Assembly (NCBI GenBank): GCA_015179125.1
Contig: WHVA01000014.1
Coordinates: 248,001-312,000 of the forward strand
Reading direction: 5' to 3'
Origin: Gautieria morchelliformis
Lineage: Eukaryota > Basidiomycota > Agaricomycetes > Gomphales > Gomphaceae
Length of the DNA: 64,000 nucleotides
Position 1 is the first letter of the stretch. The number at the start of each line of letters is the position of its first letter. The notes beneath the pieces are model-generated. The model ran no database searches and had not been told where the DNA came from. It was given only the letters and a program-made list of their open reading frames with translations. The position numbers were made by a program, and so were the translations under genes. Shown here one piece after another: positions 1 to 64,000 of the stretch.

Positions 1-1993
1 GTAATTGCGACTAATAGACTCCTCTTCAGGCCCAAACGGCCACACCGTACACTCCCTTCGTCTCAATCTTCTACTCCAAGCAAGTCTTCTACTCTAAGCA
101 AGCAGCCGTTGTCAGAACCTGGACCATCCCGGTCGCGTACATCAAATACTGCATCCCCTACCCACTCACGTAAACGTCCTTCCTCTAACTCCGAACAGAA
201 GCAAACCCCTCCCAAACTTCGCAATTCGATTTCCCAATCTCCGGCCACACCAAGTTTAACAATGCCAGTGGACATAGCCCCTCAGACTTCACCTTCGCAG
301 ACAGCTCTACAGCAGCAACAAGCCCTTGTTGCAACCATGTTCAATAGCCTAATACAAGTCTCGCAACAGCCTCCTAATCCTGACTTATTTTCCTCCTTGG
401 GCCAATTTACGAACTTCCCGCAGATTACCCCACTTCTTGCATCGTCTCTTCAACAATATTTTACTCAACAGCTCCCAGCCACTGCGCACGCCCTACACGC
501 CCAGCACCCAGAAGTCGCCGGACACGTTGACGCTTCATCCAGTACCCAAGAGTCTTCGACCCGGCCCACTCCAGAAGATGTTGACACAGATGTGGTTTCA
601 GATGCTGCGTCCGTTAGATCAGAGGAGGGCGAAGTGGAGCTCTCAGTTTCACACAGGCGTGCAGCAAAGGAGCGGGCAACGAACGGCTCGTCCTCTGATC
701 ACGAAATCCAAACAGCGATTCGGAGCAACCCACCACGTTCGAATAATAATAAACCCAGGAAGAAAAGTGGCATTTTTGTGGATGGACAGGGGAACCCCCT
801 GCGCTTTTATATTATGGTGGATCTCAAGAACCGGAAGGATCTGGTGAAAATTGTTCGGGTGTGTGGGGAACTATACTTTCCAGAATCATATTGATGCGTG
901 ATCTATAGACACACAATGGAACCATAGTCTCACAGATGAACGATGCCGACTACATCATACTAAACAACCGTCAGTACTTCCTTACTTTATTCGTCGTCGG
1001 TTTATACTCAATTCTCACGTCTGTATCATCGCTGTCAGGATCAAACCAGTTCCAGAAAACCCTTGAGTTGCTGCCAATCCGCAGCATAGCACTCTCACCG
1101 ACGTGGCTCGAGGAGTGCGAGAAAATGGGTACGCTGGCCGAACTGGGGTCGCATGTTATCGATATAACGTCGGGTGTTGGACGGGGGTTGTCGCGACGCA
1201 AACCTATAGCTGCAAAGAGACGTCCCATTCAAGGGGAATGCGAGAGCGAAGAGGAGGTTCCCAAACGTCTTAGGCAGCCTGCGACGCCCCAGAAACCGTT
1301 ACCAACCATAAAACCACGGGACGGAACCAATGACGCCCGGTCACGTTCACCATCTCCATTGGCTCCAACGCCCGTCATGGCTCCCTCACCGGGAAAATTT
1401 ATGTTTACTGAGGAAGATCGCATATGGTATTTCAAATACGCGCGGGCCAAACTTGAACGGGATCCGTATATGACCCGCGCCGCACTTTTGCGTGCTGTAG
1501 CAAGCAAGGTACGTTTCATTCATCTCGCTTATAGACCGCCGGTGCAAGGCATCCTCACGTTTACCCTTGGTGATTTATTTTTATTTTCTGGCAGGCACCA
1601 CACCACTCACTAAAGAGTTGGGATAACATGACGCGCACCAAGTGGGCTGGCGAGATGAGGGCGTTGAAGGAGGAGATGGCCATCCCTCGCGGAGAGACAA
1701 GCACGACTTTCCCGTCGCCATCTTCATCACCCAAACCTCGAGACACGCAGACTGAATTAGTGTATCCAGAAACTTCGCCTGCTCCCGTGCCAAATCAGTC
1801 CAGCTTTACTCTGCCATCCAGCAGCAGATCCACTTGGCTCAGCTCGCAGGCAGAACCATCCCCTTGCACGAATCTCAAGCGTAAAGAGCCGCCAAGTGAA
1901 GACCAGGTTGATTTGGTGGCCGTGGAGCAATACAGCAAACGATTCAAAACAGAAGACGAGGTCGTCAACGTAGATTTATATCCGGACGTATAG
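1..1993 (+). CDS. Rap1-like telomere protein (BRCT + Myb), 5' partial
   Basis: Rap1-family proteins act at telomeres as part of the shelterin complex. The frame is open from base 1, so the start lies outside the window or in an unseen exon. A Ser/Pro/Gln-rich N-terminus leads into a BRCT-like segment: a 50-base intron at 859-908 joins KIVR to THNGTIVSQMNDADYIIL, which restores the BRCT NG-x-IV and ADYIIL pattern. A second intron (about 970-1038) precedes the helix ending in SPTWLEEC. A Rap1-type Myb domain begins FTEEDRIWYFKYAR and continues across the 1509-1595 intron into APHHSLKSWDN. The C-terminus is acidic and Ser-rich and I see no Rap1 C-terminal (RCT) domain. It is convergent with the NDUFA11 gene, whose stop lies 88 bases away. 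The BRCT/Myb order supports Rap1, but a lineage-specific Myb protein remains possible. Confidence 0.65.
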
Positions 1994-2081
1994 CTCAAGC
2001 CGCTGCACCACGTGTATCATTAATGTAGAATAGCCAATGATGTGGAAAGATATAAATGTATTTTCTACAGAGGAACCACTT

Positions 2082-2733
2082 CTATAAGTCACCGGGCAAT
2101 GGTGTTGCTGAGACCGGAGGCTCGTGCTTAAAGAAACGTCGCCTCCTCTCCTCTCGGGTAAGGAGCGGCTCCTTATCTCGTCCGTCGCCCGTCAAACTAC
2201 GCCCTGACGCATCAAAAGTGCCAACCATAGCTCCAAGTACTGCACATGAAGCTAGCGCCATTGGTATTGATCGTGCTATAGTCCAGAATACATCAACTTG
2301 CCGTCTCGTGAAATAATCGCATCACGCACCGCGTACTCCTGCCAGCAGACCAGCTGCGCAGCCCCCTGCTGCGCCGTTCAGAGGGTCATCCGTTTGCCGC
2401 AAGTTCGCGACGTATGAGTCGGTGAATGCAAATGTCGCGCCCATGGCAGCTGCATCATGAGTCCATGGATGCAGTAACAGATAATTGGAAGAGAACGTCA
2501 GCACGGGATATAAAGATATAAAAGCTCAACTGACCGAAGAACCCAATGGTACCCCCGCTGCGCGTGAGGACACCCATCGCACCACGGTTGTGATTGTCCA
2601 GCGCATTTTGGACGGACGCAACGAGAACACCTACGCCTCCCCCTTGCAGAGCAACAAGTGATGCATTCTTCACGGTTGGCCGGTCTTCGTATACAGCTGC
2701 TACTGGTGGAGGTATGTCTCCATGATCGGGCAT
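2082..2733 (-). CDS. NDUFA11: NADH:ubiquinone oxidoreductase subunit NDUFA11 (B14.7/21.3 kDa type)
   Basis: Accessory membrane subunit of respiratory complex I in the inner mitochondrial membrane, of the Tim17/Tim22-like fold. Three exons are supported: 2733-2535, 2449-2330 and 2275-2082, with introns of 85 and 54 bases. Joining them gives TRSGGTIGFFAAMGATFAFT and then ANLRQTDDPLNGAAGG followed by AGVRARSIPMALASC, all typical of the family. Several Gly/Ala-rich membrane segments are visible. The start at 2733 (MPDHGDIPPP) was chosen because the family begins with a short hydrophilic N-terminus; the frame stays open upstream to another ATG at 2820. The product is about 175 residues, close to the family norm. 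Confidence 0.85.
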
Positions 2734-3442
2734 GGCTACAAGAGCAAAAGCTCGGACTCCGCCGGAGATGTCACTGACGAGTGTCACGCTAGGCCTCGTC
2801 CTTGCAGCAGCTAATGGCACAATCTGTTACTCTACTGACAACTCATGCTTCATGGAAAAAAACTTGAACGGCCTAATAGCTTTAATGATCGTCTGGGCGT
2901 GGGGCGGGAGGATCGAGGACGCGGTGCAATGTATCACAATTTAGAGGACTTACGATCCAATGTTTCAAATTCAAATTTCAAATTATATACCTGCGGCACT
3001 GACCAAGGTCCCTAAGACCAAGTTTCCCATGTATTCTGCGGACGGTTGAGGTGTCACTTCGTGCCACTGGCAGTCGAGCCCCTGCAGAGCAAGGGGATAC
3101 AGGGCGTCGAGCCCAAAATTGTTTTTCCGATGTCACATGCGTTCATGGAGTCATTGAGTCCTCCCTTATTTACGTGTTTTAGGAGCACCCATGTCCAACA
3201 GTGGAATAAGCGGAACCAATGCCGAGACTGCATCATACCCAACTGTCTCAGACTTGTACTTTCAATAGTCTTTTCCCCTTATCTTATGTTTTAGTACAAT
3301 AGCAAAACTCCCTTTATTCACTAATATGCCTATATGTTGTGTACTATAAAACCTAGCTTAGAGCTGTTCATCGCCCCTCAGTCGGTTTGCCTACAAACAC
3401 TGAAGTACTATTTATCGTCACAATCTCAGCATAAGTTGCACA
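2734..3442. other. Intergenic region upstream of NDUFA11 and the BTB gene
   Basis: About 700 bases between divergent genes. Only short incoherent open frames are seen. The part near 2960-2985 is AT-rich with short repeats of TTCAAAT. A short ATG-initiated frame at about 3190 could be a lost or alternative first exon, but nothing supports it. Confidence 0.5.
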
Positions 3443-4706
3443 ATGCCAGAGGACATAGCCAATGTTGCACAGCAAGCAGGGTAAGGTCACTGCCGATTAT
3501 TTGGTTTGCAGGTGCTCACATTAATGATCTAAAATAGTGATTGTCATACCAGTTCACGAGCTGATGGACTTCAAGTTGAATCCCTCCCATCGGCCCACAG
3601 TACTTTCTACTTGTCTGGACAGAGTGTTGTCTTCCGTGTGAGGGATACATTGTTCAAGGTCAATGAAATCTCAGCTGTACAATGATCTGAATCCTAATTA
3701 CATAAGTACAGGTTGATCCTGCTTTGTTTACTGATGGTGAAGACTCGGTGTTGAAGACTATGCTCTCCCTCCCTCAAGCGGACAATCCTGGTACTCGTGA
3801 GGGAAGTAGTGATGAGACCCCTATCATTCTTCATGGGGTGACCCCCATACAATTTGAGACACTGTTATGGGGCCTCTACTCGCAGTATGTCTGAACCACA
3901 CTCTGCCCAGCACCCTCTGAGTCGTTTCTATCAGGAAGCTTTGTCAGGCTCATGTTTCTGAAGATGATGTTGATCGTTACATTCAACTAGCCAAAATATC
4001 TCACAAATACGATTTCCGGGGCCTCGAGGCTTGGGCTACCTCTGGTTTGAGAAGGCTGATGCAAACCAACCCATCTGTGCGAAGAGTTCAGGCAGTGGCT
4101 CTTCTTGACACATTTTGCCTGTCCAACTGTGCCAATGCAGCCAACTTCATGCTTGAAACTGTGAAAGAGATGCTGGTCACTAAGACCTGCTCTACCGCAG
4201 ACATCACTGCCTTTATCAACATCGGTCAGAGATATAATTTGCCAGGCCTCACAACCCGAGGATACTACGCAATGATGCTCAGATCCCGTAGCGAGTGGGA
4301 GTCTGAGGTCACATTCTCGCGGACTGATCGACGCAGACTCCTCAATGGGCACTACACTCTATCCGATTATTCTTTGGATGACAGCATCGAGTCTCTTAGG
4401 GTCCAATTTGCATACTACTATCCTAGTTTGGGTGCACCATTCTCAGCATACGCGTCCAAGGAGGAGATTATCAGAAAGTCACATGATCTCAAATTCGTCG
4501 ATGTTGCTGAAAGGTTGAGACAACTTGTCGAAGCCTTTCTGAGAGACAGCCCTGCGCCATCGTCACGGGATCATCTGCCCCCAGGCCCTTCCGGTATATC
4601 CCTCAAATGCCTCAGGCCGCCTCCAATCGTGTTCCGTAAATGTTTGGGAAGGCATATTGACGATCTCTTCAAAAACAAGTTTCCTCTGTATTTTGTAGAT
4701 GTTTAA
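3443..4706 (+). CDS. BTB/POZ domain protein
   Basis: BTB domains mediate dimerisation and often adapt substrates to cullin-3 ubiquitin ligases; this type is greatly expanded in Agaricomycetes. Four exons: 3443-3480, 3538-3658, 3712-3884 and 3935-4706, with small GT-AG introns. The BTB fold is read from HSTFYLSGQSVVFRVRDTLF through LFTDGEDSVLKTMLSL and TPIQFETLLWGLY. After it comes a helical region (IQLAKISHKYDFRGLEAWA, then VQAVALLDTFCLSNC) typical of these fungal proteins. About 370 residues. No kelch, MATH or DNA-binding domain is visible. The start was chosen as the first ATG that splices in frame to the BTB core. Substrate unknown. Confidence 0.8.
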
Positions 4707-4983
4707 GCCACGTACTCAAGGCAATATGCATTCCTCTGGCCCAGAACTAGATTCGTCTCACATTACTATAGCACAACATTGGCCAGCTCCGAGTCTCTGG
4801 ACCTACACGCATGTAAGTATTCTTTTCCGGATAGTTGATTCGATATATGTCGGTTGATGCAAACTGAATTTGCGTGCGGGGAATGCTGGTCACAGTTTTT
4901 GAGATGGGCACGATGTCGAGTGTCAACATTAGTTATGAAATCGTAAGAATGACATAAAGAACATGCACCACCAAGCGAATTAT

Positions 4984-7308
4984 TCATCGCATCTTCATCC
5001 TTTTCCCACCTTTATCCCCTGACATGGCACTTTTACGTTTTACACTCTCGACGAGGCGCAAAAGACTCGCGGGCTCACTCCCACCGTCACCCCGCTGACG
5101 TTCAGCGTGCACTTCGGCTTTCGCACCGTTACGTCGTCGTTTTGCACGTTCCTCCAGAAGTGCTGACATGCTCTTGGTCTTTTTGAAGCTGGGATGGTCA
5201 TCCGAAAAATTAACTATGTCAAACTATGAAATTTGGGAGACCGCTCACTGAGGATTCGAGGGGTCAATCGCAAACGCATGGTCCTCATGCAAAGCTTTAA
5301 AGCGGTCGTCCTTGACGTTGATGGAAAAATCTTCTTGCGCTTCGTCCTCGTTAGTTCTTGACTCTATGTTTTTCTTCCTATTTCTTCCTCGACTCTTCGA
5401 CCCAACCTTTTCGGCTCTGACAACAGAGCGCATATCGAAGTGCTTCGGTTCCGGCTCTACAGATGTCACAAGAAGCTCCAGCTCGGCCGGCGTTGACTCT
5501 ACGCGCTTGATTTTTTGAGTTTCTGACCCCATGGACAGAGGTTTGGCCGTCTGTTTACCAGCAGCAGCCGGCGCCACCTCTTGCCCTCCATCTTCGCTAT
5601 CCTCTCCGAAAAATTCGTCAACCTGATTTGTCAGTTTTTCGTCCTTTACTCGTTCAGATTTAGCTTTCTTCTCCTTTCGCTTCTCCTTCTGCTTCCTAAG
5701 ATACCGTTGCAAACTTGTCTCTTCCTCACCTCTCGCATCGTCCGGTTCTTTACTTAGCCCAGGGGCGAATGTTATCTCCATATCTCCGGCTTTATCAAAA
5801 CTGTTACCCCAGCCTTCTGGTAGAAGTTCATTGTCTTCGCTGGACCCTCCCAATAAAAGGGCACGCAGTTTATCCCGTTTCATAGTCGGGGCAGTTGTAA
5901 CATCAGAATCTTCGTCAGAGCTGCCTGAGGAGGCAAGGTACGCTTTGAAGTCGGATTCTTCGATTTCTTTTCGCGAGAGTGTCCGGCGGGTGAGTTTGTT
6001 ACGCTCCGGATCATCGTCGTCCCAAGTCAGTTTCACTTTGGAGTGACGAAGGGCCTGACAGCGTGTGACCTTTGGGGAGTGGAAGGTGTAAAGAACCACT
6101 CACATCTGTGACAAACTCCACACCCTTCTGGTTTTCAGAGGGGGCCCGTGTGGCCTCATCACTGGAGTAGACATTATTGCATCCTAAAAAATGAGAGATA
6201 ATGACATACGCTTACCTGACTTCGTTGTCAAAAACCATACCATCCGGTACAAAGCTCAGGTCAAACATATTTGCTGATCGTTCGAGTTCGGTCCCGTCAA
6301 GTTCTGAATAAATATGGGCGGCAGCCTCGACGGTATTGCAAGTGACAATTGCATAATAATATCTACATGCCATTTATATAAGCTCACTGCGCTTGTCCAA
6401 CGAACAAACACACACCGAAGCCGTTCAAGCTGATACCTTCGGAGCGCATCTTCATCGTACTCCTTGCCATCGTCATGGGCCGCAAGATATGGCCCATTGT
6501 CACCATCTTGTAAACCAGACTTTTTGAAAAGCTCCTTCGGCGGCCCTTCTTTCCGCTCCCGTTCCAGCCTCACCCTTCCAAATTCACTAGGGTATATCTG
6601 GACCTTCAATACCTTCCCTTGTGAAAATATTGTCATCGGCTTTTCACGTCTGCGTGGGGCTGACGGCGAAGGGGAGACAACAGACGAGAATATTTGGAAC
6701 AAGTGAGATGCTCGAACATGATCCCAGTCCAAGTTGACGACTGCCAGCCGATTTGTTTGTTCACCGCCGGCTGAGGTGGCAGGCACGTTACCATCACGGT
6801 TTTCGGCGGCTGCGTTGACCTCGGCAAGAGCATCGAGCCCGGCAAATTGAGATTCGTCCAAATCTATCTCGGGCTCGTCAGCAGAGGCATCGATGACATC
6901 CCGCCCAAGGACGACCTCGCCATCATCTTCTTCAGAATCATGAACGTGTTGATCCTCCTCATCAGAGCTATCCATGAGGACCTCGCCACGAGCATAGTCT
7001 GGCACGGCAGATTCGGGGGGAAGTTCCTCTTCTTGCTCAAGGCGATAGAAACGCTTTAGATTGTCACTTTTATGACTTGAAGATAGTTTTCGACCATATT
7101 TATCGACTGTTGCATCTAAAACGATATTAGCAAACTTGCGCACTAAACGTGAATGGTCTGGCGCACTTTTAACTTTCTCATTATGTTTGGTTGCTTTGTC
7201 GTCGAATATGGACTTGAAGCGGTCATCGACGACGACCTTATGCGACTTTCTATGCGGTTTGCGAAAGCGGGGATCTGTTTTGAGACGTGCAAACCGAGGG
7301 TCAGACAT
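4984..7308 (-). CDS. ESF1: ESF1-type pre-rRNA processing protein
   Basis: Nucleolar protein needed for 18S rRNA maturation in the small-subunit processome. The N-terminus MSDPRFARLKTDPRFRKPHR is characteristic, followed by the acidic segment DSSDEEDQHVHDSEEDDGEV. The conserved core contains LAVVNLDWDHVRASHLFQIF and LKVQIYPSEFGRVRLERE. A 53-base intron (6363-6415) joins YQLERLR to YYYAIVTCNTVEAAA. Further introns lie near 6165-6218, 6060-6105 and 5195-5245. The C-terminal half is highly charged (KLTWDDDDPERNKLTRR), with a NUC153-like motif DDRFKALHEDHAFAIDPSNP, then a basic tail ending KRMKMR. The order of these parts and the length match the family. Confidence 0.92.
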
Positions 7309-7730
7309 CGCTGCAGGATTGAGCCGTATTTTTAGATAAACTGTTATTTCGAGTTAATTACATAATTATGACTTACTGCCATTGGTTTATGACTGACGTT
7401 ACCCTGGCCCTGGGAAATCCCCCGTTACCCTGGAAGACCCTGGGAAAGAAATCCCCATGTCTACGATAGAGTCGAATGTACCTCAGCTCAAATAGCCGCC
7501 ATCTGATACGGAATGGCGGCAATTGTCACAGCCCTATAACACAAGCCTCTCTTCCTTCCAACCCCCATCTCCTTTTCACCGTTTTCCTTGTATGTCCATG
7601 TCTGTCCCTACTTTTATGTTTTTACATTCACCATCTCTTTGCTATAGTTCGTACTTCACTCCGCAGGCCGCCGGACGACCATCCTTTCGAATACAGTTCA
7701 TTTCGCGCTGATCAAGAATCACCCGTCAAG
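7309..7730. promoter_or_regulatory. Divergent upstream region, ESF1 and repeat-peptide gene
   Basis: Shared 422-base upstream region. It holds an imperfect direct repeat: GTTACCCTGG, CCCTGGGAAA and ATCCCC recur in that order at 7398-7422 and again at 7424-7456, the second copy with two small insertions. A pyrimidine-rich tract at about 7545-7610 lies before the repeat-peptide start codon, as is common in fungal 5' leaders. No TATA box is evident. Confidence 0.4.
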
Positions 7731-8994
7731 ATGCTGTCCAGTACTATCATGCTCGCTGTGGTCGCATGCCTCTTCACAGAGTCATCGGCAATGCCCATGC
7801 CCATAAAGGTAAAATCTCTTTCGTTTTGCTTAAATGTTATTTTGACCCTCGTCTCGAGAATATGGTCGTGACCCGTGAATTGCCTTTGGATGTCATTCCC
7901 GCCTACGTGAGGAAGGATTTTATCCCTGACTCAACACCCACCGCAGCAGAGTTTGTACAGTTTGGTCTACGTACATACCTATCCCTTAACGACTCATTCT
8001 AGTGGAGGAGACCCCCACCCCGTCAGACGTGGTTTAATCCCGGACAGCATACTCACAGCTTCTGAGTGAGTATTTATTCATCGTGAATGATCCACTTTGC
8101 TCAAAGCCTTTCTTAGGGGAGGAGACCCCCACCCCGTCAGACGTGGTTTAATCCCGGACAGCATACTCACAGCTTCTGAGTGAGTATTTCTTCATCGGGA
8201 ACGATCTACATCATTGATGGCTTCACAAAGGGGCGGAGACCCACACCCCGTCAGACGTGGTTTAATCCCGGACAGCATACTCACAGCTTCTGAGTGAGTA
8301 TTTATTCATCGTGAATGATCCACTTTGCTCAAAGCCTTTCTTAGGGGAGGAGACCCCCACCCTGTCAAACGTGGTTTAATCCCGGACAGCATACTCACAG
8401 CTTCTGAGTGAGTATTTATTCATCGTGAATGATCCACTTTGCTCAGAGCCTTTCTTAGGGGAGGAGACCTCCACCCTGTCAAACGTGGTTTAATCCCGGA
8501 CAGCATACTCACAGCTTCTGAGTGAGTATTTATTCATCGTGAATGATCCACTTTGCTCAAAGCCTTTCTTAGGGGAGGAGACCCCCACCCTGTCAAACGT
8601 GGTTTAATCCCGGACAGCATACTCACAGCTTCTGAGTGAGTATTTATTTATCGGGAACGATCCACATCATTGATGGATTCACAAAGGGGCGGAGACCCAC
8701 ACGCCGTCAGACGTGATTTTATCCCGGACAGCACACCAACAGCCGCTGAGTGGGTATTCACTTGTCATGAGCAATCCACTTTACTCAAAGCCTTTCTTAG
8801 CGGCGGGGACCCCCACCCCGTCAAGCGTGATGTGGGCCTCGTTGCTCCAGTAATGGCTCCGTAAGTGAGAAGAGAATTCTAGATGCTACCACTTACTAAG
8901 ATACATTCGTACAGACGCGGAATTGTTGTTCCGTACAATGTCAGTAGTCACCACTATCTTACTTGCTCTTAATCCTGATTTCGCCGCTCAGTAA
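7731..8994 (+). CDS. Secreted Kex2-processed repeat peptide precursor (KEP-like)
   Basis: Not a recognised named gene. Exon 1 (7731-7808) encodes a hydrophobic signal peptide, MLSSTIMLAVVACLFTESSA. Exon 2 (7859-7950) carries VIPAYVRKDFIPDSTPTAA. Seven exons of exactly 63 bases follow (8003-8065, 8117-8179, 8231-8293, 8345-8407, 8459-8521, 8573-8635, 8687-8749), all in phase 2, then a 60-base exon (8801-8860) and a short last exon from 8915. Each unit reads GGDPHPV, then RR or KR, then GLIPDSILTASE. Cleavage after RR/KR would release GLIPDSILTASEGGDPHPV, 19 residues once the dibasic pair is trimmed, with DFIPDSTPTAAD variants at both ends. About 232 residues. The stop at 8992-8994 assumes a last intron 8940-8991; reading through instead ends about 20 bases earlier. 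The layout matches KEP-type precursors; peptide function is unknown. Confidence 0.8.
7951..8800 (+). repeat. Tandem exon-intron cassette array, 114-base period
   Basis: The period is 63 bases of exon plus 51 bases of intron. Introns come in two sequence types: type A ends CAAAGCCTTTCTTAG, and type B contains CATTGATGG and ends TTCACAAAG. The order of introns after units 1-7 is A, B, A, A, A, B and a diverged A. Exons that follow a type B intron begin GGGCGGAGACCCACAC, while the others mostly begin GGGAGGAGAC. Exon starts and introns have therefore been copied together, pointing to unequal crossing-over or gene conversion of whole cassettes. All donors read GTGAGT except the last, GTGGGT. Confidence 0.92.
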
Positions 8995-9362
8995 ACGGTC
9001 GAGTGTCGGGCTTCCCGGAACATCACGTGTTTCCTTCTTTATTTTTCAACCTTACCATTGGCGGTGTTATCGATCCTGCGCTGGAGACGGCTGTTTAGGC
9101 TTTGGTCATTGTATTCTCGAAGGGATTGATACCCTTTCGTACATTACATTCGTTATGCTTTCAATACAACATTTGAGATGGTTTGTATGTTGGACGGATG
9201 CGCGCTGGCGTCGGCGTTGTTCCGGTTGCGTCCGATTTAAGCGCCTTGGGCCAGCTCACCGGATGAAAAGTGAAAATTTTGACGTTCACTCCCCGCTTTC
9301 CTCTCTCAACCACCGCTCAGACTCTTTCTCTCCTCCCTGGTCGCCCGCCTTTACACTCAAAA
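8995..9362. other. Intergenic region upstream of the ADP/ATP carrier gene
   Basis: No coherent coding frame is visible. A pyrimidine-rich stretch (about 9290-9355) lies directly before the carrier start codon and probably belongs to its promoter or 5' leader. Confidence 0.4.
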
Positions 9363-10890
9363 ATGGCCGAAACAAAAAAGGTCAAGTCTCCCAAGGACTT
9401 TGCCAGTGATTATCTACTTTCCGATTTCCTGTAGACCAGAATCGTTGACACGTCAAACAGTCGATTTCATGATGGGCGGTGTGTCCGCGGTGCGTGCGAG
9501 CATGTCATGCTCGGGATACGAGTTCTGAACCATTTGAACCTGCTAGGCTGTCGCAAAGACAAGTGCGGCCCCCATTGAGCGAATCAAGGTCTGTCCCAGG
9601 TGCCCGTCGTTGATAGAAACGTTTACTGATCGTTTCATCGCAGCTCCTCGTACAAAATCAAGTATTTGATCTTTGAGCTATCACCCTTTGGGATACTGAT
9701 ACCGCGGCATCCAATCGCGCAGGATGAAATGGCATGTCCAACGAGTTTATTCTAATCCACATTCTCATTCTCTACTAGATTAAACAAGGCCGATTGGCGA
9801 CCCCGTACAAGGGTATTGTGGACTGCTTCAGCCGCACATATCGGGATGAAGGCCTTGTCTCCCTTTGGAGAGGTAACACCGCCAACGTTATCCGATACTT
9901 CCCCACACAGGCCTTAAACTTCGCCTTCAGTAAGCACGTTTTCCCGTTTCATTACACATATGTCTCATGGAGTATGTAGAGGACTACTTCAAGTCCCTTT
10001 TCGGCTTCAAGAAGAACGAGGGCTACTGGAAGTGGTTTGCGGGTAACGTCGCATCTGGTGGTGCTGCTGGTGCCTCGTCGCTCCTCTTTGTCTATTCCCT
10101 CGACTATGCCCGTACACGTCTCGCAAATGATGCAAAGTCGGCGAAGGGCGGAGGTGCTAGGCAGTTCAACGGTTTGGTCGATGTATACAGGAAGACCCTA
10201 GCTTCTGACGGTATCGCTGGTCTTTACCGTGGATTCGTCCCGTCTGTCGTCGGTATCATCGTCTACCGTGGCCTTTAGTGAGCTCTGACCAAAAATGTCT
10301 GTTGTTCATTTTGTCCTCTAACACGTGTTTGAAGCTTCGGTGTCTACGATTCGCTCAGTGCGTCAGCAGTAATCCTGTCAATTACAACTTATCTGACGTC
10401 TACACAGAGCCCGTCGTCCTAACTGGTGCTCTCCAGGGCAGTTTCTTCGCCTCATTCCTGCTCGGTTGGGGTGTTACTATTGGTGCTGGTCTTGCTTCCT
10501 ATCCGCTAGACACTATCAGGTTTGTGCCGTATATCCATGTTGGTATTCACCACACATATTTATGTACACTCTCAGACGTCGTATGATGATGACTTCCGGT
10601 GGTGGTGTTCACTACAAGTCCATGTTCGATGCTGGCTCGCAGGTAATTTGATTTGGGACGTTTTCTAGATTTTATGCTGACGCGTATGCCAGATTATTGC
10701 CAAGGAGGGTACAAAATCGTTGTTCAAGGGTGCAGGTGCCAATATCCTCCGTGGTGTTGCTGGTGCTGGTGTGCTTTCCCTCTACGACAAATTGCAAGAA
10801 GTCTTGTTCGGCAAGGTCTACGCTGGTGGTATGTGTTTGTCTGACCATGCAACAATACCTATCTGATCATTCTTAATAGGATCTGGTTAA
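9363..10890 (+). CDS. AAC: Mitochondrial ADP/ATP carrier
   Basis: Exchanges cytosolic ADP for matrix ATP across the inner mitochondrial membrane. The coding sequence starts [14 protein letters not shown] and is split by about nine short introns. Recognisable parts in order are [105 protein letters not shown] and [25 protein letters not shown] is the signature of ADP/ATP carriers within the mitochondrial carrier family, and three carrier repeats (P-x-D/E-x-x-R type) are present. It ends AGGSG. The intron at 9732-9778 appears to start with GC rather than GT. About 310 residues, normal for the family. Confidence 0.97.
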
Positions 10891-11429
10891 ATGTCGTAGT
10901 ACACCTTCCTACTAGCCACCCGTCTTACGAACTCCATAGACCCTTTCCACTCCCGTCTTATTCCCTTTCTCCGTATTGCGCCCCGTCCTATCATATTTTT
11001 GGTGACAATGCAGATTGTTCTTGCCATTCTGTCTATATCCTTGGGAATTTTACAAAACATGACTCTACCACTGAGTGTGTGGTGTGGCAGGTCACAGAGA
11101 ACAGCTCGCAACGCTTGATTAACACAAACAATGTCTGGCCTACTTATTAAGGATCTGTGTTTCATTGTTCCTAGCACTTACAAGATCGGTATCACCACTA
11201 CTAACTTATAAATATAAATAAATAAATAAAAGTCTGTATTCATAAATGTTTCTTTCGTTTCCTTACCAACTGTCCTAAGCTCCAAGTCGTCAAGCAACGA
11301 GCTCGTACTTGCCAATACTGCCGGCCTCCGTGGGAGTACCTGTCGTTTGTCCTCCAAACGAATTAAGGATGCTCAGGGACAAAAGGAAAATAACATGGCT
11401 CCAAAAGCCAATGAACCCCGACTGGATCT
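10891..11429. other. Intergenic region after the ADP/ATP carrier gene
   Basis: About 540 bases with no coherent coding frame. An AAATA-type run at 11208-11230 may serve 3' end formation of the carrier transcript. The right part (from about 11280) may belong to the upstream region of the decayed P450. Confidence 0.4.
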
Positions 11430-13500
11430 ACTATGAATTACACAGCAATACGTCGACATTCTACTATGTCCTGTCCTGCTCTTAGTCATATATGCTGCCT
11501 ACCACCTCCCGGTCGATCCGTACTTCTCGCCTTTACATGATCTTCCAAGACCCGCTGCGTTAGGGTTGCTTGGGACACATTTACATTTAGTACTGAATGC
11601 TACGGTATCTCCCCGCGAAACGGAAAGGATGGTGAAGCAATACGGACGAACTTTCCGTATAGTAGGAATGGGAGTTGTGCGTCTGCCCCTAGCCACTGGT
11701 CTTGTTCTTGATGGAGCAGCAAGTTAACGACATTGGGCTGTAGCATGATGAACGCTTGATGTGGGTCCTCTAGCCATTTCTCATATACTGAATCGACCCA
11801 CAATATATGAAAAGCCATGGCAGTCACGTAGGCTAATTACTCGACTCATTGGCGAAGGCTTGCTCGCTTCTGAAGGACAATCTCATAGACGACAAGTATA
11901 AACATATTCGAACTGAAGGTTTTGGAACCCACTGACGGTGTTGTACCCGCATATATAGCGCAAAGTGTCCAATCCGGCTTTCTCGCCTCACAATGTGCGG
12001 GCATTCACGCCGAATTTCTTTTTTTTTTTCAAAAAGCAAAAGAAGTGAACACGTTGCTCCTGGTCCTTAAGCTTTTGCTGACAATCTCCGTTGTGGCGCC
12101 CCCTAGCTTCGTGACAGATGGTTAGACCTCATGACAGACCGGACAAAAGGAATTAAGATTTCGGACGTTTGTGGACGCACAGCTTTCGATGTAATCGGTC
12201 TTGCAGGTTGCTCACTGCTTTTCGATCTTCATGTATGGCTGGCTAAGCAACGTGCTAGGCTTCGACTATGCGTTCCATTCGATATATGATGAACTGAACG
12301 AAGTCTATCTGGCCTATCGAGACATGTTCGAGATGGCTATCTCAAGGTCAAGATTGGAAAACTGTTGCTGGTATATATTTTCCATTGATTCATACTCTGT
12401 GGGTGTGTCTGAATTCGTTTATCACGTGGGACAGAGGACCTGATCATACGCGACAGCCTGACGAGAAATCTCGCATCGTTTCTAAGAGCCAAGAGATTAT
12501 ATATCGGATCGGAAGACAACTAGTACAAGAAAAGGAGAAACAATTACTGGATGATGACGAAACAAGGTGTAATAAGGACCTGTTAAGTCTCCTGCGTGAG
12601 CCATGACCACCTCCAGTGGGAGGCGACTTGACATACTTATGCGCAGTAAAATCCAATCTTTCCACGAATATCCCACCCGACCAGCGCATCTCTGATGATG
12701 GTATTCTGAACCAGATATCAGCATTTCTGTTCGCAGACTCAGACACATCATCCTTGACCATGACATGGACCCTTTACCTTCCCGGCATCAAGAAATCCAA
12801 ACCCGGCTCAGAAGAGAGATGTGCTGCTTACGCACCAAGTGGGCTGCATCAGACACCAGCACTACGGGGACGGCTAACTACACTGAATGTTTGCAGCCCT
12901 CGATGCCTTACAGCTGTTGGACTGCGTACTTAGAGAGTCCTTACGGCTTATTCCTGCTCTGCACTCTTCGCTCCGAGTTGGGACGCAGGACGACGAGATC
13001 CCGCTCTCGGAACCCATCATGAAAGACGGTACGAAACGCACTAATGTGCGTATCAGAAAGGGACAGTTCGCCATGTGCCAGAGGAAGGCTTGAACTTGGA
13101 TAGAGGGGCGTGGGGGAAGACGGGATGGGAGTTCGGGTTAGTAGATTTTCACCAACCTACCCACCCACGTGAGTCACCCCATAGTCCGGACCGTTGGCTG
13201 AACCTCCCAGAGACGGCTAAGCAGCAGCCTGGACTCTATTCCAATCTTCTGACCTTTTCTGCCAGCCCTAGAGTAAGTCTTCGATGCTCTGCATGCCCGA
13301 GCGTCCTCATGTTGTTGACAGTCGTGTATCGGCATGAGATTTGCCATTATTGAGTGGGTATACGAGTTGAATATCTGCCTGCCTGAGGCTGATGCTAGTC
13401 TGATACGTCATAGGATGAAGATCATTCTGTATATTTTAGTCCTGTCATTTGTGTTTTCTGGAGCAGAGAATATCACCAAGATGAACGTGTAAGTTGTCGT
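11430..13500 (+). pseudogene. Cytochrome P450 monooxygenase, decayed
   Basis: A heme monooxygenase relic. An N-terminal membrane anchor is readable near 11445 (QYVDILLCPVLLLVIYAAY), then PRPAALGLLGTHLHLVLN and ETERMVKQYGRTFRIVG. ARLIGEGLLASEGQ-like text lies near 11840, DVIGLAG near 12190 and DYAFHSIYDELNEVYLAYRD near 12260. An I-helix piece FADSDTSSLTMTWTLYL (about 12730) precedes the K-helix RESLRLIPALHSS with an intact ExxR (about 12935). The heme region reads FSASPR, an intron, then SCIGMRFAIIEW (13255-13350), keeping the Cys but with Ser for the usual Gly of FxxGxRxC. Several stops and frame changes interrupt the pieces (for example after VRLPLATGLVLDGAAS at 11725), so a working product is unlikely. 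Family not assigned. Confidence 0.85.
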
Positions 13501-14636
13501 CAGTGTCCCAATCTGGACTACATATTCATAAAGCCACACATGCCTGAGTAGGGTCCTGACCGCGACCTTTCGTTCGTGGTCGATATAAGGAAGGAAGCCA
13601 ATGTCCAATGAATGTTAGGCCAGTCTAATTACGCGAAGTCCAATGATACCCGCATCGATTCTCGTCAGATGCGAGCTGCCGATCTATTCACTGGGACAAT
13701 ATTTGGAATATGTGTACTTATACCAAACACCGTTTATGACGTAGCTATCACTTCTGGGTTAGCCATGCGCATGTATGCGGGCAACTGCGCGCGTTCTGAA
13801 TCAAAGTTGCATGGACTGAGTTGAGGCCGTCCATGCGCTAAGCTATTGCAGCTGCACCGACTGCAGAGTGATGCAGCTACCGCCAGAACGGTGTCTGACG
13901 TTCTCGCAGCCACATGCAGTCACGGACCCGCCGCAAGGCTTTTCTGCTCTTCCTCATAGCTGACAACCACTCTCGATCCGACAAACTAACCGCCTACAAT
14001 GATACGAGACTATGTTCATGAGTTCTGCCGGATTATTGACAGGACTGCCAGCCTTGACCACTGCTTTCGGATGCGGTAGTGCCTTTCCGGCCCCCGCACT
14101 GGACTTGAAGCTGGACCCTCCATACACGAGGCTACTAGTCAGTCACTCAGATCAACTCTTCTCAGGTTTCCCATTCAGGTCATCCACTGACCCCAGGACT
14201 CATGGGAAATATTGTGATTTCTGGATATTCCCCCGAATCTCAGGGAGTGGCACGTTACGTGCTATAATCGCACTGACTACGGTATTCTGTGCACCTGCAG
14301 CTCCATTGTCGCAACAGAGACTTCATTGAACTGGTTCATGCGCGTTGTAGTGATTCTGGATGTATGACCTCTATGTGTATTTTAAACAGCAAGCAAATCC
14401 TCAGGTGACAGCGTTCGGAGTCCCAACGTTTACGTAACTTGATCGTTGGCCTTGCCTTGCTATTGTGTTGAACGTGACACTTGTGACATGTCATCGTCGA
14501 GTGGTGGATTCCCCACGAGAACAAAGAGGCCGTAGACCGCGCCTCGTCCTTTCCTTTGACCATCACCACAACGCCACATCCACGCCCCGTAATAATACTA
14601 AACATCCCTTTCGTCGCAGCCAATCTCTAGCACACC
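13501..14636. other. Gene-poor stretch with unassigned short frames
   Basis: About 1.1 kb between the P450 relic and the next gene. One frame (13612-13824, +) contains the hydrophobic stretch AADLFTGTIFGICVLIPNTV but matches nothing I recognise. Another (14012-14329, +) has no known motif. Pieces of a second decayed gene are possible but not supported. The last 150 bases before 14637 are likely promoter. Confidence 0.35.
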
Positions 14637-15714
14637 ATGCCTCGTCCACCACCCCGCCCACTCTGCTTACCAGACTTGGTTTCCAACCCTCAGACTCGCG
14701 CAGACTTTGTTTTGGCTAATCCCCCCAAGTATGGCCCATCCTCGTCCCGTTCGTCATCATATAGCGACTCGCCCTACGCCCGTGCGCCGCCTTCTCCCAC
14801 ATCAACCAATGCAGACTCGCATCGTACCTCGGGCGCAACTCTCGCCAGCCTGGCCTCCCCGGGGACTCCTACCAGCTCAAGAACAAGCTTGAGCGTCCAT
14901 AACCTACCCTGGAATGGGGATGCCCCGAAAAGTCCTACAACGGGTAGTGGGCTGCTGTCCATGTCGGGGAATAGCAGCGAAGGCAAGGCTTGGAGTCTCG
15001 GCAGCCTGGGAGGTGCTGGAGCCCAGGCTACCCGCCAGAAGCCTCGAGGCTCATGGTCGAGTGCCTTTGTCAACACCAAATCATGGTTTGGTGGCGCTGT
15101 TACCGCCGAACCAGCAGAGGCGAGTTCCTCGACGTCAAGCCAGAAGGAGATTAAGTATGTATTATATCTCAGGGTTTGGTCATGTTGACATGTACTCTTC
15201 TTCGGCAGACTATCTCCAAGCATGATTGCTGCTTCCGCATCAGCTCAGTCGATATCAAACAGACCGCTTTCCTCTCCGTATCCCTCTGTATCCGAAGTAC
15301 CCATTCTTTCGCCAACATGTAGTGTCGATACTACCCGACCACCCAAAGTAGGCACAGGCCTGCGATATTACTCTGAGCGCAATCCTGCTCCAATGCATGT
15401 TCGTATTCAAATACCAGACCCTATCGATATCCAAAGCCACGATCCGTCACACTCCTCACCGCCTTTGCCTCGTCATGCCAGCACCCCCATATCAACGTTT
15501 AGCAATTCTGAAAAGGAACTGCCGTTGGTTCCGGACGTGACGGTTTGTGTGCCATCTCCCACACTGCATTTAACAGCGCTGAAGGACGCAGACATGATAC
15601 GAGGTGAGAATCCCGGCCCACTGTCACCTCCATTGACACCACCGGTGCATGAGCGAGAGAACAACGTCCCGGATATAAGAGTTAGCTCTGGAGAGGACGA
15701 CTTATGATTATCAC
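14637..15714 (+). CDS. Low-complexity Ser/Pro-rich protein, uncharacterised
   Basis: Not recognised. Two exons (14637-15154 and 15209-15714-region) are joined by a 54-base intron with GTATGT donor and GGCAG acceptor, reading through QKEIK to LSPSMIAASASAQS. The roughly 345-residue product is dominated by Ser, Pro and Thr, with SP/TP dipeptides that could be proline-directed kinase sites (GDAPKSPTTGSG, PILSPTCSVD, GPLSPPLTPPVHE). It ends IRVSSGEDDL. No signal peptide, membrane segment or folded domain is visible. An open frame this long across a good intron supports a real gene, probably an intrinsically disordered protein. The ATG at 14637 is the first in frame; upstream is open but without ATG. 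Confidence 0.6.
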
Positions 15715-15895
15715 CAAGTCCCCTAATGTGTATGTGTTCATGCAGATAGATCTTGATGTACTTGTACGATTTATGTTACACTCGCCATACATCCCGCTAA
15801 TACTGTCATTTTTCGATGATGATCAAAGTCTTCGCATTCCTCCTACAAAGAATAGGTAAAAAAGTACACCAAGCAACGCCCAAATTCGATAAACA

Positions 15896-18658
15896 CTATG
15901 GTTTAATGTCACCCCCCATATGATGCCCTGACGGATGGTTGAATTGATTATTGTAGTAAGGTGCCCTCGGTGCAGGCAAGGGTGACTGCGACATTGCCAT
16001 CGAGGGGTGTGGGACAGCGTTATAATTGATGTAGGCCCCGTTCATGTGTTGTGAAAGCACTGGCATTGCCGTCGACGACGAGGTAGCGTGAGAAATAGGA
16101 GCTTGATATGAAGACTGAGGCGGCGCAGGAATTGGGATGCGCACCGGTCCCCAGTCATTTGTCCCTGACGAGACAGCATCTCCATACCTCAAGTGACCAT
16201 TCCCATTCAACCCTACACCATCAGAACTGGTGGCCCCGATGCCATTTGGATACCCTCCATATCCATCTCCGCCTCCAGCGGAACCCGAAACAGAAACAGA
16301 ACCCGATGATCCACTATACCGCTGTCTCTTCCAAGCGGTAGACATCTCTGGCCCATCATCATTCTCCCTTTCTTTGCGCTTTTGAAGGTGGCTTGGTACC
16401 GGAGGTTGGACCTCGTCATCCGAATCGAGAGTGAGGTCAATGACCTCCGTCGAAGAGCTTGCCTTCGGTGGTGGTGGTGGCGGTGGCGGCGGCGATCGTC
16501 CAGGTCGGCCCCGACTCGACCCAAACGATTGGGATTGAGAAGTCGTATACCCGCTCCTCGGTGATAATTCTTGCTTGACAATCCTTTCTTCGTCGTCCTC
16601 GGAGTCGCTCAGAGTGATGATTTCTGGTAATATATGGGCGTTGGCGGTCTTCGGGGGAGGGGATGACGACGGAGCAGGAGCGGGAGGCGCTAGCTCTTTC
16701 TGCGGCGAGGCAGATTTGACAGCACCATTAAGTACTGGATACGAAGCTCGCCATCCTGCAGAGGCGATCTTGTTGTCCGACGTATGCCATTCCCCGTCAG
16801 GCTCCACCATCACGTCATCAACGCTTTCAGGTGTATCCATCAAGATTCGATCGAAATACCTACACTCGCGGCCTAAGTAAGTGACAAACTCGGATAGATA
16901 ATGGGAGAGCGAACCCGTCGATGATCAACTCCTCCACGTTGAGAACCTTGTCACAAACAGGGCAAAGCCATGTAGTTGTTTGTTCCATCATGGAAAACCA
17001 GCTCGTCGCATCAAAGCACTGCGCATGCGGACATTGTATTGACCGACAAGGTGTATTCACTCTCATGTAGCTTAGCTGCAAGGGACAATCAATAAAACGT
17101 GAGGCTCAAAACGTCATTTACTTACGGGACATCTCAGGGACATCTTCTGAGGTCCGGCAACGATATCATCATCAAAGGCAGCAGTCTGTATCACTAGACA
17201 TTGACATCAGACTTGAGCATCTTTGAAGTAGCGACCACAAACTGACTTTTTGCCCGGACATCATGCTCACTTTTGTACTTCCCTTTCTTCAACTTCTCAA
17301 CAAGCTGCTCCACAGTCGTAACCTCTACAAGATGTACAACCATGTAAAATTTCTGCCAACGAAAATTAATTCGCCGTTATGAGAGACTCATTTGTCCAGA
17401 CAGCAACTCCACAGACCTTATGCTGCACTGGTTGCTGACTATTGACATAAACCATATCCACACGATTCATCACTTGCGGCCCAAGCTTAACAGCCTTTCC
17501 GAGGTCTGGGGGTGGGGCAGTTCCTGGTTTCTTCTTGAGCCCCTTCAGATTGGCGCCGAGCTGAACGTTGTTGACGCGCACTTCGCAAGTCGCCGGAAAC
17601 TCAATGGGACATGGTGCTTCGGTTCGAAAGCCAGTATGATGATGAACATGATATAGAGAGGAAGTGCAATAAAGACGTAGTTGATGCCTGGAGCTGCAGA
17701 ACTCTTAGCGTGCCAACAATCAACATCATTCTAAAAGCGCACTTAGGTGTATCAAGCATCGCGAGTTGGTCCGGTGTAAGCGTGAAAGTAAGACTTTGAG
17801 ATCGCCTATCCAGAGCACTAGTAGATTCTGTTATTTGGCATGAGTTATTTGATGATCTAATCCACACTATCATTGGGGAGGCATAGTGCACCGAAAACAA
17901 ACCTGGACATTCAATGACTTGAGATACTGGCTGTACGACCCGAAGAAAGGGCGACGACTTGAAGCGGATACCTGGTGCACTATCAGGTATAATGACGACA
18001 TAATAGGGGAAGGAACGGACTAGGTTTCACAGGAGACGAAGACAAGGAAGTAGAAGGCGCTGCTTTTCGTGGCGGCGCGTAAGCATCGTATCGCAAGTGC
18101 GCGGGGCCAGCTCCAGCAGGTGGAGGGTATGATAAACTGCCATTGAGTTTATGAGAGCTACCCGCCGGGAAGGCTTGTTGGGGGTGAAGACCTGGAGGTG
18201 ATTCAGCAGGCATCGCATAATGGCTATACCTGGATTGAAGCACGGGATCAGTCGTCATGCAGCTTTGCAGCGGGTGTATAGGATTTCTCAACGGTGGCCC
18301 CTCGACAGCTCATGACGAATGCACTGAGACAATACGACATGCTTCCGATAGAGAGGACTAAGCCGTCCCACGAGAAGGTCTAGAATGCTGAAAACGCGTC
18401 CACTCACTGGCCGGTTTCCCTAACTTGGTCGATTACCGCTTTGGCACGAAGCCACTTGTCAAACTGGTTATTATCCCTCCACTCATTCATCGCCCTCGTC
18501 ATGCGGTCAATGAGATCTGCTTTTTTTCCTGACTTTGGAATGGAGACACGACATTGGTCTGTCCAGCCGGATATTATGCTTTGAAGTTTAGCCACAGTGT
18601 TGTGGCGTATGCTACTCTTATGACCCTGCGCAACGTGAGACATGTGGCTACCAGACAT
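15896..18658 (-). CDS. siz1: SUMO E3 ligase of the Siz/PIAS family
   Basis: Promotes transfer of SUMO from Ubc9 to nuclear substrates. N-terminal SAP motif (LQSIISGWTDQCRVSIPKSG, KKADLIDRM). The middle carries a PINIT-type domain, seen in SQSLTFTLTPDQLAML, EVRVNNVQLGANLKGLKKKP and MVVHLVEVTTVEQLVEKLK. The SP-RING finger reads MSLRCPLSYMRVNTP, CRSIQCPHAQCFDATSWFSM and TTWLCPVCDKVLNVEELIID, with the Cys and His residues in place. The C-terminal tail holds two probable SUMO-interacting motifs, EIITLSDSEDDEE and EVIDLTLDSDDE, plus polyproline. Domain order matches Siz1/Pli1/PIAS. It is divergent from NudC, 148 bases apart. Intron number (about seven) is approximate. Confidence 0.92.
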
Positions 18659-18806
18659 TGTATCGGTACACCTCAGTGCTTGTACTCACTTCAAAATCTG
18701 CCCATGAGCTCGAGCTAGCCATCAGCGCGAGGGTGTGAACGGCAAACAAGGACGGCAGCGCGATCAGACCTCGGAAGGTTCCGCGGCGTCCGAAAACCTG
18801 ACCACG

Positions 18807-19751
18807 ATGTTAACACCAGCAGAATATGACAAACTGAGCAAGGAAGAGCGTGAGGTTTGTCTCAAATTTATCCCGGTACAATGTTGGATATTGACTGGTT
18901 GGACAGGCGTATGATAAGACGCAGAGAGAGAAGGAGGCTGCAGAGCAGGCAGGCACGGGACGCCTTGATTACCATGCTCTGGCCCTGACCCTTTCGATCT
19001 GACAGCACTTCCTTATACGTGGAAGCAGGAACTTGGAGAGCTGTCATTGATCGTTCCCGTTCCAAAGGGGACGCGGGCAAAAAACTTGGACGTCGTCATG
19101 CACAGGAAGAAATTGCGAGTTGGTCTCAAAGGCCAGGATCCCATCCTAGATGGCGAACTTTGTAAAGAGATCAAAGTAGATGACAGCACGTGGAGCTTGG
19201 GTGCGCTGACATCCCCGTCCCAAGTTTCAGAGGCCTGATGCACCTTCGAAGTCGACCAGGAGGTCATGCATATCCATCTCGAAAAAGTGAATAAGCAACA
19301 GTGGTGGGAGAACGTCCTTACCCACCACCCAAAGATCGACACGACAAAGATTCAGCCCGAGAATAGCAAACTTAGTGATCTAGATGGTGAAACTCGGTGA
19401 GTTACCTCAGTGATTTTTCGGACAGAACACTCTGATACGTTTTATAGAGGTATGGTGGAGAAAATGATGGTAAGTGTATCGTCCCGTGCGTATATGTCTG
19501 ATGCCAATGCTGGATCTTTCTGTAGTTTGATAATCAGCAGAAGGTTAGCCTTCCACCACGTAACTTAACCTTGGTTTCTCATTACTTCCTCTAGCAATTG
19601 GGAAAGCCAACCTCTGACGAGATTAAAAAGATGGAGGTGTGTATAGCTGAGCTCTGTCTATATATTTCACAGTTAAATCGCGTCCTAGGCCCTCCAAAAA
19701 TTCCAAGCAGCTCATCCTGAGATGGATTTCTCTAAGGCCAAGATTTCTTGA
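18807..19751 (+). CDS. nudC: NudC-type nuclear distribution protein
   Basis: CS/p23-like co-chaperone linked to dynein function and nuclear movement in fungi. Begins [16 protein letters not shown]; the CS domain starts [20 protein letters not shown] and runs through [37 protein letters not shown] and [19 protein letters not shown]. The C-terminus [20 protein letters not shown], then [11 protein letters not shown], is diagnostic of NudC. Seven short exons. The second intron (18953-19005) appears to use a GC donor: only that splice gives EAAEQAALPYTW in frame. The coiled-coil N-terminal part of longer animal NudC proteins is absent, as is usual in fungi. Confidence 0.93.
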
Positions 19752-19923
19752 GTAATACGTTTCTCGTTGTAGTTTCTGTCGTCCATGTTCCTAGCATCGC
19801 AATAGCTATCATGTATCGCCATACTTTCAAGTTGTTCAACCAGTTTGTTTCTGTAATGTATTACACCGCGATCACGTGCAACTTTGAGTTTCGACTCGCT
19901 TCCAGACTCGTAAATGCCTTGAT

Positions 19924-22540
19924 ATGAGCATCGTCCTGGCACTTCGCCGTGTTCCATGGTTTGTACCCTATAAATCGTTATTTCGTCACTTCGCTACCGC
20001 TGCGCAACTTGAACCAGTCATCCTTCGGCCCTATCAGAAATCATGCTTGCAGACCTGCCTGGATGCTTTGAGAGGAGGAGTTCGGCGGATTGGCGTATCC
20101 TTGCCTACGGGGGCGGGTAAAACCACTGTATTCGTATCTTTAATCTCCCAGATACCTCCAAGAGGAGATAAACGCGCCAAACGCGCTTTAATCATAGTCA
20201 ACAGCATCGAGCTAGCTCGTCAGTCTGCAGCTCAAGTGGAAAGGCTGTTTCCAGAATTATCTGTAGAAATTGAGCAAGGAACAAAACACAAAGCCTCGGG
20301 AGCAGCAGATGTGTGAGTAAGCTTTCCAATCATTTTCCTTTGTGATTGCTCACATCTCCAAGCACGGTTGCTACATATCAAACATTACTTCAGACTTCAA
20401 GACTCGCTAAATTTGATCCCCAATATCTCAAAGCAGTTGTGGTGGATGAAGCGCACCATGCTGCTGCACCCTCGTACGACCTGCCACAACCAATTTGTCT
20501 GTCTGACCATTCTTATGCACCTTTCGTAGATATCGTCGCATACTAGGACACTTTGATCCTTCAGTCGGAACGGAAATCGCAATTCCTCCTTCTCGGGAAG
20601 AGCGGGTGGCTTCAATCCCAATAATTGGTTTCTCTGCTACCTTCGGTCGGCATGACGGACTTTCACTTGGATCCGTATTCGAGGAAATCGTTTATCACCG
20701 TGACTTCTTAGAAATGATAAAAGAGCAATGGTATGTATCCCATAGAATTCCTCTCCAGCCCTCACATCATCTCCCAGGCTCTGCGATGTCCGATTCACAT
20801 CGGTTCGAGCGCGAATAGATTTATCCCAGGTGACTGTTAATACTCGAACTGGTGACTTCAATGCCTCCAGTCTCGCTCACGTGATAAATACGGAAACGGT
20901 GAATAAGCTTGTCGTACAGACCTGGCTTGACAGAGCCGGTACGTTTCTCTGCAAGCCCAATTCGTTCCAATAACTTACGGTCACATCAAAGCAACACGAA
21001 AATCGACCTTGGTGTTTTGTGCAAATCTAGCTCATGTGCGAGATCTTACCAACGCGTTTCGTACCTGGGGTCTGGACGCTCGATATCTACACTCTGGCAC
21101 TCCCATGTCGGAGCGCAGGTCCCTACTCCAGGCGTTCAAATGTAACCATTTTCCTATCCTGGTAAACTGTGGTAAGAGCGGTCAGCATGTTATAAGCGTT
21201 GATCCTGAGCCAGTTTTAGCGATCCTTACCGAAGGGGCTGACATTCCCAACATTGATTGCGTCATCGTAGCACGGCCCACTCGCTCTAGGAACGTTTTCG
21301 CTCAAATGGTACAATCATTGTTGAAATATCGTCGTTTCACTTTTGCTTATCCTACAGATCGGTCGAGGAATGAGGCTTTCCCCCAACACTGGCAAGACGG
21401 ATTGTCGCATTATTGACTTTGTGGATAGCACTGCACGAGTCTCCGGTATAATATCAACACCAACACTATTTGGGTTGGAAGCAGAGGATGATATTGAAGG
21501 TGCGTTTAACGATCCAAATTTATAGTTGGTCACTTCATAGATGCTATGCAGACGAGTCCATTGACTCATTGGAAGCACGGGCGGAGCGATTGATCACCGA
21601 TGCCCCTGTTCCCGGGTTTTCTACAAAAGAAGTACCCGATCCAACAAGTGTCACATACATCGACTATGATAACCCATTCGTGAGTTTTCTTCTTTCTTCC
21701 TGTTTTTACCCACTCTAGATTTCTTACGTGTGTGCCTAGTCCTTGGTTTGTGATGCGTCCGGTTCGCCTCATATAGCAACTTTGAGTAGTTATGCCTGGG
21801 TTGCATGCGGGGGTGACATATATGTGTTAGAATGTCTGGGGCGGGGTTACATTCGGGTAGAGTCCTTGCCGGGAAACGATGCTAATAGCCGTATGTAAAT
21901 TCGCCTCAAAGCTTGCGGGACTTAATGAGAATCGTTAGGTCAGCCGGCATTCCATGCACATTATACTGCAGCATCACCCGGTGGAGCCGCAGTTGGCCCT
22001 GGAACATCCTCCAGTCCTTACCGTCGGAGTCGAAGAATACTTACTGCTCAAAATTTGAGCGACGCTATCCGAGGATGTGATACATATGCAAAAGAGAAGG
22101 TTATGTATGGAACTTTGAGTATGGGGTGCGCATGATTTGACATTGCTTCCATCTTTGGTTATAACTCACCTTCATGCATAGACTCTTTCGCACGGCAAAA
22201 TGGCGGAAAACGCCCGCCTCATCAAACCAAAAACAATTCATAGCTAAGCGTTGGGGTCTTGCAAAGACAGACATGGACGCTGCTTCGAATCCCCAGTTTG
22301 ACCGGTTAACCAAAGGCGAGGCTGCCAACATCATTACCCGTTTGAAACATGGTGCACAGGTTCGCATTTTAAGCGCGTCGCGCAAACGCTTGACTGACTT
22401 ACGCTTCCAAGGCACGTTACAAGAGCAAGCTAAAGGAAGCCTCAAAGGTAGCCCAAGCAATGGTCAAAGAGTCGAAACGTCGCGCTCGCGAAGAGATTCG
22501 AGTTGGACCGCTACCAATGACTAGTGGTTTTATAACATAG
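19924..22540 (+). CDS. irc3: Mitochondrial DEAD/H-box helicase, Irc3 type
   Basis: Superfamily 2 helicase; Irc3 is a double-stranded DNA helicase that maintains mitochondrial DNA. The N-terminus MSIVLALRRVPWFVPYKSLF is basic and hydrophobic, consistent with an import signal. Motifs in order: Q-like LRPYQKSCLQTCLD, Walker A SLPTGAGKTT, Ia ALIIVNSIELARQSA, II VVDEAHHAAAPSY, III IIGFSATF, IV STLVFCANLAHVRDL, V ILTEGADIPNIDCVIVARPT and VI QMIGRGMRLSPNTGK (joined across an intron near 21310-21358). The C-terminal region ends REEIRVGPLPMTSGFIT. About nine short introns. The stop lies only 5 bases from the stop of the convergent pseudouridine gene. Confidence 0.9.
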
Positions 22541-22545
22541 ATTGT

Positions 22546-25482
22546 TCACATTCGTTTTGATACAGCACTGCATAACAATGGCGATATAGCATCAGCGCTG
22601 AATAAAGACAGTCGTGCAGCGTTTTGGGCACACTCGACAGCTTCATCAAGGCTCTGTGGTGTGTTTAGTGCACTGTTTTGCCCGATAGCTGTCAGCAGAG
22701 ACCCAACAAACGAATCTCCCGCTCCAGTAACATTGACAATGTCTTCGCGGTTGATGGGTATGGCGGGATAATGCTTCAGCACCAAGATACTGCTTTTACC
22801 TTTGGACACAAGTTGACGTTGGTCCGGGCGAGTACGTTCGTGGGACCAATCGCCACTCAAAGCTGCTTCTCCCACGATACGCATCGCCACAAATACACCT
22901 GGTTCTATGAGTTGATGACCATTATATTATCCAAAAAGACTGACCCATTTCCCCACATTTAATGAATAAGTGTTGGAAGAACGGCAGCAGGCTGATCGCC
23001 ATCTGGGGTATACCCTTCTGAAAGAGATTGAATTCCTGAGATGTTGAAACCAGATACTTGGACAGTAATGTGAGGTCAGAGCGATATTGCTCTGCCAGCC
23101 CCAGATCATCCATAATGGACCACCAGTGAGACCTGCTGGTTAAGTCATGTGGAGAAGATTGAATTTCTTGGAAAAGCTGTGACAACTCCAGCTGATTTGG
23201 AGAAGCAAATGTGACGGGTGATGAGACAAAACGACCATCGTCTGTCATATCAGTCAGACCATGTAATATCGAGCCAGACTTTGGGACTGAAGTAGGCTCG
23301 AAGAAGGCTGTACCCTCAGATCAGTTTAGTAATGCATGGCTGACGATATCACGCGTACTGGGGATCTGTCGGTGGCTGCAAAATTGCACCAACGATGATA
23401 TTACATCCGGTTTCAAGTTAGCGTCGAAAGCAACGAGCCTTGGTCGGTGTGCGTTTATCATGTCAACTATCTATCATGGAATAAATTAAGACAGAGACAG
23501 ATGATAGGTCTGAATACAGGGACGTACGCTATGGGAGTCAATGGCCTCGACGATGGACATATCTGCCACACCAGTTGTGAGGCTGCCTGCTATATCAAGG
23601 TGCATATTGCAGACAGCTGAGCCTAGAGTCCGATCCAGGCCAGTCAAAAAGCCGTCAGTTCGCATGCCTAGCTTCCGAGCATTGTCGACAATCAAACTAC
23701 CGACTAGGTCATCCCCAATAGGAGAGACTAACAGAATTTCATGGGAACCGGATTTGCTAGAAGATGAACTAATACGGTGTGCAGCCTCAGCAATATTTCG
23801 TGCTACCCCACCAGGCGAAAAGGTCACTTTTCCCGGATGTGTCGAATGGGCAGGTAGTGTCTGTCCAGCTGATAGATTCGTAGGCTGAGATATCACGTCG
23901 ATGGCGGCCGCTCCAATTACAAACAGAGCAGCTGGGGGCTAAGAAAGGGCATTGGTATAGAGTTTTTGACAACACAGGCAAAAAAAGCACACACAGGTCT
24001 GGCTGGAGAAGTAGGCCGCATCGGGTCCGGCTCATCCTGATGTAAACCTTTTGTCACAGGAGGTTGGCTCAAGACTGGGGTGGACTGTAAATGTATGTGA
24101 ACCACCATGAAAATGAATGAAAGTAACGTTCACCCACGCTCGATTCCTTTGTTACTCTGGGCTGAAGTTTCGCATATTCCGCGGCGATTCTTCCGGCTAT
24201 ATATGCGGTATTCTCTATGAGTGCTATATCTATACGATGGTACATTTGGTTATACAGCATTGCAGAGGTAACGTCTCGACTCACTGCTTGGAATCGATCT
24301 TCCCTGCGTAAGCTCCCCGACACGACGCAAAATCCACGGGGTGGCTTCTTTGCCACGCTTGCTTATACCATTCTCCTCCGATTCTCTGACAGCCCTATCC
24401 ACGGCCGCTTGGATTCCCTCGGCTGCCCCTGCATGCTCGTCCGGGATTGGGGCAGCGAAAAGGATGCCGCTCTTTAAGCCGAGCCTTTGGCCTGCGCCTA
24501 GTCATAAGGATGTCAGTACACCTTTATCATGGACACTCTAGGATGGACAATGCACTAATGATTTCTGCCGCGGTTTCCGGCGAATCAACTCGCCAAGGAC
24601 TCTATAAATGTGCCATCAGTACTCTCTCGCTCCCTCTGTACCCATCAATACTTGGTTGACCTGATAGCCCGTCTTTGGTCCATAGAAACCGGGGAATTCA
24701 GAAGTCGGGCCATACGTGATCACTGTAACACCTTGAGTTTCCTGTAATTCTTATTCGACCATCAAATGTCGAGGATGTGCCTCATCCTGGCTCACAAGAT
24801 ATTCAAGTGTGCGGCCAATATCAAGGATGGACTTTACGCCTGCCGAGACGACAGCGATGGGTGTCCGTCCTAACTGGTTAAGTTAAAAATCAGGTCGCCC
24901 AAGCCTGTATAGAAGAATGAAGCACCTCGGTGAGGTCAGCAGAAACATCCCAGCTAATTTCCCCGCCACGATGGACGCCTCCGAGACCACCAGTAGCAAA
25001 GATCTGCTGTCTTTTCCAGCCTATATCTAATGTGCACTTCCAATACTCACTGGAATGCCGACGAGGGATGCGATAAGCGACGTAGCAGCAATAGTCGTAC
25101 CACCTGATTTTCCAAGTCCCACAGCAGCTGCCAGGTCGCGCCGAGAGAGCTTCACAAGATCAAGGTTATATCCATCTGCGAGAATTTCCAGTTGGGACCT
25201 CTGCAGCCCCACCACTACTCGTCCAGCGAGAACACCAATAGTAGCTGGGATGGATCCTGTAGACCTGACTTTGCTCTCTACTGAGAGGGCAGTCTGTAGA
25301 TTTGTGGGATGAGGCATGCCATGAGTGATAATCGTGGATTCTAGAGCGACCACTGGAGAGCCATGCTGCAGGGCATGCTGGACTTCCGGACTGACGTCTA
25401 TGGGAGCCCCTAGCAGAGAATACGACCTATGCCATCCACGAGAAACTTTGAGACACGCTTGACGATGGAGTCGAAGCAGCAT
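22546..25482 (-). CDS. Bifunctional pseudouridine-5'-phosphate glycosidase / PfkB-type pseudouridine kinase
   Basis: Pseudouridine breakdown: the kinase half phosphorylates pseudouridine and the glycosidase half splits the product to uracil and ribose 5-phosphate. The N-terminal glycosidase (IndA/PsuG family) is read from [37 protein letters not shown] and [20 protein letters not shown], continuing after an intron with [20 protein letters not shown]. The C-terminal PfkB half shows [40 protein letters not shown] and the catalytic signature [20 protein letters not shown], whose Asp in GAGD is the expected base. A fused architecture is known in eukaryotes. About ten introns; the start has a basic, possibly mitochondrial N-terminus ([20 protein letters not shown]). 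Confidence 0.9.
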
Positions 25483-25672
25483 TAACGAGAACGTGAAGGC
25501 CGAGGCCCACTGGTGAACGGAGTCAACTTTAAAGGATGCAACACTTAGTACTACGGACGAAATTACCTACTTATTCTCGTGTTCAGACCACATACGAGAA
25601 GTATCTGAATACTAATATCAAAAACACGCATTTTATACACTGCTTGGTCTAATTAACAACGATACAAATCGG

Positions 25673-28206
25673 TCACTTCATCGTTGGCATATCCACAGTG
25701 GCTTTCTTTCCAATGGCATCTTCGCTCCTCCAAAGGGTGGTGGTAGTCTGTAACTAGCGTATGAGGCTGCGTAATCACAGTTGTAACATCTCACCCACCT
25801 TGTACTGTGTGTAAAAATTGATCCCACTCTTCCCGTAGAAGCCAACGTCTCCGAGAAAGCTGGCCTACAAATAGAAATGAGGATGGGCTGATATAAGTAA
25901 CATTCAAGGGGTGCAAACCTTGTTACCACTCCAGGCGAACATTGGCAACGGAACAGGAATTGGAACGTTGATACCTATCTGCCCAACGTTAACGTCATGT
26001 TCGAACTTGCGCGCCGTAGCACCAGACTGTGTGAAAATAGCAGCCCCGTTCCCATACTTGTTGGCATTGATGATGGCAGTAGCGTCATCAAGAGATTCTG
26101 CATTAAGAACCAAAAGGACAGGCCCAAAGATTTCCTCCCTGAAGGGACTTGCTTAACCTTATTTCACTCTGAAGCAACGATCAGGACATACTTGTAGCAT
26201 CTTTGTGTGACACCAGCCTCCAAGATAGTAGGGCCGACAAAGTTGCCATTCTCGTAGCCTTGGACCTTGATTCCGCGCCCGTCAAGGTGGATCTTCCCGC
26301 CTTCCTCAACACATGACTGGATCAAACCTTCAACACGAGCCTTGGCTGCGGGCGAGATCAATGGTCCACTATATGGTCACCTCAACCTCAGAATCCGAAG
26401 GAAATGTCATTTTCACGCACAGGTCAGCACCTTGTTCGAAACCACCATCCACTTTAAGACGTTTGGCGCGTTCCATCAGCTCAGAAAGCCAGGATTGCGC
26501 GGCTCCCACAAAGATAACTACGAAATTAATATATGGTGAGGCTTCGACGGGGGAGGCAACTGAATAATGAGACTGACCCACTGAGATCGCCATACATCTT
26601 TGTCCTGCAGCCCCAAACGCAGCCCCAAGCAGCGAGTTAATGGTTAGATTCTGGTTGGCTAACAGATTTTTGTTTCAGCCCACTGGTCAAAGTCTAAAGT
26701 GCACACACCATCAGGCATGACGATAGCATGCTGGTAATATATATCAGTATCGTCTAAAATGAAATCGCAATATAAAGGTGCACATTTTTTGCGCCCAAGT
26801 TGGCCTCCAAGGTGACACATTAACATGCCGAAATATGCAAGCATTCACAGGACACTACCTGTACTCGTTTGCCGTTCTTCGTCCCCCTGGACAATGATTA
26901 ATAACAGTCCATTAATGAAAGGAAATGGATCTGACCTTTCGTAAATGTGGTGACCAGCCCGGTCTCCCCCAACAAAGCTGATGGCCTTGATGGCCGGATG
27001 ATCACAAATGGCGTTAACGGTGGGAACGCTACCATGTACGACGTTCAGAACCCCTGGAGGCAGGCCAGCACGTTCACATAGCTCAGCAATGATCATGGCT
27101 GCCCCAGGATCTCGTTCAGAAGGTTTGAGAATGAGACAATTGCCTGTGACCGTAGCCATAGGGATGGACCACAAGGGAATCATACTGCGGGGTACATCAG
27201 TCTCTAGGTACGCGAGATAGTAAAAGAGATCATACGCTGGAAAGTTGAAAGGTGCAACACTAGACACGTTAAGTACTTTCTCGCTTACCTACACAAGGTA
27301 TCGAGCCCACCTTGCACAGACACCCAGTGGAAGTCTCCGAGTCTCTGTATCCATGTCTTTGCTGACTGTAGAAACCAAATTAGCTGATCCACTTTGAGAA
27401 GCCTACACAACTTGTCTACCTTCCAACTTTTCCCCAATAAGAGTAGATGTAATCCCAGCAGCTCTGCCAGCGAATTAGGCATACTAGCTTGACGACATAA
27501 ATGCACAAATTTTTACGTCTCAACAACTTGTAAACCTCTCAAGACGTCACCTCGAGCATCTGTACACCGAGCGTCGCTATAGATACTGGGATAGAAAAGA
27601 AGACGCTTACCAGCAAATGTCTTCCCTTGCTCCAAAACAATGGAAGTGGCCAATGCGTCATGGTTCTCGCGAATCAAACGTTGAAGTCTGCGACATTATG
27701 TATGTATAGCCAGACATAAAGGTGTTCTTAAGGGCCAACACGCACTCGAGCACGAAACGTTGTCTAGTCAGGACGCTAGTGCGACTCCAGGTCTTGAATG
27801 CTTCAGAGGCTGCCGCGACCGCCTGTTCGAATTCGGCGGAAGTTGTTTGTGGGACCTGAGTGACTAGAGTTTGCGTGGCCTATAGGGCGCGATAGTTTGG
27901 CTGGAATAAATTATGTGGGAGGGCAAATACGACTGACCGGGTCAAGAACATCCAGCCACACTTTAGATTCGCTCTCTACAAACTGACCCCCTATGTAATT
28001 CCTTGTAATAATGGCTTTAAAGACTGGAACCGCCTAAAGAGAGGTTTAATGTACTTTGTTCTCCCACCCGTGGCATTAGTGCCCTTCCAACTGCTGGAAA
28101 TCTCCTCGGCTTTCGCGCGAGCAAACGAGTTCAAGCCTCTAGATGTTGCGGAGGTAGCCATGGAACGAGACAGAGAAAACGAGGTGCGCAAGACGGACAA
28201 CTTCAT
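25673..28206 (-). CDS. ALDH6A1: Methylmalonate-semialdehyde dehydrogenase (acylating)
   Basis: Mitochondrial enzyme of valine and pyrimidine catabolism that converts methylmalonate semialdehyde to propionyl-CoA using NAD and CoA. The N-terminus [20 protein letters not shown] resembles an import signal. Conserved segments include [65 protein letters not shown], the catalytic-cysteine region [34 protein letters not shown] and [29 protein letters not shown] is typical of this ALDH subfamily. It ends [11 protein letters not shown]. At least eight introns. Upstream of the neighbouring pseudouridine gene and in the same direction, 190 bases apart; both touch pyrimidine breakdown, which may be chance. 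Confidence 0.95.
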
Positions 28207-28413
28207 TTAAGTATCCTGGGAACGTCGGCCAAAGCCCCAGTGAGTGAGAGTATGCGGCTCCAGACAATCACGTGCCTGAGCCACGAACTTGCACTAGAAC
28301 CGCCAGTACTCTGAATAATTACTAGTCTCATATCCGAGAATACGCGGGATTCTGTCGCACTCGCCGTCACGGCCCGGGGACCCAACTACTAGCGAGGAGA
28401 TGCTATCCTAGTC
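28207..28413. other. Upstream region of the MMSDH gene
   Basis: Short gap between the MMSDH start and the Myb-like relic. No conserved element recognised. Confidence 0.4.
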
Positions 28414-29700
28414 GTGCAGATTTGCTTTGTTCCATCGACCAGGCCTTCAACGCGCTTGTCACGAGCAACCACCATCCAGACGCAGTTTCTAGCAGACTCA
28501 CACTCGGCCCTAGGGACTGTTCTGCTAATCAGACGAACCCCAATATTCTCGCAGGCACCCCACGACAAGCTCTGGCGCAATCAGATGGCAATGCAGCAGA
28601 CGCAGCTCGCTGCTGCTGCCAGTGCCGCTGCCTCCAGCTTGTCACTTCCTGGAATGATGATGTCATTGATGCCTCTTTTCGGTCTCCCAGCACCTTCTAT
28701 ACCGGGTGCCTCCGAGTCGGTGACTGATGGGAAATGCTCAGGCCGACTTGACGAAGCTCAGTGAAAGGGACATAGACATGCTGGCTAGTACAATTCACTT
28801 GGAAGAGGGTAAAAAACCTTCACGAAATATTTCGAGATCTAGCAGCGGTGATGTCCTTTTATGTGGCTGTCTTAAAACGAGGGAACGCGTGTTAAGTTAG
28901 CATTGCACAGGCCACTATTTACAAAGCCGAGGACTTAGCAATATACTTCCTCAAGAATTCGCTGGACATCAGGGCCGCATCCAAACGATTTGCGAGGTTC
29001 CGAACGCTCAGTCATAAAATCAAAGCTTCCCAAACATGGCCAATACACAGGCTCTTCCAAGGGTATCCCAGTGACTTCCGACATCATCGACATCTCCTCT
29101 TGAGTCATCCTTAGATGATACGTTTGAATTCGGGAGTGAAATCTGAAGTTCAGACCGGGAGGCATCGTAGCGGATAATGTCACGAGACAAAAAATTTACT
29201 TAAAGATAAGCCCAGCGTTTCGTTCGAGTCTAGCAATGAGGAAAGGCCCACTCTGGAGATGGATTCGCGTCGCAGAGGTTTTTATCATCGCGCCTCATCG
29301 TGGCTTTATTGACACTTGTATGATGATACCCACGGTCGCAAGACATACTTCCCTGAAGAAAAGCGTGCACTCGGAAAATTAAGGTGACTGTCTTACTGCA
29401 GGTACTTCTATCCGCTAGGCAGGTGTCCATGATAATAATGACAATATTCATCAGAGGCGTGCCCTCCGGGACGGTCCAAACCCTCATGGCGCGAGTTTTA
29501 TCGATTAAATGAGATAGGTAAGACCATGCACCAAATTATTACGTCTTTGAAACTTTCATCGCAGAGCTTAGAGAGATGGCTGAACAATATGAAATTCGAG
29601 CCGCGCAAGGGTCACAGAGGTCGCTGGCCATATTTGGAGTCCACACGAGGGCTATCCAAATCGACCGCCGAGTTTTAATAGTCCTTGATTTTTTTTAGTG
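28414..29700 (+). pseudogene. Possible partial or decayed Myb-module gene
   Basis: Pieces here resemble parts of the intact neighbour at 29896-31601. A frame at 28550-28760 has a Gln/Ala/Ser/Pro-rich N-terminus (MAMQQTQLAAAASAAASSLS). After a frame change comes ADLTKLSERDIDMLASTIHL (about 28740-28800), comparable to GFSAADEQLLARVVSTEKMN in the neighbour. Near 29575, after an acceptor-like CGCAG, EMAEQYEIRAAQGSQRSL resembles RLAKRYEIRNAKRQLGTR at the neighbour's C-terminus. The middle (28860-29560) matches nothing recognised; a minus-strand frame at 28935-29183 (starts MTLSATMPPGLNFRFHSRIQ) is also unknown. The similarities are short, so the duplication is a suggestion only. Confidence 0.3.
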
Positions 29701-29857
29701 GCTGTAATTCCTAATAATGTCCGCCGCCTCGACCTGGCAGCCGTCACTATCAAGATCCAAGATGAGGTGTGTCAGAGACTTCAGAATTACACTGTAAAAC
29801 CTCTAATGTTTCATTCTGTATGTACATTTTCATGAGGGCATCATGAGGACTACCTCA

Positions 29858-29865
29858 TATAAATA
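29858..29865 (+). promoter_or_regulatory. TATA box of the three-Myb gene
   Basis: TATAAATA lies 31 bases before the start codon at 29896. If used, the 5' leader would be very short, so transcription might instead start further upstream. Confidence 0.35.
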
Positions 29866-29895
29866 TACGCTCACCTTGTCTTGACCCTTTCCACC

Positions 29896-31601
29896 ATGCA
29901 ATTCTCTAACCTGGGACTGCCATTGATGCAACATCCTGCACTGGGCAACAGTGGCCAACCTCACTCCCATGGTGTCCAGCCTTCTCCTCAGCTTGCATTC
30001 CCAGGGTCCCCATCATATGCACCAATGCCATACCTACCGAGATCTGGCATGTTTCCAAACGTGCTGTATCAGCAACAGCCGAGTCAATATTTCTCCAATG
30101 TGGGTGGGAACCCTTGCCTTTACTCCACTATCAATTCCAGCAATATCTTTCCTTCGCCATTGCCCCCACCTCAGGCGACACATCATACGGGACCTGGATT
30201 CTCGGCCGCTGATGAGCAGCTTCTGGCGCGAGTAGTATCTACCGAGAAGATGAATCTGAGTTTGGCGGAGATATTCCGTTTGCTTGACGGCGTATAGTAG
30301 TCCCATTCATTGCTTCTCCTAGATTTACTGATCCAATTGTATAGACAAATAACCACACCACAAGCCAGTGGTCAGCATTCTATATGCACAATTCTAATAG
30401 AATCAACGGCTTGAATGTTGATGGAGAGAAAGATGGGGATCCAAGTGAATCCCATGCGGATCTGGTACATGCTACTGCTGCGGCTGTCAAGTCTTCTAAA
30501 CCGAAATCCAAGTTGGCTTCAGCAACTCGACACAAAGGCCGTGCTTTGGTGTCCCATAGTAGTGATTCCCATTCTGCAACCAGGGGGAAGGGTCGAGTGA
30601 CAAAACTTGCTGTTCTAGGACGTCACGGTCCTAGAATCAGGCTGGGAACAGTGGAGCGTGCTACGCCCCCGGGCTACATCGTACCCATGGGGGGAGGATA
30701 TAAGTACACTGACGCAGACAAAGTGTTCTTTAAGAAAACGTTGAGACTTGCACTGACCAAGACCCCTCACATCTTGAGGAATAAGACGGACCTGGCCAGA
30801 GAACTCGCCGAAGGAGTGCGTGAATTACAGTTAGAAATGTTTGGACAATATTAATGCTTATTGGTTATGACAGGCGCCTCATCATTCCATGCTCTCCTGG
30901 AGATCGTGGATGCGTGACAATGACGAGGAGGTTATGAGACTCGGCCACGAAGTCCTTAGAGAAGTCCTTAGAGAAGCAGGCGAAAACCCTGCAAATGTAT
31001 CCGAGTCCAACAATGAGGGCCCAGCATCACGAACACGGTTGGGTCGAGCTCAGCTTTTGGCGGAAGCTGACTCTGAGAGTTCCTTAATGTCGAGTGACTC
31101 AGAGAGCGAAATCCGCGCCCAGGACGACTTCGCAGGTAACAGCAGCCATTCTGGTAGCAGAGTATATTTGCCCTGTGAGAAACGTGGACTTGCAAAGTAT
31201 ATTGCAAATATAACACTGCGCGAATGGAACCGAATGGGCGCTGCGAGATGGCAAGAGTTTCAGGCGATGGTGAGTAACGTCTAGTTAATTCAACCACGAA
31301 GAAATTATGGATAACAAATGCATATGCACAGTATCCAAGGCATACTGAACATGCCTGGCGTAGTTGGTATCGGATAAACAAAAGAGGTGGAGTGGGCCTT
31401 CTTCCAAACTGACCAGGCTGACTGCCGTGAGGCTTCATTAGGGTAGACCGTCTAGCCAAACGGTATGAAATTCGCAACGCGAAGAGGCAACTTGGTACTC
31501 GCCAAGGTCTGTCCGCAGTTTCAGTCGGTGAGGATTCGCAGGTACAGCAGTCAACGGGGCGATCTGATTTGTCTCAGCGCATTAAAGTTTCACCAGTCTG
31601 A
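29896..31601 (+). CDS. Protein with three Rap1-type Myb modules
   Basis: Not a named gene. Exons 29896-30291, 30345-30815, 30874-31269, 31332-31386 and 31447-31601. After a Gln/Pro-rich N-terminus come three helix-turn-helix modules. Module 1: GFSAADEQLLARVVSTEKMN, then an intron, NNHTTSQWSAFYMHN. Module 2: KYTDADKVFFKKTLRLALTK, intron, APHHSMLSWRSWMRDN. Module 3: GLAKYIANITLREWNRMG, intron, YPRHTEHAWRSWYRINK. Each intron is phase 0 and sits just before the H-S/T-x-x-x-W helix. Modules are separated by Ser/Lys-rich and acidic linkers. The likely role is DNA binding, inferred from the Rap1/Myb pattern; target unknown. About 490 residues. Start chosen as first ATG, with the context CCACCATGC. 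Confidence 0.75.
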
Positions 31602-32500
31602 TCACGTGACTATCGGTCGGAGTAGTTACCTGTGGTCTACATGCACACCTCATGTACCATTAGACTCGAACAACTCTATAATCGTTTTACTTATTATTTA
31701 GAACGACTTCTAACCGGTACCATAGCGAGACTGTTCCGGAGTCTAACGTATTAGACTAACACGTGGCCCCTGAGAGTCGCGTCCATTGGCCGTCCCGCAC
31801 CTCCATTCTTTTACCCACAAACACTTGGGTCCATACCAAAGAAACAAGGAATGACCAGAACGCGTGTGTCGAGCAATAGTGCGTCCGACTCTTCTCACGC
31901 GAAGTTTTTTATTGTACGTTATCGCTTCTAAACCATGAACGCCTTCAGCTAGTGACTAGCTCTCAACATGGATGTTAGGATTGCGCGTTCTGTTGGAATA
32001 CTCCAACAAAATGTGCAATCCTACATCCATGTTGAGAGTAGCTGAAGGACTTCATGGTTTAGAAGCGGTAACCCATCGAGGCTCGAGAGGCGTGGTAACT
32101 CTTGACAGATTTGCATCTTACAGTACTATCGGACAGTGGCATAAAAGCATATTTTTTGTCGTGGTTAACATCCTAAAGCTCAGAAGGGACACGTGTCATA
32201 GATACGTTAGACAATATCTAGGACAACGGACGACTACGACGCAGCTGATTCCTCATTTTGAACAACATACTCAGACATGGGTCGATAAAGGCAAACTTTT
32301 TTACAACCCATTGCCAACAGGATCGATCACTCACAAATGTGACTAAGCTCTTTACTCGCACATGGTGCATGTCAAAAAAAAAAAGGAAGGTCTAGCGAAA
32401 CTCGGCGTCGGCATATCAAGTCGGAACAATATTTGTCGTAGGATTCTGTTGCCGGGAGTTTTCGTCGCTTTGGCTCGATGAGGGACGTGGAAATGATGAA
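31602..32500. other. Intergenic region holding a long hairpin
   Basis: About 900 bases. Besides the hairpin at 31918-32072 there is a small perfect stem, AGTCTAA-CGTA-TTAGACT, at 31740-31757 and an A-run at 32376-32386. A plus-strand open frame (31972-32346) overlaps the hairpin's right arm and encodes no recognisable domain; I do not call it a gene. Confidence 0.5.
31918..32072. repeat. Long near-perfect hairpin (inverted repeat)
   Basis: The left arm (31918-31997) and right arm (32002-32072) are nearly complementary around a 4-base loop, ATAC, flanked by GTTGGA and TCCAAC. Outer ends read GTTATCGCTTCTAAACCATG and its near-complement ending AGAAGCGGTAAC. CTCTCAACATGGATGT and its complement form the most solid part. 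The left arm has about eight extra bases near GTGACTAG. Many differences are G-A or C-T changes, of which some leave G-U pairs in RNA. It could be a MITE-like element, a small-RNA precursor or a recent palindromic duplication. No clear target-site duplication is seen. Confidence 0.85.
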
Positions 32501-33841
32501 TTAGGATGAAGGGGGAACTGCGTTGAGCTTTGAAGTCAATTCCTGGAAAAGGCGCTTAGTCTCCAAGGTAATAAATATATTTATCAATATCATGCCCACA
32601 TCTACCTCAGCCTTGACCTCGTGGGGCCGATGACTCGTATCTAGGCTCTCTGAGACTGCATTTGATCTCCGATTTCTCAATCCTGAGATCCGTATGTTGC
32701 TTTCGGTCTTGGGACTGTGCTTGCTTCCATGTTCTGGAGCACTTGAACCGGACTCACCATCTCGTTTGCGCGACCTACGTCTGGAAACACGTCTTATGTT
32801 GGGATAAGGCCCAGATGAATCATGCCCGTCCTCGATGTCCGATTCGCTACTATTCTCTAGAGAAGACGGAAGCGCGGATGAGGAACCACGAGGGAGGGAC
32901 ACAAGCAGAAAGCCGGAGACTATCGTGAGGGATATGGAGAAGAATGTGAAGATCGAGACGAAGGTGGTAATACGAGGGTAACGTGCCAAGATTGCACTAA
33001 AAATCACAATGAGCTGCAGGCGAAGAGAATAAGAAGAATAGATCAAGTACCGAATCCCCTTAGGGCGTACAGTTCCTTTTAGCGTTGCTTCAAGTACGCT
33101 CAACTCACGCCCTTGACCGTCTCCAATGCCTTTCCATCCATCTGAACGACCCAGTTCAAGTCGCGCGTTCACAACGCTTGTACCTAGAATAAACTGAGAA
33201 AGAAGGGGGATGTCTACTTTGGTTGTCGAAGGAGAGCCTAGCAGGGATTGCTTGAGAATGGATGCGTTGGGGGGCACAAGAGCAGCCTAAATGCGGGGTA
33301 AATGCTGTAAGTGTGTGCAAATGGATATTAAGCTACGTCTGCAAACTGACAGAACGGCGGACGGTAGTTATAGATTCATTGTACGCGGTAGTAAGCTTTA
33401 GTGTGGCCATGAAGTTGCCGAGGGCAAAGTTAGACTCTGTGGCAGGGAGGAGGAGATGAAGAGAAATGTCGTAGGGCTGATCCGCCATTACAGGTGGCAG
33501 CTGTTGATTTGCAAAGGGATTTATGGCATCACTTAGGCCGCAAACGTTAGGTATGCTTGTAATTGTTAAGCCATTGACCTTTACCCGTATTGTAAGTACA
33601 CGTCTGTGCGCCACCCAACAGGAACGTTTCGCCACACGGCCCAGCCCGCAGCGCCCGAGAAGAACATCAAGACTGGTATGCACAGTAGACAGACTATCAG
33701 CGGAAACACACGCGGGAGAAGGAGACGTAGAAAGCGTAAAGGCGTAGCTAAAAGATTCAGAGAGAGAGCCAGTGTCGTGGAATGGCCACTGCTGCCATTT
33801 GAGGGCCTTTTACGAGCCCGAGGCTCTGGTGAAGAGGACAT
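32501..33841 (-). CDS. SEI1: Seipin
   Basis: ER membrane protein that organises lipid droplet formation. Reading from 33841: MSSSPEPRARKRPSNGSSGH, a first membrane segment (FPLIVCLLCIPVLMFFSGAA), a YLQYG-type strand, then the lumenal core with QPYDISLHLLLPATESNFAL, GNFMATLKLTTAYNESITTV and VDIPLLSQFILGTSVVNARL. The line GRELSVLEATLKGTVRPKGI is typical of fungal seipins. A second membrane segment (ITTFVSIFTFFSISLTIVSG) is followed by a charged Ser/Arg-rich cytosolic tail. About four introns, the last near 32555-32600. The topology matches the family. Divergent from the Kha1 gene. Confidence 0.9.
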
Positions 33842-34163
33842 GGTGTGGCACTGGTGGTGGAATAATCACGTGACTGACACAGAAAGTACTCCGTGACAAA
33901 TCCTGTCACCCCGGCCCATCAGCCACTTGCATTTTTCGTCCCGTTCGAGTCGCTCGTCGAGTCGCAACTAAAGCGGTGACACTTTCGTGCCAGAAAACAG
34001 GGTAAGTACGTATATACCAGAGAGCTACTTAGATAATAGACCATCAGCGGAGTTGGCGGAGTTGGTAAAATCCAATCACCGAAGCACTTCAAAGCAAAGC
34101 AATTGAATTGCTGCCACAACATGGCCGCACACGACAGCTCGTCACGCCCACGATCCCCCTGGC
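33842..34163. promoter_or_regulatory. Divergent promoter region, seipin and Kha1
   Basis: 322 bases between divergent start codons. A short exact tandem repeat (GCGGAGTTGGCGGAGTTGG) lies near 34048. An alternative upstream ATG at 34122 is out of frame with the antiporter. Confidence 0.4.
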
Positions 34164-37100
34164 ATGCATGGACCGACACCTCTTACGATGACTTCCTTTT
34201 CACAGACAGTTTTCGATGTCGCGAGTCGCAATATAACATACTTCACAGAAAGTACTTCAAATCGAGGTGACTTAACTGAAGATAATACGGTGGAGAACTA
34301 CGTAGCGGATCGTAATCCGCTGCAGATATGGATCATTCAAGTTGGTTCGTGGTATTCAATACTGAACAATCGTTAGTGTACTATGTTAGACCATGCCCTT
34401 TATGCAGGTGCTATCATGGTTACCACACAGTTACTTTCTCTGCCACTTAAGAAGATCCACCAGCCTAGAGTCATAGCGGAAGTCCTCGGAGGGATCATGT
34501 TGAGCCCTTCTGCACTTGGCAGGATACCAGGGTTCACTCAAGCAGTATTTCCCCCCGCATCGAAGCCCTACCTCGCACTTGTAGCCAACATTGGACTCGT
34601 GTTATTTATGTTTCTCGTGGGTCTAGAGATTGAAGGGAGTGTGATAAGACGTAATGCTCGTCTTTCCGCGTCAATTGCACTGAGTGGCATGGTCATCCCC
34701 TTTGCATTGGGTTCCGCCTTCTCTGTCCCATTATACGAGGAATTCATCGACCCCGGCATCAAGTTCACCCATTTTTTACTTTTCGTTGGCGTGGCTTTTT
34801 CCATTACAGCGTTTCCAGTGTTGTGTCGCATTCTGACTGGTGCGTGAGTGTGCTATTTCGCGTAGACAACTAATCTTACGTGCTTCAGAGCTCAAACTTC
34901 TCGAGACCACTGTTGGCGTTGTGGTACTGAGCGCCGGAGTAGCTAACGATGTTGTCGGTTGGACTTTACTGGCATTCAGTATGGCCCTTGCGAACGCAAC
35001 ATCCGGTTTGACGGCCCTGTGGGTTTTTTTCGCATGCGTCGGATGGGCTGCGTTCCTTCTGTTTCCTGTGCGAGAATTCTTTCACTGGCTTGCACATCGA
35101 ACAGGCTCGACAGAGAATGGCCCCACCGCCTTCTTTATGACGGTATCCTTGTTAGCATTTTATGGAAGCTTCATAATGACGCTTGAACCCAGACTACTAT
35201 GCTCATGATGTTTTGCTCTGCATTAGTCACTGACGCCATCGGTGTGTCCATCCATCAGCTCAATCATACTAGATACTAGTGTTTACCCATAGGTATCCAC
35301 GCAATTTTCGGTGCGCAGGTTTTTGCATCGAAAGTCTGACATGCTCAACTGTACCCATCTCGTATAGGTAGTTTCCTGGCTGGGATCATTATGCCTCGAA
35401 GGGGCGGGCTAGCCGTTGCATTAACCGAGAAGCTCGAGGACATGGTGTCGATTGTCTTTCTACCTTTGGTAAACTTGCACTTCTGATCGTGCACTATCTG
35501 AACTCACATGCACACGCAGTACTTCACGCTCTCTGGTTTGTCCACTGATTTTAGCTTGCTCAACAATACTATCACATGGGCGTACACAATTGGGATCATA
35601 TCAATAGCTTGGGTCGGAAAGTTTGGCGGCTGTACGGTTGCTGCTAGAATTTCGGGGTTCGAATGGCGTGAGGCCATGTCAATTGGCACGCTAATGAGCT
35701 GCAAGGGGTAGGTGGGCGATATGTTATAGACATGGCGCGTCATTGATGCTATGAACTTTCAGTCTTGTAGAGCTTATCGTCCTGAATGTTGGATTGTCGG
35801 CTGGGATTTTGAACACCGTAAGTCAAATCTCCGTAAGTATTGAAAGCAGTGGCTCAGGTATGAGCATTTAGCGCGTTTACTCTATGTTTGTTCTGGAAGC
35901 GCTTCTCCTCACCTTTTTTACCACGCCTGTCGTGGTTGCGCTCTATCCCATCAAATATCGCAAGCGCGCAGCCATAACTGGTCCGGACTATGAAGGCATT
36001 ATCGACGATGAGGACGTTCCCAAAGATGTGACTACGCCTTCCTTTGCCGTATGTGGTGTTCTGACTAAGCCTTTCGAGGTGCGTCCGGCACTGATGTATG
36101 AGAGTCACGTGACCATGTCGACAGAAGGATGGTGCGATATCACGCATCACGGTTGTTCTTGATAAGCTCGAGCATTTGCCAGGCATCATAACTATGACGC
36201 AGCTCTTCCAACCCTTTGTGCTTGAAATGTCGCCCCCTAAAGCGGATTCGGACCACTCTGGCTCGAATCTGGAACATGGTAGGACGTTTCCAACAAGCAT
36301 CACCACCGCACGTTCGTCCAGCATACGAGCCCTGAGGCTGATCGAGCATTCTGAACACGCAAGCACTGCCTTGACATCCTCGATCGCAGACTCATTGATA
36401 CGTATCGATCCATTATCGAGCTTGTTCAAAACATTCTGCGACATGGTCAAGATTCCGGTGTCTCCATCGTTATCGGTCGTCCCCTTTGACGCTTTCACGC
36501 CGGAAGTAATAGCTCACGCCAGGAAGAATCTCTCCGATCTTATATTGGTCTCTTGGTTGCCTTTTCATGTCGCTACCGCTTGCAGTCCAAACTGCCTTCA
36601 CACTGGCGGCGATCTCCCGGCCCCAAACGCTGGAACGGGCGATGCGAGGTCTACAAACCCGGTCGACATGCTGTTGAAGTTTGGGATTGTGAAAGAACCA
36701 GCTCCCGAATTACACGCTCAGTTTGTGCATGGTATCCTTGGGCAGTCTAGTGTGAATGTTGCGTTGTTCGTGGACCGAGGGGTCACGGAAGCAGCGGATT
36801 ATGGGAACCAACGAGTGGTGATTCCCTTTTTTGGTGGTCCCGATGACCGTCTTGCACTTGCGATGGTGGTGCAGATGTGCGAAAATGCAACGACAACAGC
36901 AAAAGTTATCCGTGTTGCAAGACAGAGCTGTGCGGTCGAGGAACACGAAATTCCCGAACCTGATCATTCACCCGTAAAGGAAGGTCAAGGAAAAGGTCTG
37001 GCTGCAGATGTGCGACATAGCGGGAACAGTACAAACTTGGTGGTGGGTCGTATGGACACTTCTGTACGATCCTGCTTGATTCACTTTCTGCATGCACAGA

Positions 37101-37513
37101 CAACCCCTAGATGCAGCAATACGACACAAACGCAGCTGCAGTCAAATGCTGCCGACGACACCCTCTGGCAATGGTTCACGTCATCCTCGTCTTGCCAAAC
37201 CTCTTCAACACGCATGGCACTCGAACGAGTCGATTTCGTTCAGCTCGAGTCGCCCACGCCGCTGCGCGAGGTCCTTGCGAGAGTGCAGACAGAGACGGAC
37301 ACGGCTGTGCAGGAGAAACTGCGACCGTTCATAGTAATGGGCCGAGCTCAGCTTGAGACGCGTCATGCAGAACTCGAAGGGTTGTTGGACTTGAAAGGGA
37401 GCAGTGGTAGTATTCCGCCGGGGTTACGAGAGTCGTTAGGCGGTGTTGCGACGGCATTCGTGGTGTCCAGTGTCACAGCGGGCTTAATAGTCGTGCAGTC
37501 CGCGGAGAAATAA
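34164..37513 (+). CDS. KHA1: K+/H+ antiporter, Kha1/CPA2 type
   Basis: Monovalent cation/proton exchanger, in yeast on internal membranes. The start at 34164 gives a hydrophilic N-terminus, then DRNPLQIWIIQVG spliced to AIMVTTQLLSLPLKKIHQPR and VIAEVLGGIMLSPSALGR, the classical CPA2 motif. Membrane segments follow: YLALVANIGLVLFMFLVGLE, THFLLFVGVAFSITAFPVLC, VGVVVLSAGVANDVVGWTLL (with the conserved ND pair) and GSFLAGIIMPRRG. Also seen is AMSIGTLMSCKGLVELIVLN, with the conserved KGLVEL. The long C-terminal cytosolic half includes GIITMTQLFQPFVLEMSPP and a universal-stress-like region (IRALRLIEHSEHASTALTSS). About nine introns; one near 36049-36131 is in phase 0. Confidence 0.92.
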
Positions 37514-38382
37514 GATTTTAACAAGTGGCTTGCAGACTGTAGACTTTTGCGGCTCGTGGCGACTTAGCAAGTAAGAACGTAAGTATCACAAGCCGGTAGC
37601 TTTCACGTGTTCGCTGCAAACTCAGCATAACAGTAAATCTGACCCGATAGCTCTCCAGCTCACCTAGATCGTGCCTTCAGCAGCTCGGCACAAGCCTCCG
37701 CTCGTCTCTCTTCTCTGTCTCGCGCGCAATGACCTTTGGTCCCTGCTTTCTTGCTTCTGGCTCCTGCCCTGTCCTCTGCCTCTGCACTAGTCTCAGAATG
37801 AGCATCACCTGGCCCAACGGGAAACGTCCCTCAGCCAGCAGCAGTACGAGGTATCCCGCGTTGGATACCGGTGGGTAGCTGTGCATTTATAGCCATTTTT
37901 ACTCACGTTGTATGGGTTCTACTCATGCTCAACACCGCGTGCAACGAGTCAGGCCTCATCGTTAATATTGCATATATATGTATTACCCTCGATTCAGCTA
38001 GGATTCGGGGTTGCAGCGGGACTTGGCGATGCATGGATACAGTGCGGTAGGTACTTAGTGTAGCTGTTGGTCTGGTTGTGTATGCAAAATATATTATATT
38101 TTCAACCATTAAATTGAGACCATACTACTAATCCATATGGTGCGCCAGATCCAGCCGTCCATCCCTCGAAGCAAATCGCGTACAATTATCTGGCCGCGTC
38201 CGGCGAAGCGCGGGGTGTCATTTGGCTGCCATATCTCACCATACAGTCAATTTTCACTGCGTTTAAGCTTTGATCAGGAACGGGACTTCTGTCGGAGTCC
38301 AGGGAGAAAGGAGGCATGCAGCCTTAAATAAAGTATACCCGGGAGCAAGTTGCCAGTGGCCGCAGTCGTCACTACTACCACC
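37514..38382. other. Intergenic region after Kha1
   Basis: About 870 bases. Scattered short frames only, none with a recognisable motif or a consistent intron pattern. An AT-rich stretch (38085-38120) may mark a 3' end or promoter. The final 40 bases lead into the next gene. Confidence 0.45.
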
Positions 38383-39210
38383 ATGGCGGCACCTTCGGAA
38401 ATGATCACTACCGACATCACTGGCACGTTCGTCATGGTGAGATATCCAATATTGCGCGCAGCGTGGAGCTCATCAACTTTCATCTCGTAGAACAAGAGCC
38501 TCAGTGACGACTCGGACAGAATCCTCGAGTTGCAGGGTGTCGGTTGGTGGATGCGTCGCATGATCGGTCTTGCAACCGTCACACTTCACGTCAACCATTA
38601 CAAGGACGACAGTGGCGTTGAGCACATTGATATCAAGCAGACCCTTACAGGCGGCATCGAGGGCACACAGGAGAATCGCACCCTAGATTGGGCACAGCGT
38701 TCTCATGAAGATCGAGTATTTGGTCCTGTCTGTACGTCGTTCTATTATATTCACCACCCACACCGGGTTGTTCATGTCTGCATACGACAGTTGGCAAGTC
38801 TCGAAGGCTCCCGGTTGCCGATATCGATAATGTGTTCCTAAAGACTGGCTGGCTCCCAGACACGGTGGAACATGGTACAATCAACGCGTACACCATTAGC
38901 GACACGGCTAAGTCTGGGCGTGAATGGGTCGCGGACCAGGTAGTTATATACCTGGTTGTCCAACCACCCAAGACTAATCTTCAATCGGACAGATTTGGGG
39001 CTTCGAAGAGGTCAATGGAGAGAGGCGATATGTCAGGCATGTAAACTTTACAGCTGGAGAGGAGAATATTCAGGTCAAACTTATTTATGATTACGGTTAG
39101 TCTACGATGATTGTGTGGTTGATCACTGCGGGGAAGCTCACCAAGTGAACAAAGGACATAGAACTCCAGCAATTGTAATGCCAAATCCGACGTCAGCTAA
39201 AGGACTCTAA
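38383..39210 (+). CDS. Uncharacterised fungal protein, possibly calycin/lipocalin-like
   Basis: I recognise the pattern as a widespread but unnamed fungal protein. It begins MAAPSEMITTDITGTFVMNK and continues SLSDDSDRILELQGVGWWMR, RMIGLATVTLHVNHYKDDSG, DIKQTLTGGIEGTQENRTLD, VFGPVFGKSRRLPVADIDNV, FLKTGWLPDTVEHGTINAYT and DQIWGFEEVNGERRYVRHV. Alternating strands and the ITGxF...W opening suggest a small beta-barrel that binds a hydrophobic ligand; this is inference. Five exons. The C-terminal exon is uncertain: GHRTPAIVMPNPTSAKGL with stop at 39208 fits the splice phase best, but an alternative ends near 39180. No signal peptide or membrane segment. Confidence 0.7.
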
Positions 39211-39552
39211 ACTGGTAACCTGTGCCACACTGGACTTTAAGCCCAAGTGCCCTTGCAATATTATGTAATACCCAAAAATGTGATTACCTTTACTGGCTTA
39301 GATCCCGCGGCGTGCCACACGCCAAGTATAACGGACTACTCTCAGACTGGGGAAAGATCAGCGCTCCAGCTACTGGCTTGTGTTATGATTATTGATAGCA
39401 ATAGGAGTACTGGTACTTCGCTGTGCTCCGCCGCTCGCTCAAATTAGTATATGTAGTTCCAGCCGCAGCTCATCTACCTCAAGACCTCACCCATTCTCTT
39501 CATCACCGAAGTTCGAGTTGGCACTGAGTATTGTTCTTCACTTCCATCGACA
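39211..39552. other. Intergenic region before the ArAE_2-like gene
   Basis: 342 bases, no coding frame recognised. The pyrimidine-rich part at 39455-39500 probably belongs to the 5' leader. Confidence 0.4.
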
Positions 39553-42500
39553 ATGCCGTCACCAACTTCAAACTCCATGACATCCGAGACCAAAGTCTCT
39601 TCACCACCTGCATACTCAAGCAAAACATTTCTCCTCGACAAGCTCCCGGCATGGGTACCAGCCAATCTCAACACGGCATCCTACAAGCTTCTTGCTCGTT
39701 CATGGCTAGCTGCATGGGCAGCGTTCTTACTCATCATTCCAAACCATTCCCTTAACACCTTCGGCGTCGCGTGAGTTAAGTTCTCCAGGACATGTAATCC
39801 GCCTTGCATCAACACGTACTAAGGGTTTTGACTTTGGTAGCACCTTCTTTGCGTGCATGTCAACCATAATGGTCCCGCCTGCCTTGCCCGTACAAGTCTA
39901 CTTTTACGCCATGGCTCTCCTGATCTCGGGTTCCCTTCTCGGCTGGGCATGGGGATGCGCTGCGATGAAGGTCGCTCTCACCGTCAGAAACCAAGTTCTT
40001 CTGTTATCCGAGATCGAGCAGGCAACGAAAACGTGCGTACACCGTGTCCCGCATTCACAAGAACGACGATTAAGCAGAATTTCAAGACAGCGCTGCAACG
40101 GCCGCAAACCCCGATGAAAAGTTTAATCTAGAGGTTTTTCAAGGAAGATTCTTGGATACAAGGTTCATTTTTCGATATATGCGCTTGAGGCATCGTTTGT
40201 AAACGTCTATTCCAGCTCTAGTATCGTTTACGGCGTCTTTCTTGCCGTCGGGTGCTTCTTCTTCGGACTCTCGCGCGCGTATTTCAAAAAACTGGCGTTA
40301 TTCAGTGTCTTTGGGTAAATTCAATTGATTTATCACCTGAACGTCCAAACTGAGCATTCGAAGAACTATCTTTTTAGATATCATCTGCGTAAGCCTGCTG
40401 TTGCGCGGTTCACATGATGAAGTGGCTCATTTATTGGTTCCAGAGCTATGGCCCTCTGTTCCCAGCCGCAAATTACACGATTCTAAGTTCTTTCCTTATG
40501 TCTACGGCAGCATCCGTAGCGATAGGGTGTGCTGCTATTGTCCTAGTTTTCCCCGAGTCACTCAACCACCAGATGCTCACGGGTGTTTCCAAACTCCTTA
40601 ATGTTCTCTGTCAGCTCGTTGAGATGCAAGAGAAAGTGTTGAGCCTTCCAGACGCTGAGCAGCTCGACCCAGGCTCAAAAACGCCTAGGCAATTCCAAGC
40701 GATGGCAGCAGGTGCATATGGTGGCATAGAAAAGCGTACGTTTATTCTAGACGTGTCACGGACAATATAAGACGCTCCTCAATAACAGTGAGTGCTGGAG
40801 CACCGATGCTTTCTTTGGAGTTTAGCTTCGGGAGGTTTAACGGGAAAGATATACAAGCCCTGATAGACCCGCTCACTGTTCTCGTCAGCCGAATAGGTAA
40901 TGTTACTGCATATACTCCGTTCAAAGGCTAACACGCTACTCGAGCTGGAGTCCAGAACTTTTCCAAGCTAGAGGATACCTGCAGCCCCAAAACGAACACG
41001 ACCGCCTCGTCGCCGTCGTTTGCGCATCCATTCCCAGGTCTTCCTTCGATGTCTGACGACGTCCTTCGTGCAATTAATGGTTATCCCTCGCGCGAGCGTC
41101 ACGGCCGCGGAGAGGCCGGACAGACAGTTCGCCGTGAAGAACTGCTCACCCTCCTGCATGCGGCGACCGCAGATTTGCGCTCAGCATGCGTCAGCGGACT
41201 GCGAATTGCGGAAACACTCATCACGCGTGTAAATACGACCCGTTGGTGGAAACCTGTCGACCCGGAGCCGGACATCGACCGACGGCTCGACGAGCTCCGC
41301 CACGCCGCAGAACATTTCAAGCAAGCCCGCCGCCTGGAAGTTCTAGACCCATTCAAAGGGTTGACCGTTCCTGTACAAGACGAGACAATGCCCCCGATGC
41401 GAGTGCTCTTTGATGCCTTTGTGTTCGAGGCAAATCTAGTGTGGGCCGCAGACGCGATTATAGCACTCCTGGAGATTCTTTCGGAGACGGCGGACAGGCG
41501 CCCCAAGGCACGATTGTGGGCTCCGAAGAGTTTACGGACGCTTTGGAAGGTACTAGCAATGAGGCAGGATAGTAGTGCAGATTCGTTTGACGGAGATGCA
41601 CCCCCTGTTGACCCCATTCAAATTAAACGTGCGCAAATGGTGGATAGTGAGTAATGTATATTTATTTCAGTACCATGCAGTACTGAGTTGTATGCAGAAC
41701 GTGATCCTGATAGTCGGCCCCCGACAAACATGTTTCAACACGTTGGTGCATTTTTACATTTATGTTATAAGTGGTGTTCGACTCCCCAAGCTATTGTACG
41801 TTTACAGTTGTCTGGGGAGAGGATCACTCTAACGATCACATTTAGTATGCCTTCAAATATACATTCGTCAGCGTAGCTCTGTGGCTACCTGGCGTGTTCA
41901 GGACTAGCGCGTGTACGACGTCAAAATTCCAGAAACCAATCATTCCTGCTGATATAATATCTGCTGCAGTGATCAATTATGTAGATAAAGGCATCTGGGC
42001 CCTCATCATGCATGTAACGATTTCTTAAGGAATAGCATGACACACTGAACTCACCGACAGGGCACAAACAACGCTCGAACCTTTCATGGCTGATCAGATC
42101 TACTCGTACGTATATCGTCAGCAATTCATCATGTCTTGGACATGGATCCTGACAATCCAAGATATTTTGCACGCCTCACGGCAACCACAGCCGGCCTTGC
42201 TATGGGTCTGGCGGGCTGGTACATCTGTAGGTAGAGGCAACTCTACTAGATGAGACAGATGTTAGAATTCCGTCTCCACACAGGTGCCGGGAATGGCGGC
42301 GGAAATCCCTTCGGTATCGCGGCTGTCATGGGGGTGCTTCTAGTCCCCCTCATGTTTTGGCGTATCTTCGCCCCTTCGGTCATTCCGTCTATCATGAATG
42401 GGGTAAGGGTCTTACTGTGACTTACTGTGAAATACATACAAACCCGGATTGAGCCGTGTTGAATTATTTGGTTGTGTGGGAAACTGAACTATGTCCCTAG

Positions 42501-43689
42501 GTCACTGTGATTCTAGTGATCGGATATTCGTGGATTGATTCGTGAGCGATCCCCCTTCTTCCAAAAAGCTGACTTTTCTGACACCTACACTTGAAGGCAC
42601 CTCCAGCTTGTGGGAAACCCAGGTGTGGGCTGGCCCGTCGCATGGAGAAGATGGCTTTTAGTTATTATAGGCAAGTTCTCGCCGTGATTCAGGCTCATAC
42701 CATCTTCCTCACTCATCGTGGTGTCTAGGTTCTGGCGCATCAGCAGTTATGATGGTCGTGCCCCCTAAATCCGCTAAGACGGCAGTTCGGCTGGCCAATG
42801 CCTCCATTATCTTCGAACTTTCTCAGCTATACGGCATACTGGTCTCGAAATGGATCATGGCCGAGGAGGCAGCAGCTACCGGTAAATACCCCTCTAAAGA
42901 TGTCCAACAGATCAGTCCGTGGTCCAGCGAATTCAGAGCAGCCTTCACTAAGGCCGGCGCAAAGCTCCGGGTACTTAAGACAAGGACTAACTTGGCGAGA
43001 TGGGAAGGCTCCATTCGAGGCGCATGGCCGGTGGACCAATATAATGAGCTTAATGATGTTGAAACCGAAATGTTATCATGCCTAGCTCAGGTATGTCTAC
43101 AGGCATGTGCGACTCGGCCGCTTAAATCTGCTTGAGACAGCTTGCTAGCGCAGTCTACCACCTGGATCCCGTTTGGAGGTTACGCCTAGTACATCGAACT
43201 AAAGTTTTGAACCCGAATTTTGTGAGTAGGACAAGCCATTTGTGGCGTATGAGGCTCATGAATTGAGAACAGATTGCCGAAGTCATGTCCGTATTCTTGC
43301 TCGTGTCTCGGTCTTTGCGAACGGGAGAACCGTTACAGGAGACGTTGCCTAACACCCTCGTTGATCGTGCGCTCTATCACCATCGACTCCAGACTAGTGA
43401 TGAGCGAGACACTACCGCGGATGAGCATTGGGACCAGCTGCAATCTTTAGAATTTATGACATTTGCTACAGGAGTAACAGCAGTTAATAAGCTTCTTTCG
43501 GTGAGGATCATGATCAAAGTTCTCGTAAAGTTTGCTGTTTCTAATCAGCGTCGAACTTGTGCCGGTCCATAGATGCTCGATCGCTTGCACGCTATAACTG
43601 TGAATCTTTGCGGAGAGACGCCACTGCGAGGTTTCGCGGAATGGAAAGATACTCACGAGGCAAAAATTATCTATGGATATAACCAATAG
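39553..43689 (+). CDS. FUSC/ArAE_2-like multispan membrane protein
   Basis: Member of the fungal family annotated as putative ER transporter with an N-terminal 6-helix domain and a DUF2421 tail, distantly related to aromatic-acid exporters. Begins MPSPTSNSMTSETKVSSPPA; the membrane part starts WVPANLNTASYKLLARSWLA and continues AFLLIIPNHSLNTFGVA, VPPALPVQVYFYAMALLISG and SIVYGVFLAVGCFFFGLSRA. A second set includes YGPLFPAANYTILSSFLMST and AIGCAAIVLVFPESLNHQML. A long cytosolic region (about 40600-41660) holds FSKLEDT and DVLRAINGYPSRERHGRGEA. A second membrane block (about 41860-42740) and DUF2421-like tail (VVPPKSAKTAVRLANASIIF, then LCGETPLRGFAEWKD) end at 43689. More than ten introns; exon joins in 40320-40440 are uncertain. 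Substrate unknown. Confidence 0.8.
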
Positions 43690-43869
43690 ACCAATTGTAC
43701 TATGTCGTGTGAGTCTGAGGTGTAAGCTCGGAGTTGGCACGGGTTACCGCTGCGCGGTCGCGGCGCATCAGCGCAGTGACCGTGAATCCAAAGATAATCC
43801 TTCATGTTCCAAACATAGTACTGGCCACGTCGTAGGACTCGTCGATAACTACAATCTCTCACACCAGAC

Positions 43870-46067
43870 ATGGAGCTCGTAGTCGACGATGGACGTGGCG
43901 ATTCTAATGCAATACTACCTAGCTCCTCGTCACAGCTGGATACACTACGCTCACAGTCCGGTGTGGCGTCCCAGAAAGGCAGTTTCGAGCTGGAAGTTGC
44001 GGCTGTGAGTGATATGCGACGGACTCCATGGTACACTGGGGTTTCGAACAAAGCGAAAAGTAGCTTTCCAATCGCACATCGTCGAATATCTCGAGCGCTG
44101 CTGTACGCTCGAGGGCCGAATCCGCCTGTTTCGCTTCCTAGTATGTCTGTCAACCACTTTAGATGCGAAAGATTCTATAAACGCCAATTCTAGCACCCAG
44201 GCCGTTTCTCAACCGTAGCTTCCCAGTGCCTCTACATCGGACTTTGGGTTGGCCTGAACGTCTATCCGTCGCGATAGAACCGTGGTTCATTCGCAGAACG
44301 CGGCTGCTTACTCGTACATGGTTAATGATGCTCTTCGGAGTGGGCTATATCATTAGCTTAGCTTTTATCACTCGTGCTCAGTGGTTCAGTATCCCCGCGG
44401 CCTCGTTTGTAACCTGCACCTCGACCTATTGGTCTCAGAACGCTGGTTGCGGACTCGATGGAACAGGTTGCGCTCCTTTCACCAACTCAACTTTCGATTT
44501 TCGATGTCCGGCGCAGTGTAAGCCTGTGATTTTGCAGAACCCTCGAGCTGTGGGTGCGGAGCTTGTCGACTTCGTACCTTTGGTTGTAGGGGGCGGTAGC
44601 TCAGGCAACGCTTCCTTCCCCGGCTCGTATCGAGGAGACAGTTTTGTTTGTGCGGCGGCGGTTCATGCGTAAATATCCTCCTGATCTTCCAACTTCACCG
44701 CTGACTGCCGATAAATAGCGGCCTCATCGACGATAGCACAGGGGGCTGCGCGTCACTATCTCTAGTTGGAACACAAGGCCCCTTCGTGTCACTGACAGCC
44801 CATGGCCTCACATCCACTGCATTCCCATCCTTTTTCCCGCTTTCATTCCGCTTCAGCTCAGCCACGTCCCTCACCCAGTGTTCCGATCTTCGTAACTGGG
44901 CGCTTGCCTTTAACATCCTCTCCTCGTGTGTCATATTTTTGCTTCTCCGTCCCAAGCCGATCGTTTTGTACTGGTCTTTGGTATGCATGGGTTACTGGCA
45001 TATCATTTTTTTCTCCCAGCCAGCGGGCGCCCCACCTTCGATCTCCACTGCCTTCGGAACTTTCCTGCCAACACTTTTCTTTTGTCACGCATTTTGGGAA
45101 TTGGCTTTTCGCCATGTTCTTCCCTTTTTTTCCGAAATGCCTCTTGAGCGCGCTGTTTGGTATCTAGCTGCTTTTTGGCCAGGTAGGGCTCGAATCCCAT
45201 CGCATAGTGGACCACCCGCTGACACTTTATGAAGGTGTTCTTTTCAATATTGTAACGAATAAGATACCCATTGATCGACTCCTTGCCTCGGATCTCGCCA
45301 AGCGGCCTGGGTCTGTCGTAGCGCTTATCGTTATAGTTGTCATTCTTGCAGTCATTATTATCAACCAGCTGCGGGTCATCCGCAAGACTGGTTGGCTGCC
45401 ATACTATTTGGCAGGATATATCGTGGTGGGGCTGATCATCCTCGTCTTGGCACTACTTCCTGGTCTCCAATTTAGGCTCCACCATTACTTCGCTGCCATC
45501 CTGCTCATACCAGTAACGGCGTTCCCCACACGCCTCTCCGCTATTTATCAAGCATTTGTGCTTGGCATGTTCTTAAACGGCGGCGCTGCTTTCGGATTTG
45601 ACTCAATTCTACAGACGGCGGCGGAGGTAAGTAATTGAAGTGACTACTTCTCATATGAATTTCTGACTTTGCCCGACAGCTCCAACGAGATGGCCCCGCT
45701 GGCACGCAACTCCCCTCTTTCCTGACGAACTCGAGCAATTATAATCCAAGTATACCCCTCCAGAACCAGACCATAAGCTGGGATAATTTCCCTGCAAATA
45801 ACCCCAGTGGTTGGAATGGGTTCGCGTTACTGATTGACGACGTCGAACGCTTTTCCGGTGATGCACTCAATTTCAGCCTGGCTGCCTTGAACGCTAGTGT
45901 GCCGCATTTCTTCCGACTGGCAGTAAGTTGCAAATGATTCACTAGTGATCACGAGTTAATATTGAGACATCGACTAGTTCCAGGGTGTGACAATTGGCGA
46001 CTTCACGCAGGCAGCGACACTCTGGCCTAATGGGACCTGGGTTGATCCACAACCAGGACCTACATGA
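43870..46067 (+). CDS. LCCL-domain multispan membrane protein
   Basis: Begins MELVVDDGRGDSNAILPSSS, a cytosolic tail spliced at about 44141-44193 (GTATGT donor) into PRPFLNRSFPVPLHRTLGWP. A first membrane segment (LTRTWLMMLFGVGYIISLAF) leads to the LCCL domain: FVTCTSTYWSQNAGCGLDGT, GCAPFTNSTFDFRCPAQCKP, then SYRGDSFVCAAAVHA and GLIDDSTGGCASLSLVGTQG. The conserved Cys residues and the V-C-A-A-A-V-H-A motif are present. At least eight further hydrophobic segments follow (WALAFNILSSCVIFLLL, SVVALIVIVVILAVIIINQL, YYLAGYIVVGLIILVLALLP). The end is an N-glycosylation-rich loop (NATL/NGTW type). This is the fungal LCCL architecture; function unknown. It lies 180 bases after the previous membrane-protein gene, same strand. 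Confidence 0.88.
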
Positions 46068-46350
46068 ATTTTCAAGATATCATTATTATGGACTTGCATA
46101 GTTATGCCGTCATTGTACAACAACAAATAGGAAAATTATTACCTTTAAAATTAAAGCTAGCTATTTGCTCCCGGCGTTGACTTGCTGAATAAGTTTATGG
46201 ACGTCTGCGGAGCAGATCGGGCGGAAAATCTTTTATTGTTGTCACACCTGCTGGGTTTAATTTTTGAATAATCCCGGTCGGCGACATATATAAGTCACCA
46301 TCTTTGTGACATCTTCGTGACATCTCGCACCACCATCCTTCACCCGAGTC

Positions 46351-47217
46351 ATGTCGACTGGATCAGCCATGTCGACTGGCTCCGCATGCAGCAGCTCGGA
46401 CCCCCCGTTCGAAAATGCAGAGGGTAATTCTCGCAACCCTTTATCCACACAGAAGGTGTACTCATTAGTATTTTCGTTCTAAGATTTTCAGAGATCACCC
46501 GGGAAGAAGGGACGCTTTTTCTGCACCAAATGCAAGCCAGCGCCCCACACGGGCGGACATACATTCAATGCCACTGGGGCATTAAAACATGAGAAATCGC
46601 CTGAGCATAAAAAGGCGCAACATGGAATCGTTTGTTGGGGAGGGAATGGGGTCGACGCCTGGGGCTATGAATGGGCCGCGTATATGGGCCCTCTCGAAAA
46701 ACTCGGCTATGATATGGGGAGGGAGAAGTTACCCGTAAGGAAACGTGTACGGTATTGGATCAAAGATATGGCGCGGGCTGAAGGATATGAAGTGGAGGAT
46801 GTAGACGAGGACGTGGACGAGGTGGTCCCCAATCTACAATGGGATGATTGGGCAACTGCCAAAAATGACTGGGGCTCCGGAGGGGATGATCAAGACTGGA
46901 GATCTCTCAAGCCACTGGATGAATGTTTCGGGTTCGTTCCGCGAAGAGCTAGGCGTCCCAAAAAACGAACTGATGATGAAGTGGATCCGCGCGCCGCCGC
47001 GGACTTTAAATTCGTTGAGAGAGTAGCCAGGGCGAGGGGTCTTGAATTCAGCAACCGGTTACACCAATTTTATAGGGTTCGTCTTCAACTTACTTCCGTT
47101 GTTCATTGTCACCCTGACTTTGGTGCGCAGTTGCCCACGGAAGAGAAAATTAGCCGCATTCAGGAAATCGTGCATTTCATCGCCTGCCATGAAATGGACT
47201 CGGCTCGAAATACGTAG
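46351..47217 (+). CDS. Orphan protein with a zinc-finger-like motif
   Basis: Not recognised. Exon 1 (46351-46423) has a short tandem repeat, MSTGSAMSTGSACSSSDPPF. After a 65-base intron comes KKGRFFCTKCKPAPHTGGHT, then FNATGALKHEKSPEHKKAQH. The spacing Cys-x2-Cys...His-x5-His looks like a C2H2 or BED-like zinc site that could bind nucleic acid. Downstream is WGYEWAAYMGPLEKLGYDMG, an acidic run (VEDVDEDVDEVV), and a C-terminal helical part (DFKFVERVARARGLEFSNRL, EEKISRIQEIVHFIACHEMD). A further intron at about 47073-47129 keeps the frame whether removed or not. About 240 residues. Confidence 0.6.
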
Positions 47218-47450
47218 TCTTTACAGCCGGTTGTCAGACCTCATTCAGTATATATCCTCATCTAGGATTAGCCTTCTCTCGCAAGCATGCCGTTAGTTTT
47301 TCGTATTGTTCCATTGACGACCACCTTAAATTACATGCGCTTCCGAAGGTCCTAAGACCACTATGATTGTTAATCCAGCCCCACATTACAGTATCGCAGA
47401 TGTCGGCTAGCGATCACATTCGACAACAAGTCCAATGTGGCCTCGTTAGT

Positions 47451-48627
<1,177 letters not shown>

Positions 48628-48744
48628 TTATACTCCAAATTATACCAGAATACAGCTACAACATAAATCATCCCTATCTATTGAGTCTACGCGTTCATTC
48701 ATGCTTTAACATTGAATAAACAAGAATCGATGGTGAATGAAAGA

Positions 48745-51240
48745 CTATAGCTCTGTTTGATCTTTCCGCATTGCCACTGGGAGCGGAGGCGCGTCCTCAA
48801 CGTTAGGAAGTGCACTCTTTTCTCCAGTGGATGGATTGGCGTCTAGCCATTTATCCATCTCGTCTGAGCGACCAGCGAATGGTCGCTTTCCAAGCAACGA
48901 GATCATATCCTCACTGCGAGCAAATTCGGCGTGAGCTAGCTATATAAACAGTTGACGTCTGGACCTACCGCGTTAATATCTCCTTTTCTAATAACCGCTG
49001 CGCAACTTTCTCGACCGACGAACGTTTATCCGTTAGTAATTCTGTTGTTCGACGATGTGCAAGGCTGCCAGGACCGCCGGTTAGACAGGCAACGACTAAG
49101 CTCAACAGAACCACGTACTTGATCATCTTCCGCACTTCATTGTCCAGCATCTCCCCAGTCTTCTCACTGAAAGGCTTCTGAAATGTCTCCCGTTGGCCCT
49201 CACCTCCACCATAACTTACAGGTCCAACGATAGCGTTCATGCCATAATTTGCTACTGCCTCGAACGCCATGCGCGTGATTTTCTGCAGATCGTCCTGCGC
49301 GCCTGTGGTGATCTGATCTGTACCAAAGAAAATCTCCTCGGAGACACGACCGCCAAGAGTCATACATATCCGGTCGAAAAGCTGAGGTGTCGAAAGTAGG
49401 TAACGATCGGGTGGCAAGTACTATAAGTACATAGCAGTTAATCAAATGTAGGGATAAAAACATCAAAAACAAAACGCACCTGTGCGTATCCCAACGCGCC
49501 AACCCCTCGGGGAATTATACTGACCTTAAGCAGAGGGTCTGCATGCTCCAGGAACCAACCACACACAGCATGCCCGGCCTCGTGGTATGCAACGGTCTTC
49601 TTCTCCTCCTTGCTCAGAACGCGGCTCTTGCGTTCCAATCCCGCAATCACTCGCTCAATTGCGCTCTCAAAGTCTTGCTCCTCAACATGCTCATGATTAT
49701 GCCGTGCAGCGTGTAGCGCAGCTTCGTTGCACACGTTGGCAATGTCAGCCCCAGAAAATCCTGGCGTGAGGACAGCGAGCTTTTGAGCAAAGTTATCAAG
49801 TGGAGGGAGGGAGCTGGAGAGACGAAGGGGTCGTAAGTGGACTTTGAAAATCTGATTTCGTCCAGAAACGTCAGGACGGTCCACGGCAATGTGTCGGTCG
49901 AATCTCCCCGGACGTAACAATGCGGGGTCGAGTACGTCAGGCCTATTGGTACCCGCGAGGACGACAATGTGTTCATTTGTGCCGAATCCATCCATCTCAA
50001 CGAGAAGTTGATTCAGAGTGGATTCGCGCTCGTCATTTCCACCAAAACCTCCTGATTTCGCGCGTGACTTACCGATAGCATCAATTTCGTCCACAAAGAT
50101 GATACAAGGCGCATGTTTCTTGGCGGAGGCGAATAGATCTCGCACGCGCGATGGACCCACACCGACGAACATCTCCACGAATTCGGAACCCGAGACGGAA
50201 AGGAAGGGCACAGAGGCTTCGCCAGCTGTGGCTTTGGCAAGGAGGGTCTTGCCTGTTCCTGGAGGCCCAGACAAGATGGCACCGCGAGGAATCTTAGCAC
50301 CTAGCTTTTCGTATACGCCAGGCTCTTTGAGGAATTTGACGAACTCCATAATCTCCTCCTTCGCTTCATCCATGCCAGCGACATCTGAAAACTTGATTTT
50401 CACGTCTGTCTCCTGATTGAACAGCTTTGCACGACTCTTTCCAATGTTGAAAATACCGCCTGCACCCGATGAACTTCCTGCCCGACGCGACATGTAGAGT
50501 AGAAGACCAGTGAGGAGGAGCGTCGGGGCGAAGTGCATTAGGGTGTTTATTGTGGAGATTTCATCATGATACGCAACGGGAATGCGCTCATGGCTGGGAA
50601 CACCCAACTCTTCTTGTGCCTGCTCGAGCTTGCGCTCAAATGCCTCAACGCTGCCGATGCTGAACCAGTAGTTGCCGCCGCCTTCGGAAGAGGGGTACAT
50701 GGCACCAGTCGCATTGGTGTGCAACTTGACGCGGACTTTATTACGGTTTACGACAGTTAGTTTGTCAACGAGACCCTTGTCCAGAAAAGCAGTCTTGAAT
50801 TCCTGCCATGTAATCTCGCGAGGAAATGAGGTGGAGGGCATCCCAACTGAGTACATGCTTGCCAGGAAAGAGACAACGACTATAAGGTTGAACATATTGC
50901 CCATGTTAGGGCTAGGTCCCCCTCCTGGTGGTGGTGGTGGGGATTGCTTTCCAGATTCTTGTTTACCCTGAGAGGGTTCATCCTCTGCTTGCTGCCTCGG
51001 GTGCTTGGCTTGCTGCTGATGACGCTGGAAGAAACCCTCCAGAGCCTTCGGCAGCTGAACATGCTCATTCTCGCTCTCCTTAGGAGCTGCCTCTTTCTCC
51101 TTGCCCTTGGATGGAGGGTTCTCTGGCTCTGGTTTTGGATCTTCCGCAGGCGTTGCAAACGACCGCTGCCACCTTATGCGAGCGAAAGGGACAGGAGCAC
51201 GATGGACTAGTTTACTGGCGCGAAGCGTTCTCGAAAGCAT
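48745..51240 (-). CDS. AFG3: m-AAA protease subunit AFG3
   Basis: Zinc metalloprotease of the inner mitochondrial membrane that degrades misfolded proteins and matures ribosomal protein bL32. The N-terminus [20 protein letters not shown] is an import signal, followed by a charged linker. Membrane segments lie at [20 protein letters not shown] and [20 protein letters not shown]. The AAA module shows Walker [21 protein letters not shown], the pore loop [17 protein letters not shown], Walker [20 protein letters not shown] and the arginine region [18 protein letters not shown]. The protease site is [14 protein letters not shown] (HExxH). The tail [20 protein letters not shown] distinguishes AFG3 from YTA12. 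About four introns toward the 3' end. Confidence 0.95.
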
Positions 51241-52069
51241 GGTAGGAAGATAAGAGGTTGTTGTGGGCTGAAAGAGCCCAGGACTGGATGACGAACTCTC
51301 AGTGCCGGCTTGCCCGACTGCTTGCGTAACTCTGCTCCCGACGCGACTATTTCCGTTTCACTATCAGGTTTTGACTATGCTTATGCCAGGATAGGTCTCA
51401 TAGGCCAGCTTCACGCACTTTTGTGGCAGTACTTGCAAGTCGGTCAAATAATTGTTTAGTGGAGTTAGTATACGCCAACTAATTCAACAGACACGGTTTA
51501 AGTGCTTAAGTATACAAGGGGAGCGACAGACAAATGCAGCTACACCTACTCTGCCTGTCTCCGAGCTAGGCCTGGACAACTCAAGGTCAGCTGCGGATGG
51601 TCAAGCCATCCATAGCTCGCCATGCAGATTCAACAACCACCGCACATCACCCCAGTGGAAGCTTGGTATCTCCATGGGCGACTTCCGCATCTTCGTTAAG
51701 CCGGGCTAAGTGACCGGGAAAGGTTGGGATCAGGGACAGGATGGCGAAATACCGTGCAGGGATGTGCCGCGCGCGTACATGTGCTGGCCGGTATCAAGCC
51801 TTGTAAAAGGTTTGAAGCTGACTTGCGTGAGTGTCGTGGTAGGATCTCGGAGAGCTTTGAGGATCGTTGCGCACGACGAGCAATGTCTAGCTGAGATCGC
51901 GGAATGATTGAGCCTTGAGCTCTCTAAGCACCGGGTCGTACGTTGATGTATTAGTTGCATGATTTTCTGTGGTAGACGCCGAGCATTACTTGAAGTCGAA
52001 TATAAATAGTCGTCCATCTCAACTCACCGTGCCCGCTACCGCACTCTCTTCATCGCCCACCACTACACC
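51241..52069. other. Divergent upstream region, AFG3 and Yhm2
   Basis: About 830 bases with no supported gene. Short frames on both strands lack motifs. The right end carries the TATA box of the Yhm2 gene. Confidence 0.5.
52001..52008 (+). promoter_or_regulatory. TATA box of the Yhm2-type carrier gene
   Basis: TATAAATA about 69 bases before the start codon, followed by a pyrimidine-rich leader (CACTCTCTTCATCGCCCACC) typical of highly expressed fungal genes. Confidence 0.6.
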
Positions 52070-53513
52070 ATGGCCCCCGTCCAGAGAGAACCAGGCCAGA
52101 AGGGCGTAAACTGGTCCAACATTGCTGTCGGTGAGCACATAGCTCATCGTGCTCTAGAACATGCAGCTTATGTCCGCCAACAGGTGCTATTATGAACATG
52201 GTGCGGCTCGGTCAAAGGTGTTCGGGTTGGCTTACTCATAGCACGCGGTCGCATTATTGTATTTAGTTCGTGCGTGGTTTTGGTGTTCCATGCGCACCTC
52301 ACACTGATGCTCTTTGCAGGAGGCATGTCTCTTTGACTGCTATCCGAATCCCGTCTGTTTTAACATAATTCACAGGTCACAACCTTGGGCCAGCCTCTCG
52401 AGGTGCTGAAGACCCAGATGGCAGCTAACCGCTCGGAGAGCATGTTCCAGGCCTTCCGCACTATCTGGAGTCGCGGCGGCGTCCTTGGTTTTTACCAGGG
52501 CCTCATACCATGGGTACGTGCCTGGTCCCTGCCTCTGGCCTTGCACCTTATAGTGGCGTGCAGGCGTGGATCGAGGCCTCAACTAAGGGTGGTGTGCTTT
52601 TATTCACTGCCTCAGAGGTTGAGACAGCAGTGACAAAAATGGGAGTCAATGCCGGCGCAGCGGGTTTACTAGGTGGTATGTCTGGAGGTATCGCTCAGGC
52701 ATATGCCACCATGGGTACGTCGGGCTTAGACCGTTTAGTTCTCTTCCTTGATATGTCTTGTAGGCTTCTGCACAACCATGAAAACTGCTGAAATCACAAG
52801 GCACAAACAGGCTGCAGCGGGCGTGAAACCACCTTCCACTTGGGCACTATTTGCTGACATATACCGTCGAGAGGGTATTAAGGGTATCAACAAAGGTGTC
52901 AATGCCGTAGCTGTCCGTCAGTGTACCAACTGGGGTTCTAGGTACGCCGGAATACATTTTGCAAGGGCGATAATAAAGGGTCATGATACAGGATGGGCTT
53001 CGCTCGTTTAGCTGAAGACCTGATACGTACAACACGGGGCAAGCAGCAAGGTGAGTCCTTGAGTGCGCTCGACAAGATTCTCAGTTCGGCAATTGGTGAG
53101 TGAATCGCGCGATGTCTCGATGATCCCTTTCTTACCCTTCCTGCAGGTGGTGCTCTTGCCACATGGAATCAGCCTATTGAAGTCGTCCGTGTCGAGGTAT
53201 CAATATTCACACGAGCTCGTTTCAAGAAATGTCGCTAACACCCTTATCAGATGCAGTCAATGTCTAAAAACGCTGTCGCGAGTGCCAACCGACCAGCAAA
53301 ACTCACAGTTCTCAACACGCTCGCATTTGTATACCGAGAGAACGGCATTAAGGGCTTATACCGAGGTGTGACACCGCGCATCGGCCTGGGTATATGGCAG
53401 ACCATTTGCATGGTATCCTTAGCTGACTTTGTCAAGGATTGGTAACTGTCGTCCATACGTTACGTGTTCGCTGCCGTTGACCTCCTCTTTCTTGCAACAG
53501 GGTGAAAAAGTAG
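52070..53513 (+). CDS. YHM2: Mitochondrial citrate/2-oxoglutarate carrier Yhm2
   Basis: Inner-membrane carrier that exchanges citrate and 2-oxoglutarate and was first described through mitochondrial DNA maintenance. Begins [20 protein letters not shown]. Diagnostic segments: [95 protein letters not shown] and [20 protein letters not shown]. Then [17 protein letters not shown] and [20 protein letters not shown]. The unusual [14 protein letters not shown] in place of the plain carrier signature marks Yhm2. The last intron (about 53443-53501) splits Trp so the protein ends VKDWVKK. About seven introns, about 305 residues. Confidence 0.95.
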
Positions 53514-53734
53514 ACCAGGGCAAAATCATAGACTATACTACTTATACGCGATAAAATTTCCAGTATTCTGTTATGGCTTTCATTTGGCTTTTGTTATGCA
53601 ATATATCATAAAAGCAACAACAGTAACACGATGTTTACTACTGATTACTACCTAACCGGCTCTCAAGAGCCGGTATTTGCGGTTTGGCGATATTTCCGGT
53701 TAACTGCTAACAGTGAGAGCTTAGAACCCTCGAG

Positions 53735-54646
53735 ATGAGCACCGCCAAAAACCAGCTCCTACAGCGTTACACCGCACAGCTCACGTCGCACCCGTTGCGG
53801 ACAAAGGCTATAACGGCAGGTCAATACGCCACATTCGCCTATCTAGTCCTTACTAAACGCGTACGTACATATCCACAGGCATACTATCCTTCCTCCAGGA
53901 AATTATTGCGTCGCATCTCGCTGGTGTGCCCTCGCGTGCAACAAAGTCGGCCGGCGGCCTCAGCGATGTCCTCACCGCCATGAAGGTTGACTCGCGCGCC
54001 CTCAAGATGGGCGCATACGGCTTCTGCGTTTCCGCGCCCCTGGGGCACGTCCTTGTGGGACGCCTGCAGAGTACGCTCGCGGGGCGCAAGCTCGCGCAGG
54101 TGCTCGCGAGTAACCTCCTCGTCGCCCCAATTCAAACAATCGGTGCGTCGCGTCGTGCGGCATGTGGTCTCTCCCTGGCGGCGTTGAGAGCTGACATTGT
54201 GGCTGGTAGTGTACTTGGCTTGCATGGCTGTAATCGGAGGGGCCAAGTCTGTGAGTGAGGTTAAGCAGACTATCAAGGTTGGTTTCATGGCCGTCATGAG
54301 GGTGAGTCCTTGCAATTGCATTGCGAGACTCCCGCAATGTGGACATGATTCCTTTGCAGATAACATGGATGACATCCCCAGTCGCAACAGTCTTCGCACA
54401 GAAGTATCTCGCACAAGAGGTCTGTCAACGTGTCTTTCTTGATATTCACACTGATTTTTTTTGCAGCTTTGGCTGCCTTTCTTTAACTTGGTATCGTTCG
54501 TTCTTGGAGTGCGTATAATCCCGATGCGTGCATTATATCACTAATCCAAGATTATCTGCCCACAGACCTACTTCAACACCAAGGTCAAGAAGCTTAGCCT
54601 TGAAGCGGAGAGGGCGAAGAAGGATCGCGAGCCAAAGAAAGACTGA
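53735..54646 (+). CDS. Mpv17/PMP22 family membrane protein
   Basis: Small four-helix membrane protein of the family that includes mitochondrial Sym1/Mpv17 and peroxisomal PXMP2. Begins MSTAKNQLLQRYTAQLTSHP with the typical Y-x-x-x-L-x-x-H-P-L-x-T-K-A opening (LRTKAITAG). Next come EIIASHLAGVPSRATKSAG, KMGAYGFCVSAPLGHVLVGR (the family G-x-x-x-x-P-x-x-H motif), LVAPIQTI, VKQTIKVGFMAVM, ITWMTSPVATVFAQKYLAQE and LWLPFFNLVSFVLGTYFNTK. The tail is charged (LEAERAKKDREPKKD). About six introns. The second helix is shorter than in Sym1 and the sequence lacks the most typical W-x-x-W-P-x-x-Q; PXMP2-like is the better guess. Confidence 0.85.
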
Positions 54647-54766
54647 AAGGCTCCCTGGAGGCCACCTTTACCATAATACCTTGAACCCGGAAGCCGCTTT
54701 CATTCACTACATGTACTTTTTGCTTAGGTTCCCAATATTGGCCTTTTGTCAAATTTATGCAGTGTA

Positions 54767-57700
54767 CTATATCATGAAGTTCGAACGTTGTACGACAGTT
54801 ACAATGCTTTCCTCGCCAAGAGGAGGGGCTTGACTGAAGGATGCCCGGGTGAGCCAGGGCTCAGCCGCCGCCTGTCCAACCTCCGTTTCTAATCGCCATC
54901 CGCTAAGACCATAGATCCCAGGTCGAGACACCCACATCTTTGTCTTTACTTCCACAGATGACAAGGGTTCCAGTGTGCCCCGACGGGTCAAAGAACCGGT
55001 ATAGCTAGGAGGTAGATGTTGCCTGCGAGGGTACAGTTAGTAGCACGCCTTTAAGAAATGCTGAACAACGTACGCCTCAGAAGATTGGAAGGAGTCGCCC
55101 GACTGAAGGCGAAGAACAAACCGTGTGTGGTTTGTTAATGAAAAATTGCGTATCATGAATGTTACGGGGACGAAACAATGTCTGCTGGTCTCATGAAGAT
55201 TGTTAGGTGAGATAAAGTAAGTGTCACATACCCTTGTGAAAAGTCGTGCTCAATCCGAGGCTGTGAGACCACGCGCACGACTGTAGGGTTCATCTCTGCG
55301 TTCCATTCAGACGCCCTCACGGCTTCCAAAATCTCTCCCTTCTCTCTCGTTGTCTCTGCATACATGGTCCGCTTTACTTTGGCAGTCTCTGACTGTTGTA
55401 TGACCTCATCCAGAGGAGCATGGGAAGCCCCCAGCAGAAGTCCAGGAACAGTAACGTAGCCCCGTCGTCGCTCCGAAGGCATTTCCCAAAAAACAATAAC
55501 ATCCAGCGCTTGGGGAATTCGAAGAGGGAAGATGTAAGGCAAGGTGCTAGGTGACAGCTGATAGTACTGATTGAGTAACAGATTGCGCGTGGAAATGCGC
55601 CGGGACGATTCTAATAGTGTCACTGTGGGAAGCTTGCATGTGGAGATGGGTTCCTCAGCCTAACACACACGGTCAGTCGAACTATTGTCTGAGGAAAACA
55701 GATAACAAACCTCGGTAATGTGGTTGAATAACAGGTCCAACGAGGGAGGGTTCGACGGTTCCGCCTGACGTCCCTCTAGAACGGCGCCAAGTTGGCGAAT
55801 TACGAAATGCGTAGTCTCTCCTGAACCCGAGCCTTCATCCCAGTGCTTGGCTTGAAGAAGTATTCGGCCTGTCTGTCGTGGAGGCAGACACGGTAGGTGT
55901 ACTCTACACGGCCTGTTAGAGTTATGCGGATGCGAGTGAAGTGCAATAGCTAACAATGGATGAGGGACAATGGTTGTGCATGACCAACTTGCACTGGCGG
56001 TCGTGATTTGAGAGATTCTCAAGTCGGATGCTTCACTGGTATTCTCAACCTAAATCGATTCAATAACATTGAATAAGTAGACAAGCGGCCGGCTCACCTC
56101 GACGTTCACTACATATGAAACCGAGGAACTCGTACTCGGTCGGGCAAAAGCGCCAACATTCAGGACGGGATCTACGTCAAACAAGTGATACAATCTGCTT
56201 GAGTCGAAGGTAGTTTGACCGGACTGTATAACTTGCTCTCAATGAAAAGGAATCCTCCAAGAGAGTTTGCGAACCTCTCGAAATATAATAAGCACCACCA
56301 ATTCTTGAGCTCCAGGTTGTTCCGCATGAATAACTAATCGTATGTTCAATGATTCCTCTGGAGCTAATGTCGAAGAACCATGAAGCCGTTCAAGGGGAAG
56401 AGCCGTGGGAGTAGCGTTTGCAATAGAGTTATCTGATCGTAACACTTCCGTTCTGGTCGAAGGGATCGAGGTTTGCGAACCTACACCGCAACCATCAATA
56501 ATTCCTCCTAATCGACTAATGCATGGAAATTCGTACCTTGACCCTCAAGGTCAAACCATACAGTAGAGCTGTGCATGATCCAGATATCATCGATATTCCC
56601 CTGTCCTGTGTTCCGGATGTTGAGAGTCAGCTCCGTGCATTCCCCCGAACCAAGGATGAGCCGTCGAAGGTCTCTGGCTGTACTCGAGAGCGACAAATCT
56701 AACCGGCATCCACCTTCCTCAACGTTAATTGTGAGAACAACATCGGGACCGTAAACTACACCCTGCCTTTGCGCTACAGTTTGGTGAAGACGAGGGCCGC
56801 GAACGGCAAGTGGCTCCGAAACGGGTAACAAAGCAAGAAATGAATAAGTTAAGCGTGTTATTTTGAAGAAACCTGGCCGGCGTGAGACAATAGCCACAGG
56901 AACCTGGCATGAACGTCGTCAGGCCGAACAGGAGTAGCCTGCAGAAGGGAAGGAAAGAGAAAAAGAAGAACTCACAACCCGACACTCTTTGGGATGAAGG
57001 AGAATGTTATCAATGATCTCTATTTCGATGTCATCGATGGCGTCGGTGCCCTCGACGTTGACAGTCATGTTCGCTAAGTTGACCTCTACGTCGAGCGGGT
57101 TTTTGAGCATCACATCGACCCAAAACCGTTCTTCCGACGCAGGCGTGAGCCGGACGCCTTCTCCATGACATATGCTACTGACCTCCAACCACTGCTTTCC
57201 CGCCTTTCTCTAGTCCTTCTTTACCACGAGACTTCCGAAAATTGGCCCATGTTTCCCCAAACGCTTCCCATCGCACGTTGTTCACATCAAGTTCGCCTTG
57301 GCGAGCAAGCCGTAGCTTGGTGTCAACTGCACTTGAAAACGAGAATGGAGGCTTGAGATCCGCAGGAAAGGCATTTTGGCCTACGGTAGACTTTAAATGC
57401 TAGGCATTACATGTCTCAGCGGGCAATCTGTTTGTTTCTATCAACAGGACAAACCTCAAAGGCCACTTTGAAATCTCCAATGTATAGGGCATCTGTCTCT
57501 GTGGTTTGGCTTCGAAGTGATGACCCTTTCAACAGACCCAGAAAATATCGAAGGGCCCCCTCGGTGTCCCCACTAGTATACATTAAACGGCCTGTATGGG
57601 AAAGTGTCAATTTCAATGCCATACGATATCCATAAGCTATACCTAAGGAATATTCTATGCTGGGTAAAATTGCCCCAAAGCCATCGATATCTTTTCGAAA

Positions 57701-59648
57701 TCCTACATCCTCGAAAGACGGGGACAACGATTTTGTTGGTCGAACTAGATATAAGTCATGGGCCTTGCGGAGGAAATACACAGTTAACGGTTTCTGACAG
57801 GTGGTGGTTAAATGAAACAGTATGCACTATGAAAACAAATGGACTCACAATTCCACATTTCTCTAATCTGTGAGCAGCAAATACATACCACATCGCGGCG
57901 CGTCGCGTGGCACCCTTGCGAGCGCTAAGAAGAGCTGCGTGAGCCAGCAACAGCGCAGGTGGAGGCTCTTCTGTCTTATGTATATGAATGGGGTTAGACA
58001 TATTACTGCAACCGGGGAACGGGTACTCACAAGACCAGCTGCCATGTCTAGCCATCGTTCGCCTCCAAGACTTTCTAAATCTCGGACACCCACGGCCCAG
58101 CGAATGGCGTAAACAAGTGCACGGAGCTGTACTGATGGAGCCGGATCCGATGTATAAAGGGTGGAGAGGGCATAGGTAGCATGCGCCGCCAAAATGGGTG
58201 ATGGAGAGAGGAGAAGCGGGAGAACTTCCTGATGTGTTCAAAGTTTAGTGCCACCTTTTACAGAAGTATAACGAGGCATACAGATCCTCCACGACCCTCC
58301 TTTCGCAATGCCTCCCATACAGAAACGGCAAGTTTTATATCACCCAAAAAAGTAGCAAATTCGGCAAGACGACGTTGCTGAGGTGGAGGTCCGGAAGAAG
58401 CTGGTGATGATGTGGGGTGAGTTACGGTGTTAGAATAAGCGTTGACATGGTGCGTGGGAGGTGTTGGTACGTGATTAGAGGCCGCTGAACCTCCGAATAA
58501 TCGTCTAGTTGACGAGAAAAGTCTCGAGGGCAACCTTCGAGTTGAAGAGTACTTAATAAAACCGTTGTGTATGAGTCAATGCGTGTGTAGTTGGTACTAC
58601 TAACGCACCGTTTCATTCCAATCTAACACACACCGCTCCATCCAAGGCACAAGGCTCATGGTCACAAATTCACGCACAAAGCGAGCAAACTGTGCGATGT
58701 CGGGTTCTGTCAAGTTAAGGTGGTGGGTTCCTTCTGGCAAGGCTTTGGAGAAAGCCGCATCTGGCATAGGTGTAGGCGGAAGTTCAGGGAGAAGTGAAGG
58801 AACTGATATTGGCATGGCTGGATGTGAAAGTGTTAAATCGAGAAGATGCGTATGCAGTCCATATTGCTTTTTTATTGCATTAAAGAGAGCCATGGCTCTA
58901 GGTTCACGCTTTGTTAGTGGCAGTTTAAGATTGACATAGAAAGACATACTCGTCAGAACTGAGAGGAGAATTAGAGGGGTGAATAATGAGCGTGTGGCGC
59001 AATCTAGCGGAGTCCACCCATGATGGTAGGTCAATGGGTCTAGACTGCAACTCGGTAACAGCTTGTAAAGGATTCGAAGCGAGCGTTGACACCGCCAAAA
59101 CGACTACCACCAGAAAATGAGACCCTGAACGCATGCATGTGGGGATCACGCACCAGCTACGGGATGGTTCCACCCCTCAACTCGCGACGGTGTCCGATCA
59201 CCCTCTGTACATCGCTGTAGCTCTTGCCACCAGGGCGTTGTCAAGTCTTTGGTTTCCAGATTTTCCTCAAGCTCAACACGCTCCACCCAGGCAGCGGCTC
59301 TCTTTGCTATTCGTTGCCCAATCCAATCTATTGTGCGTCCCGCGCGCGCATCCTCGTCCTCCTTGCACGCTATTTCAATATCATGGAGATTGGAGAACCG
59401 AAGAGGAAATGAGGAATGCGAGACAGGTGTGAGAGCAGTCGTACGGGTTGTCACTATATGGCGTATGTCAATAAGAATATTCGACAGACAACGGTGTGAC
59501 GCGTACCCTGCGGTAACGGGGAGAATGACTGTAGAAGATGCTGTAATGGTGGGAGAGACGACGACGACAGTAGCTCTATCAGCTCAGAAGATGGAAGCAC
59601 GCATATATGAGGGGATAGGGACAGAGGCAAGACTGGAGCAGCGGACAT
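54767..59648 (-). CDS. trs85: TRAPP III subunit TRS85/TRAPPC8
   Basis: Directs the TRAPP Rab-GEF complex to autophagy and Golgi membranes. The start at 59648 (MSAAPVLPLSLSPHICVLPS) splices into VTTRTTALTPVSHSSFPLRF. The conserved N-terminal half includes LTTPWWQELQ, VSTLASNPLQAVTELQSRPI, SARLRHTLIIHPSN, MALFNAIKKQYGLHTHLLDL, EPDIAQFARFVREFVTMSLV, PWMERCVLDWNET and LFSSTRRLFGG, which align well with the TRAPPC8 pattern. The C-terminal half is beta-rich with Ig-like segments (LNIRNTGQGNIDDIWIMH, VEVNLANMTVNVEGTDAIDD), ending WVSRPGIYGLSGWRLETEVG and a short tail. About 15 introns. TRS120/TRAPPC9 was considered because of the C-terminal Ig-like part, but the N-terminal half decides for TRS85. 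Confidence 0.85.
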
Positions 59649-59727
59649 GACTGCCTGCACACCAACCTCGCCACAATACGTAGCCGCGGAAGCTAAACTT
59701 CGGTGACGATCGTCTCTTTGGACTTTC
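59649..59727. promoter_or_regulatory. Short divergent promoter, TRS85 and UPF0235 genes
   Basis: Only 79 bases separate the two start codons, so the two genes must share a promoter or have 5' leaders that overlap. Confidence 0.6.
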
Positions 59728-60200
59728 ATGCTCAGGCTTTCTTGCTTGTGTCTTGCACCAAAAACCACGGGTCGTTCAATTTCTAGCACACTACTGTCAT
59801 CACCGCCTGGACAGACGGCGCTGAACTGGACATCTAAAGGCCTTCAAATTCGATTGCATGTGAAGCCTAACTCTAAAGTGGACAGGATTTTGGATTTGCA
59901 GGAAGACTGCTTATGTGTCTGTGTAACTAAGGCAGCTCGAGAAGGCAAGGCCAACCGCGGCATTATAGACTTGATGAGTAGAGTGAACCCTTTCCCCTGA
60001 AGGTTTGTGCAACTTGACCTATTAACACAAATGCATAGGTTCTCGGAGTTAGGAAGAGCAAGGTGACCATCGTGGCTGGTCAAAGGAGTCGCGAGAAAAT
60101 CATGCTCGTTTCCCTGGCCCGAGACGCTTCAAGTGAACATGACCGGCGTGAGCATTTGGCGCAGATTGTCGGAAACCTGAAGGAAGCAATAGCTCGCTAG
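59728..60200 (+). CDS. UPF0235/DUF167 family protein (YggU-like)
   Basis: Small conserved protein found in all domains of life, no established function. N-terminus MLRLSCLCLAPKTTGRSIS could be a mitochondrial signal. The domain reads GLQIRLHVKPNSKVDRILDL, QEDCLCVCVTKAAREGKANR and GIIDLMSR, then after one intron (59986-60040) VLGVRKSKVTIVAGQRSREK. The KPNSK and GKANR motifs and the final G-x-x-S-R-x-K are the family hallmarks. It ends QIVGNLKEAIAR. About 140 residues. Confidence 0.9.
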
Positions 60201-60720
60201 CACACAGTCCCCTCAGACTTCGGATCCCCCGTTGGTCTACCTTTTTATTCTGTTTTGGGGATAAGCTGACGAACCTAACAGAATCATCATGTGCGAGATG
60301 GGACGATCTAAGACTCAAGTTCAGTTTCGATGGCACGGTAACCGACCAAGCTGCTTTGATTCAGGGCCACCAGCCTGCACGATATGATCGCTGAGTGATA
60401 GTCAATCGATAGCAAATTGACAAAAGCTATCGGGGAATGACGATCAGAGTATATCCATAGCCAACCGTAAGTCGGTGGATTCTAGGCACAAGGTAAAATG
60501 GGCTATGAGAATCGCGGTGGGAAGGGGTTGAGCTATGGGAGGCCTGGTACCTGGTCTTGTATATAAAGCTACCGTGGGTTGTTGATCGGCCTTGCCTCCG
60601 CCGAGAGAGCTTTGTGGATTGGTATGGTGTCATGTGTATTCGTGCGTCATGGTGTACTGCCTACTGCCTCAACCAACCCGCAGTCCCCCGTTCCATTCCT
60701 TCCACTACCTTCAAGACGCA
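60201..60720. other. Intergenic region with a TATA box for the WW gene
   Basis: No gene supported. TATATAAAG at 60560-60568 lies about 155 bases before the WW-protein start codon and is a plausible TATA box. Short frames (60557-60811) overlap the leader only. Confidence 0.5.
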
Positions 60721-61668
60721 ATGTCAGACCAGAAAGCACAATACACACCTCCTTCCCATCCACCAAGTGATAGTAGGCCATTGCCAAAAGGTAAGTGTCT
60801 TTGTATCGTGATCAGCGCTTAGCCGCCCATATCCCGCCTGTCAGGATGGATCCAGCAGTTTGACTCCAAGTACTTCCTTGATTTTGCGTCACATATCGCC
60901 CATTACTGATGCCAAGTTAAACAGTTCCAGTGCATGGTTTTACGTGAGTGATTAGCCCGTCAGAGGGCCTTCGAGCGGTCTGTTAATTTCTATTCCAGGT
61001 AGATACAACGGCCTCACCGCCGCGCTCAGTTTGGGTGCACCCATACGACGACCCTCAGTACCTGGCGAATCATCCTCATGACGCAGGTTATGACAGCCCA
61101 CCAGGGTATCAAGGGACCCCGAGCCCTCCCCCCGTTCCATCCGCTTCGCGGCCTAACGTGAATGAAAAGGGCAAGGCACCCGAAAAGCGAGGCTTCCTGG
61201 GCAAACTCAAGGATAAAGCCATCGGGACCAAGGAAGAAAGAGCAGCAGCGAAACGTCTTCGAGAACATGAGGTTTGTTGTATCCAGACGTCTGCTCTCGC
61301 TTTGCTTACAAGACAATGTCTTACAGCGCCAAGAACGTCTCGCTCGTCAACGGGAGCATGCTGCCATGTATGGGGCACCCCCTCAAGTATATCCCGGGCA
61401 AATGCAGCAATACCCGGGTGGCGGATTCCAGCAAGGGGGTTTCCATCCAGGCCCCCAGCAGCAAGGTTATGGACAGCCGATGTATGTCCAGCAACCTCAG
61501 GCTGCTGGTCGATCAGGCCTCGGAGGTGGTGGGATGGCACTTCCCTTGATTGGTGGCTTGGCTGGTGGCCTCCTACTCGGCGATATGCTCGGGGGCGGAT
61601 TTGGAGGCGGTGATTTCGGGGGCGGTGATTTCGGAGGCGGTGGCGATTTTGGTGGCGGTGGCTTTTAG
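60721..61668 (+). CDS. WW-domain protein with a Gly-rich tail
   Basis: WW domains bind proline motifs. Begins MSDQKAQYTPPSHPPSDSRP; three small introns then split the WW domain, which reads LPKGWIQQFDSNSSAWFYVD and TTASPPRSVWVHPYDDPQY. Both Trp positions and the closing Pro are present, although the second strand is short. A Pro-rich linker precedes a basic helix (GFLGKLKDKAIGTKEERAAA), then a Gln/Gly/Tyr/Pro-rich stretch (QMQQYPGGGFQQGGFHPGPQ) and LPLIGGLAGGLLLGDMLGG. The tail is a GGGDF repeat run ending at 61668. Such WW proteins with Gly-rich tails are common in basidiomycetes; role unknown. About 225 residues. Confidence 0.85.
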
Positions 61669-62206
61669 GGAGCGACTGGATTCTGGCTTTGTACGAAGAA
61701 CAATGCTGAAGTTACACTAACCCGAGTCCTGTGCCCATGTACTATATTCTATACCATGTCGTCTTCATCTTCATACAAGGACATATTGGTTTCATGCAAG
61801 TACTCGATGAGTACGGACAGCGTCTCTGTAGATATATGGTTACTACACATTCAAATGAAAGATATGTCTGAGCCCCATAGTCAAGCGAAATCCCCCACTG
61901 CGCACTTGAAAAGTACGTGTATAGACAACGCTCCGGCTTAATTGGGCCCGGGGATTGGTCTCTCCTCTCCAACATACCCGGTATCGTCTTAGACGACGAC
62001 AATGAGTTGCCCTCCGATTAGAGAGGCCGTGGTCAAGGTTAATGTTAGAAAAAAAAGGCTGGATTACAAATTAGTGTGAGAAATCTCCCACGCTGGCAGG
62101 CTGAAGTGCTCCCGAATTCCGATACAGCGCGTCACTACCAATCAGACACCCATAAGTGTGCGAAGTAAGCAGCTGTATAAAGTAGAGCCGACATGGAGGG
62201 CGGCGA
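61669..62206. other. Intergenic region before the dienelactone hydrolase gene
   Basis: About 540 bases without a supported gene. A stretch near 62047-62056 is A-rich; the rest has no recognisable element. Confidence 0.45.
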
Positions 62207-63172
62207 ATGCTTCGTTTGAGAGCTCTTTTCCATCACTTTAATCGCAACATGACTACCATTCACAACTCCAATACCGCCTGCTGCTCTATCCCTCCCGTCC
62301 AGTCTTCCTACCAGCCCAAGGGCTCCTTCAAGTCCTATGCTGGTTTCGAAAAGGTCTACGTGACAGGCCCCGAGGGCACTGACCGCGCCCTCATCGCGGT
62401 CTTCGACATCTTCGGCTTCTGGCCTCAAACTCAGCAAGGAGCAGACATCCTAGCCAGCACGCTCGGGGCCAAGATTGTCATGCCAGACTTTTTTCATCCT
62501 GATCCACCATTCTCCCAGGATGACTACCCTCCAAACACTGACGAGAAGATGGGAAGGCTCCAGGCCTTCTTCGGTGGCCCCGCCCAGATTGAGAAGGCCG
62601 TCGGTAACGTGAAGAAGGTCGGTGCCGCCCTTAAAGGCGAGGGGAAAAGGGTTGGCGTATACGGGTATTGCTGGGGTGTGTGATTGCGTCTCGTCCTGAA
62701 GAGGCTTGAATTGACTTTGGAACTTCTATCAGGTGGAAAGGTCGCTACTCTGGTTGGTTCAGATCCGAGCTTTGATGCAGTTGCTGCCATTCACCCAGCG
62801 TGAGATGAGACAGGCGTGTCACGTACCGCGGAGAATGCGCTGACCCAGTATATAGAATGTTAGACGTTGCCGATGCTGTCAACCTGGCGGTTCCTCTCGG
62901 CCTCTTCCCCTCGAAGGACGAGCCCATCGATGAAGTATGCCAGTTTTCCCCTCTGGTCATGTCGCCTGCTCATATTCTGTTTTTAGTACGAGAAACTGGT
63001 CAAGGCCATCTCCACCAAACCTTTCGCCTCCAAGAATGCCTACAAACTTTACTCCACCGTGCACCATGGCTGGGCCGCTGCCCGCGCTAACCTCGATGAC
63101 CCCGAGAACAAGAAGCAGTACGAAGATGTGTATGGCACCCTGGCTGGGTTCTTCCAGGCTGTTTGGGCATGA
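62207..63172 (+). CDS. Dienelactone hydrolase family protein
   Basis: Alpha/beta hydrolase of the carboxymethylenebutenolidase type. Two starts are possible: 62207 (MLRLRALFHHFNRNMTTIHN, perhaps an organelle signal) or 62249 (MTTIHNSNTACCSIPPVQSS), which fits most fungal relatives. Conserved: CCSIPPVQSSYQPKGSFKSY, RALIAVFDIFGFWPQTQQGA, IVMPDFFHPDPP, the nucleophile GVYGYCWGGKVATLVG (Cys in G-x-C-x-G), VPLGLFPSKDEPIDE with the catalytic Asp, and VHHGWAAARANLDDPENKKQ with the catalytic His. Three introns. The triad looks complete. The substrate in fungi is generally not known. Confidence 0.92.
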
Positions 63173-63498
63173 GCCATGTTAGAAACGTAGTGCATGGAAT
63201 CGAAATATTGAATTCTTGAACAACGTACATTGTGATCAAGCGGTTACATGTATTGTTTTAAATGAGCATACTGAGTTCAGTAGATGCTATGTGCCATGGG
63301 TTCCTTTGACACTTTTCACACTCTAACGCAGAGTGCTTACCGCATTGACATTTATAATTGTCTTGCAATACTGGTCCCGGAGGGTGTAAGTAAAGACTTG
63401 GGTGCTTGCAAAGAATCGTAGTGATGAGCGTCGTGTCGCCCACCCGTCTGCACCTGCCTTGCTTGAAGTCGTGAAGAGAACAAGGGGATTAAAATTGT
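63173..63498. other. Convergent intergenic gap
   Basis: 326 bases between the 3' ends of the hydrolase and NIP7 genes. No gene or repeat seen. Confidence 0.45.
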
Positions 63499-64000
63499 TC
63501 AGGCTATCTAAAACAACGTATCCTGGGCGGCTGTCAGCTTTAACTCTAACGGCTTAAGCTGTACTCACCTCGTCCCGTAAATATTCTCCTACATCTCTAT
63601 GCGACCCGAATAAAAAGAAGTCAACATGCGCGGTCAATTTGAATGAGTACAATTCAATCTCACGCTTGGTGGAACACAATAATTGCTGTGGGATCTAATT
63701 TTCGGGTGTCAATTGTCGACCGTGCTGTGACACCAAAACCCTGTACCAAGGCTCGCATGAAATCCAGAGCTCATATAAGAAATATAGCAAGCTCACTAAT
63801 GGAACGTCACTCATATTATACACAACTACAGCCTGGTGTTCCGGTGTGTCTTCAGTTATGCGACCGAGATGCGCTTTTACTACATGGTTGCCATAGAGGA
63901 AGGGCATCTCCCCATTGGGCTTTATCCATATCTAAAATAAATAAATCAGGAGGTGATAACAGCACATATGTGTATATAAACAAGCCTTATACTTGGCGTA
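63499..64000 (-). CDS. NIP7: 60S ribosome biogenesis factor NIP7, 5' partial
   Basis: Nucleolar PUA-domain protein required for large-subunit assembly and 27S pre-rRNA processing. The window holds the C-terminal half; the 5' end lies beyond base 64000. Exons by reverse strand: 64000-63986 (YAKYK), 63931-63797 ([20 protein letters not shown], then [20 protein letters not shown]), 63740-63664 ([20 protein letters not shown]), 63596-63569 (DVGEYLRDE) and 63507-63499 (IA, stop). The joined sequence follows the NIP7 pattern closely through the PUA domain. The first visible intron (63932-63985) seems to start with GC rather than GT. Confidence 0.93.

Follow-up and report, generated by a model that had tools for sequence, protein, structure and literature searches.

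A predicted KEX2-processed repeat protein gene of Gautieria morchelliformis built from tandem exon–intron cassettes

The window analysed here, 64,000 nucleotides of the Gautieria morchelliformis genome assembly (122 Mb, 1113 contigs), lies on contig C160 (520 kb). Between an ESF1-like gene on the minus strand, whose start codon was read near position 7308, and an ADP/ATP-carrier-like gene read from 9363 onwards, we built a gene model at 7731–8994 on the plus strand. It comprises 12 exons and 11 introns, and its 699 spliced nucleotides encode 232 residues in frame. Introns were placed by GT and AG, so their GT…AG ends hold by construction. Nine introns are in phase 2 and two in phase 0 (7809–7858 and 8940–8991); seven of the phase-2 introns, each 51 nt long, follow the seven cassette exons of 63 nt each, and the other two are 7951–8002 and 8861–8914. 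The first-pass annotation had anticipated about nine phase-2 splice events; the model has nine, the total of 11 with two phase-0 introns being a refinement. Intron 1 is required, because the unspliced frame ends shortly past it (ORF 7476–7871). Exons 11 and 12 are less certain, since read-through of either donor also yields a short open tail. The features are as follows.

7731–7808, plus strand: exon 1, with the start codon and a signal-peptide-like N terminus, MLSSTIMLAVVACLFTESSA followed by MPMPIK (translation, Kyte–Doolittle)
7859–7950, plus strand: exon 2, with the propeptide NMVVTRELPLDVIPAYVRK and the first half of outer peptide 1 (DFIPDSTPTAA, the next codon being split)
8000–8823, plus strand: 114-bp tandem exon–intron array, 7.2 copies, 86% matches (Tandem Repeats Finder)
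8003–8065, plus strand: cassette exon 1, 63 nt, phase 2-2, which completes outer peptide 1 and continues through RR into inner peptide 1
8066–8116, plus strand: A-type intron, 51 nt, with 0–1 differences in the copies at 8294–8344, 8408–8458 and 8522–8572
8117–8179, plus strand: cassette exon 2 (RR; spliced model)
8180–8230, plus strand: B-type intron, 51 nt, with a second copy at 8636–8686 (4 differences)
8231–8293, plus strand: cassette exon 3 (RR), after a B-type intron (spliced model)
8345–8407, plus strand: cassette exon 4 (KR; spliced model)
8459–8521, plus strand: cassette exon 5 (KR; P-to-L variant GGDLHPV; spliced model)
8573–8635, plus strand: cassette exon 6 (KR; spliced model)
8687–8749, plus strand: cassette exon 7 (RR; P-to-A variant GGDPHAV; start of outer peptide 2), after a B-type intron
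8750–8800, plus strand: A-type intron, diverged copy (10 differences)
8801–8860, plus strand: exon 10, with the end of outer peptide 2, KR and the C-terminal tail DVGLVAPVMAP (spliced model)
8915–8939, plus strand: exon 11 (less certain), tail RGIVVPYN (spliced model)
8992–8994, plus strand: exon 12 (least certain), a TAA stop right behind the CAG acceptor (spliced model)

This array is the one strong tandem repeat that Tandem Repeats Finder reported in the window, the other four rows being short and weak. Its 114-bp unit corresponds to one 63-nt phase-2/2 exon and one 51-nt intron. Between 8066 and 8800 the introns succeed one another as A, B, A, A, A, B and A′, and GGGCGGAGACCCACAC is common to both exons that come after B-type introns. 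The succession of intron types and the shared GGGCGGAGACCCACAC therefore indicate that exon and intron moved jointly as a 114-bp unit; some exchange between array units appears to have accompanied this movement. The array would have expanded by tandem duplication of the complete exon–intron cassette, the intron travelling with the exon each time. The length of the exon is divisible by three and its two ends share one phase, so that cassettes can be gained or lost with the frame intact; omission of any single cassette exon from the model keeps the frame and reaches the same C terminus (7/7).

The predicted protein begins with a stretch that resembles a signal peptide, as judged from hydropathy and by eye. 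The Kyte–Doolittle 9-residue mean is 3.0 over residues 7–15, and small residues occupy positions −3 and −1, in keeping with the signal peptide proposed at first pass. The −3,−1 rule was used to place the cleavage site, and residues 21–45 form a propeptide with RK at its end. Nine dibasic sites, with their first residues at 44, 65, 86, 107, 128, 149, 170, 191 and 212 and thus spaced by exactly 21, bound eight 19-mers; behind every one of these stands RR or KR. Eight of the nine sites are KR or RR. They run, exactly as the first-pass annotation had listed them, RK first, RR in units 1–3, KR in 4–6, RR in 7 and KR in 8. The left boundary of the first outer peptide is thus RK, a poor kexin site, and that of every other peptide is KR or RR. 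Dibasic sites account for 18 of the 21 Lys and Arg residues, with none inside any core.

The six inner cores conform to GLIPDSILTASEGGD[P/L]H[P/A]V, four exactly, one with the P-to-L and one with the P-to-A change. The outer cores, the first and the last, are identical (DFIPDSTPTAADGGDPHPV); a count by eye gives 6 differences from the inner core over the 19 positions. Each core is encoded across two adjacent exons. All are acidic, with a charge of about −3 to −4 at pH 7 and GRAVY values of 0.03 and −0.61; they lack Tyr and Trp, and Phe occurs in the outer cores only. Predicted monoisotopic masses are 1873.94 Da (GLIPDSILTASEGGDPHPV) and 1907.85 Da (DFIPDSTPTAADGGDPHPV). The earlier estimate of about eight 19-residue peptides thus holds in number, given the dibasic spacing, but not as a single kind, since six are inner and two outer.

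Searches for relatives covered viral, prokaryote, Pfam and PDB sets, none of which is a broad fungal protein set. The protein gave 5 pattern matches against viral contigs and 97 against a prokaryote genome set, none of them confirmed in either. Pfam, searched to E = 10, returned two hits, both below the curated cut-off (best E = 0.048). In the PDB, also to E = 10, chain ZZ4 matched residues 80–175 of the repeat at E = 0.011 and was taken as a composition match. Four fragments of the peptide had no match in the text of the literature searched. The first-pass annotation had not recognised the peptide, and these results agree: no Pfam family above its cut-off, no convincing PDB match and no literature match for the fragments. 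Within the genome, a protein search with the draft N-terminal part gave at least 8 matches, all within the repeat gene, and a DNA search at least 5, all within the array; among the matches listed, the assembly would thus hold the gene at one locus. The neighbouring ESF1-like ORF has one genome match, and the assembly therefore offers no second allele for comparison. A 5.8S rRNA search of the genome found no match.

Cassette exons 1–6 differ from one another at 0–5 of 63 nt, and because the inner copies barely differ, in introns as in exons, their DNA says little on coding. Such uniformity would suit a minisatellite without coding function or a decayed gene, in which tandem duplication happened to leave the frames open, as would the relatives not found in the four collections searched. 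The old outer copies argue against this reading. They differ at 13 of 63 nt and at 1 of 21 residues, an R/K exchange at the Kex2 P2 position. Within their first 33 nt, all eight base differences are silent, an outcome that eight random substitutions reached in 3 of 400,000 trials (7.5e-6) for this one pair of copies; read in the other two frames, the same eight differences cause 6 and 7 residue changes. The exons are also less diverged than the adjoining introns: a comparison of the A type with the B type shows 16 differences in 51 nt, one of exons 2 and 3 shows 2 in 63 nt (Fisher P = 4e-5, for the most favourable pair). Between exon 3 and exons 1, 2, 4, 5 and 6 there are 2–5 differences in 63 positions. 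For exon 7, which likewise follows a B-type intron, the differences from exons 1–6 amount to 8–13 of 63 nt, and the exon–intron contrast is weaker there. Patchy gene conversion could contribute to the contrast.

The introns carry a further signal. In every one of the 11 introns an adenine lies 14 nt before the 3′ end, and in 10 it sits in a YTNA context; the exception is intron 8861–8914, where CTTAC occurs 6 nt upstream of that position. All 11 were checked after a 13-nt spacing had been noticed in several, and they are not independent, about seven being distinct. Aligned with each other, introns 7951–8002 and 8750–8800 show 32 identities, 15 mismatches and 9 gap positions, and despite this divergence both retain GT, AG, phase and branch adenine. 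The last bases of the B-type introns are ACAAAG, and their branch site, TTGAT, is fuller than the CTCAA or CTCAG of the A-type introns. The neighbouring carrier gene has three introns of 55–57 nt, with YTNAY in the same zone in two and absent in one; being of like size, they indicate that small introns of such build are usual here. With a branch adenine kept even in strongly diverged introns, silent changes between the outer copies and a single unbroken frame from signal peptide to stop, a minisatellite or decayed gene is extremely improbable; the array is, to judge from its sequence, more than a minisatellite.

A KEP, or KEX2-processed repeat protein, is defined by a signal peptide, internal repeats and Kex2 sites between the repeats, as given in the accessible parts of PMC6339444 and PMC7329392. 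The predicted protein combines an N-terminal signal peptide, recognised by hydropathy and by eye, with near-identical repeats and Kex2 sites between them, and the genome encodes a kexin homologue. The latter lies on contig C372 (L012), where a P domain (E = 1.1e-15) follows S8-type catalytic blocks and is accompanied by a transmembrane-like stretch and an acidic tail, both of these and the catalytic blocks having been read by eye. This kexin could process the precursor. P-domain matches in the genome number at least one, the exon-by-exon search giving a lower bound; three kex2 genes are described for C. cinerea and other agaricomycetes in PMC9769878.

We conclude that the gene very probably encodes a KEP releasing linear acidic peptides. 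We infer the following course from the sequence. Once the gene is transcribed, the eleven small introns would be removed by splicing, and the precursor would enter the secretory pathway via its signal peptide. A Golgi kexin would cleave after the KR and RR sites, and a Kex1-type carboxypeptidase would remove the basic residues. The secreted products would be about eight linear acidic 19-mers, six of the GLIPDSILTASEGGDPHPV type and two DFIPDSTPTAADGGDPHPV. Such products would be in keeping with agaricomycete KEP peptides, which the available portion of PMC9769878 describes as linear and minimally modified and, in four agaricomycetes, as detected by mass spectrometry.

Kex2-cut repeat proteins can also act on the hyphal wall, as Rep1 of Ustilago maydis does (PMC6339444, PMC7329392, both in part). 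Like the precursor described here, Rep1 is a basidiomycete Kex2-cut repeat precursor, but its peptides are longer, at 37 aa, and act on hyphal wall properties (PMC6339444, same portion). On this model, the protein would be an uncut repetitive surface or wall protein, or would yield long repellent peptides like those of Rep1, its repeats acting in the wall and not as signals. The 19-residue cores, however, are acidic and not strongly hydrophobic (GRAVY as above), and the near confinement of Lys and Arg to the dibasic sites suggests that cutting matters, so we regard a wall function of this kind as very unlikely.

The precursors of GigA/epichloecyclins and ustiloxins, the dikaritins, likewise combine a signal peptide with Kex2-bounded repeats and are counted among KEPs in the accessible text of PMC7329392. 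Were the gene here of that type, UstYa-family oxidases would close its cores into macrocycles, as they do for ustiloxin, asperipin and the epichloecyclins, and the genome does contain three UstYa hits, on contigs C509 and C291. Dikaritins give cyclic peptides, and a Tyr in the core is usual for them; here the cores have neither Tyr nor Trp, and Phe only in the outer ones, and the 520-kb contig that carries the gene has no UstYa hit in an exon-by-exon search, in which intron-broken genes may be missed. More generally, 103 of 1680 basidiomycete KEPs (6.1%) have a DUF3328 gene nearby (PMC7329392, same portion). The window contains 288 stop-to-stop ORFs with a length of 75 aa or more, and 208 of these were scanned with Pfam to survey the gene's surroundings, shorter ORFs being outside the scan; the 80 set aside by eye are mainly frames that share their DNA with a longer ORF, small ORFs across the repeat gene among them. 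The families named by these scans, which do not give positions, are mostly housekeeping (E up to 0.001): ESF1 RRM, NUC153, mitochondrial carrier, PINIT with MIZ-type zinc fingers, Indigoidine_A, PfkB, helicase domains, aldehyde dehydrogenase, CS, RNA cap methyltransferase, seipin, Na/H exchanger, BRE4, ArAE_2_N, LCCL, FtsH-type AAA and M41 peptidase, and TRAPP Trs85. BRE4 and ArAE_2_N are fungal families and, like the small introns, point to a fungal genome. A tRNA scan of the window found no tRNA gene. Peptide-tailoring families of fungal peptide clusters do not occur among the hits of the scanned ORFs. The cyclisation that the first-pass annotation had considered thus finds nothing in its support, and a dikaritin-type product is very unlikely.

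A linear KEP product remains our reading, and its closest counterparts in build are the agaricomycete KEPs C. cinerea KEP 497993, L. edodes KEP 2599 and P. ostreatus KEP 1091723, which are likewise secreted and have short Kex2-bounded cores. In sequence, the core differs from those quoted for them, as far as the available text shows, in having no N-terminal Gln, no C-terminal Trp and no XA/XP Ste13 motif. KEPs with a Ste13 signature are defined by XA or XP following the Kex2 site (PMC6339444, in the part consulted). The cores here start with GL or DF and thus lack this dipeptide of the alpha-pheromone-like KEPs. The 497993 core had no match in the genome, in a search run without a positive control. 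MiSSP8 of Laccaria bicolor has a repeat of DWRR type, unlike the core here. It is likewise a fungal Kex2-cut repeat precursor, and a role in mycorrhiza is reported for it (PMC7329392, in part).

KEPs are widespread in fungi, and a role is known for few of their peptides. An orphan core is ordinary among them, because 2560 of the 7878 KEPs surveyed, from 1345 of 1461 strains, have no homologue (PMC7329392, survey figures as given in the accessible text). In PMC9769878, six kep knockouts had no visible phenotype and KEP peptides no antibacterial action in the tests performed, and roles towards the biotic environment are suggested. By analogy, our best guess is that the peptides most likely serve as an extracellular signal or as mediators towards other organisms, rather than as a housekeeping part. 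The gene would add a peptide pair that has no match in the literature searched and for which two exact masses are predicted.

What sets the gene apart is one intron per repeat, an unusual feature as judged from the literature searched and a single genome. KEP genes with introns are on record, five C. cinerea ones having been amplified from cDNA to be intron-less (PMC9769878, in part). The SP7 effector gene has one conserved intron, upstream of the first repeat, and AM-fungus surface-protein genes have one or two introns each (PMC11333574 and PMC8786786, respectively, each in the text available). An intron-per-repeat KEP gene has no account in the literature searched, which did not extend to the gigA paper; the main texts of PMC7329392 and PMC6339444, so far as accessible, contain neither ‘intron’ nor ‘exon’, and that of PMC9769878 has ‘intron’ once and ‘exon’ never. 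The gene is thus a compact case in which complete exon–intron cassettes, not exonic repeats alone, were multiplied. The same structure in other fungi, if true, would explain how copy number changes with splicing intact.

The cassette architecture might also be used and not only inherited, with splicing setting the peptide dose and the ratio of outer to inner peptides. Retention of any of the six introns from 8066–8116 to 8636–8686 brings a TGA right after GLIPDSILTASE, the first 12 residues of the next inner peptide (6/6), so that the resulting precursor would be shortened, contain a fixed number of whole peptides and finish in a novel, truncated end. Splicing of the A-type introns could be inefficient, because CTCAA and CTCAG lack the final pyrimidine, and this weak branch context, present in four of the six introns, would favour retention. 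Counter to such control, retention of 8750–8800 leaves the frame open, and messages with early stops are often destroyed. We consider this use of the architecture very unlikely.

Two observations lie apart from the gene. At about 14.6–18.0 kb of contig C509 (L009, L010), two UstYa (DUF3328) hits on opposite strands are separated by about 3 kb and may mark an RiPP-type cluster in another part of the genome; around two of the three UstYa hits, L009 (3.2 kb) and L011 (3.5 kb), there are no tandem repeats. Within the window, 61598–61662 holds short tandem repeats of 15–18 bp (GATTTCGGAGGCGGT), possibly encoding a Gly/Phe-rich stretch.
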